Source: Tubulanus polymorphus
Lineage: Eukaryota > Nemertea > Palaeonemertea > Tubulaniformes > Tubulanidae
Direction: 5' to 3'
NCBI RefSeq assembly: GCF_964204645.1
Contig: NC_134026.1
Location: 7,130,001-7,194,000 of the forward strand
Length of the DNA: 64,000 nucleotides
Below, one piece after another: positions 1 through 64,000 of this stretch. Numbering within the stretch: position 1 is the first letter of the stretch; every line of letters begins with the position of its first letter. Under the pieces are notes generated by a model, which was given only the letters and a program-made list of their open reading frames with translations, was not told where the DNA came from and did not search any database. Both the position numbers and the translations under genes were made by a program.

Positions 1-78
1 TGTCAAATATTTTCATTTGGATATGAACCCCATTTTAAAACACATTGGATGAGTCGCACTCGATTCAGATATATTGAA

Positions 79-232
79 CTGGGGCCAGTTGCACAGTCAT
101 CGCTAAGACTCAATACGAGTCCTAGTTCTAACCAATCTTACAACTTAAAACCGATCTCAGACCATTTTAGTCCAATAGCCAAGATTTAACACTGCTTTCG
201 TACTTTGGTCCCACTGTGAAACTTGGCCCCTG
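79..232. repeat. Modular dispersed repeat R1 (copy 1)
   Basis: The left end reads GGGGCCAGTTGCACAGTC and the right end is its inverted, diverged counterpart. The inside carries the unit seen in the longer copies (TTAAGAC...CCAATCT). It lies in a NOS intron; the rest of 1-301 shows nothing further. Confidence 0.6.
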
Positions 233-301
233 GGTTTTTATAATTTCATAGATTCGATTTGAGACGCTGTCATCCACAGGTGACGGACAATGAATGCTTA
301 C

Positions 302-441
302 TGTGGATGTGTAAGTTGAACTTGTAAGACGAGATCAGCCGGAAGTTCGTGCATATCCGGATCCTGTCCATTAGCGGATAACAATAACGGCAAAACATCA
401 AACATTCCACCTTTAGGTTTCCATCCTTGTTTCACACAAAC
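302..441 (-). CDS. NOS: NOS coding exon 6: oxygenase core
   Basis: The exon has 140 bp, enters in phase 0 and leaves in phase 2 at GTAAGC. It encodes [20 protein letters not shown] followed by [14 protein letters not shown]. This matches the [22 protein letters not shown] region of NOS. The following exon (starting around FEWF) is not visible in 1-301, so it lies outside the window. Confidence 0.93.
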
Positions 442-3400
442 CTAGAAAATATTCTCTTCACAATAAACACACCCGAAACAAGGCTTCAATAAAGGATTGA
501 TATTCACAGAATTTAACGTTTTATTGAGTACTCTACTGCCCTCTAGTGGTGGCACCTGACCAAGGTCCCCTATACATCCCCCTAGTGGTGATTTATGTCA
601 GTGAATACAAAAACCTGACCAGGGACCTTATACTGCCCTCTATTATTTACCTTAGTAAACTCAACCTGACATCAGCCCCCTAAATACTGTCCCCTAGTGG
701 TGGCTTACCTCAGTAAACTCGACCTGACCTCGGTCCCCTAAATACTGCCCCCTGGTGGTGGCTTACCTCAGTAAACTCGATCTGACCTGGGTCCCCTATG
801 ATGCTTCCATCAGATTGTTTATATCCAGCGTATTGTATTAATTGTGGATTCCAGATTCTGTAATCGTGTTCACCGTCGGTTCGTGGTGGGAATATCGTTA
901 TAGCCGACCTGTTTACCAGAAAAACGACGCTAACATAGGATTCATCTCTAAATGAATCAGCGCGATTCACTTAAATGTATCAAGGGTAGACACTACTCGT
1001 TTTAAGAAGAAAATAAGGCTGAAAATTTCAGCTTTGTAGCTGAAATTGTGTATTTTGTTCAGAGTCTAATTGCACAGTCGTGACTTTAGTAAAGAAGTGG
1101 GCTTGAATTCTAGAACTGAGATCTTTAACAGACTGGTCTTAAATCTAAGCTTTGTTACCAACGTCTTCTGTATTAGGTACAGTTACCAGTACTATACTTA
1201 CATACACCGTTTGAACTAAGATGGGCTTAGACTGGTCTTAAATCTAAGCCAAGACTGTGCATCTGACAATCCGTATTGACATACACCTTCAAAGTTTGAT
1301 TTTAAGACAATTCTCTGTGATTATCTTACGTAAACTTAAGTGTATTTTCTTAACGGGAAATTCTATTTACCTAATATTTCCTTTATTTGTGCTGTATTTT
1401 ATGTGATTACAAATCGCTTCAAACATTCCACGAGTAGTATTTATGTGCCTCGCATCAAATACCTGTGAAATGTACAAACATCGAAACGAACAAATATATT
1501 TCCAATTTACAGAAACTGCCGCCATCATCGGATAGTGTATTTGCGTGATTCAGTCCACAGTTATTGGTGACGTTTGACTCAAAAGTTGAGAATTAGCTCA
1601 TTTTGTATAGAACAGCAGGACCAAATTCCACAATGTGCGTCAAATCTGAACTCAGAACTGTAGAACTGGATCCAGAAGGTTTTTCGGCGCTTACCTGTAA
1701 CTTGGACCATTGAATTCTGCCTAAGCACCTTGGAGCATTCCTCCATGCGAGTTTAGCGCCGAATGTCAACTCACTGAATGTTAACTCGTACGTTCCCGTT
1801 TTTTCAATCGATCTTAAAACATCCGTCCATCTTTTAGTGTAAGCCGGGGTATCCAACCTGAATACATCAAATCGATTTCGTGTTATGCGGATACAGCAGT
1901 AAGATTCTCCGGACTTCAATTTTTGCGACTTCTCAGAGTGAGGATACGGATGGACTATTATGAGTTAGGATGGACTATGGAACATCGGGTATCATAGCAT
2001 AAATAACATAATCACACCCATCGTAGAATAAACGCACTCAAACGTGGAGAACCGATGATACGATGAAAATCCCACTATATATACAGATTTAAAAGGTGCC
2101 ACCTGACGATGATCTCTAAAGTGTGAGTTCGAAATGTCGTGTCTTTTTAATCAATTTTGATTGAATATATTCTCGATTTCTAAACTTTTTGATCTGTGTT
2201 TAGTGGGTTTTTATCTCATGATTACCCCGATTAAATTGGACGAAGGGGCCCCCGGTTTCAAGAAAATGTTTATTGCGAATTTTTGATTACATGTACTTCA
2301 TCTATAAGTCTGAAACTGTTAATCGACCTAACACGTAGCGAAGATCCTTCTGCTGCTTGTTGTTACCTTGTGATAAATCAGAGAGAATGCTTTCTATGAA
2401 ACCACTGGTCTGGTGATATCTATATTTAATCATCACCTTCCCTCTCTCTCTATATATCTCTTCTCTCTCTTCCTTCTCTCGCATCCTTCATCCTCCTCAG
2501 TCTCTTCTCTCTTCCTCCTATCCCTCTCTCTCTCTCTTCATCCTCTCTCCTCCCCTCTCTCTCTGTCTCCCGCAGTTATTGTTACTCACCGTTTCGTCGA
2601 GGTATAATATTGATCTAGAAAGTCTTTAGCTTGATGAATAATTTCATCTTTTGTTCGTGGTAGAGTATTTGAACGTCCTGGGCTGATGAACGACCCCATA
2701 CATTTCTCAGCTGTACAACCAACAGACTGAAAAAACCAGATATCAGTTACAAACCATTTGATATGAAATGGCTGTTCATCCTCAGACCAAAGTTGGTATT
2801 GAACGAGAAAAACACAAGCGAGTGCTGCTCTTGCATATCAACTCAGTTTTGAAAATGGCTCAGTTGAGTTCAAATTTCATTCAAAAGCCGTTAAGCATTG
2901 GTGGAGAAATTAATATTTTATTGATTCTTGGTATGGACGAATAGGAATAAACGTGGGAATAACAAAATTCATAAACACTCAAGTTTTAAGAATTTTTTGA
3001 CACAGTATCATTGCATTACTTGTATCAAGGATTCGCCATTCACCGTGAATCATATTTTCTCGTATTCATATCTACATATACGTATGATGTAAATCCATCA
3101 CTTCATAAATTAAGGTATTGAATATTTCATATCAAAATCCCGTAATCAAATCGGATTGCTGCAGTAGCATTTAATTCAGTTTCGAATCGACGACTCGGCG
3201 AGTTCAACTTAGTGCCTCTACAAACACAATGAATCTCATTGATAATCTAATATACACTGATCATCGTGAACTATTACTGGATTCAAACCCGGTCGATTGC
3301 TTCATATACTCGTGCAAACAAACAATTTTACTTTATTTGCATATCTCATCCTTATACCTATACATCATAAATAGTCGTAGAGGAGCCATGTGAACTTGGT

Positions 3401-4854
3401 ATATGATTAAAAGTAAATATCGTTATTTTAACTTAGAATAGGGATTGACCCTGTAAACTATTTGATTGCTAGATTTCGTTTAATTGATGTGGAGTCCCTT
3501 ACAAACCCACCACACCTGTCGGGGGGAGGGGGAACATTGCATTTTGAAGTCGGAAATCGAAGTACAGAATCCATTTTTTTGAAACGATATTTTTAGAAAA
3601 TGACTATTTCTAAGCTTTTAAAAAGCGTGAATTTTCATATAATCAAGCTCCACGGTACTAACTCCTTAAACCCCCAATCTGAATGAATACTTCAATTTTT
3701 TTTTCAAATGCTATTTCTAAACTTTCAACAGCGTGAATTTCACTTTAGACGTCACTTACCGAGTTTGCTTTAAGATGTAACGTATCCAAACTGGAATTGT
3801 TTTTATCTTGATAGTTTTTCACTCTGACGTATCGTTTCGGTGCCGAGCTCTGCTGCTGGCCGCAATCGCTTCCTTTTTTGGCTACTTTTTTAGGACTAGT
3901 AGCCGCGGCAGTAACCCGTGCATTACTAACTTCATCGTGGTTCTTCATATCGCGCGTTCCTTCGATCTCATTCGAACCCTCAAAACCGTCACCCTCTGAA
4001 TGTCGTTTAAGTTCTAATCCTTCTTGATCGTAGTTTCGACGAACTTTTTCATCGTCGTCGCAAATTCTACCGTTCGATTCTTCCGTCACGACGATGAACG
4101 GCGCATTCGTCACGGAATCAGCGGCCGCCGATTTCTGATTCGAATCGTCTGAATTTATAACCGTCAGATTTTTCACTAAATGTCGACCGATATCGCGAGA
4201 AGTTTCTCGAATTTTGCTGCCGATGTTGCCCATGATATTTTCACCCCAGGCGAATTTACGCTTGTTTCGCGACTGATCGGTCAGTAGGATGCCGCTGTCG
4301 GAACTGCGTCTTCCCGCGCCGGAGCGTCCGTCGCCGCAGCCGACACTGCTCGGCGAGAAAACCCTCCGAATCGAGTTCGGATCTATATCCGAGTTACGCC
4401 TGGTGGATCGAACCTGACTCGATTCGACCCCGAAAACACCGATCGGGCTTAAACTTCTGACCCGATTGATAGTTCGTTCTAGTATATGTTTAGTTCCTGG
4501 TTGACTGATTCGCGCGGCACGCGGTGCCGTTCCATCTTTACTGATTGCAGAACGCGTGAATGTGACATTACTTTCCCCGGATCTCACGGATAGAGAGACG
4601 TGTGAACCGACGTTGACAGCTTTTAGAATCTGCGACGCCCGCGAATAGGTTAATTCCGTAATATCGATACCATTCACTCTGAGAATGATATCGCCAATGT
4701 TTACCGCAGAACTCAGTTCGGCAACTCCGCCCGCGGTTACATCGGAAATCACGAGAAATGGCTCCTCGTTTCGTTCTGTCACTTCCAATCCCAAACCGTC
4801 GTCGTTTCTAACCTGCAGTTTTACCTCGATTGTATTCTGCGCATTCGACTCCAT
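302..4854 (-). CDS. NOS: Nitric oxide synthase, neuronal type with N-terminal PDZ domain (5' part of gene)
   Basis: NOS makes nitric oxide and citrulline from arginine, NADPH and O2 on a heme/tetrahydrobiopterin oxygenase domain fused to a flavin reductase. Six coding exons read right to left: 3760-4854, 2590-2726, 1695-1857, 1371-1462, 767-908 and 302-441. All borders are GT..AG and phases join cleanly to 589 codons plus two bases. Residues about 8-100 form a PDZ domain, followed by a beta-finger-like stretch ([15 protein letters not shown]) that matches neuronal NOS. A linker of roughly 230 residues follows. Then come the zinc-thiolate motif CTAEKC (Cys369, Cys374) and [13 protein letters not shown], whose Cys455 is the heme ligand. 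The remaining oxygenase core, the calmodulin site and the reductase domain lie beyond the left edge. The ATG at 4854 is the natural start because it immediately precedes the PDZ domain. Family assignment is certain; calling it neuronal-type rests on the PDZ domain. Confidence 0.95.
530..815. repeat. 58-bp tandem repeat copying a splice donor
   Basis: About four diverged copies have a 58-bp period: the donor-equivalent positions are 761-766, 703-708, 645-650 and a degenerate one at 591-596. The unit contains the last about 25 bp of NOS exon 5, its GTAAGC donor and the start of the intron. The 703 copy keeps an intact donor; the 645 copy has GTAAAT. Confidence 0.85.
767..908 (-). CDS. NOS: NOS coding exon 5: oxygenase core, donor inside a tandem repeat
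   Basis: The exon has 142 bp. It completes the split Arg and encodes [20 protein letters not shown], then [13 protein letters not shown] and GQIEFTE. The exon ends in phase 0 at GTAAGC (761-766). The last part of the exon and its donor form the right-most copy of a 58-bp tandem repeat that continues into the intron. Confidence 0.94.
1066..1266. repeat. Modular dispersed repeat R1 (copy 2)
   Basis: The ends are TTGCACAGTC and its inverse GACTGTGCA, with internal ACTGGTCTTAAATCTAAG units. It lies in the NOS intron between exons 5 and 4. Confidence 0.6.
1371..1462 (-). CDS. NOS: NOS coding exon 4: oxygenase core
   Basis: The exon has 92 bp, encodes 30 codons and leaves in phase 2. It reads [20 protein letters not shown] followed by [10 protein letters not shown], matching the NOS segment after WSKLQ. 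It is short, with splice sites CAG before and GTAAAT after; no frame break. Confidence 0.93.
1695..1857 (-). CDS. NOS: NOS coding exon 3: heme-cysteine loop
   Basis: The exon has 163 bp. Its first base completes an Arg codon split with exon 2, and it ends in phase 0 at GTAAGC. It carries [19 protein letters not shown], the most conserved NOS signature; the Cys is the axial thiolate ligand of the heme. WSKLQ at the exon end matches the position of a known conserved junction. Confidence 0.95.
2090..2235. repeat. Dispersed repeat H2 copy with CTGACGA...GAAA core
   Basis: This copy contains CACCTGACGATGATCTCT, a short stem-loop, then GAAATGTCGTGTC, and ends near AGTGGGTTTTTA. The same blocks recur at 14790-14880, 19885-20040 and 43680-43805. 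It lies in the NOS intron between exons 3 and 2. Confidence 0.5.
2440..2576. repeat. CT-rich simple sequence
   Basis: A polypyrimidine tract on the plus strand, mainly CTCTCT with TCCTCC interruptions, ends about 14 bp from the donor of NOS exon 2. On the transcribed strand it is a purine (GA) tract at the start of the intron. A spurious ORF runs through it. Confidence 0.8.
2590..2726 (-). CDS. NOS: NOS coding exon 2: zinc-thiolate motif
   Basis: The exon has 137 bp, enters in phase 0 after a CAG acceptor and leaves in phase 2 at a GTGAGT donor. It encodes [12 protein letters not shown], the Cys-X4-Cys pair that binds the inter-subunit zinc of the NOS dimer. [20 protein letters not shown], typical of the start of the oxygenase domain, follows. 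Confidence 0.93.
3415..3575. repeat. Dispersed repeat R4 (copy 1)
   Basis: Blocks TAGGGATTGACCCTGTAA, CTTACAAACCCACCACACCT and GGAAATCGAAGTACAGA occur in the same order at 34140-34312. A shorter copy lies at 58765-58845. It sits in the NOS intron between exons 2 and 1; I see nothing else in 2727-3759. Confidence 0.65.
3760..4854 (-). CDS. NOS: NOS coding exon 1: PDZ domain and polar linker
   Basis: This is a single 1,095-bp exon of 365 codons, ending phase 0 at a GTAAGT donor (3754-3759). PDZ signatures are visible: DGLGLEV as the carboxylate-binding loop, then [12 protein letters not shown] and [12 protein letters not shown]. In mammals this domain tethers neuronal NOS to scaffolds and also uses a beta-finger, which is conserved here. 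Residues about 130-365 are Ser-, Arg- and Asn-rich and low in hydrophobic residues, so probably disordered. They are longer than the equivalent linker in mammalian NOS1. Confidence 0.93.
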
Positions 4855-5786
4855 ATTCTCGCCCTTTCTTCTACGCAGACCTGAGACGCAACAGCTTTCC
4901 TATGGCTGAAAAGATTTTCGTTGATAAAACGAAAATAAAGATAACGATAGAATTATTGATAGATATCATTTTTAAACGGCACTAATTTCTAGAATATAAA
5001 GACACACTGCACTTTTTGATATAGAATATAAAATAAAATATAAAGATATAAAATACTTCTGAATATAATCTCCACCATGAACTGTGTTTCGTTCGAAAAT
5101 AAAGACACGTCAAATATGTTTATTTTCCTTCTGAATCGATGTCGTATCTAAATCGCTTACAAAATCTTATCTAAGAAATATTGAATTCGTCTATTTAGCC
5201 TAGACGAAAACGCTTTCAATTACCCGATCACTACTCACTCGACGTTGTCCGAGTCAACTCTGTAACATTTTCTTGAAGATGCTGCGCTGATGCTTTCGTG
5301 GTGTGAGAACAAGTTGATAGACTGATCAGACCGATGGCTGTATCTAGTGATTGTGACGCCGCAGGTAATTGATGTTAATTGATGAGGTATTGTTCGACGA
5401 ATCAAATCAATCAGTTCATTATTATCAACATCGTCCCTTCATATTGATTCATATCATAACTTACCGCCGCAAACCATCATCTAACAATCCCATCCCACCC
5501 CCACACCGACTTCTACCACCATCCTACACCCCCTCCACTGGGCGTTAATTCTGAGTAACGTTGGGAATAATGGTTTTTAAATAAATTTCTATAATATGAA
5601 AAATATCAACCAGTTTTCGATAGGCCTAACATGAATAGATTATTTTCTCTGCGCCTAACGGAAAAGCCAGCGATTTGAACAGAATATCCGACCTAGTCTG
5701 GGTTGACATTAATTTTTTCTCCGATCAATGGGTTAGGGTTAGCTATATATCAGCTGGGGTTAGAAAAAAAAATGCGAACAATTGAA
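4855..5786. other. NOS upstream region
   Basis: This region lies upstream of the NOS start codon and should hold its 5' leader and promoter. It is AT-rich with a run of TATAAA-like words near 4990-5050. I cannot place a transcription start. No convincing ORF. Confidence 0.4.
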
Positions 5787-5858
5787 GGTTCTATGGTGTA
5801 GTGGTTAGCACATTGGACTTTGAATCCAGTAGCCCGAGTTCGAATCTCGGTAGAACCT
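5787..5858 (+). tRNA. tRNA-Gln (anticodon TTG)
   Basis: 72 nt fold as a standard cloverleaf. The acceptor stem is GGTTCTA/TAGAACC, the D-loop contains GTGTAGTGGTTAGC, the anticodon loop is CTTTGAA giving TTG, and the T-arm contains GTTCGAATC. Intact A and B boxes suggest a functional pol III gene. It stands alone between NOS and the GPCR gene. Confidence 0.95.
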
Positions 5859-6579
5859 CGACTGCTTTTATGCTTTTGACAGTTTTCGCAATAATTCTCT
5901 CGAGTCCAAATATTTTTCTAATGTCGTCATTTATTTCACTTATTTTCACTACGTTTCAGATTTTCGGGTTGTGAATGAATTAATAATGATGTATGTAGTA
6001 GTATATAGTAGAATACGTGAGACAAACGGTTTTACAATAAGTACCATCTCATATTGACATCGGGAGAGATTGTGTTGAGTAATTGAAGTTGTCTTGTTTC
6101 AATTGTAACGATTAGAAGTAAGTCTAATCTCGTGATACATTATGTATGAGTATTGTATCAGAAGACAGAGAGAAGAAGAGGGAGCGAGAGAGAGGGGAAG
6201 GGATGAGGAGAGAGCGAAGAGGCTTCTTGGTTATCATCAATAAATGATAATGTTTCATTCTCAGTTATCGGGGAGTGATGTTGTTATGATATAAAGCGAG
6301 GAGAGGTGTCATCATCAGCTCTGATACTAATCGATATCTAGTGATACCGTTAATGATTATAACGCGTTCTATGGTTAATGATGCACTCGTGACGAGTTAT
6401 AACTGCAACATCGCCCCGTCTTATTATATGAACTGTACGGTGTCTAGACCAACCCGCCTGACCCTCACTATACTTACTAATAATCTTGCTTGCGACTGCT
6501 TCCTAATTGAATATGAGCGGGTAAATAGAAATATCATAAACCTTGAACCCAATTCAAGACGCGAATGCTTATATCAGGG

Positions 6580-6970
6580 ATGTTGTACAAAGGCTAGACC
6601 AGTCTAAGCTTATTTTGGTTTTATGGCCAATCTATACTTAAGATCAGTCTGAGCTAATTTTGGCTCTATAACTAATCTAACAACTTAAAAGAAAGTCTAC
6701 GTATATTTTGGTTCTAACAACTTAAGACCTGTGTAAGCTCATTTTGGTTTCATAGCCAATCTAACAACTAAAGACCAGTCCAAGCGCATTTTGGTTCTGC
6801 AATGTAAAAACTTAAGACCGGTCTAAGCTCTGTTTTATACCCAATCTAACCCAATCTAACAACTTATGACCAGTCTAAGTTTATTTTGGTTCTGCAATCT
6901 AACAGCTTAAGACTCTGTTGTGTTTTATCTCTTTTAGACCTAACACACGACTGTGCAACTGGTCCCTGGG
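6580..6970. repeat. Modular dispersed repeat R1 (long copy)
   Basis: At least six head-to-tail units of about 45-60 bp resemble CTTAAGACCAGTCTAAGC, a spacer with ATTTTGGTTCT and CCAATCTAACAA. The copy closes with GACTGTGCAACTGGTCCC, the inverted counterpart of the left end seen at 79. Confidence 0.75.
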
Positions 6971-9113
6971 AATTCTGATAACGAGGGCTGATGACTGATG
7001 ACCGAAGACTAAAGACTAACGACTTATGAATAAGTAAAACAAACGAATAAAAGAGAACAATTGTATGTTTTAATTTTGATACAAAATGTACAATGATCCA
7101 ACAATAATATTTTTGTTTTATTTCTACCGATCATACCGAAAAGCAGACCCACCTAGCGTCAGAAGACAATACCAATATCAGCTAGATGACGCTTGCATCT
7201 TTTCAGAGTTCATATGAAATTTTGACTGAAATGAATAAGATTAAAACATATCATATGATATGTGATGACTGCTAGAAACTATACGGAGTCCCTGAGGGGC
7301 GCGTAAAATCATTTAGAAATCACGGAAGCGCACGGAAGACATTTCAGAATAAATCAGCATCGGGAGAATTTTGATCTCATCTGTAAACAGCCGACAACTG
7401 AATGCCCGCATGAACAACTACAGAAAACAATGATCACAATTTGCAATGAGAGGAAAATATTTTTTGTGCCTAAATGTGGTCTATTGGATATTTCACATAA
7501 TTTCAAAACGGACTCCGTGAAACTATCGTACAGTACTTGAGATATTCAATGAGTTGTAAGCAATATTTACAGATATAATATGGCTATCCGATAAATAAGT
7601 AGTTATGACGTTACAACGAAGTAACAAATTGTTTGAAAATAATTTATGATATTTTAAAATCCCAGTACACTGGATATAAAGTAGTACTCCGAAATGTTTC
7701 ATTGAGCTTAAAGTTGATTAGACGGTTCGACTTTCTCCGGGAATATTAGCGTTATTACGAATTCATGAGAATCCAGAAAACCTTGAGAAAGTAATAGGAT
7801 ATGAATTTCTTTTCACTACACAAAATATAGTAATAATTTTACTTCCGAATTTTTAGCTCAAGGAACTTTTCGATCTCTTTCTATATTCTTTGTGCAGGGA
7901 TTGTATGACATCTTTACAACACGGACTCATTAGAGTGTCCCATCAATTACAGTGAAATATTTAGAAACTTTCCAGTAGAAATACTAATGCAAATTTCACA
8001 TAATAAACTATGGACCGAAAAGACTGGGCGTGTGTGGATAAATTCAACATCGAACCACCGACAATTAAAACATAGTTGCCAAATGAAGGGCGATCTATTT
8101 TCCAAGCGCCACAGATTTCAAAAAGGGAACTTGCTAATTAATTAAGGTCGAATTGAGGTCATAGGTTGCGAATGCATCGAAATCTTTATCATAATTCAAA
8201 ATTGAATTCCTTTATATCATTTACCGGTATTTTCAACTGTTTATTTGAATTTGTATAAGAACATACACTGTACATGAGAATCGTATTTTGCTAATTTTTT
8301 TCTCATCTTATGAACGATTACCCAATATTCCCATTTATTGGGCCTAAGCGGGTGTGCCAGGGTATGTCGAGCTTGTGCCCGAGGTGTGCCCGGGTGTGCT
8401 AGGGCTGTGCCCGGGTGACATTATCTTCTTATACTCTCAGGAGCTTCTATTCACTTGTCCGGTGTGCCAAACCGAATTAACATTAGTTCCCAAAAATTCG
8501 GTATATGATGTACATGGGGGCAGCACTTGACGGTTGAGATCTGACAAGACTTAAGTTTCTACTGTGGCATGCGAGTTATAGAGTTTTTTCCCGAGTCGAG
8601 TTCAATGCTCCATTCACCTGTTCTTTTTTAAACTCATAATTCAATCAACGCTACAACTTTCTTTGAGTTTGATAAAGCAATCAAAAATAAGTCTCTAAGC
8701 CACTTTTAGTAGAATTTTTTCATCGATCGTATCGGTAAAGCGTCAGCGTGATGACCACTCGCATGCCAAAGGTTGCAATAATCATAAAATGATTTTATCA
8801 GCGAAATATCTAAGGTACGCAATTTGATACTCAATTTCAAATGTTGAATGCTTTACGGCTAGTTCTCTTCCATATTCAAACCTTACACAATGATATATCA
8901 TATAAACATCGTGGTTAAAATGAATATAACGTTTATTGTACATAAAACATCGAGTTTGGTAAAAGTCCTCATTATTGAAAACATGAATATCCAACAACAC
9001 AGAATATAAACAGCTAAATGTCTCTACGATGATCAATGACCGTCATTTCTGTGCGTCCAGTTTATTTGTGTGATGGTTTATATAATATGGACCGTATCAC
9101 TTGCTTGCTTGTC

Positions 9114-9503
9114 CCAGGGGCTACTCTTGCACAGTCATGTCCAAAAGAAGTTTTAAATCATAAGAGGTCTGTTAAATCATATTTGTTATAAAACCAAAAT
9201 AACTTAAGACTTTTCTTAAGTTAAGAGTTGTGTAAGATTGGCGTTAGAACGAACCAAAAATGAGCTTAGACTGGTGTTAAGTTGTTAGATTTGCTATAGA
9301 ACCAAATTGAGCCTAGACTGGTCTTAAGTTGGTACGTAGATTGGTAATAGGACCAAAATGAGCTCAGACCAATCTACTTAGGTTGTACGAATAGTTACAG
9401 AACTAAAATGAGATTAGACTGGTCTTAAGTTGTTGCCCATAGAACTAGGTTGGTGTCTTGGACTGCTCTTAAGTCTTAAGCCATGACTGTGCAACTGGCC
9501 CAT
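9114..9503. repeat. Modular dispersed repeat R1 (long copy, units inverted)
   Basis: It begins near CAGGGGCTACTCTTGCACAG and ends CCATGACTGTGCAACTGGCC, so the termini are inverted repeats. The internal units read GACTGGTCTTAAGTTGTTAG, the reverse complement of the units at 6580-6970. Confidence 0.75.
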
Positions 9504-9672
9504 ATGGACGTACTAATAGGCACTATCGCATACACGGTAACACTGTATAGTCAAAGGCTCTAATTCACTCGAGCTATTTAGTGTTTCCTCGACTCGCGTT
9601 AAAACAGAAAGTTTGGACCGATTACTCGTAAAAGGGTCGATCACACTGATCGCTGATCGCTGATATCATCAG

Positions 9673-10024
9673 TTATAATTCAGTGTCTATATCCGCGCAC
9701 GTTGTTTCCACGGATTGCGCTTTTTCAGCCAAAAACGGTATGTACTCTTTTTGAATAGCGTGTTGTCTGGAAAGCGGCCGAGTTGCCACCGCCGGATTCT
9801 TCCTGCTGTTCGCCGTCGACTTTTCTTCGCTCAAAAGCGCGTCTTCCGCGTACCCGCCGTGATCGTGATGCAGAGTTGACCCGTTTCTTTCGCAGCGAGT
9901 TGTCTCCGTAACACTGATGCTACGACCGGGAGTTTTACCGGAGATTCCGCCGACTGTTTTACCTTTAGGGGTCGGCTTCACGCACGGTAACCAGCGGAAC
10001 ACGAATTTGAAACCTTCGCGAAAT
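9673..10024 (-). CDS. GPCR exon 5: helix 8 and cytoplasmic tail
   Basis: The exon has 352 bp including the TAA stop. It opens by completing Arg, then FREGFKFVFRWLPCVKPTPK. A Ser/Thr-rich tail of about 95 residues follows, likely phosphorylated (inference), ending ETTCADIDTEL. The upstream acceptor is TTTTTTACAG. The open frame upstream to 10119 is intron. Confidence 0.92.
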
Positions 10025-13000
10025 CTGTAAAAAATACTATCATACCAATGACTGATAAACACTGTTGTAGGTAGTAGGGGAGACCGGGACACATTGGGCC
10101 ACCATAAATCCTCCACCACAGCTGCAACAACGTCCCCGCTCCACCACCTTGCTATACTACCGTTGTATCAGCACTAGCCGAGATCACACAGAGACGTTTT
10201 GGTCTGGGCCAAATTGGCACGGATCAGGCTCGAGCCAAATTTGGCCCGTGCCTAATTAGAGAGCGTTAACGCGTACGACACTCGATAGTAAACAAGGCTC
10301 AAACATAGCGAAGTGGGTCATTTACGGAACAAGGTGCAATTCAAACGCAATCATTTTGTCCTCTGCTAAGATTTGGCTCGGGCCTGGTACGCCATTTTTG
10401 GTTGGGCCAGACAGGCACGGGCCCCATGGCACCCGTGTGCACAGCTGTTCCGGGCCAAATTTGGCCCGGGCCAAAACGCTCGTAGGATCGCGACTTATAT
10501 ATCCTAATAGACATAGACATTTTCGGTAATACGGACGAACACATTTTTCTATTTCACATGTATAGTGTGGTATTGTCAGTCGAAAATGTTTTCTTTTTAT
10601 TCAACGATTCGGCTATGTCGTTATATCATCCCTTAATTAAGACGACTATTATAGGATAAAGTTGAAACGTTGAATAAACTGCTAACATTTTTCATTCTCG
10701 TATAGGTATAGGTTGGATTTAATACCATCTTTTACGACACATACTCCGAGCGTTTCATCAATGATTTAATGTAGTAGTGCAGAATGTTACGAGTAATTGT
10801 CGCGATGAAAAATTCATAGACTTTAGACTATTTTCCACCTACCTGGAGTTCATCCAGCAATAAATGAACGGGTTGTACATGGAATTACTCATAGCGATCC
10901 AGTAAATGACCAGATAGATGTACTGCGAATGTTGCTGTACTGTGATCGACGGTTTGACAGTCGTTATAACGAAATATAAGTGTTGAGGCAACCAACAAAT
11001 GGCGAATAGAAACACAACGACTATCAACATTTTAACAACCTGGAAAATTGAGAGAAAGAGAGAGAGTGGTTGAATATTAGAAATCGTCGGATTTCTAGAT
11101 GTCACGAGACACAACAGAAATTGTGAAATATATAAACTACGATGCAGAACAATTTACAATTTCACAATTTTCCGTTGTATCTCAGCAATCCTGAAGATGA
11201 CTATCAGTTTATAGTCGAAAGTTGAATAAAACTACCAGCTCAAGGAAACATATTCGGTTATTTGTTTCTTATGGTGGCTGATAAGGGCCATAGCGTAAAA
11301 TTCCTGGTATGTAAATGAGGGCGCCAGAACGCCAGAACGCCAAAACGAAAAAAAACGTCCAAATTTCTCTAAAAGTATATATAACAGTAGTTTATAGTTT
11401 CTATAACAGTATTTACTAGATCTTAACTCATGTAGGGCCGAGGATCCAAATCTCAGGGTTAAATTTCAGTTGAAATTAGAGCATTTTCAATGCTTTTGTT
11501 CTAGAGCCGAATATTATTATTAATTATGGTGGCCGTTTTTCGTTGTTTTGGCGGGGGCGCCAAAACGAAAGTTCGTTTTGGCGGGGGCGCCAAAATGAAA
11601 GTTCGTTTTGGCGGGGGCGCCAAAATGGAATTTTCTCCATTTTGGCGCGCAAAAACGAACTTTCAGAGAAAATTGGACGTTTTTCGTTGTTTTGGCGGGC
11701 GCGCCAAAATGAAAGTTCGTTTTGGCGGGCGCGCCAAAACGAACTTTCAGAGAAAATTGGACGTTTTTAGTTGTTTTGGCGGGGGCGCCAAAACGAAAGT
11801 TCGTTTTGGCGGGGGCGCCAAAATGGAATTTTCTCCATTTTGGCGCGCAAAAACGAACTTTCAGAGAAAATTGGACGTTTTTCGTTGTTTTGGCGGGCGT
11901 GCCAAAATGAAAGTTCGTTTTGGCGGGCGCGCCAAAACGAACTTTCAGAGAAAATTGGACGTTTTTAGTTGTTTTGGCGGGGGCGCCAAAACGAAAGTTC
12001 GTTTTGGCGGGCGCACCAAAACGGAATTTTCTTTGTTTTGGCGCGCCAAAACGAACTTTTAGAGAAAATTGGACGTTTTTTTCTCTTTGGCGTTCTGGCG
12101 TTCTGTCGCCCTCATTTACATACCAGGAATTTTACGCTATGGCCCATATCAGCCACCATAGTTAATAATATTCGGCTCTAGAACAAAAGCATTGAAAATG
12201 CTCTAATTTCAACTGAAATTTAACCCTGAGATTTGGATCCTCGGCCCTACATGAGTTAAGATCTAGTAAATACTGTTATACATTGGACCTGCTTTGATAG
12301 ACCTCTGGACCTAGTTCTTTTTGGTCCCGGGTCCACAGTTCTCCACAGTCCACAATCGACCAATCAGAATTTGACTGTGGAGTAAAAAACATAAAAACAA
12401 AATGTGCGTATCTCGTATTTTTTGATAAAGTCAGATTCTACAAATATCTTTGAGATTCGCTCGAGAACCGCGGTTCAATAGGAACCACTATTCCACGTCG
12501 GTTAAGTCTGACTGAGTAAAACTTAAGTTAAACTACTAAGTTCAGTGAAACTCTACCGTCATCCAAATCATGGCTTACACTTTAAGTAAATCGAAATGGA
12601 AATAAACGAATCGGGACTAAAAAAATCGAGACGATTTCAATAATGTGACGACTTCACCGAGTTCGACTAATGAGTATTTTCTAGGAAGAATTTATCCAAA
12701 GTAGTCGACGGTTTTTTGTTGCGTCGGTGACGTCTGTTGAAGACGCTGTCTGTCCTTGGAAGAGCTCAATTTGTGGCAGCGACAAGCGATATGTATTTTT
12801 CTTCGACTCGGCGAATCCCCCCCGAATGATGGATTGCTCGAAAGGTCTTTCTGCGTCTAAAGAGTTCAAATGTAGAATGACACTAGCGTAGATGGATGCC
12901 TTACCCGCGTGACGTCACGGTCGGAGACTTGCCCGTAATCAAGAACGAAAAATAATCAGAGGATTTAGACATTTCAAGGGTCTGCTGGTAAATCAACTAT

Positions 13001-16000
13001 TGCCATACAATTGGTGCACACGACGTAACATTTTGTTTACCAACCTGTACTGAAGACTTGCGGTAAAAGATAAGCAGGGGATTTACAATCTTCAAGGGTC
13101 TGTCGTGTAAATCACCTAGTATTGTATTTGGCCAGCGATATGGCGTAGTCAACTCAAAACAGCGCATGAATTAAGCATTTCATTTTAAATCTAAACCTGG
13201 ATACTATATTCATTCGGCCTTCGTTGATCCTAACAAACCAATTATCTTTAATATCGTGATATTTTTCGGACTTGTAAATATCACGTAAAGATTAATGTAT
13301 GTTATGGTGGCTGATAAGGGCCAGATGCAATACATTTTTACATGACCTCGATTAGGGAAATATGCAAAACTAAACGAATTTTTCGTTTTTGCTGCCGCGC
13401 AAAAACGACATACTATAGAGCGACAACGGAAAAATTCGTTTTTGCTCCATGATTTTTCGTTTTTGCGCCATGAAATTCGTTTTTACGCCCTAGCAAAACG
13501 AAATATTGTAGAGCAAAAACGAAATATTCGTTTTTTGCACCACGATATTTCGTTATCATCATTACCATTAGCATTATCATTACTATTACCATTATAAGAC
13601 AGCCATTTGTCTATGGAAACCAGTACTGACCTTTTTCTTCGAGCGGACACTCTCGCCCTGTCTGTAGGTGTTCTCGCCGATAGCTTTGCTGCCCCACAGC
13701 TCGACCCCTATACGCGTATAAGTAACTCCAATTACAATCAAAGGCAACAGATAATTCACAAACATCGCCATCAGCGTGTACCTGAAATGCGGACAAAAAT
13801 AAATCGGTCAAAAAACGACCAAGCACATGACGTATAAATAACCGCGAGGTGGGTTTTATTTTTTTTTAAACGACGGAAACCTGATACGTTAAATGCTTTC
13901 TATTTCGATAAGACTGGAAAATGTCATCTAGAATTTGGATTTCAGTCGTCATCCGGCCCCGGAGCACGTCACGTTTCACCGGCGCAATAGTTTGACGAGG
14001 TCGGTTGTTTATTTTTCTTTTCACGGAAGTTCAGCTCTCGTTTGACGCGTCAGTTCGTATAAAGGGGAACACGCACACCGTGGTGTGTAGTTCCCGAGGG
14101 ATGTGGCGCGCGTTATCTTTGACCCTCGCATACGTTATAAGTAAATGCGTCTCGTGTGTGTGCAGCCTGACAGCCCCGTAATGAACGTATCAAAAAACCT
14201 ACACGGTAGATTTGCCATCAGTATTCACTATCGATGAAAATCCCACGGCGATATTTTTTAAAGATACGGATGAAATGAGAGACTCGTTCGAGTGGCGAGG
14301 ACCGTAGCATTTTATACAACGTATAGAATTAAACATAAATTAGGTTTTGACGTAAAACATTCCCTAAATTTCTATCACTTTTGATTATTCGATTATTCTC
14401 TTTGTTCTGGATTCGTGTTTTCTGTTTTAGCGAAACAAATATTATGCCGTGCGCGGCGGGCTACTCGGTATTCCAGAAGATGGCTATTATAGAATAATAG
14501 TGGAAACGTCGAAAAAAGTACGAGCTCTGGGAAACATTTTCGGACTTTGTTTTTCGCCATCATTGTAGGATTCTCTCAATTTAAATGAGGTGCGCAATAC
14601 ACAATTTGGCATCAGTTCCACGGAATATGAACTGCAGATACGGCTTTATATTAGTTAACATCAGCTTTCGTTTCCAATGTTTTAGATATATCAAACAGCT
14701 TGAGAAGAAACAGATTGAGAAGAATAGCCCGTACACTAAATAGATCATAAGTTTGAAACACGCTTTATATACAAAATTTGAAAGATTGAAAAGATTCGAT
14801 TTATCAAAAATTTCAATCAAAAGACACGACGTTTCGGACTCTCGCTCTCTCCCTCTAGAGACCAACGTCAGGTGGGTTTTAAACTAACTATACGTAGCTT
14901 ACTGATTTACTGTGGAGCTGAGTCCAGAATCAGACGAGACTAGCTTAATTCTAAAAGTTAAAATTGTCAGTTCATTTTGATATTAGATTTTCGACCGAGA
15001 ACTGTAGGAACTATTCAACTGGGGCCAGCCAGACTGTGATGGTAAACAAATCTGTTAAGACGTTGAATAATAGCACTTTATTTCTAGATACAAATTCCAG
15101 TTTCACAGTTCTTGGTTCATATGGTATACTTTGATACTAAGAGGGTTAGAAACATTTGAAATACGGCACTGATTCCGTAGCTAGATTTCGTGTTTTCTGG
15201 AATTCGTGCATTTGCAACGTTTCAAATACCCTCGGTGACTCCTACGTTGACCGTGAAATGAGCTTCTAATTCTAGAATCCGTCTAGAGGGCTGATCGCGA
15301 ACATGTATTCACGCTAAAACTACAACTCAATCTTATACAGATTACCTATTAACCGCTCTAATTACCGCACCCTTGCTAATTCATAATTAATCACTGACGC
15401 TCAATTTGATCAAATGAGATTTAAATTAGTTGAATTAAACGCGGATTTCTGTGCGGAAAGCCGCCTGTGGCGCATCAAATTTACATTCGAAATTCCCTCC
15501 CTAAATCGCGAATCATTACGATGAAATTAGAAACAGAAGAAAACTCGATCACTCGATAGAACGACTGGAACTATTTTCTCTCCGAGAACTTTTCGGCCTC
15601 TGCCTCTGCCTGTCACCCAGTCCTAGAAGTGGTCGTTTCCACTGTGAACTCCGTCGCTCTATGACCCCGGTGTACATCAGAGACACTAAGGTACTTGGTG
15701 AACCTCTACCTCTGCCCCTGCACCTACCCCCTGCCCCTACTCGCCCCCTGCGCCCGTGCCTGTTCCTCTGCCTGTCCATGATCCTACCCCTGTCCCTGTG
15801 CCTTTGCCCCTGACCCCGCGACTGCGTCCGTCTTTGTCTCTGCAACATATTGCGATAACTCTGCGAATATAGATTCAACCACCAAGGGATTTATGCGACG
15901 TAATTTGTCACGAACTGCAGTTTTAATTCCCTTCGCCGGTAAAAGCATTTTCTTTCCATCCAGTAAATGATTGTAGGTCTTATCATCGAAAAAACCGTAG

Positions 16001-19000
16001 TATGAGTGATTTCAGAGTGTCGCGAACTCTATTGTGAGAATCACTGAATCAACAAACAAGACCTGAAGGAAAATATAATTTGTCACCGATTCCCGCCAGG
16101 AATGTTTGACATCCGTCGCGGAACAAAAAGAAAACAGTAAGTTAAATACCGATAAACAGCTGGGAGAGCAAGGCATGTTAAACCGTAATTTAGTCGGATC
16201 AAGAATGACAGATGCCCGAGGTTTGTCAAACGTTTATCTAGTCTAGACATACGATAAGGGATTGTCCTCTCATGGCCGCCTCGAGAATTTTCTCCATTCT
16301 AATCATATACATTGTACATATTCCTGCGGCAAATGATTAACAGACCTATGATTCTTATCATGACTTTACGGCCTTCAGACCATAAAATTTATCACACTAA
16401 TTTGTCCGGACAGTATTAAGCAGTCAGTTCGTTATTTACTGATTACTTCTTGTCCTGGCACGTGAGGTCACGGTGATGCCTGTCACTTTGCGGTACTTTC
16501 ATAATACGAAAGGCCATTAATAGCAGGGACAAGTCTGAACCAATCGAATTATCACGACCTCACTGACAATAAATTAGTTTATCTAGAATCTGACAAACCC
16601 CCGTGCAACATGACTGACGCATTAAACCTTCTGGTGGCGCTAACTATTAAAAAAACCCCACTATCGGCTATTAGACATGCACAGAACGACTTCGAGTAGA
16701 GTAATTGGTTCTAGGCGCCGTCCTTGGCGCTCTATAGTCGAACACCTGCAGACATACAGACCTCTATATACCCAAACACTTGCAGTCATACAGGCCCCTA
16801 TATTCCCAAACACCTGCTGCAATACATACCTCTATATACCCTAACACCTGCAGTCATACAGGCCCCTATATACTCAAACATCTGCAGTCATACAGGCCCC
16901 TATATACCCAAACACCTGCTGCAATACATACCTCTATATACCCTAACACCTTCAGTCATGCCCCTATATAACCAAACACCTGCAGTAATACAGGCTCCTA
17001 TATACCCTAACACCTGCAGTCATGCCCCTATATAACCAAACACCTGCAGTAATACAGGCTCCTATATACCTTAACACCTGCAGTCATGCCCCTATATAAC
17101 CAAACACCTGCAGTAATACAGGCTCCTATATACCCAAACACCTACATTCACACAGACCCTACCAAAAACACCAACAGTCCCTCCAAATACCAGCAGTTAT
17201 AGAAACATCTATATACCGAAACACCTGCACTTATACAGGTCTTCTACCTGCAGTCACATTGAAACATAAACTCCAGAAAAAAAAGCGAAGGCCGTGTCGA
17301 AACTTTCAACGGAGAAAGTGGGTCTAAAACCATCGGCAAGAAAATAATCACAGCAACTCTGATTACTGTCAGTAAGTAAAATTATCCGCGATTTCCCGAG
17401 GAGCTGCATCGAAGTTGTTACCAACTTTTAAAAAAATGGAACGCTGGAACCTGAAATGAACATTTCGTTTTATCGGAGCTCGACAGATTCTGCAACCTGG
17501 ATGAAAGTGATTTCAAACCGTTTTAGCGCCTGCGACGATGCGACGATTTGACTAAATGATCAAATCATTCTTTAAATCGGAGAAGAAATGAGGAAATTTG
17601 ATAACTGACACCGAAATGTAGCTCGTCGCATTCATTCTATATTAAATCAAGTTTGATCAATTCACTGCAGCGAGTTACAATTCAATCTCGAGTTCACATT
17701 TCTGAAACATCGGCGACATTTGGGAATCGTAATCTCCGTAAATGGGATCGCGAGGGAGGGAAGTAGGGAGGTAGGGGAGATGGAGGTAGGGAGGTATGGA
17801 GAGAGGGAGGACGGGAGAGATTCAAGACAGAGAGAGGAAAGTATGGAGGTATGGAGGTAGGGAGGTAGGGGTGAGGGAGGAATGGTAGAGAAAGATAGAC
17901 AAGGGGAAATAAGGAGGTAGGGGAGATGGAGAGAGGGAGGTAGGGAGAGGGAGATATGGAGAGAGAGAGAGGCAGAGGGAGGTAGGGAGCGGTAGGGTTA
18001 GGGAGGTAGGGAGAGGGATCTCCTGAACTGTGTTCTCACATGTGTTAAGTTAATTTGTCACGAATGAATTCTATTCCCCGGAACTGAGTCAGAGACTGAG
18101 CGAACAATGAAACCATAGTGAAATAGCGCCGACTTTCGAAGAGAGATTAGTTTCAATTATACACAAACCAAGACAACACGTGAAGTATCAATTAAATAAA
18201 TCCTAGACGCGTCACGCATTACCGGAGTTGATATCAACAGTTTACTGTCGATTAAGTCGCGTCTTACTTCCTTTACCAGCATTAACTTAAAAACAACTTT
18301 ATGTTTAAAACACGCGAAATCATTTATATTTCACGACTGATCAGAAATCGGAAGAATTGCATCATAAAATCGCGGAGAATTATTAGATTTAATGGTAGGA
18401 TTTCGTGTCACGGTAAGCCGCTTGGCTGGACCTATTCGGGTTTTATGGCTCCGTTGAATTTAGTTAGTGGAAGTAACCGAGTGATTGATACTAAAATGAG
18501 TCCGCCATAAACTGAACAGAAATAGAAGAAAAATTCAGTCACTGGAAACAATACATTCATTATCGAACATAACAAACAAAAATCAATGATTTATTTCGTG
18601 AAAAGTACTGAACTAGAAATAAAGAAATCCTCATTTTTCACGGACCATCGTGTCTTTCAAAATCAATCGATTTCTCATATTGAGTAATTTTTACACGAAG
18701 TAGATTTTTCAAGCCCCCAGAAACGAAACGATGTTGGATACGTGATAATTATCACTACTCAGGCTTATAAAGTAACACGTTTTTGATTTTAATGGAGAAG
18801 ATCATGTTTGAATAAAGATATTTCTTCGTTTTTTATACTTTCTTTTTCGATTTGATTTTTCTATCCCAAATGGAATACCGGCATTAAAATACTGGGTTAT
18901 CCGTATTGAAAATCAATTCATTTTTCGATGAAAGTTGCGCTCGATTTTAGGCTTCCGAAAATTACCAAACAAGTCATCGAATAGATATAAGATTGACTTT

Positions 19001-22000
19001 TTCACTCGGTGTATGGTATAGATTTTATCGAAAATTGATTCTGTAATGAGAAAAGTTGATTCGAATTTAATTGAACTGTTGAAGAAATTGAAGCGCGGTA
19101 ACCCAGTGCCACTAGCGATCCTGGCGGATTATCGTCGAATTCTCGCTTGCCACTGTAGCGTTGCCGGTCTCCTTATTTGAGTTATATATTACGCACGGAT
19201 ACATATCGAGTAATAGCTTCAAATATGAATACTTACACCATATGCCATCTATTGAAAGGTCCATCTGGCCAAAAAACGAAACATATAGTTCTCGAACTGC
19301 CGTCGCAGTAAACGTGCTTGATCGTCTTGGCATAAATCATTCTTGGTAAAGCGACGGCGATAGCGAACACCCAGATACCAACAATCACCGACCAGGCCGT
19401 GATTCCTCTCATTCGCGGCTTCAATACGTGAACTATCGCTACATATCTGTAAATACAATTATAACGAAATTGTGTTTTATTCTGATATTTCTCTCTGTCA
19501 AACCGGATTGCCGGACGTTCACTTCATCCCGAGATCTTGAAAAATGAATTTGGTCAGTTTACGCCGCGCATGTCGTTTCAAAAGAGCGGCCGATATCTGT
19601 TCGAGATTCCAAAAGCTTCAATTTAAGGGGTCTGGAGCGATCGGGAACGCGTCCACCGACTAAATGAGGCTCAGTATCTTTATTTAGACATTATTGGCCT
19701 ATAGGTCTAATCATAATTGACGTCCAATGTCGCTTGTACAATGTACGAAGTTATAAAACCCCATCGCGGAACCGGGCCCAGTAGATCATAGGAATACGGT
19801 CCCGGATTAAGGACCGGAATACGGTCCCGGATTAGGGACTTATCCTCAAGGGATATCCTAAGCCTGTACAATCAGGTGTAGAGAATAGAAGATGAGATTA
19901 AAACCCACTTGATAAAAATCTAGAAGATCGAAAACGAAATTTCGACATCAAGAATTCTAAACCAAAAATCAAAAGACAGCGTTTTGGATTCACACCTTAC
20001 GACGGTCTCCAGAGAAAGTTTGAAACGTCGAGTCTTCTTATGCTTTTTTGTTTTAATTTCAATTTTAGATGTCAAATTAACTACGATTCTAATTTTCATA
20101 AAGTAGGTTTCGATTAATAATTCCCTAAGTCCGAGTCAGTACGTGCGAGGAAATATTCTATACTAAGATGGTTCATCGTTTTCGTTTTACGTAATCCGAC
20201 CTGAAAAAAATGATGAATGCGTTTTTCATGTGACACAAGTCGTGATATAAATATTACAATTGCTGCCGCGTATGACTGATCTAGCGGTTCCGATGTAAAC
20301 AAATATACCGGATATTAAAATTTTACCATCGATCAGGCAAGCTCACTTTGAGCTAAAAAAAACTGTATAATATACTTATGACAAGTGAATGATTTTAGTT
20401 GGCGTAAACGTTGATGAAACAGTGGGGAAATATTGTATCGAGTTTCGTCTACCCATCGAGGGTTTTACTATTGTGTGAGAACTTGGAGTAATCATTTGAC
20501 TCCAAGGTGTGAAGCTTGTAGCTTGGAGTTTGTATAGTTTGTCCCGGCTGACCACGGGATCGGAAGTTCTAGAAGCTTTACAATTCAATTCAATAACATC
20601 TTTAATATGCCATAGCGTTATACATTTCATTATTGGACATATACAATCAAGATGAAACAACATTAAAATAGAACTTAAAAAAAACAGTTAATATCATATC
20701 CATTGTAAGGTTTTATTTATAATCAAGTGCTTCTATTAATAAACTTTCCTGGAATCTGAGCCGTTTTACTGAGGTCATAATGAACTTGATGAATTTCATT
20801 TCGTCACATGGAGACGCTGTGTACAGGGTCAAGATGCATAAGGTCTGCAGTATGAAAAGAACAGCTCGGGTCTACTGGTCAACTCTAGAATAGACATTCT
20901 TTTATGGCCAATTACACTGCAAATTACGAGAAGATTCGTATAGGAGCCGGGTTAAACTGGTGTAGATAGTACAACGAGACGAATCTGGTACTTTATAGGT
21001 TAACTAGTTTAATGGACACACGAGCTTACGCTACTATCCACAAGATGGAGCTACTATATACACTAGTAGCGTAAACTCGTGCGTCAAATAAACTAGTTAA
21101 CCTATAAAGTACTATTCATCCCGTTGCACGAGTTAGAATGTTCGGTTAACTCGTTGAAATGAACTGATTTTACTCAGAATTAGTTTATAATCAGAACACC
21201 GTGGAACTGACCCCAGGACCCAGATCCACAATGCGAGTGAAAATAAGTTCATATTTTCAATGAGTCAAATCTGAACTCACACACTGTGGAACTGAGAGTC
21301 TATGATATTACAGATTCTGGCCAGTCAGTTCAGATCGGTTAGGAATTTACCTCCGCAGTAGAGCGCACTTCGAGGAACTTGATTCACTGTAATATTTCCT
21401 TTCATTCGTAAAGTACAAATTCATCATATTCTGACAGTTAACATTTAAATTGAGAAAAAAATACGGGGACTGTTGTGGTAGATTTTCTCTTTCATGGTTT
21501 TAAAATTCAACACGCACATCGGCAAACTGCCAATTACAGTCGGTAAAAAGATTGATACTGAAACGATTTGCAAGTCAAAATGAATTGCGTGTTGAAGCAA
21601 AAACAGTCAGAGAGAAGGAGAGAGAGAGGGGGAGTCGTTTAAACAGTCAGACCGATTATGGTCTGTTCATCTACGTTTCAAAAAGATGTGTTTGTCGTGT
21701 AATTCAATAAGATTAAAACCCACTGTGTATGAAAGATAAAAAAGATTTGAAAAGTTTAATCATCAGGAAATAAGAATTTAAAGACACTCTGCCTCTGGTT
21801 CTGCCTCTGGTTCTGCCTCTGGTTCTGCCTCTGCTTCTGCCTCTGCCTCTCTCGCCACTTTCTCGATGAGTGAACTTTTAAATGATTTAAATTTTAGTCA
21901 TTTTTAATCTTATCATCTATTCTGCACATCGGTGTGTATACGGGGATTCTATTCTTCTATCTAATTGGATAATTCAAACTTATGGCGCAAACTCCTCTTT

Positions 22001-25000
22001 GAAAGTGATAGATTGTTTAAACAGGTTAGAATCGTGTATGAAATGCGAACGGCTTTTATCATGATTTCAATCAGTAATTCCGCTCACTGTTGCACGTGTC
22101 TAATCTTCCCTATCAATGTCGTTAAGTGAAGTTTCTTATAAACAACGAGGTGAATATCTGCTTGTCTAGCTTTTTTTCTATTTATGCTAAAAAAGAAACT
22201 GTCTATTTCCCTGAACTCTCATCATCATAACGCGTCGAATTGAATTAGATTTATATCTGCACGCGTCACCGATGAGGCGCCATAAACTATAAATCAAAGT
22301 TAAACTGTATACGGTTTTTTTCATCAAGTCAGAGCACTTCCAAAAAGAGCAACAGTTTTTATCATCAAGTCAGAGGACTTCTAAAAACCAACGGTTTTTT
22401 TCATCAAGTCAGTGAACTTCCAAAAAAGCAACGGTTTTTTATGAAGTCAGTGAATTTTCAAAAAGGGCGACGGTTTTTTTTAAGTCAATTCCTTAAAAAC
22501 AGCCTGGAACGCAAATATCCGAATCCCGACGGTCACCGGGGGCCAGGTTTCCGATTGCGGGGTATTGGTATTCGAAAAGCAATTAGACTTTTCACTCGGC
22601 GTCAATTTGTGACCATTTACACCGATATGAATATGCGGTTCAATATATAACGCTTCCGCCATAGTTCTCGTGGGTAGACGCTCATTAGACGGGTATAGAG
22701 CGGAAATCCGACGTGTGGATATCTTCCTTTCCAACCCGAACAAATGGCTTTTCAATCATATGTTCATTTACTGAAGATCGTATGAATAATAATGATATGG
22801 TTCTAGACGGTCTAGTATTAGTTGAGTAACACGATATAGATTGATCAATGAATCTCTGCGCGGCCACAGAGGGATCCATCCGTCAAAGTTAACCTACATT
22901 TACAAGTTTCGTCTTCAGGGACCAAGGTGTCGCGCAGTCCTGACTATAAGTCCTTTAATGGCCTTAAATCTTAAGAATTTCTGAAGTTAGTTAAAGCATA
23001 GACGTATAAACTAGATTATACGTCCATTGCCATAGCGACAAAACATATTGTAAATCGTATCATCATGGTATTCACTGAATAATTTTGAATTTAATTCAAT
23101 TACTATATTCAACGGTGACGAGGACATGTTTGCCACGCTATTCCTCTTTAAGCCACGGTACCCATACAGTCTGGGAGTAATCATTATAATATGGCTTATA
23201 CATGACTGTTGCGCGTAGAATGTCCTTAGGGGTTAACATTGTCCGATGCTAAATGAAAACCCCAAGCAATAGCATTCTATACCTCAGTGACGTTACTCAT
23301 TTCAGTGATTTCAGATTTCTGAATGTTTATTGAGACAAGTTCTGAAAAATTCACATCAGCAGAACACTGTGACATCGAACAGTACAGTGTATATGCCGTG
23401 TGTCTAGATCCGAGATATAACTGAAGATAATGTTATTGAGAGCTTTGGGAACCATGTGGATAGATTTGAACTGAATTCCTTCACAAATTGGAAACCTGCA
23501 GTGCAATTCAGTCAGAATGAGGGAAATGTAATTAGATTTACGGATTTCGTCCTGTTCGGGGAGTTTCGGAACGAAATGTAAAATTCCTGTAAAAGAACAA
23601 TTTACAAAGGGTAGGCTTGCCTCCGATTATCAAGCGCACCACCTTGTGACAAAATGTTTTGAGTTTTCGAAAAAGATATCATCAAGAACGCGTCAATTAA
23701 AATCTTCATTTTACGATTGATTTTAATTGTACATAAGCCACGATCATACTAGCGTTTTTGGTTTTTGGTCAACTGTTCACACACCAGGTGCCAAACGGGC
23801 GAAATTTGGTCCGACCAAAAAACATCAGATAAGGCATGAGCCAAATTTCAGCGCGGTACAAATGATTTAATTTGAATTGCAACTGGTTCTGGAAGTGACT
23901 GACCCAAATCTGACTCGGGTCTGATCCGCGGCAATTTGGCCCGGGCCAAATCGTCTCCGTGTGATTTTCATTCCAATTGATGAAATCCTTTCAACCTATT
24001 TTTGCACTGTATCATATCTAACAATCTAGATGAATTGTGAGGATCAACTGAAAGCGTTTAAAAACCGCAGAGAAAAACGTCAAGCGCTAAGAGACATTGA
24101 CTTGCATAGGGGATTAACTCTTAACAGAACTCCTGGTAGACTCAGAATACACTGAGATAGAGAAGGGCACAGTTACCGCAAATCAAACACAGATTTCAAC
24201 TAAATTACACAGCCATCAATCAAAGACACTTAAATTGTCACTTCTTTTCTACAAGTTACGAGAATGTTCTTAAATAAGACCCAATTCTAACCCACGGTCT
24301 TACACTTTAGTTTCCTCACCGGAGTATTTCATCATGTCAAAATTTATTCGAAGATATTTCGCGTAGTTCGTTCAGAAGTACTTTGATATTTTTTTTCTAG
24401 CCCAATGTCGAAATCCATGGACACACATTCATGTCTCTGTCGCCCGATTGATCTTTGAGATCGGATTATAAACACGCGTATTACTGCTGCACATCGGTAC
24501 AGAAACCACACATCACTGGAAACGTCGGAGTCTCTGAAAAAAGTTTCCATCGTTAAAGCAGAAAACCATAATTAAAGAAGAAAGGTCTGCGCAGTTGCTT
24601 TGTTTAACCAGTCTACTTGTCGATTGAACAAATGTCATCAGATTTTAGAATTTGAATAGAGATCTTTAATGTGCTCGACTTGTGTTGACTCAATCAGAGG
24701 AACTACTTCTCCGTTCGGTTCTAATAATGAGATTGAACCGATTCAGAGACCAATGAATCTACCATCAGACCACTGCTATTATCAGATCACTGAATTTATC
24801 TCCAGACCACCGCAATGAATCTACCATCAGACCACTGAATCTACCATCAGATCACTGAATCTACCATCAGACCAATGAATCTACCATCAGATCACTGAAT
24901 CTACCATCAGACCAATGAATCTACCATCAGACGATGCTGAGACATAATGAAGAACCTTTAAAGGTTCTTCATTAGAACTTCTTGCTTTGAGAGTGTAAAG

Positions 25001-28000
25001 CAGGTTCTGATTGGTCTCCACCGATTCCGGATTCTATTCTCTTCTGGCGCGCTGTTTTGGCCGAATACGCCTTATACCTATTCCGCAATAGCATAATCAT
25101 GTAAACCTGATAGAAGCGACCGGTAGAGAGAATTGCAGGGTCCTGGGAATATTTCAAAATGCATCGCTTGCCATTTCTACGGATTCTTGTCGTTTACATT
25201 CTAAGGTTGCGCAAACAGGTTGTCCATTAATTCCACGCCCAGACCCCTCGCTCTAAAAAATGTCAGTTAAATCTGACGTTGGAGAAACGAAACCAATTCA
25301 TTTCGGTGAATGAAATTACGTATCTGTAATAATCATAAAACTAAAAGGTTGATTCTCCGAGGATGCACTGAGACAATAAGGCGAACGAAACTCCCGATGA
25401 TGATTCGGCGATACAGCAGTAAAATCAGCAAAATTGTGAATCTGAACAGAAACGCGCTGATTGACAATAAGACAATCAGTTTTACACGCGACGCGCTACA
25501 GTGTGACGACACCTCGAAGTATAATTGATACAATTAGGCAATTGACACAAGGGACTCTTAATATAAAAGCATAAACGGCACATATGTCGATATGAAACCA
25601 GCGGGTAAAACGTGATATTCATATATTCCAGATGAAAGGCAATATGTATGTGTATAATAACACGTGAGAGTCAGTCGGAGGTGCGGATCTATCAGGGGAT
25701 TTGAGATAACGAGGGCCTCAGAAACTGAACAGGGAGAATTAGTTCCCCTACCTACTGATGATGACGGTAGCAGGTGAAAGACGGCCGGCCGGCCGGTCGG
25801 CGATCGAAGATGAATTCCCAACTTCTAACGCCAATAATTAACAGAGTAATTGCGCAACACTTCGGGTCAATTTTCATGAAAAATGACTCCGCGAAAAAAA
25901 AGTATAACAAATCGACGAAGTCTGATACCACGCAATTTACAGAGAATATATATTGGATACTTATGTAAATGGGGAAAGTCGATTCGATGACGAGATGCAA
26001 GTCATTTGTAGTTAAAGGCAATTGTCTTATATATGAGGAGACAGTTCGAGCTTGTTTTATCTATACATCTCCGCTGTATACGCGCCAGAGAGTGTTGTAA
26101 TCACACATGTTAAATTTGATGTTTACCGATTACGAAACTGACGTTATTAAAGATGAAACGCGTGCAGTATGTTTCCGGGCTTAGATCAGATACTGTAGTA
26201 TGATTCGAAATGGGCTTTAGACCAAATACTGAAAATAATACACATTTTAATGTTGATTACTCTCTCAGGGGATACACAATATACGTGTAAGATGAATATA
26301 CGAATTCAGCGAAAGATGAAAAGTTCTTGAATAGAAGTCTATATGAATATATTTTGAGCAGCGTTTTTGCGATATATTTTGAGCAGCGGCTAAAGACTAT
26401 CAGGCATCATCAGGCGTTACGCTGATGATGGCTAATACTGGTTAGCCGAAACGTTGCTCAAATAAATACATACTTACATTTCTATTCAAGAACTTTACAT
26501 CTTTGGCTGATATATTAAGGGATTTCTCTGGTATAGATAATTCTCTTTTTAGATACAAAAGCCTACTACCAAAACCTACTATAACAATATGTAGTAAATC
26601 CCACATTTAGAAAGAGAAAAAACGAGTCCAAGGTTCCTTTCTTTAATATTTGATGTTTAATGGTTAGTGATTTATTTCCGTTCAGAAATAACCTAATAGT
26701 CATCTTCAGGAAAAGAGATGTTATATGTATAGAAATTGTAATAGAATTACAATCCAGATACAACTCAATAATGACTGTAAGAATTGAGTCGGAACTTCGA
26801 AAATGAATGATTAACTAAATAGGTAACATTTCGGACTCGTTCCTCTTCCTGAATGTGGGATCTCATATCATCGTTAATACAAGAGCTCAGGGGGTTTCAT
26901 CAATGGTTACGAAAACGTATTGTTACAGCCTGAATAATAATTGTCAAAGCCTATACTATCACGTATAGAATAGTATTGATATTCAGTACTGTCTCCATAA
27001 AACGTGTTGATAAAAAGAATCGAAGAAGCGAGGGCTCTATAAATTTGTACGTCTTAATTCAGTTGCACGGTTGTGAAGTAAATTATCGGTCTCTGGGGTT
27101 AAAATTAGAACATTTCATTGGTAATTATCTTCGCCTCTGGAGTGAACTAAAACCCACAACTGCAGAGCCGAGTGCAAATTCGAATATACCTAGTCATTGA
27201 ATGGGAAGTCGAACTAACCCCGAGGCGGTATAATCCGGGTAAAAGTAACAGAGTCCTGAGTAAAATTAGGTACTGATTTTGGAGGCATATCAAAGCCACA
27301 CAACTCAAACTCGTAGCTGTAGAATTTTGTTCAGAGTCAAATTAAACCCGCAGTGATTTGACTGGGTTTTGTCTTTGATGTGCTATGAGGATCTCTCGCG
27401 TGATGCGGTGGAAACCTCGTGGGATCTCGGGAACACGGATTATCTATGGTGGAGACTTCACGAAGAACCTTAGCATATCAGATGTACCATGAACCAATCG
27501 TAAAGTGGCGCGGATCACTGTGGGAACAACCGAATCCTGGACTGGGGGAAGTGGAGACTGGATCCTTACAGTAATTATCTGATATATGAAAAGAGATATG
27601 AAAAATCAGGTTCGGGGGTAGCGAACGAACCTCCTAAAATTTCGGTGTCAGCGTAAAAAAATTCAAGTCAAGTCAAGATTTTTCGAAAATTAGATATAAT
27701 TTTCATGTAATTTTTCTTTTTAAATGAAAAGTAACAATTCCGTAAAAGTGTTCAATTATTTGTAAATATGTTTTTGTTGATTATTAACAAGACGTTTAAG
27801 TTTGGGTTATCGAAAAAAAATCAAATTTAAGATCTCTCCTTTTTCAAGAGGAAAGTGCCCCTTTTCACAGTGAAAAGGTGCCCTTTTTCTTGAAATAGAA
27901 CTGCCCCCAAAAAAGCTCGGCACGGGCCTGCGATATACCACCCGCCCGTATCAATGGTTTAGGATTATATCGGTATAGAGAGGGTTAAAGTTATAAGATA

Positions 28001-28724
28001 AAGAACAATACCCGGTTGTATAGACTGGTAGTATTAACCCCCGGGTTAAAGATGATACCAGTCAATAAAACTGGGCTCAGAGGTCCCGTTCAAGGTACAG
28101 CCTTTTTGAAAATCTAGTGAGTGAAACGGAGTGAAATGGAGTACGCGCGGATAGCGGTATATCGAGGTACTTTCATTCACACATTCATCAGCAGTAATTG
28201 TAACATTGACTTCGATGTTGATGAATAACTTTTACGTATTTACATATTTATCTAGCTCGTTATTGACGTATTACATACCTGTCTACGGCAATAGCCAGGA
28301 AAGTGAAGACACTCGCTGTTATTGTAGCCACCGAAATAAACAACGAATACTTGCAATAAATTCCTCCGAACGGCCAATCCCCGTGTAGCATATAAACAAA
28401 GTTAAACATCACCGTAAAACCTGAAATACAAGTATCGGCGACGGCTAAATTCACCAGGAAATAGTTAGTGACCGTGCGCATTCGTTTGTGCGCTAAAACG
28501 ATCCAAATCGTGATCAAATTCCCGCCGACAGCCACTAAACACATCGGTAAAAATAGAGCGTAGAATAACGCCTGGTGCGACATCGGCATTATGAACTGAT
28601 TAGTTTGATTTTCTTCATTTTGGCACCGATTTAAACCACCGCTAGCGTCGTCGCCGTAAATCAACGTCGAGTTCGAATCGTTCAAACTACTGACGTTTAC
28701 GTTCAGTTTCGTTACGTTACTCAT
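9673..28724 (-). CDS. Tachykinin receptor-like G protein-coupled receptor (complete, 5 exons)
   Basis: This is a rhodopsin-family receptor for a peptide ligand in the plasma membrane, expected to couple to G proteins. Exons are 28279-28724, 19237-19446, 13631-13781, 10843-11039 and 9673-10024; phases join to exactly 452 codons (451 residues plus stop). The N-terminus has several N-glycosylation sequons. Class A marks are GN in TM1, LAVAD in TM2, DRYVAI after TM3, FAICWLPQHLYF in TM6 and NSMYNPFIYCWMN in TM7. Helix 8 reads RFREGFKFVFRWLPC with a likely palmitoylated Cys. The TM6-TM7-helix 8 block is close to tachykinin receptors (ICWLPxHLYF, AMSNxMxNPxIYxWMNxRFREGF). The tail ends DTEL, a class I PDZ ligand. 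The start ATG opens the glycosylated N-terminus. Other peptide receptors are possible but fit less well. Confidence 0.92.
10186..10495. mobile_element. MITE-like element, family M1 (copy 1)
   Basis: The element of about 310 bp has inverted ends: ACACAGAGACGTTTTGGTCT on the left, and on the right the inverse of a GCGTTTTGGCCCGGGCC end. The inside is rich in GGGCCAAATTTGGCCC palindromes. It overlaps no exon (GPCR intron 4 ends at 10025). A related copy lies at 23738-23976. No coding capacity. Confidence 0.6.
10843..11039 (-). CDS. GPCR exon 4: TM6 and TM7
   Basis: The exon has 197 bp (65 codons plus two bases). TM6 is KMLIVVVFLFAICWLPQHLY; TM7 is YLVIYWIAMSNSMYNPFIYC with the NPxxY motif. It ends inside the Arg codon after WMNS at a GTAGGT donor. 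This is the most diagnostic exon for the tachykinin-receptor assignment. Confidence 0.94.
11185..11265. repeat. Dispersed repeat H1 (copy in GPCR intron 3)
   Basis: It contains CTGAAGATGACTATC, a short loop, ATAGTCGAAAGTTGAATAAA and CTCAAGGAAACATATTCGG. The same order of blocks is found at about 14460, 37733, 37880 and 50090, and inverted at 41595. The middle is a stem-loop between CTGAAGAT and CGAAA. Confidence 0.6.
11268..12290. mobile_element. Large compound inverted-repeat element with a CGTTTTGGCG array
   Basis: Two pairs of inverted arms are present. Arm B (11268-11380, opening ATGGTGGCTGATAAGGGCC) is mirrored at 12057-12162. Arm A (about 11405-11530) is mirrored at about 12163-12290. 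The order is B, A, core, B', A'. The core (about 11540-12060) is a tandem array with a 228-bp period, built from palindromic words such as TTTGGCGCGCCAAA. Because 228 is divisible by three, long overlapping open frames appear in all three forward frames. I regard these as repeat artefacts. It lies in GPCR intron 3. Confidence 0.8.
13303..13560. mobile_element. Second element with the same end and a CGTTTTTGCG array
   Basis: It opens ATGGTGGCTGATAAGGGCC, identical to arm B at 11268. It then carries repeated words such as AAATTCGTTTTTGCGCC in both orientations, similar in style but not in sequence to the 11540-12060 array. The right end is not clear. Confidence 0.55.
13631..13781 (-). CDS. GPCR exon 3: TM5 and third intracellular loop
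   Basis: The exon has 151 bp. The acceptor TTTCAG is followed by G, completing Val, then YTLMAMFVNYLLPLIVIGVT with the TM5 Pro. IGVELWGSKAIGENTYRQ and a basic end RSKKK follow. It ends in phase 0 at GTCAGT. The next exon opens VVKMLIVVV, giving the KKVVKM join seen in tachykinin receptors. Confidence 0.92.
14460..14580. repeat. Dispersed repeat H1 (copy in GPCR intron 2)
   Basis: It has CAGAAGATGGCTATTATAG, then AATAGTGGAAACGTCG, and the tail GGGAAACATTTTCGGACTTT ending near TAGGATTCTCTC. The tail matches that at 50040-50230. Confidence 0.6.
15590..15845. repeat. Pyrimidine-rich degenerate repeat
   Basis: Repeated CCTCTGCC and CCCCTGCC words. A 109-codon arginine-rich open frame on the minus strand (15549-15878) comes only from this composition. 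I do not call it a gene. It lies in GPCR intron 2. Confidence 0.65.
16741..17260. repeat. Minisatellite of about 34-35 bp
   Basis: About fourteen alternating units follow the pattern ATACAGGCCCCTATATACCC then AAACACCTGCAGTC. Two-unit higher-order blocks are visible around 16800-16960. Forward open frames through it are repeat artefacts. Confidence 0.85.
17750..18015. repeat. Purine-rich GGGAGGTA repeat
   Basis: Irregular tandem GGGAGGTAGGGAGA words span about 265 bp. It could form G-rich structures on the plus strand. It lies in GPCR intron 2. Confidence 0.75.
19237..19446 (-). CDS. GPCR exon 2: TM4 and second extracellular loop
   Basis: The exon has 210 bp, starting with one base that completes the DRY Arg and ending with two bases of a Val codon. 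It encodes YVAIVHVLKPRMRGITAW, TM4 with its Trp, and an extracellular loop CDGSSRTICFVFWPDGPFNR. That loop includes the second disulphide Cys. Confidence 0.92.
20935..21130. mobile_element. Foldback element, family H3 (copy 1)
   Basis: The inverted arms (about 20968-21050 and 21052-21130) share TACTTTATAGGTTAACTAGT and its complement. The right arm carries a stem-loop (GCTACT...AGTAGC) followed by GTAAACTCGTGCGTCAAATA. A closely related palindrome lies at 60410-60658. It lies in GPCR intron 1. Confidence 0.75.
21185..21305. repeat. Dispersed repeat R2 with CACTGTGGAACTG ends
   Basis: It contains ACCGTGGAACTGACCCCAGG and, 80 bp on, CACACTGTGGAACTGAGAG, with a GAGTCAAATCTGAACTCA inside. Related copies lie near 12287-12370, 35395-35650, 46080-46400 and 58905-58995. 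Confidence 0.5.
21786..21855. repeat. 12-bp tandem repeat (CCTCTGGTTCTG)
   Basis: About six direct copies decay into CCTCTGCTTCTG and CCTCTG on the right. Confidence 0.8.
22310..22485. repeat. 40-bp tandem repeat
   Basis: Four to five copies of a unit carrying TCATCAAGTCAG, ACTTCCAAAAA and AACGGTTTTTT start at about 22321, 22362, 22401 and 22441. It abuts a GC-richer segment with open frames on both strands. Confidence 0.8.
22480..22662 (-). CDS. Unrecognised 60-codon open frame inside GPCR intron 1
   Basis: An ATG with A at -3 and G at +4 opens MAEALYIEPHIHIGVNGHKL and runs 60 residues to a TAA. The segment is GC-richer than its surroundings. I recognise no family, no signal peptide and no membrane segment. 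A GTGACC inside could act as a donor, making it a first exon. It may equally be chance. It is on the same strand as the host receptor gene. Confidence 0.15.
   Translation of the reverse strand: MAEALYIEPHIHIGVNGHKLTPSEKSNCFSNTNTPQSETWPPVTVGIRIFAFQAVFKELT
23738..23976. mobile_element. MITE-like element, family M1 (copy 2)
   Basis: The left end is CTAGCGTTTTTGGTTTTTGG; the right end is the inverse of CACACGGAGACGATTTGGCC. It shares both termini and GGCCAAAT palindromes with 10186-10495, in the opposite orientation. Confidence 0.6.
24740..24935. repeat. 19-bp minisatellite (GAATCTACCATCAGACCAA)
   Basis: About eight copies, alternating between ATCACT and ACCAAT variants, with a 38-bp two-unit period in the right half. 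Confidence 0.85.
24972..25106 (-). CDS. Possible terminal exon of unknown gene
   Basis: A CAG acceptor at 25107-25109 precedes 44 codons opening VYMIMLLRNRYKAYSAKTAR and ending HSQSKKF before TAA. It is polar and basic, unlike intron sequence nearby. It lies in GPCR intron 1 on the same strand. No companion exon or family recognised; low confidence. Confidence 0.18.
   Translation of the reverse strand, partial: VYMIMLLRNRYKAYSAKTARQKRIESGIGGDQSEPALHSQSKKF
26335..26490. mobile_element. Foldback with CTGATGA...GAAAC core, family H4
   Basis: The right arm reads CGCTGATGATGGCTA, a loop, then TAGCCGAAACGTTGCTCAAA; the left arm is an inverted, diverged copy. CATCATCAG and CTGATGATG pair at the centre, and GAGCAGCG pairs with CGTTGCTC. 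It lies in GPCR intron 1. Confidence 0.65.
28279..28724 (-). CDS. GPCR exon 1: N-terminus and TM1-TM3
   Basis: The exon has 446 bp (148 codons plus two bases). It starts at MSNVTKLNVNVSSLNDSN, with multiple NxS/T sites. TM1 is around ALFLPMCLVAVGGNLITIW and TM2 around NYFLVNLAVADTCISGF. GDWPFGGIYCKYS carries the TM3 disulphide Cys, and the exon ends AIAVD plus AG at a GTATGT donor, splitting the Arg of DRY. Confidence 0.93.
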
Positions 28725-30564
28725 GACGACGATGTTTTTTACGTATACGGGTCCTGGTTTATTTTTGTCCGCTCCGTTCGTTAACCGACTTTACGAAATT
28801 AACCGCACCATCACGAGAATCGTACGGACATGTCAAATTGTCACCATTATCAAACGTGGATCGTTAGTTTCTTTTCTGCCCGTCTTATAAATAATGAGAA
28901 ACGGATAATGCTGTTTGCATTTATAGGAATATTCTAGGTTAAACAGGCGGACATCGCGTCTGTTAATGACAATGCACCGGCGGTGGAACCGCGTGTCTCA
29001 TCCCTGTCATCTCTTTAACGCGTATTAGCTTTGTTAATAACGACTTCACCGATCAACTGCCTTCACGTGGCACGCCGCACTTTCTTCACGTAATCCTAGT
29101 TTTACCGCGACGCGTTTCGGAAATCTCTTTTTTATATTCGCGCCAGCGTTTTTTCCCGTCCGTTCCAATCTCGCGCGCGGTGTTGCTGACAACTTTAAGC
29201 CCGAATTGTTTGTGCGGGTGACGTGTTTGAATTAGAATATTTCACGGATGGTAAGACTACAAACAGGCAGCCTCTCGCGACCAAACGGACAAAACAATTG
29301 ACTTCGGTAACAAGATTGACTTCGCGGAGAATGCCTATTTCTGTTGTTTGTCTATGTGTTTGTTATGCCGCGGAGTTGACCATCAGTAAACTCGCTGACA
29401 GGACTGTCTCGGCCGCTGGACCGACGAATGATAATCAACGATGTACGTACAAGTATTTCGACTATTTCGCCGAGTAAGTCAATGTCAATGTCGTGAACGG
29501 CATAAGCTAATCCCGGATTTACGGCACTAGCATCGTGTTAATCCAGGTTATATTAGTTACGAGATGAAAGGCAATTGCTTGGCATCTCTCTGATCTGATA
29601 TCATGGATGACGTCAATTATGATGGTTTGCAGTTTACGCATTTAATGCCCATCTACCTTAAGGACACCCGCTGTTTAACGGTTCTGAACTTGCGGCTGAA
29701 AAAAACGAAAATTATATCACTTAAAATAAGGGTCTTACTTTGAAGATTTTGTTTCACTTATACTAATAATTCAAGGACAACACGTTTAGCCTTTAGTTAA
29801 CTGAGTTGAGACTCAGGGAAGTCAGTTAGGATCATTTGAGCACTAGGGAAATTGAAGGTTACCATGTATATCTTAATGGTTAAATTGACTTGACTTAACA
29901 ATTTGACCTCTCGTTATTATCAGACTTGGCATCATGTTTCCACGGATCGAAAAATCGTTCTTCAATTCTTCTTTTAACGTTTCAATCTTTGGCTGAATTT
30001 ATTGTGGGATTTCTCTCGTATTGACTGGATTGAGTACGGAGAATCCTACGTTATGTAACGTAGACTTTTATGAACAAAAAGACACAGAAAGCGATGCAAG
30101 CTTGAGCATAAGTTGCAGCTACGAGCAATCGTTGAGATGATTACTCGTACGTTGCGGGTAGAGAGAGGACCGTTCCCAGTTTACAGAAAACGTCTTACGC
30201 AAAAAGTAAAAACATCTTCAGAAAAAAAATTCCGGACCAGAATAATGATGGCAGAATAAAGATGTCCTGTTGTCAGGCCAGTCTCGATCGAGCTGCGTAG
30301 AAAATTGGGTAAACATGCTTCGACGGTGGATCCAGTCAGTTAATGGTAACTAGGTTTATTACGCTTTTGGGAAACGCTGTGGACCTGTAGTAGTTACTAT
30401 CGGGTGTAGGAACAGTAGAGGCGAGGGCAGATAGATCGTTCACTGAAGAATGGGCTCGCATTAGACTAATGGCTCTAGATTTAAAAATCGTTAATAAATC
30501 ACCGATACGATCATTGAATAGACAATTGCTAATGAAGACGACATATACCCTTGGTATTGGCTTC
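28725..30564. other. GPCR upstream region
   Basis: The region upstream of the receptor start codon should contain its leader and promoter. The first about 500 bp are richer in CpG (for example GCGACGCGTTTCGG near 29110). No core promoter element can be placed with confidence. No gene recognised up to the tRNA. Confidence 0.4.
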
Positions 30565-30636
30565 TCCCATATGGTCTAGTGGTTAGGATTCCTGGCTTTC
30601 ACCCAGGCGGCCCGGGTTCGATTCCCGGTGTGGGAA
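30565..30636 (+). tRNA. tRNA-Glu (anticodon TTC)
   Basis: 72 nt: acceptor stem TCCCATA/TGTGGGA, D-arm TGGTCTAGTGGTTAGGA, anticodon loop around CTTTCAC giving TTC, T-arm GGGTTCGATTCCC. Intact internal promoter boxes. A T-rich stretch follows at 30642, a plausible pol III terminator. Confidence 0.96.
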
Positions 30637-32796
30637 TAAGCATTTTTTAGATAGCTGATAGCTGATTTTTATAGATAGTTGATTTTTTATAGAAAAATCG
30701 ATAAAAGCACTGGTTATATTATGTAAATTTGTCTCAAATGAATTTTTTAAGAGGAACGTAGACAAAAAATCAGCGGCTTGCAGCTTTCAAAAAGTTTATC
30801 ATTAACTATCTTTTTTTAATTTCACTTAGCTTTGAAGGTCGTTTTTTAAACCTTGAACTTGGAAATGGCCATGGCAGCTTCTCGGAATAAAAAACAATCC
30901 ATTACATTTTCAACATCATAGGAAAATCCGAACACAATGAATATATTCAATGATATTCACTGTTCCGCATCAAGGCGTTATGTTGCTGATTTCTTTCATT
31001 TTGATTTCGCGAAAAATTTACAAATTAAATTCTTGATGCCGGTTTTTCGTGCATTATTCTGACTTCTGTCTTCAAAGATAAATCGGATCTTTTAATTTGT
31101 CTAATCGAACGAATTTCTTCCTCGGTTTCGATAACAGCAATATTAACCCGACGTTGCTATTTTGATGTATTTTCGTAAACGACCTTAAAAGATCGCGAAT
31201 CGGAAATCTTTTTCGTCGAATTCCGACGAGTTCTGAGGGGAAAATTTCTTGTATAACTTCAAGAAGCCAACTCACGCAAAATGTAGATAATTAGACCGCG
31301 TAAGCCGCTTTGAAACATAGAATCCGATTTGTATACAGGGCTGAATATAGTAGAATTTACTTCATAAATCATGTACGATGAGACTGATAAGACTGATATG
31401 TGGCGAGCTCGGATCCGCGCGGTCATTTCCGCAGGACTTATCAACGGTACGATAGGGTGACAAGTTGAATGAAGTAAATAGTAAAACTATCAAGCGTATT
31501 AAACTTATCATGACGCGTTCGTTTAAACAGTTTATAAGGCAGCAGCGCTATCGTCATACTTAAACGTCAGTTTTGTCAGTCGCTGATCTATATCCATCAA
31601 AAGCTTTTCAACAGTACATCCATCTTAAAAAGGCTTATCGTTGAAAGTGGTTTTCGATCTTCTTACCTCCAGGCACAAACAAATATTACACGTGAAAATT
31701 GATAATGTGAATAGAATTTAGACGATATTTTTATCAAATACGTTTCATTCTCGAAATTCAGCCATGTTTATAAGAAAATTATCTGAAATTCGTTTTATCG
31801 AACATAGTTCTATATGGTTCGCTATCTGTTCATGTATCGGCACCTCATCGGTGAAATTGTTGCCAAATCAAATCCGAAACCGACGGCGGAGTCTTTTAAA
31901 AGTGACTACAGATCTGATCTGAAGACATTTCTATAGATTCAAACCGTTTTATCCAAACAAGATTTCGTTTTTAATCTGCGGGCTTTAATCACTCCGCGCA
32001 TCTGAGCCAGTGTGAAGGATGCAAATGATTTCAGAATTCTTAAGATATAATTCATTTTTCTATTTCCATACGTAGTGGTTTTTTGCAGACATCGGTTTCG
32101 TCCAGTTGAAAATACCAGGACAGGACCCATTTCCTCAGTTCAATTGGTTTATATTTGACTCTGATTCAAAACTTTGAAAATGAATTAATTCCAAACTTTA
32201 CCAGTAACAGAGGAAGCAGATCCAGCGGACTGTTTTTGAGCGACGTGCTCGTATCGTACAGAAGTATAAAACTGAACATCGCTTACTGAAATTGCGACAC
32301 ATATTATACACAAATCACCTGTCATCAATAGGCGAGTTTCAGACGCTACCGGAGGAATTTCATCAATTTCGTGCTGATTGAAACCTTGCCGTCGAGGTTA
32401 TGAATTTCAATTCGATTTATTTTTAGGCGACACGTTCATCAGAGACACGTCAGTAACATTTAACCTTCGTCATATTCATCTACATCCACCTACAGGCATG
32501 ATGAGATTATATCATCGGTGGTGTGCGTTCATATCGTGAAGTTCATTTACTCTTGTTTAAACAGTATCTAATTAGTTATGTAGAGGTTACTCACCCCGTT
32601 ACACTAACTGTTCGCATGCGTCATACTGGGCAACTTTTCAGCTAGCCAAATGGCCAATATGACGCGATATGACGTGACCATGTGAGCACCTCTACAGGTT
32701 TAGTCAGGTCCCAACATAAAATTCGACTTCTAGACGCTTAAGTTAATTTCACGGAAAGTCTAGTAAAAAGATGTTTAACCTACTACGTATGCATAT
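30637..32796. other. Spacer between two tRNA-Glu genes
   Basis: No gene recognised. Minus-strand open frames near 31072-31444 and 31939-32130 have no family match I can see and no consistent splice structure. A small inverted-repeat element lies at 32580-32695. Confidence 0.4.
32580..32695. mobile_element. Small inverted-repeat element (about 116 bp)
   Basis: The left end GTAGAGGTTACTCAC is inverted at the right as GTGAGCACCTCTAC. ATGACGCGATATGACGT and GCATGCGTCAT add internal symmetry. No coding capacity; a MITE or its solo remnant is the simplest reading. Confidence 0.55.
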
Positions 32797-32868
32797 TCCC
32801 ATTTGGTCTAGTGGTTAGGATTCCTGGCTTTCACCCAGGCGGCCCGGGTTCGATTCCCGGAGTGGGAA
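32797..32868 (+). tRNA. tRNA-Glu (anticodon TTC), second copy
   Basis: 72 nt, differing from the copy at 30565 only in the acceptor stem, where paired bases change together (TCCCATT/AGTGGGA). The compensatory change argues that it is functional rather than a decayed copy. Confidence 0.96.
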
Positions 32869-33318
32869 CTCATTTCTTTTCTACATGACGTAGAAAATAC
32901 TTCACTAATCTATCATCAGAGAAAGATGAATGTGTCGTCGTCTAATTCGTTTTGAAACTGATGACTTTCCTCACAGACCATCACGAAATAAACTCATTAT
33001 ATTAACCCGAAACGTTACAACATATCTATCTATAGCTGAGAGTGACAGCTGGAATATATCAATTAGGAAAAAAATCAGTTTCGAGATAACATCTTTATTA
33101 GGAAGTACCCGAGAAAAAAATCAATCATATTTAAATATGAAAATCGATAATTTCATTCATATCATATAGATTTACGACACCTGTGCAACGGTTTTAAACA
33201 AATAGATGTACATGTTCCCCTAGGGGTAATTTGATAAGTTTTCATATATTCTACATCACGTTGGACACGTGTCACTCGCACTAATGATCACTCAGAAAGA
33301 TTAATACAAATATCACAG

Positions 33319-33320
<2 letters not shown>

Positions 33321-33361
<41 letters not shown>
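33321..33361. repeat. (TA)n microsatellite
   Basis: About twenty uninterrupted TA dinucleotides, followed by degenerate TATACAT words. Confidence 0.95.
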
Positions 33362-33363
<2 letters not shown>

Positions 33364-34139
33364 TACATATACATTATATACATATACATTGACGAAATAA
33401 TTAGAGCCGGTGATAAACAACTGGACGATAAACCGTGTCACGAATAACTGAATACGCGATTTAGTGATCACCAATTGGAATCAGGCGGCTGAATCCGAGC
33501 TTCACGAATCATGACCGGAATAAACAATTCAATAGCCAGAACTACACAGACAAACGTCGGCCTTCGGTCGACACGGATAACGCTGGGAGAAGGCCGGTTC
33601 GCTGATGATCAGAGACGAGACAAGCATGACTTAACATCCCATCCCCCCTTAAAAATCACGAGTTAATCATGTGTAAATCTGCATGTATCGCATGTAATCC
33701 TCAACCTCGGCGGAAAAAAGCCAGAAAAGTTGCGTTTGATTCGATAACGCAAAGACCGCGCTTAAGTTAAGAAAAATGAGGCCGAAAAACGGCAGAAAAG
33801 GAGAGAAACTTCTACGTATATAAACAGGCAAATAAACGCGCAAAAATAGACCGGTTTAGAGAAAATGCTGAAAAAACCTGCGAAAAAAACTTCTACGAAA
33901 CTTCTCAGCAAAAAATTGTCTAGATGCGCAAAATTAGTGATATTACCTTTACAAAAATTGGACTTGAATCGGAATTTCCCGATTTCACGAAAACGTTTGA
34001 TAGAGTTTATCACAAATTTCGATGATTTTTTGGAAGAACATGACAGTAGACAAGACTAGTAGATTGAACCCAGTTCTACAGTGTCTCGGTTGATATTTGA
34101 TTTCGTTGTCTATAGATTCAAACTTACAACCAACCATTC

Positions 34140-34312
34140 TGATCATTATTTTGATCTTAAAATAGAGATTGACCCTGTAATCTATTTGATTGATAGATTC
34201 CGTTTATTTTTTCATTGATTTGGTGTCTTTTACAAATCCACCACACGCGGCAGGAGCCAAGCAGGGGGTTTGATTTTGAAATCGGAAATCGAAGTACAGA
34301 TATATGGTTGTG
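34140..34312. repeat. Dispersed repeat R4 (copy 2)
   Basis: The same blocks in the same order as 3415-3575: ATAGAGATTGACCCTGTAA, ACAAATCCACCACAC, then GGAAATCGAAGTACAGA. The spacing is nearly equal, so it is a family of defined length rather than chance similarity. Confidence 0.65.
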
Positions 34313-35221
34313 TGATCGGCGGTTATTGGTGATGATTTTAACTTAATTCTTACCGTAGCTAACCGATAACGGTGGAACGGAATCCAGATTCTGGCTTGTT
34401 TTTCATCAACTCCGATTGCATCGTCAACTAGTTAACAGCCCTGAAGGCAATTTACACTGATTTAATGCCGAACTCAACTCTATCACACAATTTATATTTT
34501 TTTTCAACTCGGAGAAAAATAAAGTATCATAACAACCTTTTTAAAGATCTCTTAACTCGAGTAAATGTTTTATTAAGTTGTGAACATAGATTTCTCGTGA
34601 TGACTATTAGGATATTATACGGGAGGTAAACGATGAAGGTTAAAGAAACATTTCCTACTCGTTTTTTCTTCTGAGCGTGTGGGTTTTTTCTATATCATCG
34701 TTACCGCACGGTTTCATCAAGATTGAACACGGCGTGCACCTTCTCCGTAACTATCAGTAATTATTAATATAAACCGGTTCACTGCAATCTCTACACTCAT
34801 TCTTAATCGCTCCATTTACCGTGTCTAATGAGGCCTCAATTTACCATCAGTTGCATCAAAGATTTCAGAAAAAATCCACTAGGAAATTATTTAGAACCAG
34901 AATGTTCAAATTGAGTGGTTTTAGATACTGATCAGCGGCTCAGTGATTCACTAGCTCAGCGGCTCAGCAGCTCAGTAGTGGGCGCTCGCTCCATTAACTG
35001 TCTAATGATGCCTCGTCTTTCTGGTGGCCGATTTTACTTCAAAGATTTTTTAAACTTTAGGATGAAAGTCTATCCCATTTTGTGACAGATATCGAAATTC
35101 TGATCATTCTTGGAAAAAAGTATGTCATATCTGGGTCGGTGTGACTTAAAATAAAAATTGTTTGAGTAAATCTAAATAGGGACAAAGCAACGGCTTATGT
35201 GAACGTCTCATAAAAGCTATA

Positions 35222-35293
35222 TTCCCGCACCGGGAATCGAACCCGGGGCGCCTGGGTGAGAGCCAGAAATCCTAACCACTAGACCATACGGGA
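35222..35293 (-). tRNA. tRNA-Glu (anticodon CTC)
   Basis: 72 nt on the minus strand: acceptor TCCCGTA/TGCGGGA, anticodon loop around CTCTCAC giving CTC, T-arm GGGTTCGATTCCC. Closely related to the two TTC copies but decodes GAG, and is in the opposite orientation. Confidence 0.95.
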
Positions 35294-35394
35294 TTAGACG
35301 GCAATACGAAAAGTTTACGATTTATATTTAGACACATCGGGCGTGCTGACGTGTACATTTGATTGTCAAAATACTGTCAACTGTGATGTATCAA

Positions 35395-35650
35395 AAAACG
35401 ATCGTAAGATAACTGATTCCGCTCCGTTGTATGAGTTAAGATTTGAGTTATCTCATTGAACATTAACTCAGTTAGACAGTTAACTCAATGCATAACTGTC
35501 GAACAGTGGGTCCTGAGTTCAGAGTTAACTCTAACCATAGAATTCAAATCAAACCAATTGATTTGAGTTCGATGGTCTTATTCACAACTGTGGAACTAGG
35601 CCCTGATGAGTTCAGAGTTAGCTCTAACTCAAAACACTGTGGAATCCTGA
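35395..35650. repeat. Dispersed repeat R2 (long copy)
   Basis: Alternating TGTGGAACTAGGCCCTGA, GAGTTCAGAGTTAACTCTAA and their inverses, ending ACACTGTGGAATCCTGAG. Like R1, it is built from short modules around inverted ends. Confidence 0.5.
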
Positions 35651-37261
35651 GTTCACTCGCGCGGTTTGAATGTTGCTAAAACTTTCAAAATCCATCCAGG
35701 GACAGATGAAATGTGATAAAACACGCATCACAGATAGTTTTTAAAAAAGAGAACAAATAATGACCCACCAATACACGACAAAAGTACCCTAACAAAATGG
35801 CTGCTAGCAACTGTAAAAAGGTTTATCAACTCTGGGTCCTGCATTGTCCTTATAACCAGGTATATATACATGTATGTATAGAAAGCGCCAACAGATTTGA
35901 AAAATCCAGGCACGTTTCCGATCCGTTCGTTAAACGCGTCCTACGATTTTTCAAATTGATCACGCTGTGATTTCGGAGTTTAACACACTTTTATCACCAG
36001 ACAGTGTTAATAGGTTCTAATAGCTCTACTACATGCCGCAACATCTACAGAACTCGTTAAAATCCTCGTTCATCTTACCCACAGCGAGCCGCGCGTATAT
36101 ATAATGCGTTAAGAACATTCCACGATATTTTAATCAGTTTACGAAATCAATTAATTGCACCGAATCTAAATAATCAATCAATTATCAAGGTCCCCGTGAC
36201 CTAGTTCCACTGCAGTTCTCTGTTGAGATTTAGTTCTAGACATAAAATATGGAAAATAAACTAATTTTTAACTCAAGAATCGGACTTCTCTAACAACTGA
36301 TTTCAAAATCTCGCTCACTGCGCTTCGCCCCCGACAGGTGTAGTGGGTTTTTAACACACACTCATAAATAAGAGATTAACAATTTCAATTTCAATATGTC
36401 AGTCATCTACCAGGCCCCAGTTTCACGAGAAAGTTCATCTCAAATTTTTGGTTTAGTTGCTGAGTTGGGTTATTCATGTTTTCAACGAGGACAACATTTC
36501 AAACTTAAAACTTAAAGCTTAAATAAATCTGGATCCTTATAGTTAACATAACCAACTTCCAAGCAACTGCTCATGTGGTTTGACAAAAAATAAACCATAA
36601 AATAATTTGTAAATGTACGTAGAACTAATAAGTAGGAAAATGCTAACCTTACCTGTTGGAGTTAGAGATCCTGTGGCTTGTATAACCTTGAAAATTGTGT
36701 TGAAAATCTTTTGATTAGTCAGTCTGAGTTGTAATGATAAAAAGCTGCGTTTTGGAATTTCGATGTCATTTTCGCTGTCACAAGAGGCAGAAAACAAAAA
36801 GTTTTCATCTGAACAAACTATTCTGCAGTAACCATGGAGGGTGTGAACTCCCTTCAAGCCTTCTTCGCGCGACTCCAAGGTTTTAGCTTCGGGAAAAGCT
36901 ACAAAAATCCTCCGTCGATATAAACGACCGAGTCTTTCCGACCAGATTCACATTTGCACGACAGACGTGTTTTCCGAATTAGTTTCTACTGACCCCTATA
37001 GTTTGGAAAGATGGCATTTGTCTTTTTCACTTGAAGCGTTGACGAAGTTGAGCCGAACAGCGAACAGGCGTTCTTTTCTAATTCAGAGTCCCGTTGTTAT
37101 GATCATAATCGCATCCGCTTGTGATTTTTTTTTTTAATTTCCGATTTAATTTCGTTTCAAATGCAACTAAAAAAACTTAGTCCCCGTTATCTGTTCTGCC
37201 GAGTAGCAGAGATTGAAGTCGAGTGATGACTGAAGCTCAATCACCCGGACTCGACAGTAAC

Positions 37262-37322
37262 AAGTCAATGCCGCTGTTGCCGCCGCAGTTGCTGCCGCTG
37301 CCGCTGCTGCCGCCGCTACCTG
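37262..37322. repeat. GCC/GCT trinucleotide repeat
   Basis: CCGCTGTTGCCGCCGCAGTT and following imperfect GCTGCC triplets, about 60 bp. No open reading frame of note uses it. Confidence 0.75.
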
Positions 37323-37732
37323 TTCATCTATCATTCCCTCTAATCAAACGCGTGTCAAATTGAATCAGTTCCATTTTTCCGCCTCTCTCGTCACTTTTTA
37401 AATGGCGATGTTTTATTTCTGGTGTAAATTGGTTTCACTTGAAATGTACTTTTACGAAGGAAATATGAGGTCAATTTCTCAGAATATATTCACAGCCTCG
37501 TTGCGAGAAGCTTTTTGTTATTGTTTCGAGATCTTTTTTGAAAAAAATCTGACAACCGAAATCGTATTGCAGGAGTTTTTGTGTTATATATTTTTAAATG
37601 TACTTTTTAGTATTATTGGTGAAGCCCAAGTTGATTAAAAAGAAAAGTTAGTCCATTTTTGAAATATATCAGGCTTTACAATATATACGATTTTCATACG
37701 TACACATCATTGGATACCCCAGTTTTCCTTTT

Positions 37733-37960
37733 ATGATGCAGAAGCCTTTTATGATCAAGTCGAAACGTTGAATGAATTATCAGCTCAAGGAAACTGCACT
37801 GTTTTTATCCTTAGCGCCCGGAGGATTTATGCAACACGGGTACAGGGCGTTTCAACGATAGTCTCCAAAGTAGTATTCCTGAAGATGACTGTAAGGATAA
37901 AGTCGAAACATCGAATTAACCGCTAGCTCAAGGAAAACATTTCAGACAGTTTTTTTTTGA
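37733..37960. repeat. Dispersed repeat H1 (two adjacent copies)
   Basis: Copies with GTCGAAACGTTGAATGA (37760) and AGTCGAAACATCGAATTAAC (37898), each followed by AGCTCAAGGAAA and preceded by a GAAGATGACT or degenerate equivalent. The two are about 135 bp apart in direct orientation. Confidence 0.6.
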
Positions 37961-38099
37961 GATTATAGATTTTCAGTCTCTTATCGCAGTACGGGTAATG
38001 ATGATAAAAGCTGGCCGATATTTCAGGAGTAGCGTTGAGGATCGTTTTTTATTGTTGTTTACAGGTTACCCTTAAATGTATTACTTCCATTAAATGGTG

Positions 38100-38291
38100 T
38101 CATAAATAACGCGATGAATTGCGACGCGGAAGACTAGAGCGAGCGCGGTGGCTATTACTGTTTGCGGGCCGTAAAACCGATTCGTTCGGTGATAAACGTA
38201 GACCGGCCAACAGCAGTAATTCTTTGTCAATATTTACACGTTCGCGGATAGCGATGCGGTTATCGTCGGAACAGGTGTGTAGAGTTATAGC
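38100..38291 (-). CDS. Candidate terminal exon of an unrecognised gene
   Basis: A TTTATTTCAG acceptor is followed by 63 codons and TGA. It opens AITLHTCSDDNRIAIRERVN, then IDKELLLLAGLRLSPNES, and ends RARSSLPRRNSSRYL, a basic Ser/Arg tail. The segment is CpG-rich like the confirmed exons and unlike flanking DNA. Open in phase 0. I recognise no family and found no upstream exon that joins in phase, so this is a candidate only. Confidence 0.35.
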   Translation of the reverse strand, partial: AITLHTCSDDNRIAIRERVNIDKELLLLAGLRLSPNESVLRPANSNSHRARSSLPRRNSSRYL

Positions 38292-38440
38292 CTGAAATAA
38301 ACAAACCATCCATATCCACTAAACGCCGCATCATCGCTTGTAAAGGTGAGATTCTAACCACTGACCACAGTTCAATATGTCTAAGCTACGCACAATCATC
38401 GTGATTGCTAGTTTTAGGTCTAAGTGAATAGAGCGTATTT

Positions 38441-38586
38441 TACGGAAGTCCGTTGGTGACATACGAGATAATTTTTTTCAAAATTTCGAACATTTATGTC
38501 GAATTTCGACATAATAAGTCGAGATTCGACATGATATGTCGACATTATGAACAAATTATCTCGTATGTCACCTAGGGGCTTCCGTA
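38441..38586. mobile_element. 146-bp near-perfect palindromic element
   Basis: The ends TACGGAAG...CTTCCGTA enclose GGTGACATACGAGATAATTT and its inverse. The middle repeats TGTCGAATTTCGACA-type palindromes, so almost the whole element folds into one hairpin. No coding capacity; likely a very short MITE. Confidence 0.75.
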
Positions 38587-40599
38587 GTATTCCCCGTCTC
38601 ACGCGACGACCTTATTTTGTAGATATTGGGTGAACATTTTCACCTTGACATAAGTGGACCGGAGCGAGCCACAGGGGCGGATTCAAGGAGGGTGCAGGGG
38701 GTGCACATCCCCCTAAAAATGTCAAATGCCCCGAAAATTCACGGGAAAATGAAAAATAGTACCTGCACAATTTAGATTCATAAGCTTGTTCTTTGATTTA
38801 CAAAAGTTTATGTTTCATATGTCATTATATGATATGCCCTATTTTGGGGATGCACCCCTCAAATTTTCAACAGAAATCAATTTTAGGGCATTCTGTGAAG
38901 AGAAAAGATGAGAAAAATTCGGATTTGGATTTAATTTTCAAAATTTTTTCGAACACAGGATATACAACAATTAAAAACAGTTTACACTTCAGATTTTACG
39001 AGGCGAACTCGTTTTAAAATCACGGCAATCAATCTTACTTATATTTTGTCTCGCGCTGCGCGACTCTCTTATCGTCTGCACGTGTGGCGTGCATTTATAT
39101 ATTCGCGGATGTTATCTGTATCACGTCACTAGATGCAAATCCCGGAAGAACGGAAAAATGACGCTAGGGTAATAAACAAGCAACACAGTCGACCATATTT
39201 CTTGTAATTTAGTTTTTGAGACACCGGTTCGTGTTCACCTCCGCTGAGGCTTGTTACAATCTATCTAGTCCCATAGCATGTTCGTACACTATTTGTCTTT
39301 TTAAAGTTAGCAAAAACTTTTCGTCTCTCGTCGGAGGCAAGTAATACATAAATCAATTAAGTCAATGTTAGTGTTAATAGGAGCGGTGACAATGCATTTT
39401 GATAAGGGGGAAGAAAGGAATAACACATATCTTAACAGACAAACTTTTCCTTATAATGTCATTATTTTTGAAACGCACAGATGACGAAGCCAAGAGAAAC
39501 AGTCAAAACTTCGTCGTCTAAATTTTTAACTCTTAGCTTTCAGTCTTCTGGAACTTCGTTTAAAATGTGAATTTACTTTGGTTTTTGAATATCTTTCACA
39601 TTTTACCGAACACGTTCATTCTTTTTAAATGTCCGCGATAGAAAACTGATCATAAAGTCGAACCGTTCGTTCACCTCAGGGGTAGACATAAAACACGTGT
39701 GTTATAAGTCACACTGAATGCAAGACACACGAAAATCTATACAAAACATTTATCTTTTCTCCAAATTATGTCGATTCCGTAAATTGTGTCGCGGACGACG
39801 AATGTTTCGGGCAATTTTTCCTTCCGTTTTCGCGTCGATGACATTCAGACGAATATATAATGTTTTTTTCTCACAGGGACGAGTTTATCGACTATAGATT
39901 ATGAGAGATACGAGTCTCTTCAGTTGTGCATCGACAAATAAATGGCTTAAGTACATAGAATCGATAGAAGTCGTTGGAAAACCTGTCCTAGCTTCGTTAG
40001 TATCGCGATTCAAGTACGATATTCAACACATGGCTTTCAGACGATTCGTTTTGTATGCGTTCGATTTCTGCTTCTTCGTTTTCCCGTGCGGCATTTACCG
40101 TAAGTGCCGGTCATTTGCTGAGAACAATTCCACTAAAAATTCCTGATCATCCAGTATAAACGGACTCCGATAACGGCTGTCTAGACGATCACGTTCCCGT
40201 CAAAACACGTTGGAGACATTGTACGTAGCCTACGCGGGATTACAGTGCATCAAACTGGACGTCAAGCGCAAGCGACTTAACGGGAACCAGCTAGACAGGC
40301 CCGTATCCAGGGGGGATGCGTTGGGTGTGAACGCACCTCCCCACAAGATCCCAAGTTCCACTTTTTCGGTCTATGAAAATTTTCAATGACTTTGTTATAT
40401 GAAATATTCTCTTACATTGACTAAAAATGCATCTAAAACGCTCAAAATTTTCTTGGGAGAGGACCCCAAACCCCTCGCAGGCTTCACACCGACAGCGCTC
40501 GCAATCACCAGCGCCACCATCAAATAGGTTCCACCTCATCTAAATTCGCACCCTGCATAGGCTGCATACGGGCCTGCTAGGTCCAAGGCTTAGATATTT

Positions 40600-40882
40600 A
40601 AGATGAGTTATCCGGGACCAGTTTTATAGACTGTTATTAAATCTAACTTCAGTGGCGCTAACTCAGTTGAAATTGTTAACACCAGTCTACACAACCGGCC
40701 CCTGAATTCTAAAACCGACCTCACAACTTAAGACTGATTCAAACTTATAATGGTTCTTTAGCTCATCTAACGCCTCAAGACCAGTAAGCATATTTGGGTT
40801 CTTAAGCTAATCTAACGACTTAAGACCAGTCTAAGCTGATTTTGGTTCTTAAGCTAATATAACGACTTAAGACCATGCTTAT
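40600..40882. repeat. Modular dispersed repeat R1
   Basis: Three to four units AACGACTTAAGACCAGTCTA with TTTTGGTTCTTAAGCTAAT spacers, plus a terminal ACACAACCGGCCCCTGA. Confidence 0.7.
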
Positions 40883-41594
40883 GAATTAACACAATTTTTT
40901 CAAAATTCTCATGTCACTTGGTGTTAACGGCCCGAAGGCCAATTTGACACTAATATACGCATGGCCAGTAAAAACAAACAACATAACATTTTGCTTTGTT
41001 TCAGCGCGATTGATAAACAGTTTCGGATTTATAGGGACTACCCTAAAAGTTTTTCCTGACAGAAACATACGTGCGTTTGGTGATTAACTGGCTGATCTTA
41101 CGCCATCGATATGACACTGAACGATGCACATGCCGCGATGTAAACTGCCGTGATTAGTAGTGATTTTACTAGTAGATTCCCGATCCTAAATCTTCCGTCG
41201 ATCGGAAAGCGAAGCGGCATTTAGAGTTTGCGAGGTTTAATATGGCATTGATTAATGGTAGCTTTGGTTTTATGATATTCCAAGGGTATTCATACGAGCA
41301 GCTTATGGTGATGTGACGGGTTGGGTCTATCTCGATACTGATTTACTGAACATAAACTCTTAAAGGGGCACACATACTGTTCTCGTCGAATTTCTATACT
41401 TTATCAGATTGTGACTGTTGTCTGTTTGAACCGTGTTTGCGTAATTCTGCATAATATTGCGTCATGTATTCGCCGACGTTGTTAATGCTAAACATGGTAA
41501 ATGTGATGACGTCATTATTTCTAGTGCGCGACATACGGCTACGTATTATGCACACATAATCATACACTAAGAGATCCCACACTAAGAATACAAA

Positions 41595-41740
41595 TATTCC
41601 ACGTTTTCTTTGGAGTTCGTTTTATTTCAACGTTTCCACTATCCTAATGGTCATCTTCAGGAATACTGTATTCCTTGAGCTAGAAGTTTATTCTACGTTT
41701 CGACTTAATGCTAAAGGTCATCTTCGGGAATACAAATGTT
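41595..41740. repeat. Dispersed repeat H1 (inverted, two units)
   Basis: CAACGTTTCCACTATCCTAA then TGGTCATCTTCAGGAATAC, and again TACGTTTCGACTTAATGC then AAGGTCATCTTCGGGAATAC. These are the reverse complement of the H1 core in tandem. Confidence 0.6.
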
Positions 41741-43679
41741 GTGACAAAAATAATGAGATGTACGCCTGTCAGTCCAGAACAAAGAGTGTTTCATTAATGG
41801 TTATCATGCTAATCATACGGCTAAATCTTAGCACGAAATGCACGTATATTGCATATCGTCTTTCTGATATTGCATGTCGTTTAAATGTCCGATATCGTGA
41901 TGATTTCGTTCGGTAAGTCGGTAAGTCATGGTTAATTAGCTGGTTTAATCAATCGGAATTAATGAGATGATTTATCATCTGACGAAGCTTGACCGGTTCG
42001 ATTTGACCTGCGACTGCGGCACACAGAAACCAGTAGCTTACCACGCGACCAAGATTAGATATTCTGAAGTGAACTGTTAATATCGGTAAATAGCGTCACG
42101 AATTAAGAGAAGCGATAGTCTGCGTATAATTGAATTTTGATTCCCATTTGGTTTTTTACATCTGAAATTTCTTTAATTAGCGGAAGTTGTTATTCCTATC
42201 CATCTGCAATCGAATTTGTATTACGTTTTGATGACTGCACTAGTTAAACACTTGCTTCCAGCGGGGGAGTGTATACACTTCCCTGTTTCCAGGGATTTCC
42301 GCTGTGCCTGGGTTAGAACTCTTGATGGAACTATAATTCCACATTGTCAGCGGGCTTAAATTGACTCTGGGGATATAGGATTAAAACTTGATCTATTTGA
42401 ACTAGAAGAATTGTTCAACTTCGACAAAAACTTCTGGAAATGGTTTCTACAAGTGCTAGTTCCACGAAATCGAATTTTTTGTTCATCTGCTACTGGGAAC
42501 TTCATGTCTTCCGTGACGACAACAACTCAAACCTAACCGCTTCAAGCTGAAACTTTTCCATTTTCCCAGTAGAAGAAATAAACCAAGGCCTTTTTTTAAT
42601 AACTTGGAGTACGGTTTCCGCCTCCCAAAATTCTACCATAATCCCTCCCACTTTTTTCTTGAAAAAATCCGTACTTGGGCCTTTTTAACAGTAAAAAAAG
42701 GCCTTATGATCTTCCGTCAACTCTGCATTATGCACAGCGTTACGAGTTTGCAAAGAGAATGACGCTTTACGAAAATAACATCATTATCATCGTTATTCAT
42801 AAAACTGGGCTCTGAAGTCACATCTCCAAGAGAATCTAGTTTGTCAGTGCACTCTTTTTAAACGTTGTCACTCAACAAATTAGAACCATCTGATGATCCA
42901 TAAAACCGACACAAAACAGGAAAACAAAATCGATGTCAGAGCGCGCGACGTTGACAATATTGATGATTGAAATATATATGTATATAATTAGAGCCGGGGA
43001 GGTGGCTGTGTGGGGTAAATGGATTTAGTGGACGTTCTTCTACCGTCTGGGGCAATCTGTCTCTGCCATATTCGCCTATGCAAGTCACATACTGATGCAG
43101 ATATATGAATACGGACAACTTCCCCCGTGGAAGTAATAGAGCAATGATGCCCTGTTTTAACAAACTACCTCATGTCACCGATCATCATACCTTTGACAGT
43201 TGCTATTTGTTTATCTATACGGCTAGAACTGCTGAAATCCAGCGCGCGTCGACGACGACTGCTTTTTAATCGGGTAATTTCAGATGTATTATTATAAGGC
43301 TAATAGACAAAACGATTAGTGCACCATCAGAATCCTATTTATGCGCATTTGACAAATGAGATGATTTTCTATTCGTATGTTGACTTCATTAACGTTTCGA
43401 CTGTTTGACTATTTGCACTGAAGCTCTCAGTTTCAAAAAATCGTTTGCGCTGGTGATACTGGAGAGGGCCGAGATAGCTCCTCGTGTTGCTAACGGGTCT
43501 GGGGCAACTTGGCGCGACACATTCGCGGAATCAAGACTTTAATCACATCTTGGAGTAATCAGACTGAATACTCCATGATCGCATGAAACACAATGTATCC
43601 GTTTAATACCATTAACAATTTTGTAATTCAAGTCTAATTGAAAATTGATGGTAGAATATAGGCCGTCTGACGTGGGAAT

Positions 43680-43805
43680 TTATGATAAGATTAAGACCCG
43701 CACACATTTAAAAACACCTGACGATCTCTAGAAAATTCAAAAGATACCACGTTTTGAACTCTCACCAGAGACCATCGTCAGGTGTGAAAAAATACATAAA
43801 TGGTC
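43680..43805. mobile_element. Inverted-repeat element carrying H2 ends
   Basis: CACCTGACGATCTCTAG on the left is mirrored by GAGACCATCGTCAGGTG on the right, about 70 bp apart. TACCACGTTTTGAACTCTCA lies between. Both arms carry the CTGACGA motif on opposite strands. Confidence 0.6.
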
Positions 43806-44433
43806 CCTAGAGAAATTGTTCGTAATTTTGTGTCACTCGATTTCAATACTCTGAATAATAAATCAAGTTTTTATCGTTCAATCAGTACGTAATAGGTTTT
43901 AATCTCATTCAACGAAAATTTATTTTCAAAATTGACGAATATGAAAGGCTCGTTTGAAGATTTTAATTAATACAGATTCAAATCGTCGCAATGAACAGAA
44001 AACTTCAACAAAAAAAACGTTAATGCTGCTTCTGCTTTATTGAACACGTTGAACCTCATTGCGAAATTACAACTAAGCCCCAGAGATCCGGGAACTAACG
44101 ATGCTTTGATATATTCAATATTTTGAAAACGCTTTGATGATCGAAATAGTTCTAAAGATTATAATCCCTACTCGATGTTAGCATTTTCTGGTAACAACCA
44201 TCGTATTTTTACTGCGACCTTGAAGTCTTTAGATTCTGCCTCTTACAGTGTTTAGGAAAATGAACCCGATAAAGGTCATGGATAGAATGGATATTTGATT
44301 GTATCTAAACCAAGCTCAAACAGTTCGTTTTTACTTTTTCCAACCAAGGTGTAGACATCGTATAACACTGTGATGATAATTTTATGTGAACTCAATCTGT
44401 GAGATCGTTTTCAGATCGAGACGGCAAACAAAC

Positions 44434-44563
44434 CTCCCACAGACCGCTCATGCGCATCTATAGATAGACCAAATACGTCGGATTTGGGTTGTTCTGGTAC
44501 GAACCATTTTAGGCATGTGCGGCAAAGGTCACGTTTAGGTGGTGGCGTCGCTCTTTCGCTGTC
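44434..44563 (-). CDS. Candidate internal exon of an unrecognised gene
   Basis: A CAG acceptor (44564-44566) precedes 43 codons plus one base: DSERATPPPKRDLCRTCLKW, then FVPEQPKSDVFGLSIDAHER, ending at GTTTGT. It contains one Cys-X2-Cys pair. The composition looks coding, but the donor is weak and no family is recognised. It could belong with the terminal exon at 38100-38291 on the same strand; phases alone do not prove it. Confidence 0.27.
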
Positions 44564-45661
44564 CTGTATACGAGAATGATATAATGAGTAGAATGTATTT
44601 TTTTCCTAGGAGATTTGAGTCGATTAATTATTAGCTTGAATGCGCGGACCAATCAGTAGTCAGTTATGCGGATTTGTTCATAGTTTTGGGGAGAATTTTG
44701 CAATGAGAAATGATGGCGTTTTTGTAACGGGTTCGAGTTCGGGGTAAATGTACGAACTAACCTGATGATCAGAGGTTTGAAATTAATGGTCGGTTTGGAG
44801 AGTAAGGCTCCAGATAGAACGATATTCTGGGTTAATTAAGACAAATTCGTGACGTTTGAATTGCTGAAGTTCCGTAATTGGTGCATAATTAAATGCAACG
44901 GTTTCAGAAACGCCACAAGCGATTAGCGCAGGCTCGCACTACAGGTACTGCTATCCAAATCCCTTACCACCAGTAAACTGTTCTTGAACTTTCAACCTCT
45001 GTCGCATATAAGTTTTATATTCCACGTGACAAATTCCTCGATTCTACCCATAAACTTTATTGACACTAATTAGATCAGGGACGAATTTGATCGAGAATTG
45101 ACTTTCGTTGGAATTGCACTTGTTCGATTCGTCATATACTGACAAAAATCCATTTCAACAAAGACAAAAATACAGAATATTGGATCCAGTTCCGCTGCTG
45201 ATTAAGTTTGACTCGTAAGTTCGAAGTTAAGTTTAGCGTGAATTTGTTTTCATTTAATTCTGAGAGTAGAATTTTAACGCGTGAACTAGTGAAATCGGGT
45301 CTTGCAGCGCGTGCTTGGTCTCGGCGGATCGGATTCAAAGGGAATTTCATGTTTGATCCCTTCTCAAACACTCAGAAAATAATTTTTCCATCAATCAAAT
45401 AGATTTTCTCCATCAAAACTGTGAATGATGCGAATTTAAATAGTTATTTTTCATTGTGACTCTCGTGATCTCGCAGATTCTGCGGTGGGAGAGTTACTAT
45501 TTGTTTCGCGCAAACATTACTGAGTTTGAAGAATGTTTAGCAGCCCGGGGCCAAAAATCTATTTGATCCTATGTTTAACGATTCAAATAAACTCTTTGTA
45601 TAGAACGAGAAGAAAATGCGTGAAAATCTAGAAAAATCATTACACGGAAACCTGCGATGAA

Positions 45662-45855
45662 GTATTTTTGTCAATGACTTAGATTTTGAGTAAAATTATA
45701 ACTTAATTAATAAAACAATGCAGACAGTTATTTGGATATACTTACATATTTGTGTTGATTAAATATCTTTGTCAACGACTATGATTTTCAGCGAAATCAT
45801 AACCTAATTAATAAAGCTATACAGACAACTATTTGGATACGTTTGTGTTGGTGGC
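45662..45855. repeat. Two-copy tandem duplication, 101-bp period
   Basis: GTCAATGACTTAGATTTT at 45670 and GTCAACGACTATGATTTT at 45771 start two diverged copies, each containing TTAATTAATAAA and ATTTGGATA and closing TTTGTGTTG. Confidence 0.8.
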
Positions 45856-46079
45856 TCAGTTGAATCGATGATGGATCGAATTGTCTGGTAATGTTTCACG
45901 ACGCGTCAGTGACAAATAACGAACAAATCTGTGTAACGACACACTGCGTATAAAATCGGGTGTCGTTTCGTCGGTTCATTAGCCGCGGTTAAACTGTTTG
46001 TTTTCAATATCAATCAACCGCGCATTGATTTCGCGTTCATATTCAGTTAATGAATATACCGTCAAATGGTACGGTTTAA

Positions 46080-46400
46080 CCCAGTGCCCGAGTTTACTGT
46101 CAACGACAACGTCTGACAGAGAAAAAGAAATCTAAGACCCAGAAAGGCTCAAACTTTATTCTAACTCCAGGCTCGAAACTTTATGCTGATAACTCTATGG
46201 AACTGCGTCCTGAGTTAGATTTTTGATTGAGTTAGAAATCAATTTGATCTCAATTTCCTTAGAAAGTCAGTAAGAATATGGAACTAGGCTGGATCCAGTT
46301 CCACTGGGAGTTTAGCTAACTCTCTCTCTCATTTAAAATCGGTTCATTTTCAATGAGTTTGAACACTTGGGTCAAACTGACAACTGCGGAACTGGCAACA
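46080..46400. repeat. Dispersed repeat R2 cluster
   Basis: Repeated TATGGAACTGCGTCCTGAGT, GGATCCAGTTCCACTGGGAG and AACTGCGGAACTGGC modules with GAGTTTAGCTAACTC-type inverses between. Confidence 0.5.
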
Positions 46401-49400
46401 TTGTTACTGACCAGATAGATCGTCCTTAGTTTGTAAACAAAACCAAAATGAGCTTAACCTTAATTCTGAAAATTGTACTACGTATACCCATATGTTTGTA
46501 TACTCAAAAAATATTCCTGTAAATTTTACTTATTGTTTATTTCAGTGATGCATACCCGAATGTTTTTATTGTAAAATTTTAGTCAATAAAGTTCCATTGT
46601 ATTGTATCGTAATGTATTTCATCCTAGAAACCAGGACACCGGATGCAGAGTGGTTTCCTGTCAAAGCATATACATCCTCGGGAAGGTTATCACAACGTTG
46701 GTTCTGACGTCTCTGGTCATCTCACGTCGATTTCCGGCGAGCAATCAAAAATATGAGACATTTTACGAGCGCAATCTTTAAAACTTGCGGCGTATCTTGA
46801 CGACACTAATAACACACCGAATTAGCTCATCACCGTCAGCGTCGCTAGCTCGCAGTGACGTTAGCAGTTGAATTGTCAATTCTTTATCAGAATTAACTGA
46901 TGAAAACTAGAAGCTATTCAACTATTCCCAACGCAATCTCCAGCAGTTTTATTAATGATGTATTTTTCGATGCCGTTAGAGAACGTTCTATGTGATCATA
47001 TGCTAATGAAAGAACGGAAACAAACACTAGACCCGGTTCCACAATTCGACGATAAGAACTAGTTCCAATTTCAAATGCAGCTCGTAACAGTGAAAGAGGG
47101 AGGACCCTTGGCCGAGTACCAACAGTTTATCGAACTTGTTGAATTCGCAATAAGCTCATTTCAAATTATCTCAATTACATATTCATAATATAAATAATAA
47201 TGAGGATTCATTTTCTTGATAAAGAAATCTCTGCAGTTTACATGAGATGAGAAAAAGATCAACAATTTAATCATCGGTGAATTTCGAACTTCACAACTGT
47301 GGGACTGGGTTCTGAATTAAGTCATGAAAATAATGTAGTGTCGGGAATTCCTCATGAGATTTCTGACAAATGTTGTCTCCGAATATACCAATCACCTAAT
47401 GTTCGAATTGAGAATTGAGTTAAGACGTCAGTCCAAAACCGATCGATGTTTGTCCGGAGTCGGGAGCCGACGCAATACATTCCTCTGTTTAGACAACATA
47501 GAAATGGTTATTCCTCGTTAAAAATGACGGTGATATAGTTTTCTGCGAGGAGAGATAATCATTAAGATATCCAGGTTGATTTATAGATAAGATTCCGATC
47601 GAAGTTTCATCATAGAACATGTTTCACAAATACGCATTTGTCTCTATTAGACGCCGGATTTAGCGCTAGATTTACATTTATTCCGTCGTTTATTCAGTGT
47701 TGTCCTAGCCACAGACAGTTTTACGAGCTCACTCCTGGTTTATTACACCCTAAATATTGTAGTTTAAGTTTTATAAATTGCTCGTTGCTTCGATGGTACG
47801 ACGCTAGTTTTCTTGTGATGAGGTTCGCGGTGGTCAGCCACGTGACCGCTTCCCTCTCGCATAGCGACAATTCAAAACCGATTAATGCGCAAACAAATCG
47901 ATATGCAAATTCACTACGATATGTAAATCGACATCTATAGATAGACCTGTATATAACAGTTGATTTAAGAAGTATGTAGCTAAGGTCATCAAGGTCACCG
48001 AGAAGAAAAAGGGCAGACGCAAACTGAAGAAGTATTCATGAAAAACAAGATGTATTATTCATAACATATATTACTCCTGAGTGTCACAAGTTCAGATTTA
48101 TTAACAGCGAAGATTTTGTATCTTACGTACTTGTTCTCAGAGCGACAAGAACTCGGATCGTTCTGGAAGTGGTTCTCCAGTTCTGGAACCAGTGCTCAAG
48201 TTCACTGGAGCCGGTCACACAAAAGTTGGTTGAATCTGACCATCGGATAAAGACCATATATGGTGACAAAGCAGTAGACCCTAACTGTAGTTAGAGAACA
48301 ATCATACAATAAAATTAGACAGTTCTAATTGTCATTATACTAATGTAATTTATTTATTTTTATCAGATTTTAGCACTTTTGGAAGTTTGGGGTTCACAAG
48401 TTAAACACAGGATAAGTTCTTTACTTTTTATCAAATTCTGAACAGCATTTTTCGCATCAGCGATGTTTTTTGCCTCCTTACTACAATCGGTAAAGCGTTA
48501 ATTAAAACGTTGAACGTACGGAGAATTACAACGCGTTCAACACATGATTAACTGCTATAAAACAACAGGAGATTTTCCCAGTGTGTGTGTGTGTGTATGA
48601 GATTAATATTCACCTGGGGGAACATTTCAACCTCTATCATAATTAATGAATCCGCGCTGATACTGATAATACCTGTATCATAACGCACGTTGCACAATGG
48701 CCGTCTGTATAAGACACGACGTTTCGGAATAGAATCCTGACAATGGTTTCATTAATAGGAATTCTAACAGGTTCTTACGAGTGATTCTTTGATCCAAGAC
48801 CCAAATCAAATCGTTGAGAAGGAGAAGAGGAAAAACTTGCCAGAAACGAAGATGATCAGCAATAATTTGTGGGAATGTTGTTTTCTTAAAACATAGGCCC
48901 TGTGCCACCTGCGCCTGCTAAAATCCACCCCTGCCGCGGGACAAACATGCGTAAAAATGATAGTTTATAATATGAATTACAATATTTTTCTCCATATAGG
49001 ATAATATCAATCGTATTTCAGGTCGCAATGAAATTCATACAGCCCTGTGTCCAGGTACGGATCCAGGAAAAGGGAACTGTAAAATTCATCAAAATGTTTT
49101 GGGTGCCCTTTTTCATTTTGTCAACAAGGATGTATCTCGATGCTAGTTTTGAGCAACAAACTGCCCTTTTTGCGCTTGAAAGATACTTCGAAATTAGCCC
49201 TTCAGTACAGGGCTTCAAGTGCCAAATTTGGTGTATGACAAGTCCTTCAAAATTGGCCTCTGTATCCCGCCCTTGTGGCAATCTTATGTGACCAGTGATT
49301 CTGCTAGCAAAAACTATTCAACCACGCATTTCTATTTACTCGATCGCGTACAACTGGAGGGATCACGCGTGTACCGAGCGAGGAAGATTCATTCACAAGC

Positions 49401-50039
49401 GATCAGATAGTTCGATAATCGTTTCGATCCCGCTGCCCTCTCCCACTCTACCATCACTCTAACCCGCTCATCCTCTCACTCGCTTCATTACTGCACTAAA
49501 TCATCGACGAATTTTTGTAACACGTTCTTCTTCGGTGTTTATCGTAAAACGGGAAACTTCCCGAACCGACCGATCAAATCGATAAGACAAGAAGAAAACT
49601 ATTACTGCTTTTGCGAATTAAATTTACTTCCAATCGCGAACACCGAAGCGTGACTTTCGTGTTCGTTCGATCGCGCGTAAATCGCGTTTTTATTTCGCAG
49701 ACGTTTCGCACGAGAAAACAACAAGAATTTACTTATACCAGACGATACCCGATATCAGTCGAAACAACATGTACCAAACTTATTCCACTATTTCGGGACT
49801 TCGGAATTGTTTTTACTGTTGTCTTTTCATCTGCGGTGAGAAGAGTTGTTGAGGAGCCGTGTTGCTAACCAGCTGTTATTGTGAAAACGTGAAAACAGGT
49901 AGTACTGTGGAGGTTAACTGATTTTATTTGAAATCAAACGCTATCGTTACGAGAGCGTAGTAAAACTCTAGTCACTCTGCGCTGTAGTAGCGAAAACTCG
50001 TACTTTTGCTAAAATCAAGATTAACCCACGATGATATAG

Positions 50040-50230
50040 AGAGAATCCCACAATGATGACGAAAAACTAAGTCCGAAAATGTTTCCTAGAACTTATTCTA
50101 TTAGTCATCTTCGAGAATATCGGAAATATAGTCGAAACGTCGAATGAACCACTAGCTCTAGGAAACATTTTCGGACTTTGTTTTTCGTCATTATTGTGGG
50201 ATTCTCTCTATCGCCACAACACCGATATAG
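50040..50230. repeat. Dispersed repeat H1 (most complete copy)
   Basis: It begins and ends with inverted TGTGGGATTCTCTC/GAGAGAATCCCACA and ACGAAAAACTAAGTCCGAAA/TTTCGGACTTTGTTTTTCGT. The centre is ATAGTCGAAACGTCGAATGA. The ends define H1 as an inverted-repeat-terminated element of about 190 bp. Confidence 0.7.
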
Positions 50231-50399
50231 CGTTTTATCAATGGCAACCCACGAAGTAATTAATACCTATCCTCGATCGCGTTTACTGATATCTCCAATA
50301 AGTGGTTATAAATCCGTGGAATTTCCATAGCCCGTATCAAATGATCTAAATATATAAATATATGACCATGATGCAAAAACCGAGAGAGACACTAGAATC

Positions 50400-51614
50400 T
50401 TACTGCCGGCCACATTGTCTAGAATAAATAGATACATGAAACAATCCGAAAATAACCATAACACCAATCAATATTTGAACATGGAGATACATTTTCATCT
50501 CATTATTGATGGTTAAACTCCTCGATTGCTGCATTTTTATCACCAAACAAGCCTTTAATTCTCGATCCCTATAAAACCTACTAATATTAAACGTGATTAT
50601 TTGATTACCATATAAGAGCATCTGTTGGTCGATATATCCCCGAGCAGCACCAGGGGACAATGGTTAAAGGGTAAACTATAAGTATCGTTTATTGGTGCAA
50701 TTATTCTGCAATTAATCGCAGAATTACTGATAATAACGTGAACTAATATCATCATCGCAGACAAAGTTCTGGTAGATACGTCCTACTGGGTGACACCTTG
50801 CTCTATCCGAATTCATCCTCATTTCTACAAAGATAACCCCCCTGGGCAGCTTCCATAGTAGAGACAAAAAAGTTTTGTTTTATCATAAGACTGGTATTAA
50901 GTTGTTAGTTTGGCTATGGAACCAAGTTAGACTGAAATCTCAGCTACGACTATGGAAACGGTCCTTGGCGCCCGTCAACCAAAAAGAAAACACATGGTTT
51001 TTAACGTGTTTATGCAATTTAGATAATGTTGCAATATTACCAAAAGATTAAACAAATTACAAAATTATGTTATCGCAGATGTAACTATTACTCTCAAAAC
51101 AAAGGGCTCGAATCCCCATCCTCACGATCTCTATTGCTGACCTTTCGTTTATCAGTTTCAAGAACCAAAACCATCGACAATAACAGGTTATACATGTCGA
51201 CTGTTGAGAGTTTATTTCTGTAAAATTGATCATTTATTATTATTTATTACATATTATAACTGCGAATAATGAAGAGCTTGATATGGACACGTAGTTTTGA
51301 AAACTGTCGGTAGTCCTTTGAGTTATTTCCGTTTGACCTGTCCGCAGTGGTGTTTCTATTTCCTCTCTCGGCTCATGTTACAAGCTAATGCAGCTCCCAG
51401 GTATTACCGTTTCCATCAACCAATACCCGGCTCAAAACGGCTCTGAACTTACCACTTCAACTTGATCTAATAGAAATGGGCTTCCGAATAAAAGGCATAA
51501 TATACCAACAACTAAATATACGTGCATATATACGGTATCTAAAATGTCTCGACTCATTTGAGGTTCTAAATGCGATTCTAATAATGCAAGAAACCCCTCG
51601 TAGCTAAGAGACAT
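50400..51614 (-). CDS. Candidate two-exon gene for a small membrane protein (unrecognised)
   Basis: Proposed exon 1 (51453-51614) opens at an ATG, encodes 54 residues with a hydrophobic stretch YLVVGILCLLFGSPFLL, and ends at a GTAAGT donor in phase 0. Proposed exon 2 (50400-50621) follows a CAG and encodes 73 residues ending RQCGRQ, with a second hydrophobic stretch VQILIGVMVIFGLFHV after a basic segment. The spliced product would be 127 residues with two membrane spans. The acceptor lacks a strong pyrimidine tract and I know no family, so it may be wrong. Confidence 0.25.
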
Positions 51615-53304
51615 CAATCGAATGGACTGCTCATAAAGTCACCGCCATCTCTGATTTATCACGGCAGATGAAATAAATCCTTACGATTGTTTTTTCAATG
51701 CGCCTGGAATCTGAAGCTCAATTTCATGTAGATTGATACGAGGACAATAATGGATAAGATCCTGCGCGAAATAGATTGAAATGATAATCAAATCATAAAC
51801 CATTTGATTCGACTCAGTATTTTCTTTGATACACGGCGAAATCCCAAGAATGAAAAGCGCGCTTTCCAGAAGGGTAATTTATTCAATCAGGGTATTTGGT
51901 GTTTTTGTTGATAGTAAATCCCCTAGGGGCCGCTTTTAGTCATTTCGCTTTGCTACGTTTTAAAAGCAAAAAATACTTATGTAACTTTTTTTTCATATAT
52001 GTACGTAATAGTGATTCGACTGTATTTTTGTGTTGTACTTTTTAGTAAAGAAATAAATCGAAAATGATGAAAATAAAACCTTCTCCGATTGGTTTTCATT
52101 ATGTGAACATAAATAAGAACTTCAGAGATTCTGAGAAATGAAACCTTGTTGTCTGTTTTCGTTATTTGAGAAATGATAGAAAAAAAGGGACAGAAATGAT
52201 AGATTTAAAACTTCTGACAAAAAAAGAAACTTATATCTGGTCCTTCAAAGACTGAAAAAACAGATCACGCTCGCAAAGCAACAAAAAAAATGTTTTTAGA
52301 TGTCAAAAATATAAGCCATTTCAAAATCCTAAGACTCTCTTGCGCCAAACGTTCTAAGGTTTCTCAATCAGTATAACTTGTTGCGGTGCCGAGTTTGACA
52401 TCCGGGCTGGAAAAATATAAACGTATACAAGAAGTCTTTTAATCTCTATTCATCGTACTAATGGTTACAAAATATTGTGGTTACAAATATCATATGTTCG
52501 ATAATTGAAAATGAATTTATGGGCAGAAGATTTCAGTAGAGTCTGAATCCTTAGGCGTACGGGACTGTTTCAATGGCACATATACGCGCAATGTTTATCT
52601 TGGTGAGAATTTAGACCATCTCAGTAAAAAATGAAAGGGCATGTTGACTTTCCGGATAAAGCAAAACACAAATGAATGCACTGTGTTTTAGCTCTAGTCT
52701 GCGTCAGTGTCCCTCAGGGATACGTGTGTGTATTATTTAAGAAGATTTGCCGCTAACCCGGTCATCATTAGTTTCACTTGTGAGTGAAAATGCCAGAAAA
52801 AGTCATCACTTCTTTCGCTCTCGTGGGGATATCCGCAGTCCACGCGCATGCGCCGTACGTCGATTCGCCGTACAGATTTAAGTCTGAAATATGAAAAGCG
52901 CGAGAGATAGACTGACACCTCGTATATACGACTTAGCAACCTTTCAAAATGCGATGAGACACTAATTGCGACGCATCAGTCGCCAGATTTTACAGGTCCT
53001 GGCAGAAAGCGTGATGTCCATACACAGAACTTCGTTTATTCAATATCCATCAAATACAGTAAATAAAACTACGCCTTGTTATCCACCAGTCAATGATAAT
53101 CATGCCCCCTTCCCCCTCCCCACCTGTCAGACATAGTCACGTATTCGACGTCAAATTCATGACGAAAACACATTTCAAACAACAACGAATTCCTGTCGAC
53201 CATACTTATCAATGTCGATTTTCTGTCGAATAATACATTTCCGTCAATCTTATTCAATGAAATTACAAATTGATGATTTATTTATTCATATAGGGCATTA
53301 TATA

Positions 53305-53500
53305 TATCACCGAGTTGAGAATCAGGGAATTCGGCAGTGTTGGGACTGCTGTAAACTTTTCACCGAGTTGAAAATCAGGGAACTCGGTAGCGATGGGAAA
53401 GCTGTAAATATCACCGAATTGAGAATCTGGGAAACGGGAAGCATCGGGAATGCTGAAAATATTTCCCCGAGTTGAGAATCAGAAAACGGGATAAGGTTTC
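53305..53500. repeat. Minisatellite of about 52 bp
   Basis: Four units open CACCGAGTTGAGAATCAGGG at about 53309, 53361, 53412 and 53465, each closing with GGGAATGCTGTAAATAT-like sequence. An open frame at 53212-53475 runs through it and is an artefact. Confidence 0.8.
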
Positions 53501-54471
53501 CTAGATAAAAGGTTTTCCTTCACATCGTGGTACCGAGTAAGCAGTGTGAGTCTACTGGAAGTGTATACGTTTACATTTTATGTAGAAGACATCCTCCAAA
53601 CAATAGATTTTTATTTTGAGCAGATTATCACGGAATCCCGGAAGCGGTACACGGCGGAATCAGTGTGTTATTGATTCACATCCAAATGTCTTCTCCGTCA
53701 CACCGAAACAAGGTCAATAATATTCAATTCGCCTTGTATTTGTTGCATGTGTTTTTCAAACGATTCGTCAAAATGGGCAAAATCTATATCTATAATACAA
53801 ACAAACGAGGGACGGGGGAACGCGGCGATCGTGAGGATATAGAGAGCGCATTTCGCCGTAAAACATAAAATCACCAGAACACATAATATTGCAGTGTAGA
53901 TCATTAACGTTACGTGTAGAACAAGCTCGGTTACACCAAGCAGCCCGCAGCGGCTTCACATTTCTACATTACTGAAATAATTGATAATTCCCCGGACAGA
54001 TTACCGCCTCCTACAGTCATTGACACGTGATAATCAAAGTCTGTTCACTTCCTGCGGGCTGGCGCATTGATAACATAGAATTACTACGAGGCATACTACT
54101 TATAGAGGCCGGCTTAGGACCCCGTAAATAAATAAGAAAAAAGATGAATAAACCCATTCGCAACGATGTTCGAGCGAGCGACGAATAAAAATTCACATTC
54201 CCTTTCTTCGGCAAATGGCTATCTATGAAATGTCATTATCGACTGGTAAGACCTCCTGGCTTCAGTGTCTCGCTGAGAAACCTTTAAACAGCTCAAAGCC
54301 GAGGTGGATGTTTCTATTTCGGTTTTTTTTTTGTCTCGTAAGCTTCTAACTGATCAGTCAATATAAGACAGTCAGTCCTCTACATTCGTCTTATCAGCTC
54401 CGAAAGTTCGTTGCTATTAACATGATTCAATTTGTCTGGTAAATCAGGGCGCGATTCCATATTCCTCGGGA

Positions 54472-54742
54472 TCTTAACTTGTTAAATTGGCTTCAGAACT
54501 AAGAGGGTCTTTGGCTGGTCCTAAGTCTCTGCCTCATCAGACTGGGCTTCATTAGAACCAGAATGCATTTAATAGACTGGTCTTAATTTTTAGATTGGTT
54601 ATAGAACCAAAATGAGCTTAGACGGGTCCGAGAACCAAAATTTTAGACTGATCTTAAGTAATGTTAGATCAGCCGTAGAACTAAGACGGTCTAAGACTGG
54701 TCTTAGATCTAAGCGATGACAGTGCAGATGGTCTCTGGTGAT
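54472..54742. repeat. Modular dispersed repeat R1
   Basis: Units GACTGGTCTTAATTTTTAGA and AGAACCAAAATGAGCTTAGA repeat several times, closing GATGACAGTGCAGATGGTC. Confidence 0.65.
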
Positions 54743-55418
54743 GCCGCATTCACTCCTAAGGAACTGGCCCCAGGATCTGAATTGATGGCTATGAAGCTAA
54801 GGTATATTTTTGATAGAGCATCTCATTGTTTTTTGCCTGGAAAGCTATCATCAGAAAAAGTTTGAAAACTAAGTCGGTGAGATAGCGGGAAGTGGCGGGC
54901 AAAAGGGCACCCAGTGGCAGTCACAAATCAAGACTGGTTTGCATAGAATAGTTGGTCTGAAACCTTGAACCGGCCCTGCATGGGCGGGGTACTAATTGGG
55001 CAGAGGGGTGCCCAGATATAATGGAGTTTTCCCAGAATTTTTTTATATTCAATGACTGAAATGCATGATAATTTGTGCTGCAGGACTCGGGCATTCATAA
55101 TTTTCTGCTGCAGCAGGACGACGACGTATATGAGGCTCATTCGCCACTGAACTTGGGAGATTTGAGCGTGGTTTAAGTTCATCATTGAATATGCTTGCCT
55201 CAACAGACAACGGAGGGTCGAGACCCCGTAATCCTCCTTTATTACTTATTTGACGCCAGTATAGAAACAGTCGCCCGGACATTCACCGCATTCACCCAAA
55301 TCACCTAGGAAAATAATGCACCGGGAGTCCCATATTCGATAGCGATCCCGCCGACAATCGAAAGTCCGCATCCGGCTAGTTTACTTAGTCCTACATCCGA
55401 CGATTAGCACTTTGTAAA

Positions 55419-55954
55419 ATGGAAGCCAGTAGCGGAGGAGATGCTGCCGGGGAAATTTGCAACGCGATTAACAGTTCCACGAGTTCTACCGATGGGTTGT
55501 CAGACTTCGGCAACATCGACAAATCATCCACCGATACGTACCCTAGCGAGCCGAGTAGCCATGATAGTTTCGAAGTGGTCCCCGAAGCTCCGAACGGCGC
55601 CGAAGTCGCATTCCCCGAACCCGGAAGTAAAAAACATCCTCTGGATGATGACATTGACAGCGCTGATACGGCGGCGAGCGCGGCCACATTGACCGGTGAC
55701 AGCACTGGTAAAAACCCACCGAAATTACCACCAGATTCCGAACATCGATTGTGCGGATATCTGTCGAAATTAACGGAGAAAAGTTTGATAAAATCGTTTA
55801 AAACTCGTTGGTTCGTTTACGGGGATAATAATTGTAAACTGTATTATTACCGAGCTGCGACAGATCCCCTACCGATCGGTGAGATCGATATTTCATCGGC
55901 TACTTTTACTTTTGATGCTTCTAACAAAGATAAACCCGGACTCTTTCAAATATG
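55419..55954 (+). CDS. TBC1D2: TBC1D2 exon 1: acidic N-terminus and first half of PH domain
   Basis: The exon has 536 bp, ending in phase 2 at GTGAGT. Residues 1-109 are Ser/Asp/Glu-rich and probably disordered, and include DSFEVVPEA, which fits the LC3-interacting pattern (aromatic-x-x-aliphatic after an acidic residue). The PH domain begins at about residue 110. Confidence 0.94.
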
Positions 55955-58900
55955 GTGAGTCTCTCTAAGTCTAAGGGAGTGTGTCAGTCGACCCAATAAT
56001 GCCTATGTTGTAGCCCCACCGAGTTCCACATGTCAGTTTAAGTTTTGATCTCTAAGAGATGACATGAAGAACCGCCTGAATACCAGCTGATTTTGCAGGT
56101 TATCTCTAGAACTATGGGTTTAGAACTGTTTTGTTTAGTGAGTAATTGTCGGAGTGTTTTGCATTGAGCCCTGACTATTGAAGAGTACTTCGATATTTGT
56201 AGTTTAATGTCTCCATTTTAAGTCCTTATTGAATCGTTCAGAGTTTTAGAGTCTTTATCTTAAGTTTAGATTAGATTGAAAGCGATTGATTAATTAACAC
56301 TGAATCCAATTTTGTGTGATTCGGTAAAACTAAAACTTGTTGAATTCAATCATCGAATTACCTTCGATTTGTTTTTGCAAAAATTGAAATTAAATTGGAA
56401 TTAGTAAACTCTTCGTCAAATTTAACGCAATTCTGTGAAACTAAAACTCAACGCTTGATCGTAGAAAATAATTATTATTATTGTTATAATCATTGAAATA
56501 CTGTTAACTTTTTTGTAGCAACAAAAGTCGAATGAATTATTTAGACGCTCAAGATCGACAGACAATGATGTACTGGTTACAGGAATTACAGAAACGAAGA
56601 CGTTATTATAGCCATCGCCTGACAGCGAAATCTGAACGAAATACTAAAGATAAAGCTTTCAAAGTAAGTGAACGATCAACGGACTTCTTGTCTGCAAGAA
56701 TGGAGAGGAAAAATCGCAATAATCTGCCTTAAAACATCTGTAGTATTCATGGAGACTATATGAGGATATTTAAACACTGAATATTAACTCGACTCATGGA
56801 AACATTTATAACTCTCTTATATCTTGTAAGGCGCAGTGGCCGAGTGGTTTAAGTGGCTGGTCACTGGTCTCGTCAACCCACGGTTTATGGGTTCAAACCT
56901 TGGTGGCGACAGAGTTTCTTGGTGGAAGGTTCTTCTCTGGCCTCTCCCCATTGGGAAAAACATCGAACCTGCTTATAATGCCCTGCGTGGCGCTTAGCGA
57001 GTTGAGGTTTTAAAAAAAAACTCATCTCTTAATGTGGTATTTCATATAGGTGTTGATTAGTGGCTTCATTCAAAACAATTCTGGAGCCTTTTTTGACCCT
57101 TTCCTCGTATACAGACTGCCTGTAATATATAAAAGATATTCTATGATTTCTGCTGCGTTTTTAGATCCCGGTCAGCGGGCTGATCGGCGATGAGAAGAAA
57201 GAATCGTTATTTTCGTCGGAGCCCGAAGAGGACGAATTACCGAATATAATCATACCGGTGACGGAGGAGACCGTAGCGACGAAATCACACCAGCGTCAGT
57301 CGTCGGCGTTCACGTGGAACAATTGGAAATCTGATTTAAGAAGTACATTCGCGATGATGAGAGGAGAAAGGAAATCTGTGTTACAAACAGCTGTAGGAAC
57401 AGGTGAAATTCCGAACATACCTTACTGCCCGACTACTGAAAGGTTCTAACTGAAGTTTGTTTATGAGCCATCAGGGTTCGTACAGATCAGGGAAAAGTCT
57501 GGGAATTTGAATTGTTCGCATCTTCAACCCCACCACTGAGGATATCTTATGATTTAAATGGGGGAATTTTTGGTCAGTAAAAAATTTAGGTTCTATCCGG
57601 GCATTTTGGATTTGCAAGTTGATTGCACCCTGATCACTGATCCCATCTATTCAGAGGCATGTTTTAAGGGTGTATGGTGCCTTCTTTTTCTCGAAGCTGG
57701 TGTTTTTTCTGAAAAGGCAGGAAATAATTCATGTAGTATCATCAACTTCACCAGTTGCCGATGTCGTCGTTTCATCACAACAAAAAATCTGCCCCAGATA
57801 TGCAGATATAGGAGAACAAATTTTGATACAAATTTTGTGATATTTTCAGATATAACGGAAGGTTGTGAGATCGCATCATCGGCAACAATGTCGAATCAGA
57901 AACCTATGAATAGACAACAACAACAGCAGCAGCTGAGACAAAGACAATCTGCATTCTACGCAGTTTTACCTGAAGAGAATGAAACTACAGCTACATCAAC
58001 AGTGAAAGGAGGGGATGCTGCTGGTTCTCGTTCTCGTTCTGGTTCTGGTTCAGCTGGTGCTTCTAATCGGGATTCGAGATTTGGTTTAGCCTCACTCAGA
58101 CGTAAGTTTGTCAGCAGAACAAAGTCAACCGATGAAGAGGTCGTGATGCCAGCAAATTTGAACGATGTCATGTGTGCTAAATGTAAACAGGTCAGTGACA
58201 ACGAAATCCCTGACAAACATGACTGAACTGAACAGTCCATGGTCCCCAAAGTACCGAGAGGAATCTTATGGCATAATATTTTCCAGTTGGGATATATTTG
58301 GAAATTCGATCAATTTTCCTCTAAATATTGGGGAAATTCATTTTGCACTACATGTAGTATTTGCTGAGGGCAACTTTCTTGAGACATTTTTCGAAAATCA
58401 CCTCAATCTATCAGTCACCACTAAAATGTTGACATCCTTGTAGTATGATTGTATCGGTTCACTTTCATGAAGGCCCCATTTTTGGAAAATTGAAAAATCA
58501 CCTATATTATACTCGGATTTCAGCTTCAGGTTTACGTGAATTCGTTAAAAGATGATTTACAGTCGGTCGAAGATGATTTGGTCGCTCATAAAGACCTCGT
58601 AATCGTACAGCAAAAACAGATTGATCTCTTAAATCGGGAAAAGTTAACTCAGTAAGAATTTACTCCTCAACTCACTGTGCTTCAACATCTTCCATACTCG
58701 AATCAGCTTTCATATCAAATTTGCTCATTTGAACTGCAAAGCATTGTTAAACTGATGCTCAATTAGTGTCCCTTACAAACCCACGACACCTGCCAGGAGC
58801 GAAACAGGGGATTTGATTTTGAAATCGGAAATTTTGAAATCATAAGTTGGATATGTGCACGATCAGACCCCAGTTTTACGGCTCACGGTTAAATTTGACT

Positions 58901-61900
58901 ACAGTTGAAATTACATTCTTCTCCATTACTTTATCTCCATCTCCATCCAATCTAGTCTAATTTTAACTGATAACTGTGGAACTTGATCCTGATAGGTACC
59001 GCAATAAATCTGCAGTTTTAATCATCAGTCTTTCATCTTTCCCCTGTTTAATTTAATGCAACTTTTGAAATTAGCAAGCGGTGTGGCCAAGTGGTTAGAA
59101 CTTTCGACTCTGGGAAGCCAGGTCGAAGGTTCGATCCTGGTACATTATTATCATTATTGTTATTATTACTGTGACACTTATCTTCATTGCCTCTCTTCGC
59201 CCAGGAGTAAATGGGTACCTGGCCTGATAGATGACTCCTGAGTGCTCAGTAGTTGCTCAGATGTTACTTCTCCCCAGGGAAAGATGACTGATAAATGGTT
59301 AGTTAATAGGCTGGGGGTAATAATACTGGAAAGTTAAGTGCTCTGAGCGGCTTCACTGGATTTTGCGCTATATGAGACACATCATTTTCATTATTATTAT
59401 TAGAATCATTCTAAAATGAATTGATTTAATTGACGGAATAAGTGCGTAACATCGAAATCTTTCTTTTATTCCGCTAGGAAAACGTTTATTGATAAAATGC
59501 AGCAAAGCGAACAAGATACAGTAGAATTACTGAAAACCAGAGATTGCAATATCGTGAATTTAGAACATTTACTCGCGAGTTCACAGGAAGAAATTGAACT
59601 TCTTCGATATCAAATACGGTAAGAAAGCTGATACAATTCTGAACGCGTTTCTACAGTTCGATTAGTTCAAACATCTGAAACGTACTGATTTAACCCCTCA
59701 GAATCAAACTGCGGAACTGAGTCCTGGATACGCGTCGCTTCAATTATATACTTAATATGTGTCTAAAACTATTGAAAATCTTTTACGTTGACATTTCGGA
59801 TAGAGTGCTGCTACTTTTATTCAGAGATTTATTTGAAATGAATTACAGTAATCATTACAAATGAATCCATGAAGAAGAGTTCTACCCAAAACATCAGTGT
59901 AACAGATTTTCATTGTTAAATCCTAAAATATTGTGGTCGGTTCTTCAGTATCCACTACCCGGTACATAGACTGTGACTTTTCTGAATTGATTTCGACGTC
60001 ATGTGATAATTAGGATGGAGCTCCCTCTATCATTAAAGTTGTTTCATATACGTGTACTATCAAACTCACTTAAGTCATCATTATGTTGACGACTTACACT
60101 TGATAGAAAATTGGAAATACGCTGAACGAAATTTCAGATGACTTCCGTAATTTGACGACTTCACTTAAGTTTCTTCAGTATTGTGTTGACAAACGAGTTT
60201 GATTGTATTTATGGGTATTTTTTAATCACATTATATGGTTGTAGATATATAAAATATAGGCTGGGACTGGCTTGTTATCACGCAGTCTGTCGATGGCATC
60301 GTAACCAATGCTTTCGAGTTGAGACCGAGTTTTTGATTTGATACAGATCAGGATTTCAATCTGATGACCTGTGAATCTGACTGGTTATCAATCTATACTT
60401 TAAATCGAAAATATTCGTAGAGTAGCCGTGTTAACCAGGTTTAAAAATAAGTAATGAGGCGAGTAGTACTGTATACCGATATGTTAACTATTTATTTGAC
60501 GCACGAGCTTTCGCTTCTAATGAATAGAAGCTTCATCAGGTGAATGAGGTGACTGACTCATTCACCTGATGAAGCTTCTATTCATTAGAAGCGAAAGCTC
60601 GTGCGTCAAATAAATAGTTAACCTATACAGTACTACTCGCCTCATTACTTATTTTAAATTGAAACTAATTCAAATTTATTCTGTAAATCATCATCTGTAA
60701 ATCCTGACTGAATTTTGTTGTGTGTTTCAGTCGAACGGAACAAGAATGTCGTAATCTAAACGAACAAATATCGATGTATCAGGAATCGTTGATAGCCAAA
60801 GACGAAGTGGTCATGTCCTTAACGAATCAACTGTTCGCTTTGGAAAACGAACACCAAAATAACGACGATCAAAACGCGACGAACAAACAAGTTTCAATGA
60901 AGAAAAACAACGCGGAAATATTAGAAACAGAGCTCGAAAAACTGCAGGTTCGTTTTCATGTTAACCCGTCACCTGACCTATCTTCCTTCAGTGGGACCTC
61001 GTTACAGCGAACTTCAAGGGACCAGAAAATATGTTCATTATAACCGATAGTTCGTTATATCTAGTATGAAATTAATCAAATTTTCTCACTTGGGACGAAA
61101 CTCAATATTTTTTATAGGGTATGAATTGTTGAATCCAATTTCCTTGTATCGAGGTTCAACTGTTTTTCTCTAAATGGTTTCACCAACGAATTGTTTCACT
61201 GCTTTTATTAGACAAAACATGACAACCTAAATTCAAATACTTATTTCGTGAAAACCGTAACAGATAGAAACTTGATCCTATGTTGGTTTTGATTTTAAAG
61301 AGGTTTATAATGGAAGAGCGGCAGATCGCGATCTATTTTCATAGTTCAAGTTGGGATTCAAGAGTTAAAAAGCATTGGAAAGGAACTAATTTAACAGAGA
61401 GTTTGGGACCTTGGTTCTGAATGTTCAACTGAAAAATACTTGAGAATTGAAAAAAGGCGAATAATATCTTATTTTGAAAAAGACTTATCTCATAATTTTC
61501 AATATAGTAGCGCTTATAACATTATATTACCTATATTGGTTGTCTAACAACCAATACAGACCCCTAAATATCTAAATGGCCAGAAGGTCTATATCGAGAA
61601 GTAGATTATGGTAAAATATCCGAATCTTAGGCAGTGAAATAATTGATTAATAGTTTATTACTGAACGTATCATTACGATATGTCAAATAGTTGGGTCTAA
61701 GTGAAGTGTATGTTTAATGATATTGTGTATTGTCAGGACGAGGTGCAGGCTTATGAGATTCAGAACAAGTTCTTGAATATTGAGATTATGGAATTGAACC
61801 AATTGAGAAGCGACAGTGAAACTAGAGAGTCGTATTTCGAGGGGTAAGAATCGAGTTTGCAACGAGCTGTGAATATACTTCGTACATTCGCCGTAAAAAT

Positions 61901-62009
61901 TTCCGACAATTCTGTGATTTCAGGAAGTATGCGGAAATGGAGGCACGTTATTACCGGACTCATTCTCGGCACCTTCTGCTTCTAAACCAATTGCACACTC
62001 CGCAAAGAG
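55419..62009 (+). CDS. TBC1D2: TBC1D2/Armus-type Rab GTPase-activating protein (first nine exons; TBC domain beyond window)
   Basis: TBC1D2 proteins inactivate Rab7 through a C-terminal TBC domain and link it to Rac1 and autophagosomes. Exons: 55419-55954, 56519-56663, 57165-57402, 57850-58190, 58524-58651, 59478-59618, 60731-60947, 61737-61843, 61924-62009. Phases join without a break to 646 codons plus one base. Residues about 110-207 are a PH domain (RLCGYLSKL, KTRWFVYGDNNCKLYYYR, then RQTMMYWLQELQKRR). A Gln run and Ser/Gly/Arg-rich stretch follow, then coiled coil from about residue 420. AYEIQNKFLNIEIMELNQLR is a hallmark of this family just before the TBC domain. The human proteins are about 930-960 residues, so roughly a third is missing on the right. 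The ATG at 55419 has A at -3 and G at +4. I cannot separate TBC1D2 from TBC1D2B; an invertebrate may have one ancestor of both. Confidence 0.93.
56519..56663 (+). CDS. TBC1D2: TBC1D2 exon 2: end of PH domain
   Basis: The exon has 145 bp. TTTTTTGTAG acceptor; the first base completes a Cys codon. It encodes NKSRMNYLDAQDRQTMMYWL and QELQKRRRYY, the C-terminal helix of the PH domain, and ends in phase 0 at GTAAGT. Confidence 0.93.
56829..57025 (+). mobile_element. tRNA-derived SINE or tRNA-like repeat
   Basis: The head reads GCGCAGTGGCCGAGTGGTT with a B-box-like GGGTTCAAACC about 60 bp on, as in a Leu/Ser-type tRNA, but it cannot fold as an intact tRNA. A tRNA-unrelated body ends in an A run at 57011-57019. 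It lies in TBC1D2 intron 2. Confidence 0.65.
57165..57402 (+). CDS. TBC1D2: TBC1D2 exon 3: linker
   Basis: The exon has 238 bp, phase 0 in and phase 1 out (GTGAAA donor). It encodes IPVSGLIGDEKKESLFSSEP, an acidic run, and AFTWNNWKSDLRSTFAMMRG. No domain recognised; composition suits a disordered linker. The following open frame past the donor is intron. Confidence 0.85.
57850..58190 (+). CDS. TBC1D2: TBC1D2 exon 4: Gln run, Ser/Arg-rich linker and CxxC
   Basis: The exon has 341 bp after an ATATTTTCAG acceptor. A CAA/CAG run encodes six Gln, and TCT/GGT/CGT repeats encode SRSRSGSGS. It ends with MCAKCKQ, a Cys-X2-Cys pair, in phase 0 at GTCAGT. The open frame upstream to 57558 is intron. Confidence 0.88.
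58524..58651 (+). CDS. TBC1D2: TBC1D2 exon 5: start of coiled coil
   Basis: The exon has 128 bp, phase 0 in and phase 2 out. It encodes LQVYVNSLKDDLQSVEDDLV and QQKQIDLLNREKLT with heptad spacing. Two acceptors lie five bases apart (CAG at 58521 and 58527); the first keeps the frame. Confidence 0.88.
59077..59400 (+). mobile_element. tRNA-derived SINE with TTATT tail
   Basis: A-box GTGGCCAAGTGGTTAGAA and B-box GGTTCGATCC form a tRNA-like head. The body contains AGTAAATGGGTACCTGGC and GCGCTATATGAGACACATCA, and the tail is ATTATTATTA. Short TTATTATTA also interrupts after the head. It lies in TBC1D2 intron 5. Confidence 0.8.
59478..59618 (+). CDS. TBC1D2: TBC1D2 exon 6: coiled coil
   Basis: The exon has 141 bp; the first base completes Gln and it leaves in phase 2. 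It encodes KTFIDKMQQSEQDTVELLKT and SSQEEIELLRYQI, strongly heptad-like. CCGCTAG acceptor, GTAAGA donor. Confidence 0.9.
60410..60658. mobile_element. Large foldback element, family H3 (copy 2)
   Basis: Arms of about 100 bp (from 60440 and to 60658) mirror each other around GTGACTGAC. Each arm reads, outward from the centre, CACCTGATGAAGCTTCT, loop, AGAAGCGAAAGCTCGTGCG, TCAAATAAATAGTTAACC, AGTACTACTCGCCTCATTA. It lies in TBC1D2 intron 6, about 70 bp before exon 7. The outer left flank (AGAGTAGCCGTGTTAACCAG) also matches copy 1. Confidence 0.85.
60731..60947 (+). CDS. TBC1D2: TBC1D2 exon 7: coiled coil, atypical donor
   Basis: The exon has 217 bp after GTGTTTCAG. It encodes RTEQECRNLNEQISMYQESL, then VVMSLTNQLFALENEHQ, ending LEKLQ in phase 0. 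The donor is CAG/GTTCGT, weak after the GT, but the phase-0 join to DEVQAY of the next exon supports it. Confidence 0.87.
61737..61843 (+). CDS. TBC1D2: TBC1D2 exon 8: family-specific AYEIQNKFLN segment
   Basis: The exon has 107 bp, phase 0 in and phase 2 out at GTAAGA. It encodes DEVQAYEIQNKFLNIEIMEL, the most diagnostic stretch outside the PH domain for TBC1D2/TBC1D2B. Confidence 0.93.
61924..62009 (+). CDS. TBC1D2: TBC1D2 exon 9: end of coiled coil
   Basis: The exon has 86 bp: completes Gly, encodes KYAEMEARYYRTHSRHLLLL and NQLHTPQR, leaves in phase 1 at GTAAGA. The next exon, expected to lead into the TBC domain, is not in the remaining window. Confidence 0.88.
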
Positions 62010-63327
62010 GTAAGAAATTACAAGTCTATTCTTACAGGGTTTTGCAAGTTTGAGCTTCCCAGGTTTGAGTTTAATATTTTCTAAGAGAAGACAAGTCTTA
62101 ATAAATAAAGGCCTTAAGCATTAGCTGTGGACGGTTAAATCAGAATAATCTCTTAATTTCATTTCAAATTCGGCAATAAAGGCTTTTAAAAATTTAATTT
62201 CTATCACTCTCTTGTATACAATAGAATTTCACCGTTGACAATAATCGTGAGTTGGGGCTTGTTTCAGATATGATACAACATGTCTCACAGGGTTTTTATA
62301 GTTATACAATGCCCCCAGTTAGTAGAATATTTTGGTTCGTTATTCAAATTGATCTTCAAAAAAATTGGCAGTTTATAGTAGATAGAACCCACAATAAAAA
62401 GAAAAAAACTATCTTGTAGCTTAACGTTTCAACTCAATTCTATGAGCCATTTTAAAAAACAGTTAATGTTAATGTTGGCAGTTAATGTTTAGACTCCATT
62501 CTCAGAGAATTTTCAATAACGAAGACAGTTGATGTTCTGACTCAATTCTTTGAGCTATTTCAAAAACTTAGAGAGTAGTGACGTTTAGAGACTCAACTCT
62601 ATGAGCCATATTCAAAACTAAGAGCAAAAGTAATTCCCTCATATAAGCACTTATGAGAATTTCAAGACCCTCAGAGAACGCAACTGGGAGAGTAAATTAC
62701 TCTTGTTTATTTTTTTTCTCATTTCGATTTGAACAAATTGATTGGAATATTTCCTGTATTATTAAATGTATGGATTTTTTCCAATGTAAACACACTGCCT
62801 GAGTGATATTTTGACCAGCTGTTTGTGGTGTGAGTGCTGTGAGATTAGCTGTAGTTTATCGTTCGCTGTTGTTGCGATCAGCTGTTCTCACATTGTCGTC
62901 TGCGGTGTACATATGAATGATATACACTCGATTACAGTATGAGTGACTGGTTCTCCTCACTCTATCTGTGTTACTCGCTGTAACTGCAACAGAATTGTGT
63001 AATAATCACTGAAATCAGAGAATTATTACGTACATGTCTATTGCAGTGAAGACAAACTAACTGGGTGGTATATAACTGTTCATCAATGTTTAAGGATTAC
63101 TGCTTTAATTGTCTATGGATTTCTGTTGTAACAACACTGGGACAGACTTTAATTGTTAATTGGTTATTAGGGAATGAAAGACCTTGCACACAGGACACCA
63201 GTACCGTGTGCATTTCAGCACACGTTTCATGACAATTGTCGTTAGTGTTTTTCGCACGAAGGTCAGATTTCAGTAAACATTCATTCACAGCGGACTGGCA
63301 ACACGAGACTAAGTTTAATTTCGAAAT
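62010..63327. other. TBC1D2 intron 9, no exon seen
   Basis: AT-rich sequence with several diverged copies of an ACTCAATTCTATGAGCCAT word (62430-62620). No TBC-domain exon could be found here in any frame. Confidence 0.5.
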
Positions 63328-64000
63328 ATGATATGTCGCGTTATCGGAAACGTTTATTTGCCGATAGAACGAAAAACGGAAAAACGCAAATCGAAAAACG
63401 CGATCGATTTTAAGCCGGAAGAATGGGCGATAATTGAAGCGGACGAAGAAACGAAATCACAACCCGAAATCGAAATTATTACAACAAAATGTTTACGAAA
63501 TCTTAAATACAAAATGGAGGCGTCGAACAATAGTGGTAAAAAGTTCACGGTCGATCAGCAGGTGAATAACGATATTTTAGACGGATATTTGAAATTCGAG
63601 GAAGATTTCGAAAGTAACAAACACGAACATTGCGGAGACGTAGTTAGTCGTTATATCCATAACCGCGGCCGGATTCGACCGGTTTATACCGTTAGATTAC
63701 AGCGAAATCTGCCCCTGAAAGAATCGGCCACGACTGCCCTGATCTGGTCTCGAGATACCGACGACGAATCCCGTCGTAGAATACGAAATGACGATGTGAG
63801 TGAAAGTACGTGTGAACTTTCGATAAACCGTCGAAAACCTGAAATACTACACGAAAGCGAGGGCAAAATATTGATGCCGGTCGCGAGATTCGTGCGGAAG
63901 TTTTTCTCCCTGAAAGTCGACGAAATATCGAGCAGTTTCAGCGATATGCGACGAGATATCGACGTCAGAGTCGACGAGATACGAGAAACGGCGAGAGGTT
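63328..64000 (+). CDS. Unrecognised long open reading frame, open at right edge
   Basis: An ATG at 63328 (in-frame TAA at 63316) opens at least 224 codons with no stop before the window ends. An alternative ATG at 63514 has the better context (A at -3, G at +4; MEASNNSGKKFTVDQQVNND). The product is highly charged: YIHNRGRIRPVYTVRLQRNL in the middle, then FVRKFFSLKVDEISSSFSDM and a DEIRET heptad-like end that may form a helix. Base composition and CpG use match the confirmed exons. I recognise no domain. No acceptor lies between the stop and the ATG, so this is a first exon: either a gene nested in the TBC1D2 intron or an alternative 5' exon of TBC1D2. Confidence 0.55.
   Translation, partial: MICRVIGNVYLPIERKTEKRKSKNAIDFKPEEWAIIEADEETKSQPEIEIITTKCLRNLKYKMEASNNSGKKFTVDQQVNNDILDGYLKFEEDFESNKHEHCGDVVSRYIHNRGRIRPVYTVRLQRNLPLKESATTALIWSRDTDDESRRRIRNDDVSESTCELSINRRKPEILHESEGKILMPVARFVRKFFSLKVDEISSSFSDMRRDIDVRVDEIRETARG

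What the first reader, a model, noticed from the sequence alone, without database searches (positions are those of the whole stretch)
60410..60658. Foldback element whose arms each carry a near-complete hammerhead-ribozyme core
On the plus strand CTGATGA (60566-60572), a stem (GCTTCT/AGAAGC), GAAA (60593-60596) and GTC (60605-60607) occur in the order of a type I hammerhead. The second copy at 20935-21130 reads GTAAAC-TCGTGC-GTC, which would give the short stem III (A-U, C-G) known from ribozymes in Penelope-like retroelements. The element is a near-perfect palindrome, so both strands carry the core. Weak points: copy 2 has an extra G before the stem III C, copy 1 has a degraded CTGATGA, and stem I is not evident because the palindrome centre lies right beside CTGATGA.
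Basis: partly seen in the sequence, partly recalled or inferred. Interest (0 to 1): 0.68.

Follow-up and report, generated by a model that had tools for sequence, protein, structure and literature searches.

The report
Penelope leader foldback, broken hammerhead motif
The hairpin-shaped repeat is a short, dead insertion made by a Penelope-like jumping gene, which copied the first ~100-130 bases of its own RNA onto both strands of one break; the hammerhead-ribozyme letters in it are real but incomplete, so it is probably a ribozyme relic and not a working one.

Summary
In detail: at 60411-60652 there is a near-perfect foldback, and each arm carries CTGATGA, a 7-bp stem, GAAA and GTC in hammerhead order. 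That is more than chance gives. It is a repeat with many copies in a 268-Mb genome.

The arm is the 3' end, and by homology the 5' leader or "pseudo-LTR", of a Penelope-like element (PLE) that encodes a reverse transcriptase and a GIY-YIG endonuclease. In nearly all two-arm copies one arm carries a ~35-nt "tail" and the other does not. The pair is flanked by 8-17 bp target-site duplications, and the arms end inwardly ~30 nt below a TATA box. The centre join differs from copy to copy. Best reading: each copy is an independent PLE insertion in which both target strands primed cDNA synthesis from two start sites on the leader RNA.

The hammerhead is incomplete. No stem I pairs lie next to the core, 8 nt sit where PLE ribozymes have no helix III, Rfam is silent, and no arm ends at the predicted cut site. 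Other repeats in the same genome keep stem I and stem II. It is most likely a decayed PLE hammerhead.

The parts
60399..60410 (.). left target-site duplication TTTAAATCGAAA
   Evidence: pair found (12 bp, 1 mismatch)
60411..60548 (-). long arm: cDNA of the PLE leader including the tail (ref 170-300)
   Evidence: blastn of PLE 3' end from L065, 91% identity
60411..60446 (-). tail, the ~35-nt extension present on this arm only (ref 265-300)
   Evidence: outer ends cluster at ref 298-300 against 252-272
60549..60555 (.). centre GTGACTG, an untemplated or variable join, different in other copies
60556..60652 (+). short arm: cDNA of the PLE leader without the tail (ref 169-265)
   Evidence: 95% identity to PLE 3' end
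60653..60664 (.). right target-site duplication TTTAAATTGAAA
60566..60572 (+). CTGATGA, like hammerhead C3-A9
60573..60573 (+). extra A between A9 and stem II; invariant in 61 arms
60574..60592 (+). stem II-like hairpin GCTTCTA-TTCAT-TAGAAGC
60593..60607 (+). GAAA-GCTCGTGC-GTC: G12-A15.1, 8 nt in place of helix III, U16.1-C17
60498..60539 (-). the same hammerhead-like core on the opposite strand (other arm)
20934..21036 (-). copy 2, arm with tail (older subfamily)
21032..21125 (+). copy 2, arm without tail, with GTAAAC-TCGTGC-GTC

Best explanation
The foldback is a short insertion made by a Penelope-like retroelement. The element's RNA starts at ACTCATTC, about 30 nt below a TATA box. Its first ~100-130 nt are the leader that carries the hammerhead-like motif and, further on, two nearby sites where the PLE enzyme starts reverse transcription. 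At a staggered break in the target both strands act as primers. One starts at the far site, so it carries the tail. The other starts at the near site, so it does not. Both copies run to the 5' end of the RNA and are then joined, giving an inverted repeat with one tail and flanking target-site duplications. These short copies lack the TATA box and the gene, so they are dead ends. The hammerhead-like core in this leader has lost stem I and gained 8 nt at helix III, and is most likely a relic. Shown: the PLE link, tail asymmetry, duplications, end positions, TATA box, and missing stem I. Inferred: that the inner end is the RNA start, both-strand priming, and loss of ribozyme function.
For: PLE link: the arm is the 3' end of elements coding RVT_1 (E 1e-5) followed by GIY-YIG (E 2e-4), both slightly under Pfam's cut-offs. 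Outer ends cluster at two places, ref 298-300 and ref 252-272. In the set not selected by tail, 15 of 16 two-arm loci have exactly one tail (table plus reading of L041 and L055), where independent choice gives at most half. Target-site duplications (score >=8) occur in 52% of loci against 0.23% of mismatched flanks. Inner ends cluster at ref 169-171, 30 nt below TATAAATA in read-through copies. Centres differ between loci. The two arms of one locus share 39 non-consensus bases against 10 expected, so they come from one template. In vitro, the anole PLE protein cleaves and extends both strands, and its two start sites bound the tail (PMC11167929). Inverted pseudo-LTRs with an optional 31-bp tail and 8-10 bp duplications are described in rotifer PLEs (PMC3846280).
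Against: In vitro the anole enzyme showed no difference in start site between strands, so the strict one-tail rule needs an extra coupling step. One copy (L035) has two tails and mirrored flanks. The RNA start is inferred from DNA ends, not from RNA data.
Confidence: 0.72

Rival explanations
1. The second arm is made by self-priming: the first cDNA (or an antisense transcript) snaps back at its end and is copied, as proposed for rotifer Penelope elements.
For: Proposed in PMC3846280 from palindromic junctions. L035 has a palindrome that continues into the flanking DNA. Some centres are only 0-3 nt long.
Against: Snap-back should copy the tail too, yet almost every locus has exactly one tail. 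The tail-less ends coincide with a defined second start site. Target-site duplications flank the pair.
Confidence: 0.16
2. The foldback is a SINE-like unit: a hairpin RNA is transcribed from foldback copies and reinserted by the PLE enzyme.
For: Many copies, uniform overall plan, arms within a locus similar.
Against: Centre joins differ from locus to locus, single-arm and truncated-arm copies are common, and the copies lack the TATA box.
Confidence: 0.06
3. It is a functional hammerhead element (retrozyme-like), self-cleaving from either strand.
For: Core letters and stem II in the right order, more than chance. PLE leaders are known to carry minimal hammerheads (PMC6155905; PMC7761336), and one is protein-assisted (PMC11167929). 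An extra A is also known in the CChMVd plus-strand hammerhead (PMC3705267).
Against: No stem I next to the core, 8 nt inserted at helix III, core residues GAUGA tied up in a 5' hairpin, Rfam silent, own-genome model 6.4 bits, no arm ends at the cut site. In the foldback transcript both arms are locked in a -166 kcal/mol duplex.
Confidence: 0.05
4. It is a DNA transposon of the foldback or MITE kind.
For: Long inverted repeats flanked by duplications.
Against: The arm is the end of an RT/GIY-YIG element; duplications vary from 8 to 17 bp; arms are truncated on the inner side and asymmetric on the outer side.
Confidence: 0.01

Closest known systems
Inverted pseudo-LTRs of endonuclease-containing Penelope elements (Adineta vaga Pen2a and others, PMC3846280)
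   Same: Inverted leader repeats, one shorter by ~37 bp, an optional ~31-bp tail on one of them, 8-10 bp target-site duplications, short palindromes at the join
   Different: Here most copies consist of the two leader arms alone without the gene, and the inner ends lie 30 nt below a TATA box, where an RNA start is expected
Minimal type I hammerheads of Penelope-like elements (Cervera and de la Pena 2014, cited in PMC7761336 and PMC6155905; PAc in PMC11167929)
   Same: Place in the PLE leader, CUGANGA / stem II / GAAA / GUC order. Cut site lies 80 nt above the far RT start here; ~85-92 nt in PAc (from +26 and +111-118)
   Different: No stem I; 8 nt where these ribozymes have no helix III nucleotides; one extra A before stem II
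Metazoan retrozymes (PMC7229834)
   Same: Small non-coding repeats with a hammerhead association, thought to be spread by PLE-type enzymes
   Different: Not tandem, no complete hammerhead, palindromic, ends set by RT start sites and the presumed RNA start

Membership tests
Penelope-like element (derivative) | Sequence shared with the end of an element coding RT followed by GIY-YIG | tested here: met
   L065/L091, L073/L092, L053; RVT_1 E 1e-5 and GIY-YIG E 2e-4, both slightly under Pfam cut-offs
Penelope-like element (derivative) | Inverted pseudo-LTR arrangement with an optional 30-40 bp tail on one copy | tested here: met
Penelope-like element (derivative) | Target-site duplications of variable length | tested here: met
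   8-17 bp; 52% of loci against 0.23% of mismatched flanks
Hammerhead ribozyme (minimal PLE type I) | Catalytic core CUGANGA, GAAA, UH | tested here: met
   40 of 61 arms keep CTGATGA + GAAA + GTC exactly; one extra A before stem II
Hammerhead ribozyme (minimal PLE type I) | Stem II between CUGANGA and GAAA | tested here: met
   7 bp, pairing probability 0.97-0.98
Hammerhead ribozyme (minimal PLE type I) | Stem I closing the core | tested here: not met
   0 contiguous pairs in family A; 2-5 in the other hammerhead-like repeats of this genome
Hammerhead ribozyme (minimal PLE type I) | Covariance-model match | tested here: not met
   Rfam none at E<=10; own model R1 6.4 bits. Rfam also misses intact-looking PLE types here
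Hammerhead ribozyme (minimal PLE type I) | Covariation of stems | tested here: inconclusive
   One pair U-A to A-U in 5 sequences, many with the mismatched intermediate; 51 of 500 shuffles reach it
Hammerhead ribozyme (minimal PLE type I) | Self-cleavage | not testable with these tools
   Indirect: no arm ends at the cut site
Metazoan retrozyme | Tandem monomers each bounded by self-cleaving type I hammerheads | tested here: not met
   Copies are single or inverted, not head-to-tail; no complete hammerhead

The most novel reading that the evidence does not exclude
The leader RNA is a protein-assisted hammerhead of a new layout (no stem I in cis, with stem I supplied in trans or by a neighbouring leader copy), active only when the PLE protein is bound.
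Probability: 0.05. Interest if true: 0.65.

Novelty: new member of a known kind. Interest (0 to 1): 0.36.

Why it matters
How Penelope-like elements insert is still largely unsettled. This family offers a clean genomic read-out: many short copies in which the presumed RNA start, both reverse-transcription start sites, the join and the target-site duplication can all be read in about 250 bp. The rule of exactly one tail per pair fits both-strand priming, which the one in vitro study read here shows for one PLE protein, and adds a coupling between strand and start site that the in vitro work did not see. The decay of the hammerhead in a leader that has still spread widely would agree with the in vitro finding that ribozyme activity is not needed for insertion.

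Tried and rejected
Rfam gathering scan of the window (only 4 tRNAs). Rfam E<=10 on both copies: mostly microRNA-like hairpin matches, an effect of the long hairpin. RF00008 and RF00163 over the whole genome: nothing useful. The RF00008 search rang nowhere, not even in controls, and missed a real hammerhead found later by pattern, so it shows no absence. Test for arms ending at the hammerhead cut: two joins lie at GAC (ref 217-220), but microhomology with GACTCATT explains them and none is at A221. Stem I with read-through upstream sequence: a distant helix beyond a 10-nt by 6-nt internal loop, plausible by chance. RNAalifold on the arms gave a different, weak fold without covariation. Papers PMC4209133 and PMC5785218 on PLE hammerheads are not held. 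No named organism was established.

Full report
What is there. The foldback in the finding is real. Its arms are 97-99% complementary, and a transcript would fold at -166 kcal/mol, far beyond shuffles. A relaxed descriptor (core, adjacent stem, GAA, GTH) finds 5 sites in the window against 0.067 per dinucleotide shuffle.

It is a repeat family. The window lies in a 268-Mb genome with 77 contigs. A DNA search gave 89 matches from only 40 scored candidates. The exact word CTCGTGCGTCAAATAAA occurs 221 times. The outer word GGTTAACACGGCTACTCTACGAATAT occurs 137 times with up to 2 mismatches.

It belongs to a Penelope-like element. Three loci (L065, L073, L053) continue from the arm into a 3' UTR and then a coding region. 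The stretches fetched around two of them (L091, L092) read, in order, a reverse transcriptase (RVT_1, E 1e-5, 25.8 bits against a cut-off of 29.6) and a GIY-YIG domain (E 2e-4, 21.8 against 22.6). Both copies have broken frames. RT followed by GIY-YIG is the canonical order of these elements (PMC11167929).

Anatomy of the copies. I used 300 nt of L065 (3' UTR + arm + tail) as a ruler: ACTCATTCAC starts at ref 169, CTGATGA at 179, GTC is 218-220, the end of the tail is 300. I mapped 69 distinct loci. Outer ends fall mainly at two places: ref 298-300 and ref 252-272. Of 47 two-arm loci nearly all have one arm of each kind. Because some loci were fetched by similarity to the window copy or by the tail, I also counted only those fetched by the 17-mer. 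There 15 of 16 have exactly one tail, counting L041 and L055, whose tails carry small deletions. If the arms chose independently, at most half would be mixed; 15 or more of 16 would have probability about 3e-4.

Target-site duplications. Allowing the tail-less end to float by a few bases, 52% of loci have a duplication scoring 8 or more (8-17 bp) against 0.23% when left and right flanks are taken from different loci. For the window copy it is TTTAAATCGAAA / TTTAAATTGAAA (60399-60410, 60653-60664).

The inner ends. They pile up at ref 169-171 (54 of roughly 110 arms). In copies that run further up, a TATAAATA-like box lies 30 nt above ref 169. I read the inner end as the 5' end of the RNA. The centres of the foldbacks differ from locus to locus in length and sequence, so the foldbacks look independently made. 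The two arms of one locus are closer to each other than arms of different loci (6.1% against 8.9% divergence) and share 39 non-consensus bases where 10 are expected. They were therefore copied from one RNA, or from very similar RNAs.

How it most likely works. The anole PLE protein starts reverse transcription inside its RNA at two adjacent sites that bound the tail, and cleaves and extends both target strands (PMC11167929). Rotifer PLEs are bounded by inverted pseudo-LTRs, one shorter by ~37 bp, with an optional 31-bp tail and 8-10 bp duplications (PMC3846280). Put together: on a single-unit transcript the enzyme has only ~100-130 nt to copy before it reaches the 5' end. If both strands prime, one from each start site, and the two cDNAs are joined, the product is the foldback seen here. 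The steps shown here are the anatomy and the duplications. The steps inferred are the RNA start, both-strand priming and the joining. The strict one-tail rule is not predicted by the in vitro data, which showed no strand difference.

The hammerhead question. PLE leaders commonly carry minimal type I hammerheads without helix III (PMC6155905; PMC7761336). The same genome, and the same window, hold other hammerhead-like repeats. One is TATTC-CTGAAGA-T-GACTAT..ATAGTC-GAAACGTY-GAATA (family B; window 11182, 14465, 37870, 41617-41736; L090, L031). Another is ACAC-CTGACGA-T-GATCTC..GAGATC-GAAACGTC-GTGT (family D; L013 1057, L036 2701). All share the single extra nucleotide before stem II; an extra A is known from the CChMVd plus-strand hammerhead (PMC3705267). 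Families B and D have 4-5 pairs of stem I beside the core; the finding's family has none. Whether B and D are themselves PLE leaders was not tested by linking them to a coding region. Model R1, built from 11 family B copies, finds a family D copy at 28.6 bits but gives the finding's arm 6.4 bits, aligned in register over the core. The match in position and order argues for common descent. The missing stem I and the 8-nt insert argue that the motif has decayed. Rfam is silent on the arm, but also on family B, so this counts for little by itself; the search does work on a genuine hammerhead in this genome (43.5 bits).

Function of the motif. Stem II folds with probability ~0.98, but GAUGA of the core is mostly paired in a 5' hairpin with UCAUU. 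Core columns are hardly more conserved than others (0.963 against 0.945). Stem II shows one compensatory pair, reached by 51 of 500 shuffles. No arm ends at the cut site. I conclude: hammerhead-derived, probably inactive.

Limits. RNA data are not available here.

Noticed in passing
L093 92-156 and L094 90-154 (G000 C10:4956491-4956555 and 4964099-4964163): A genuine-looking type III hammerhead (43.5 bits, E 8e-8, just below Rfam's cut-off of 48.5) in two copies about 7.6 kb apart. The spacing could mean the two ends of a longer element.
   Followed up: partly
window 50020-50190: A second foldback of a different hammerhead-like family (family B), both arms ending in GGGATTCTCTC, so without the tail asymmetry of the finding's family.
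   Followed up: partly
window 41617-41736 (minus) and L090 2033-2222: Family B hammerhead-like units in head-to-tail tandem with a period of about 66 nt.
   Followed up: no
window 26422-26455, L095 123-172, L097: Family C hammerhead-like motif CTGATGA-N-GGCTAA..TTAGCC-GAAACGTY, three identical cores on C4 and a foldback copy in L097.
   Followed up: partly
L013 1057-1109 and 75-127, L036 2701-2742: Family D hammerhead-like motif with a 4-bp stem I (ACAC/GTGT) and stem II GATCTC/GAGATC, differing from family B on both sides of the stems.
   Followed up: partly
L008, right of 1735: The target-site duplication (TGTCCAATAACAAG) lies about 80 nt beyond the tail, after a second TACTCTACGAATAT; looks like a 3' transduction or a nested second insertion.
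   Followed up: no
L035: The only clear copy with two tails; the palindrome continues for about 24 bp into the flanking DNA, as if a snap-back had copied the flank.
   Followed up: partly
L076 1335-1526: One arm has lost nearly the whole hammerhead-like core (ref 181-217, from inside CTGATGA up to GTC), as if the RT had skipped the structured part.
   Followed up: no
window 49899-49931: A 33-nt fragment of the same PLE leader (88% identity), beside the family B foldback.
   Followed up: no
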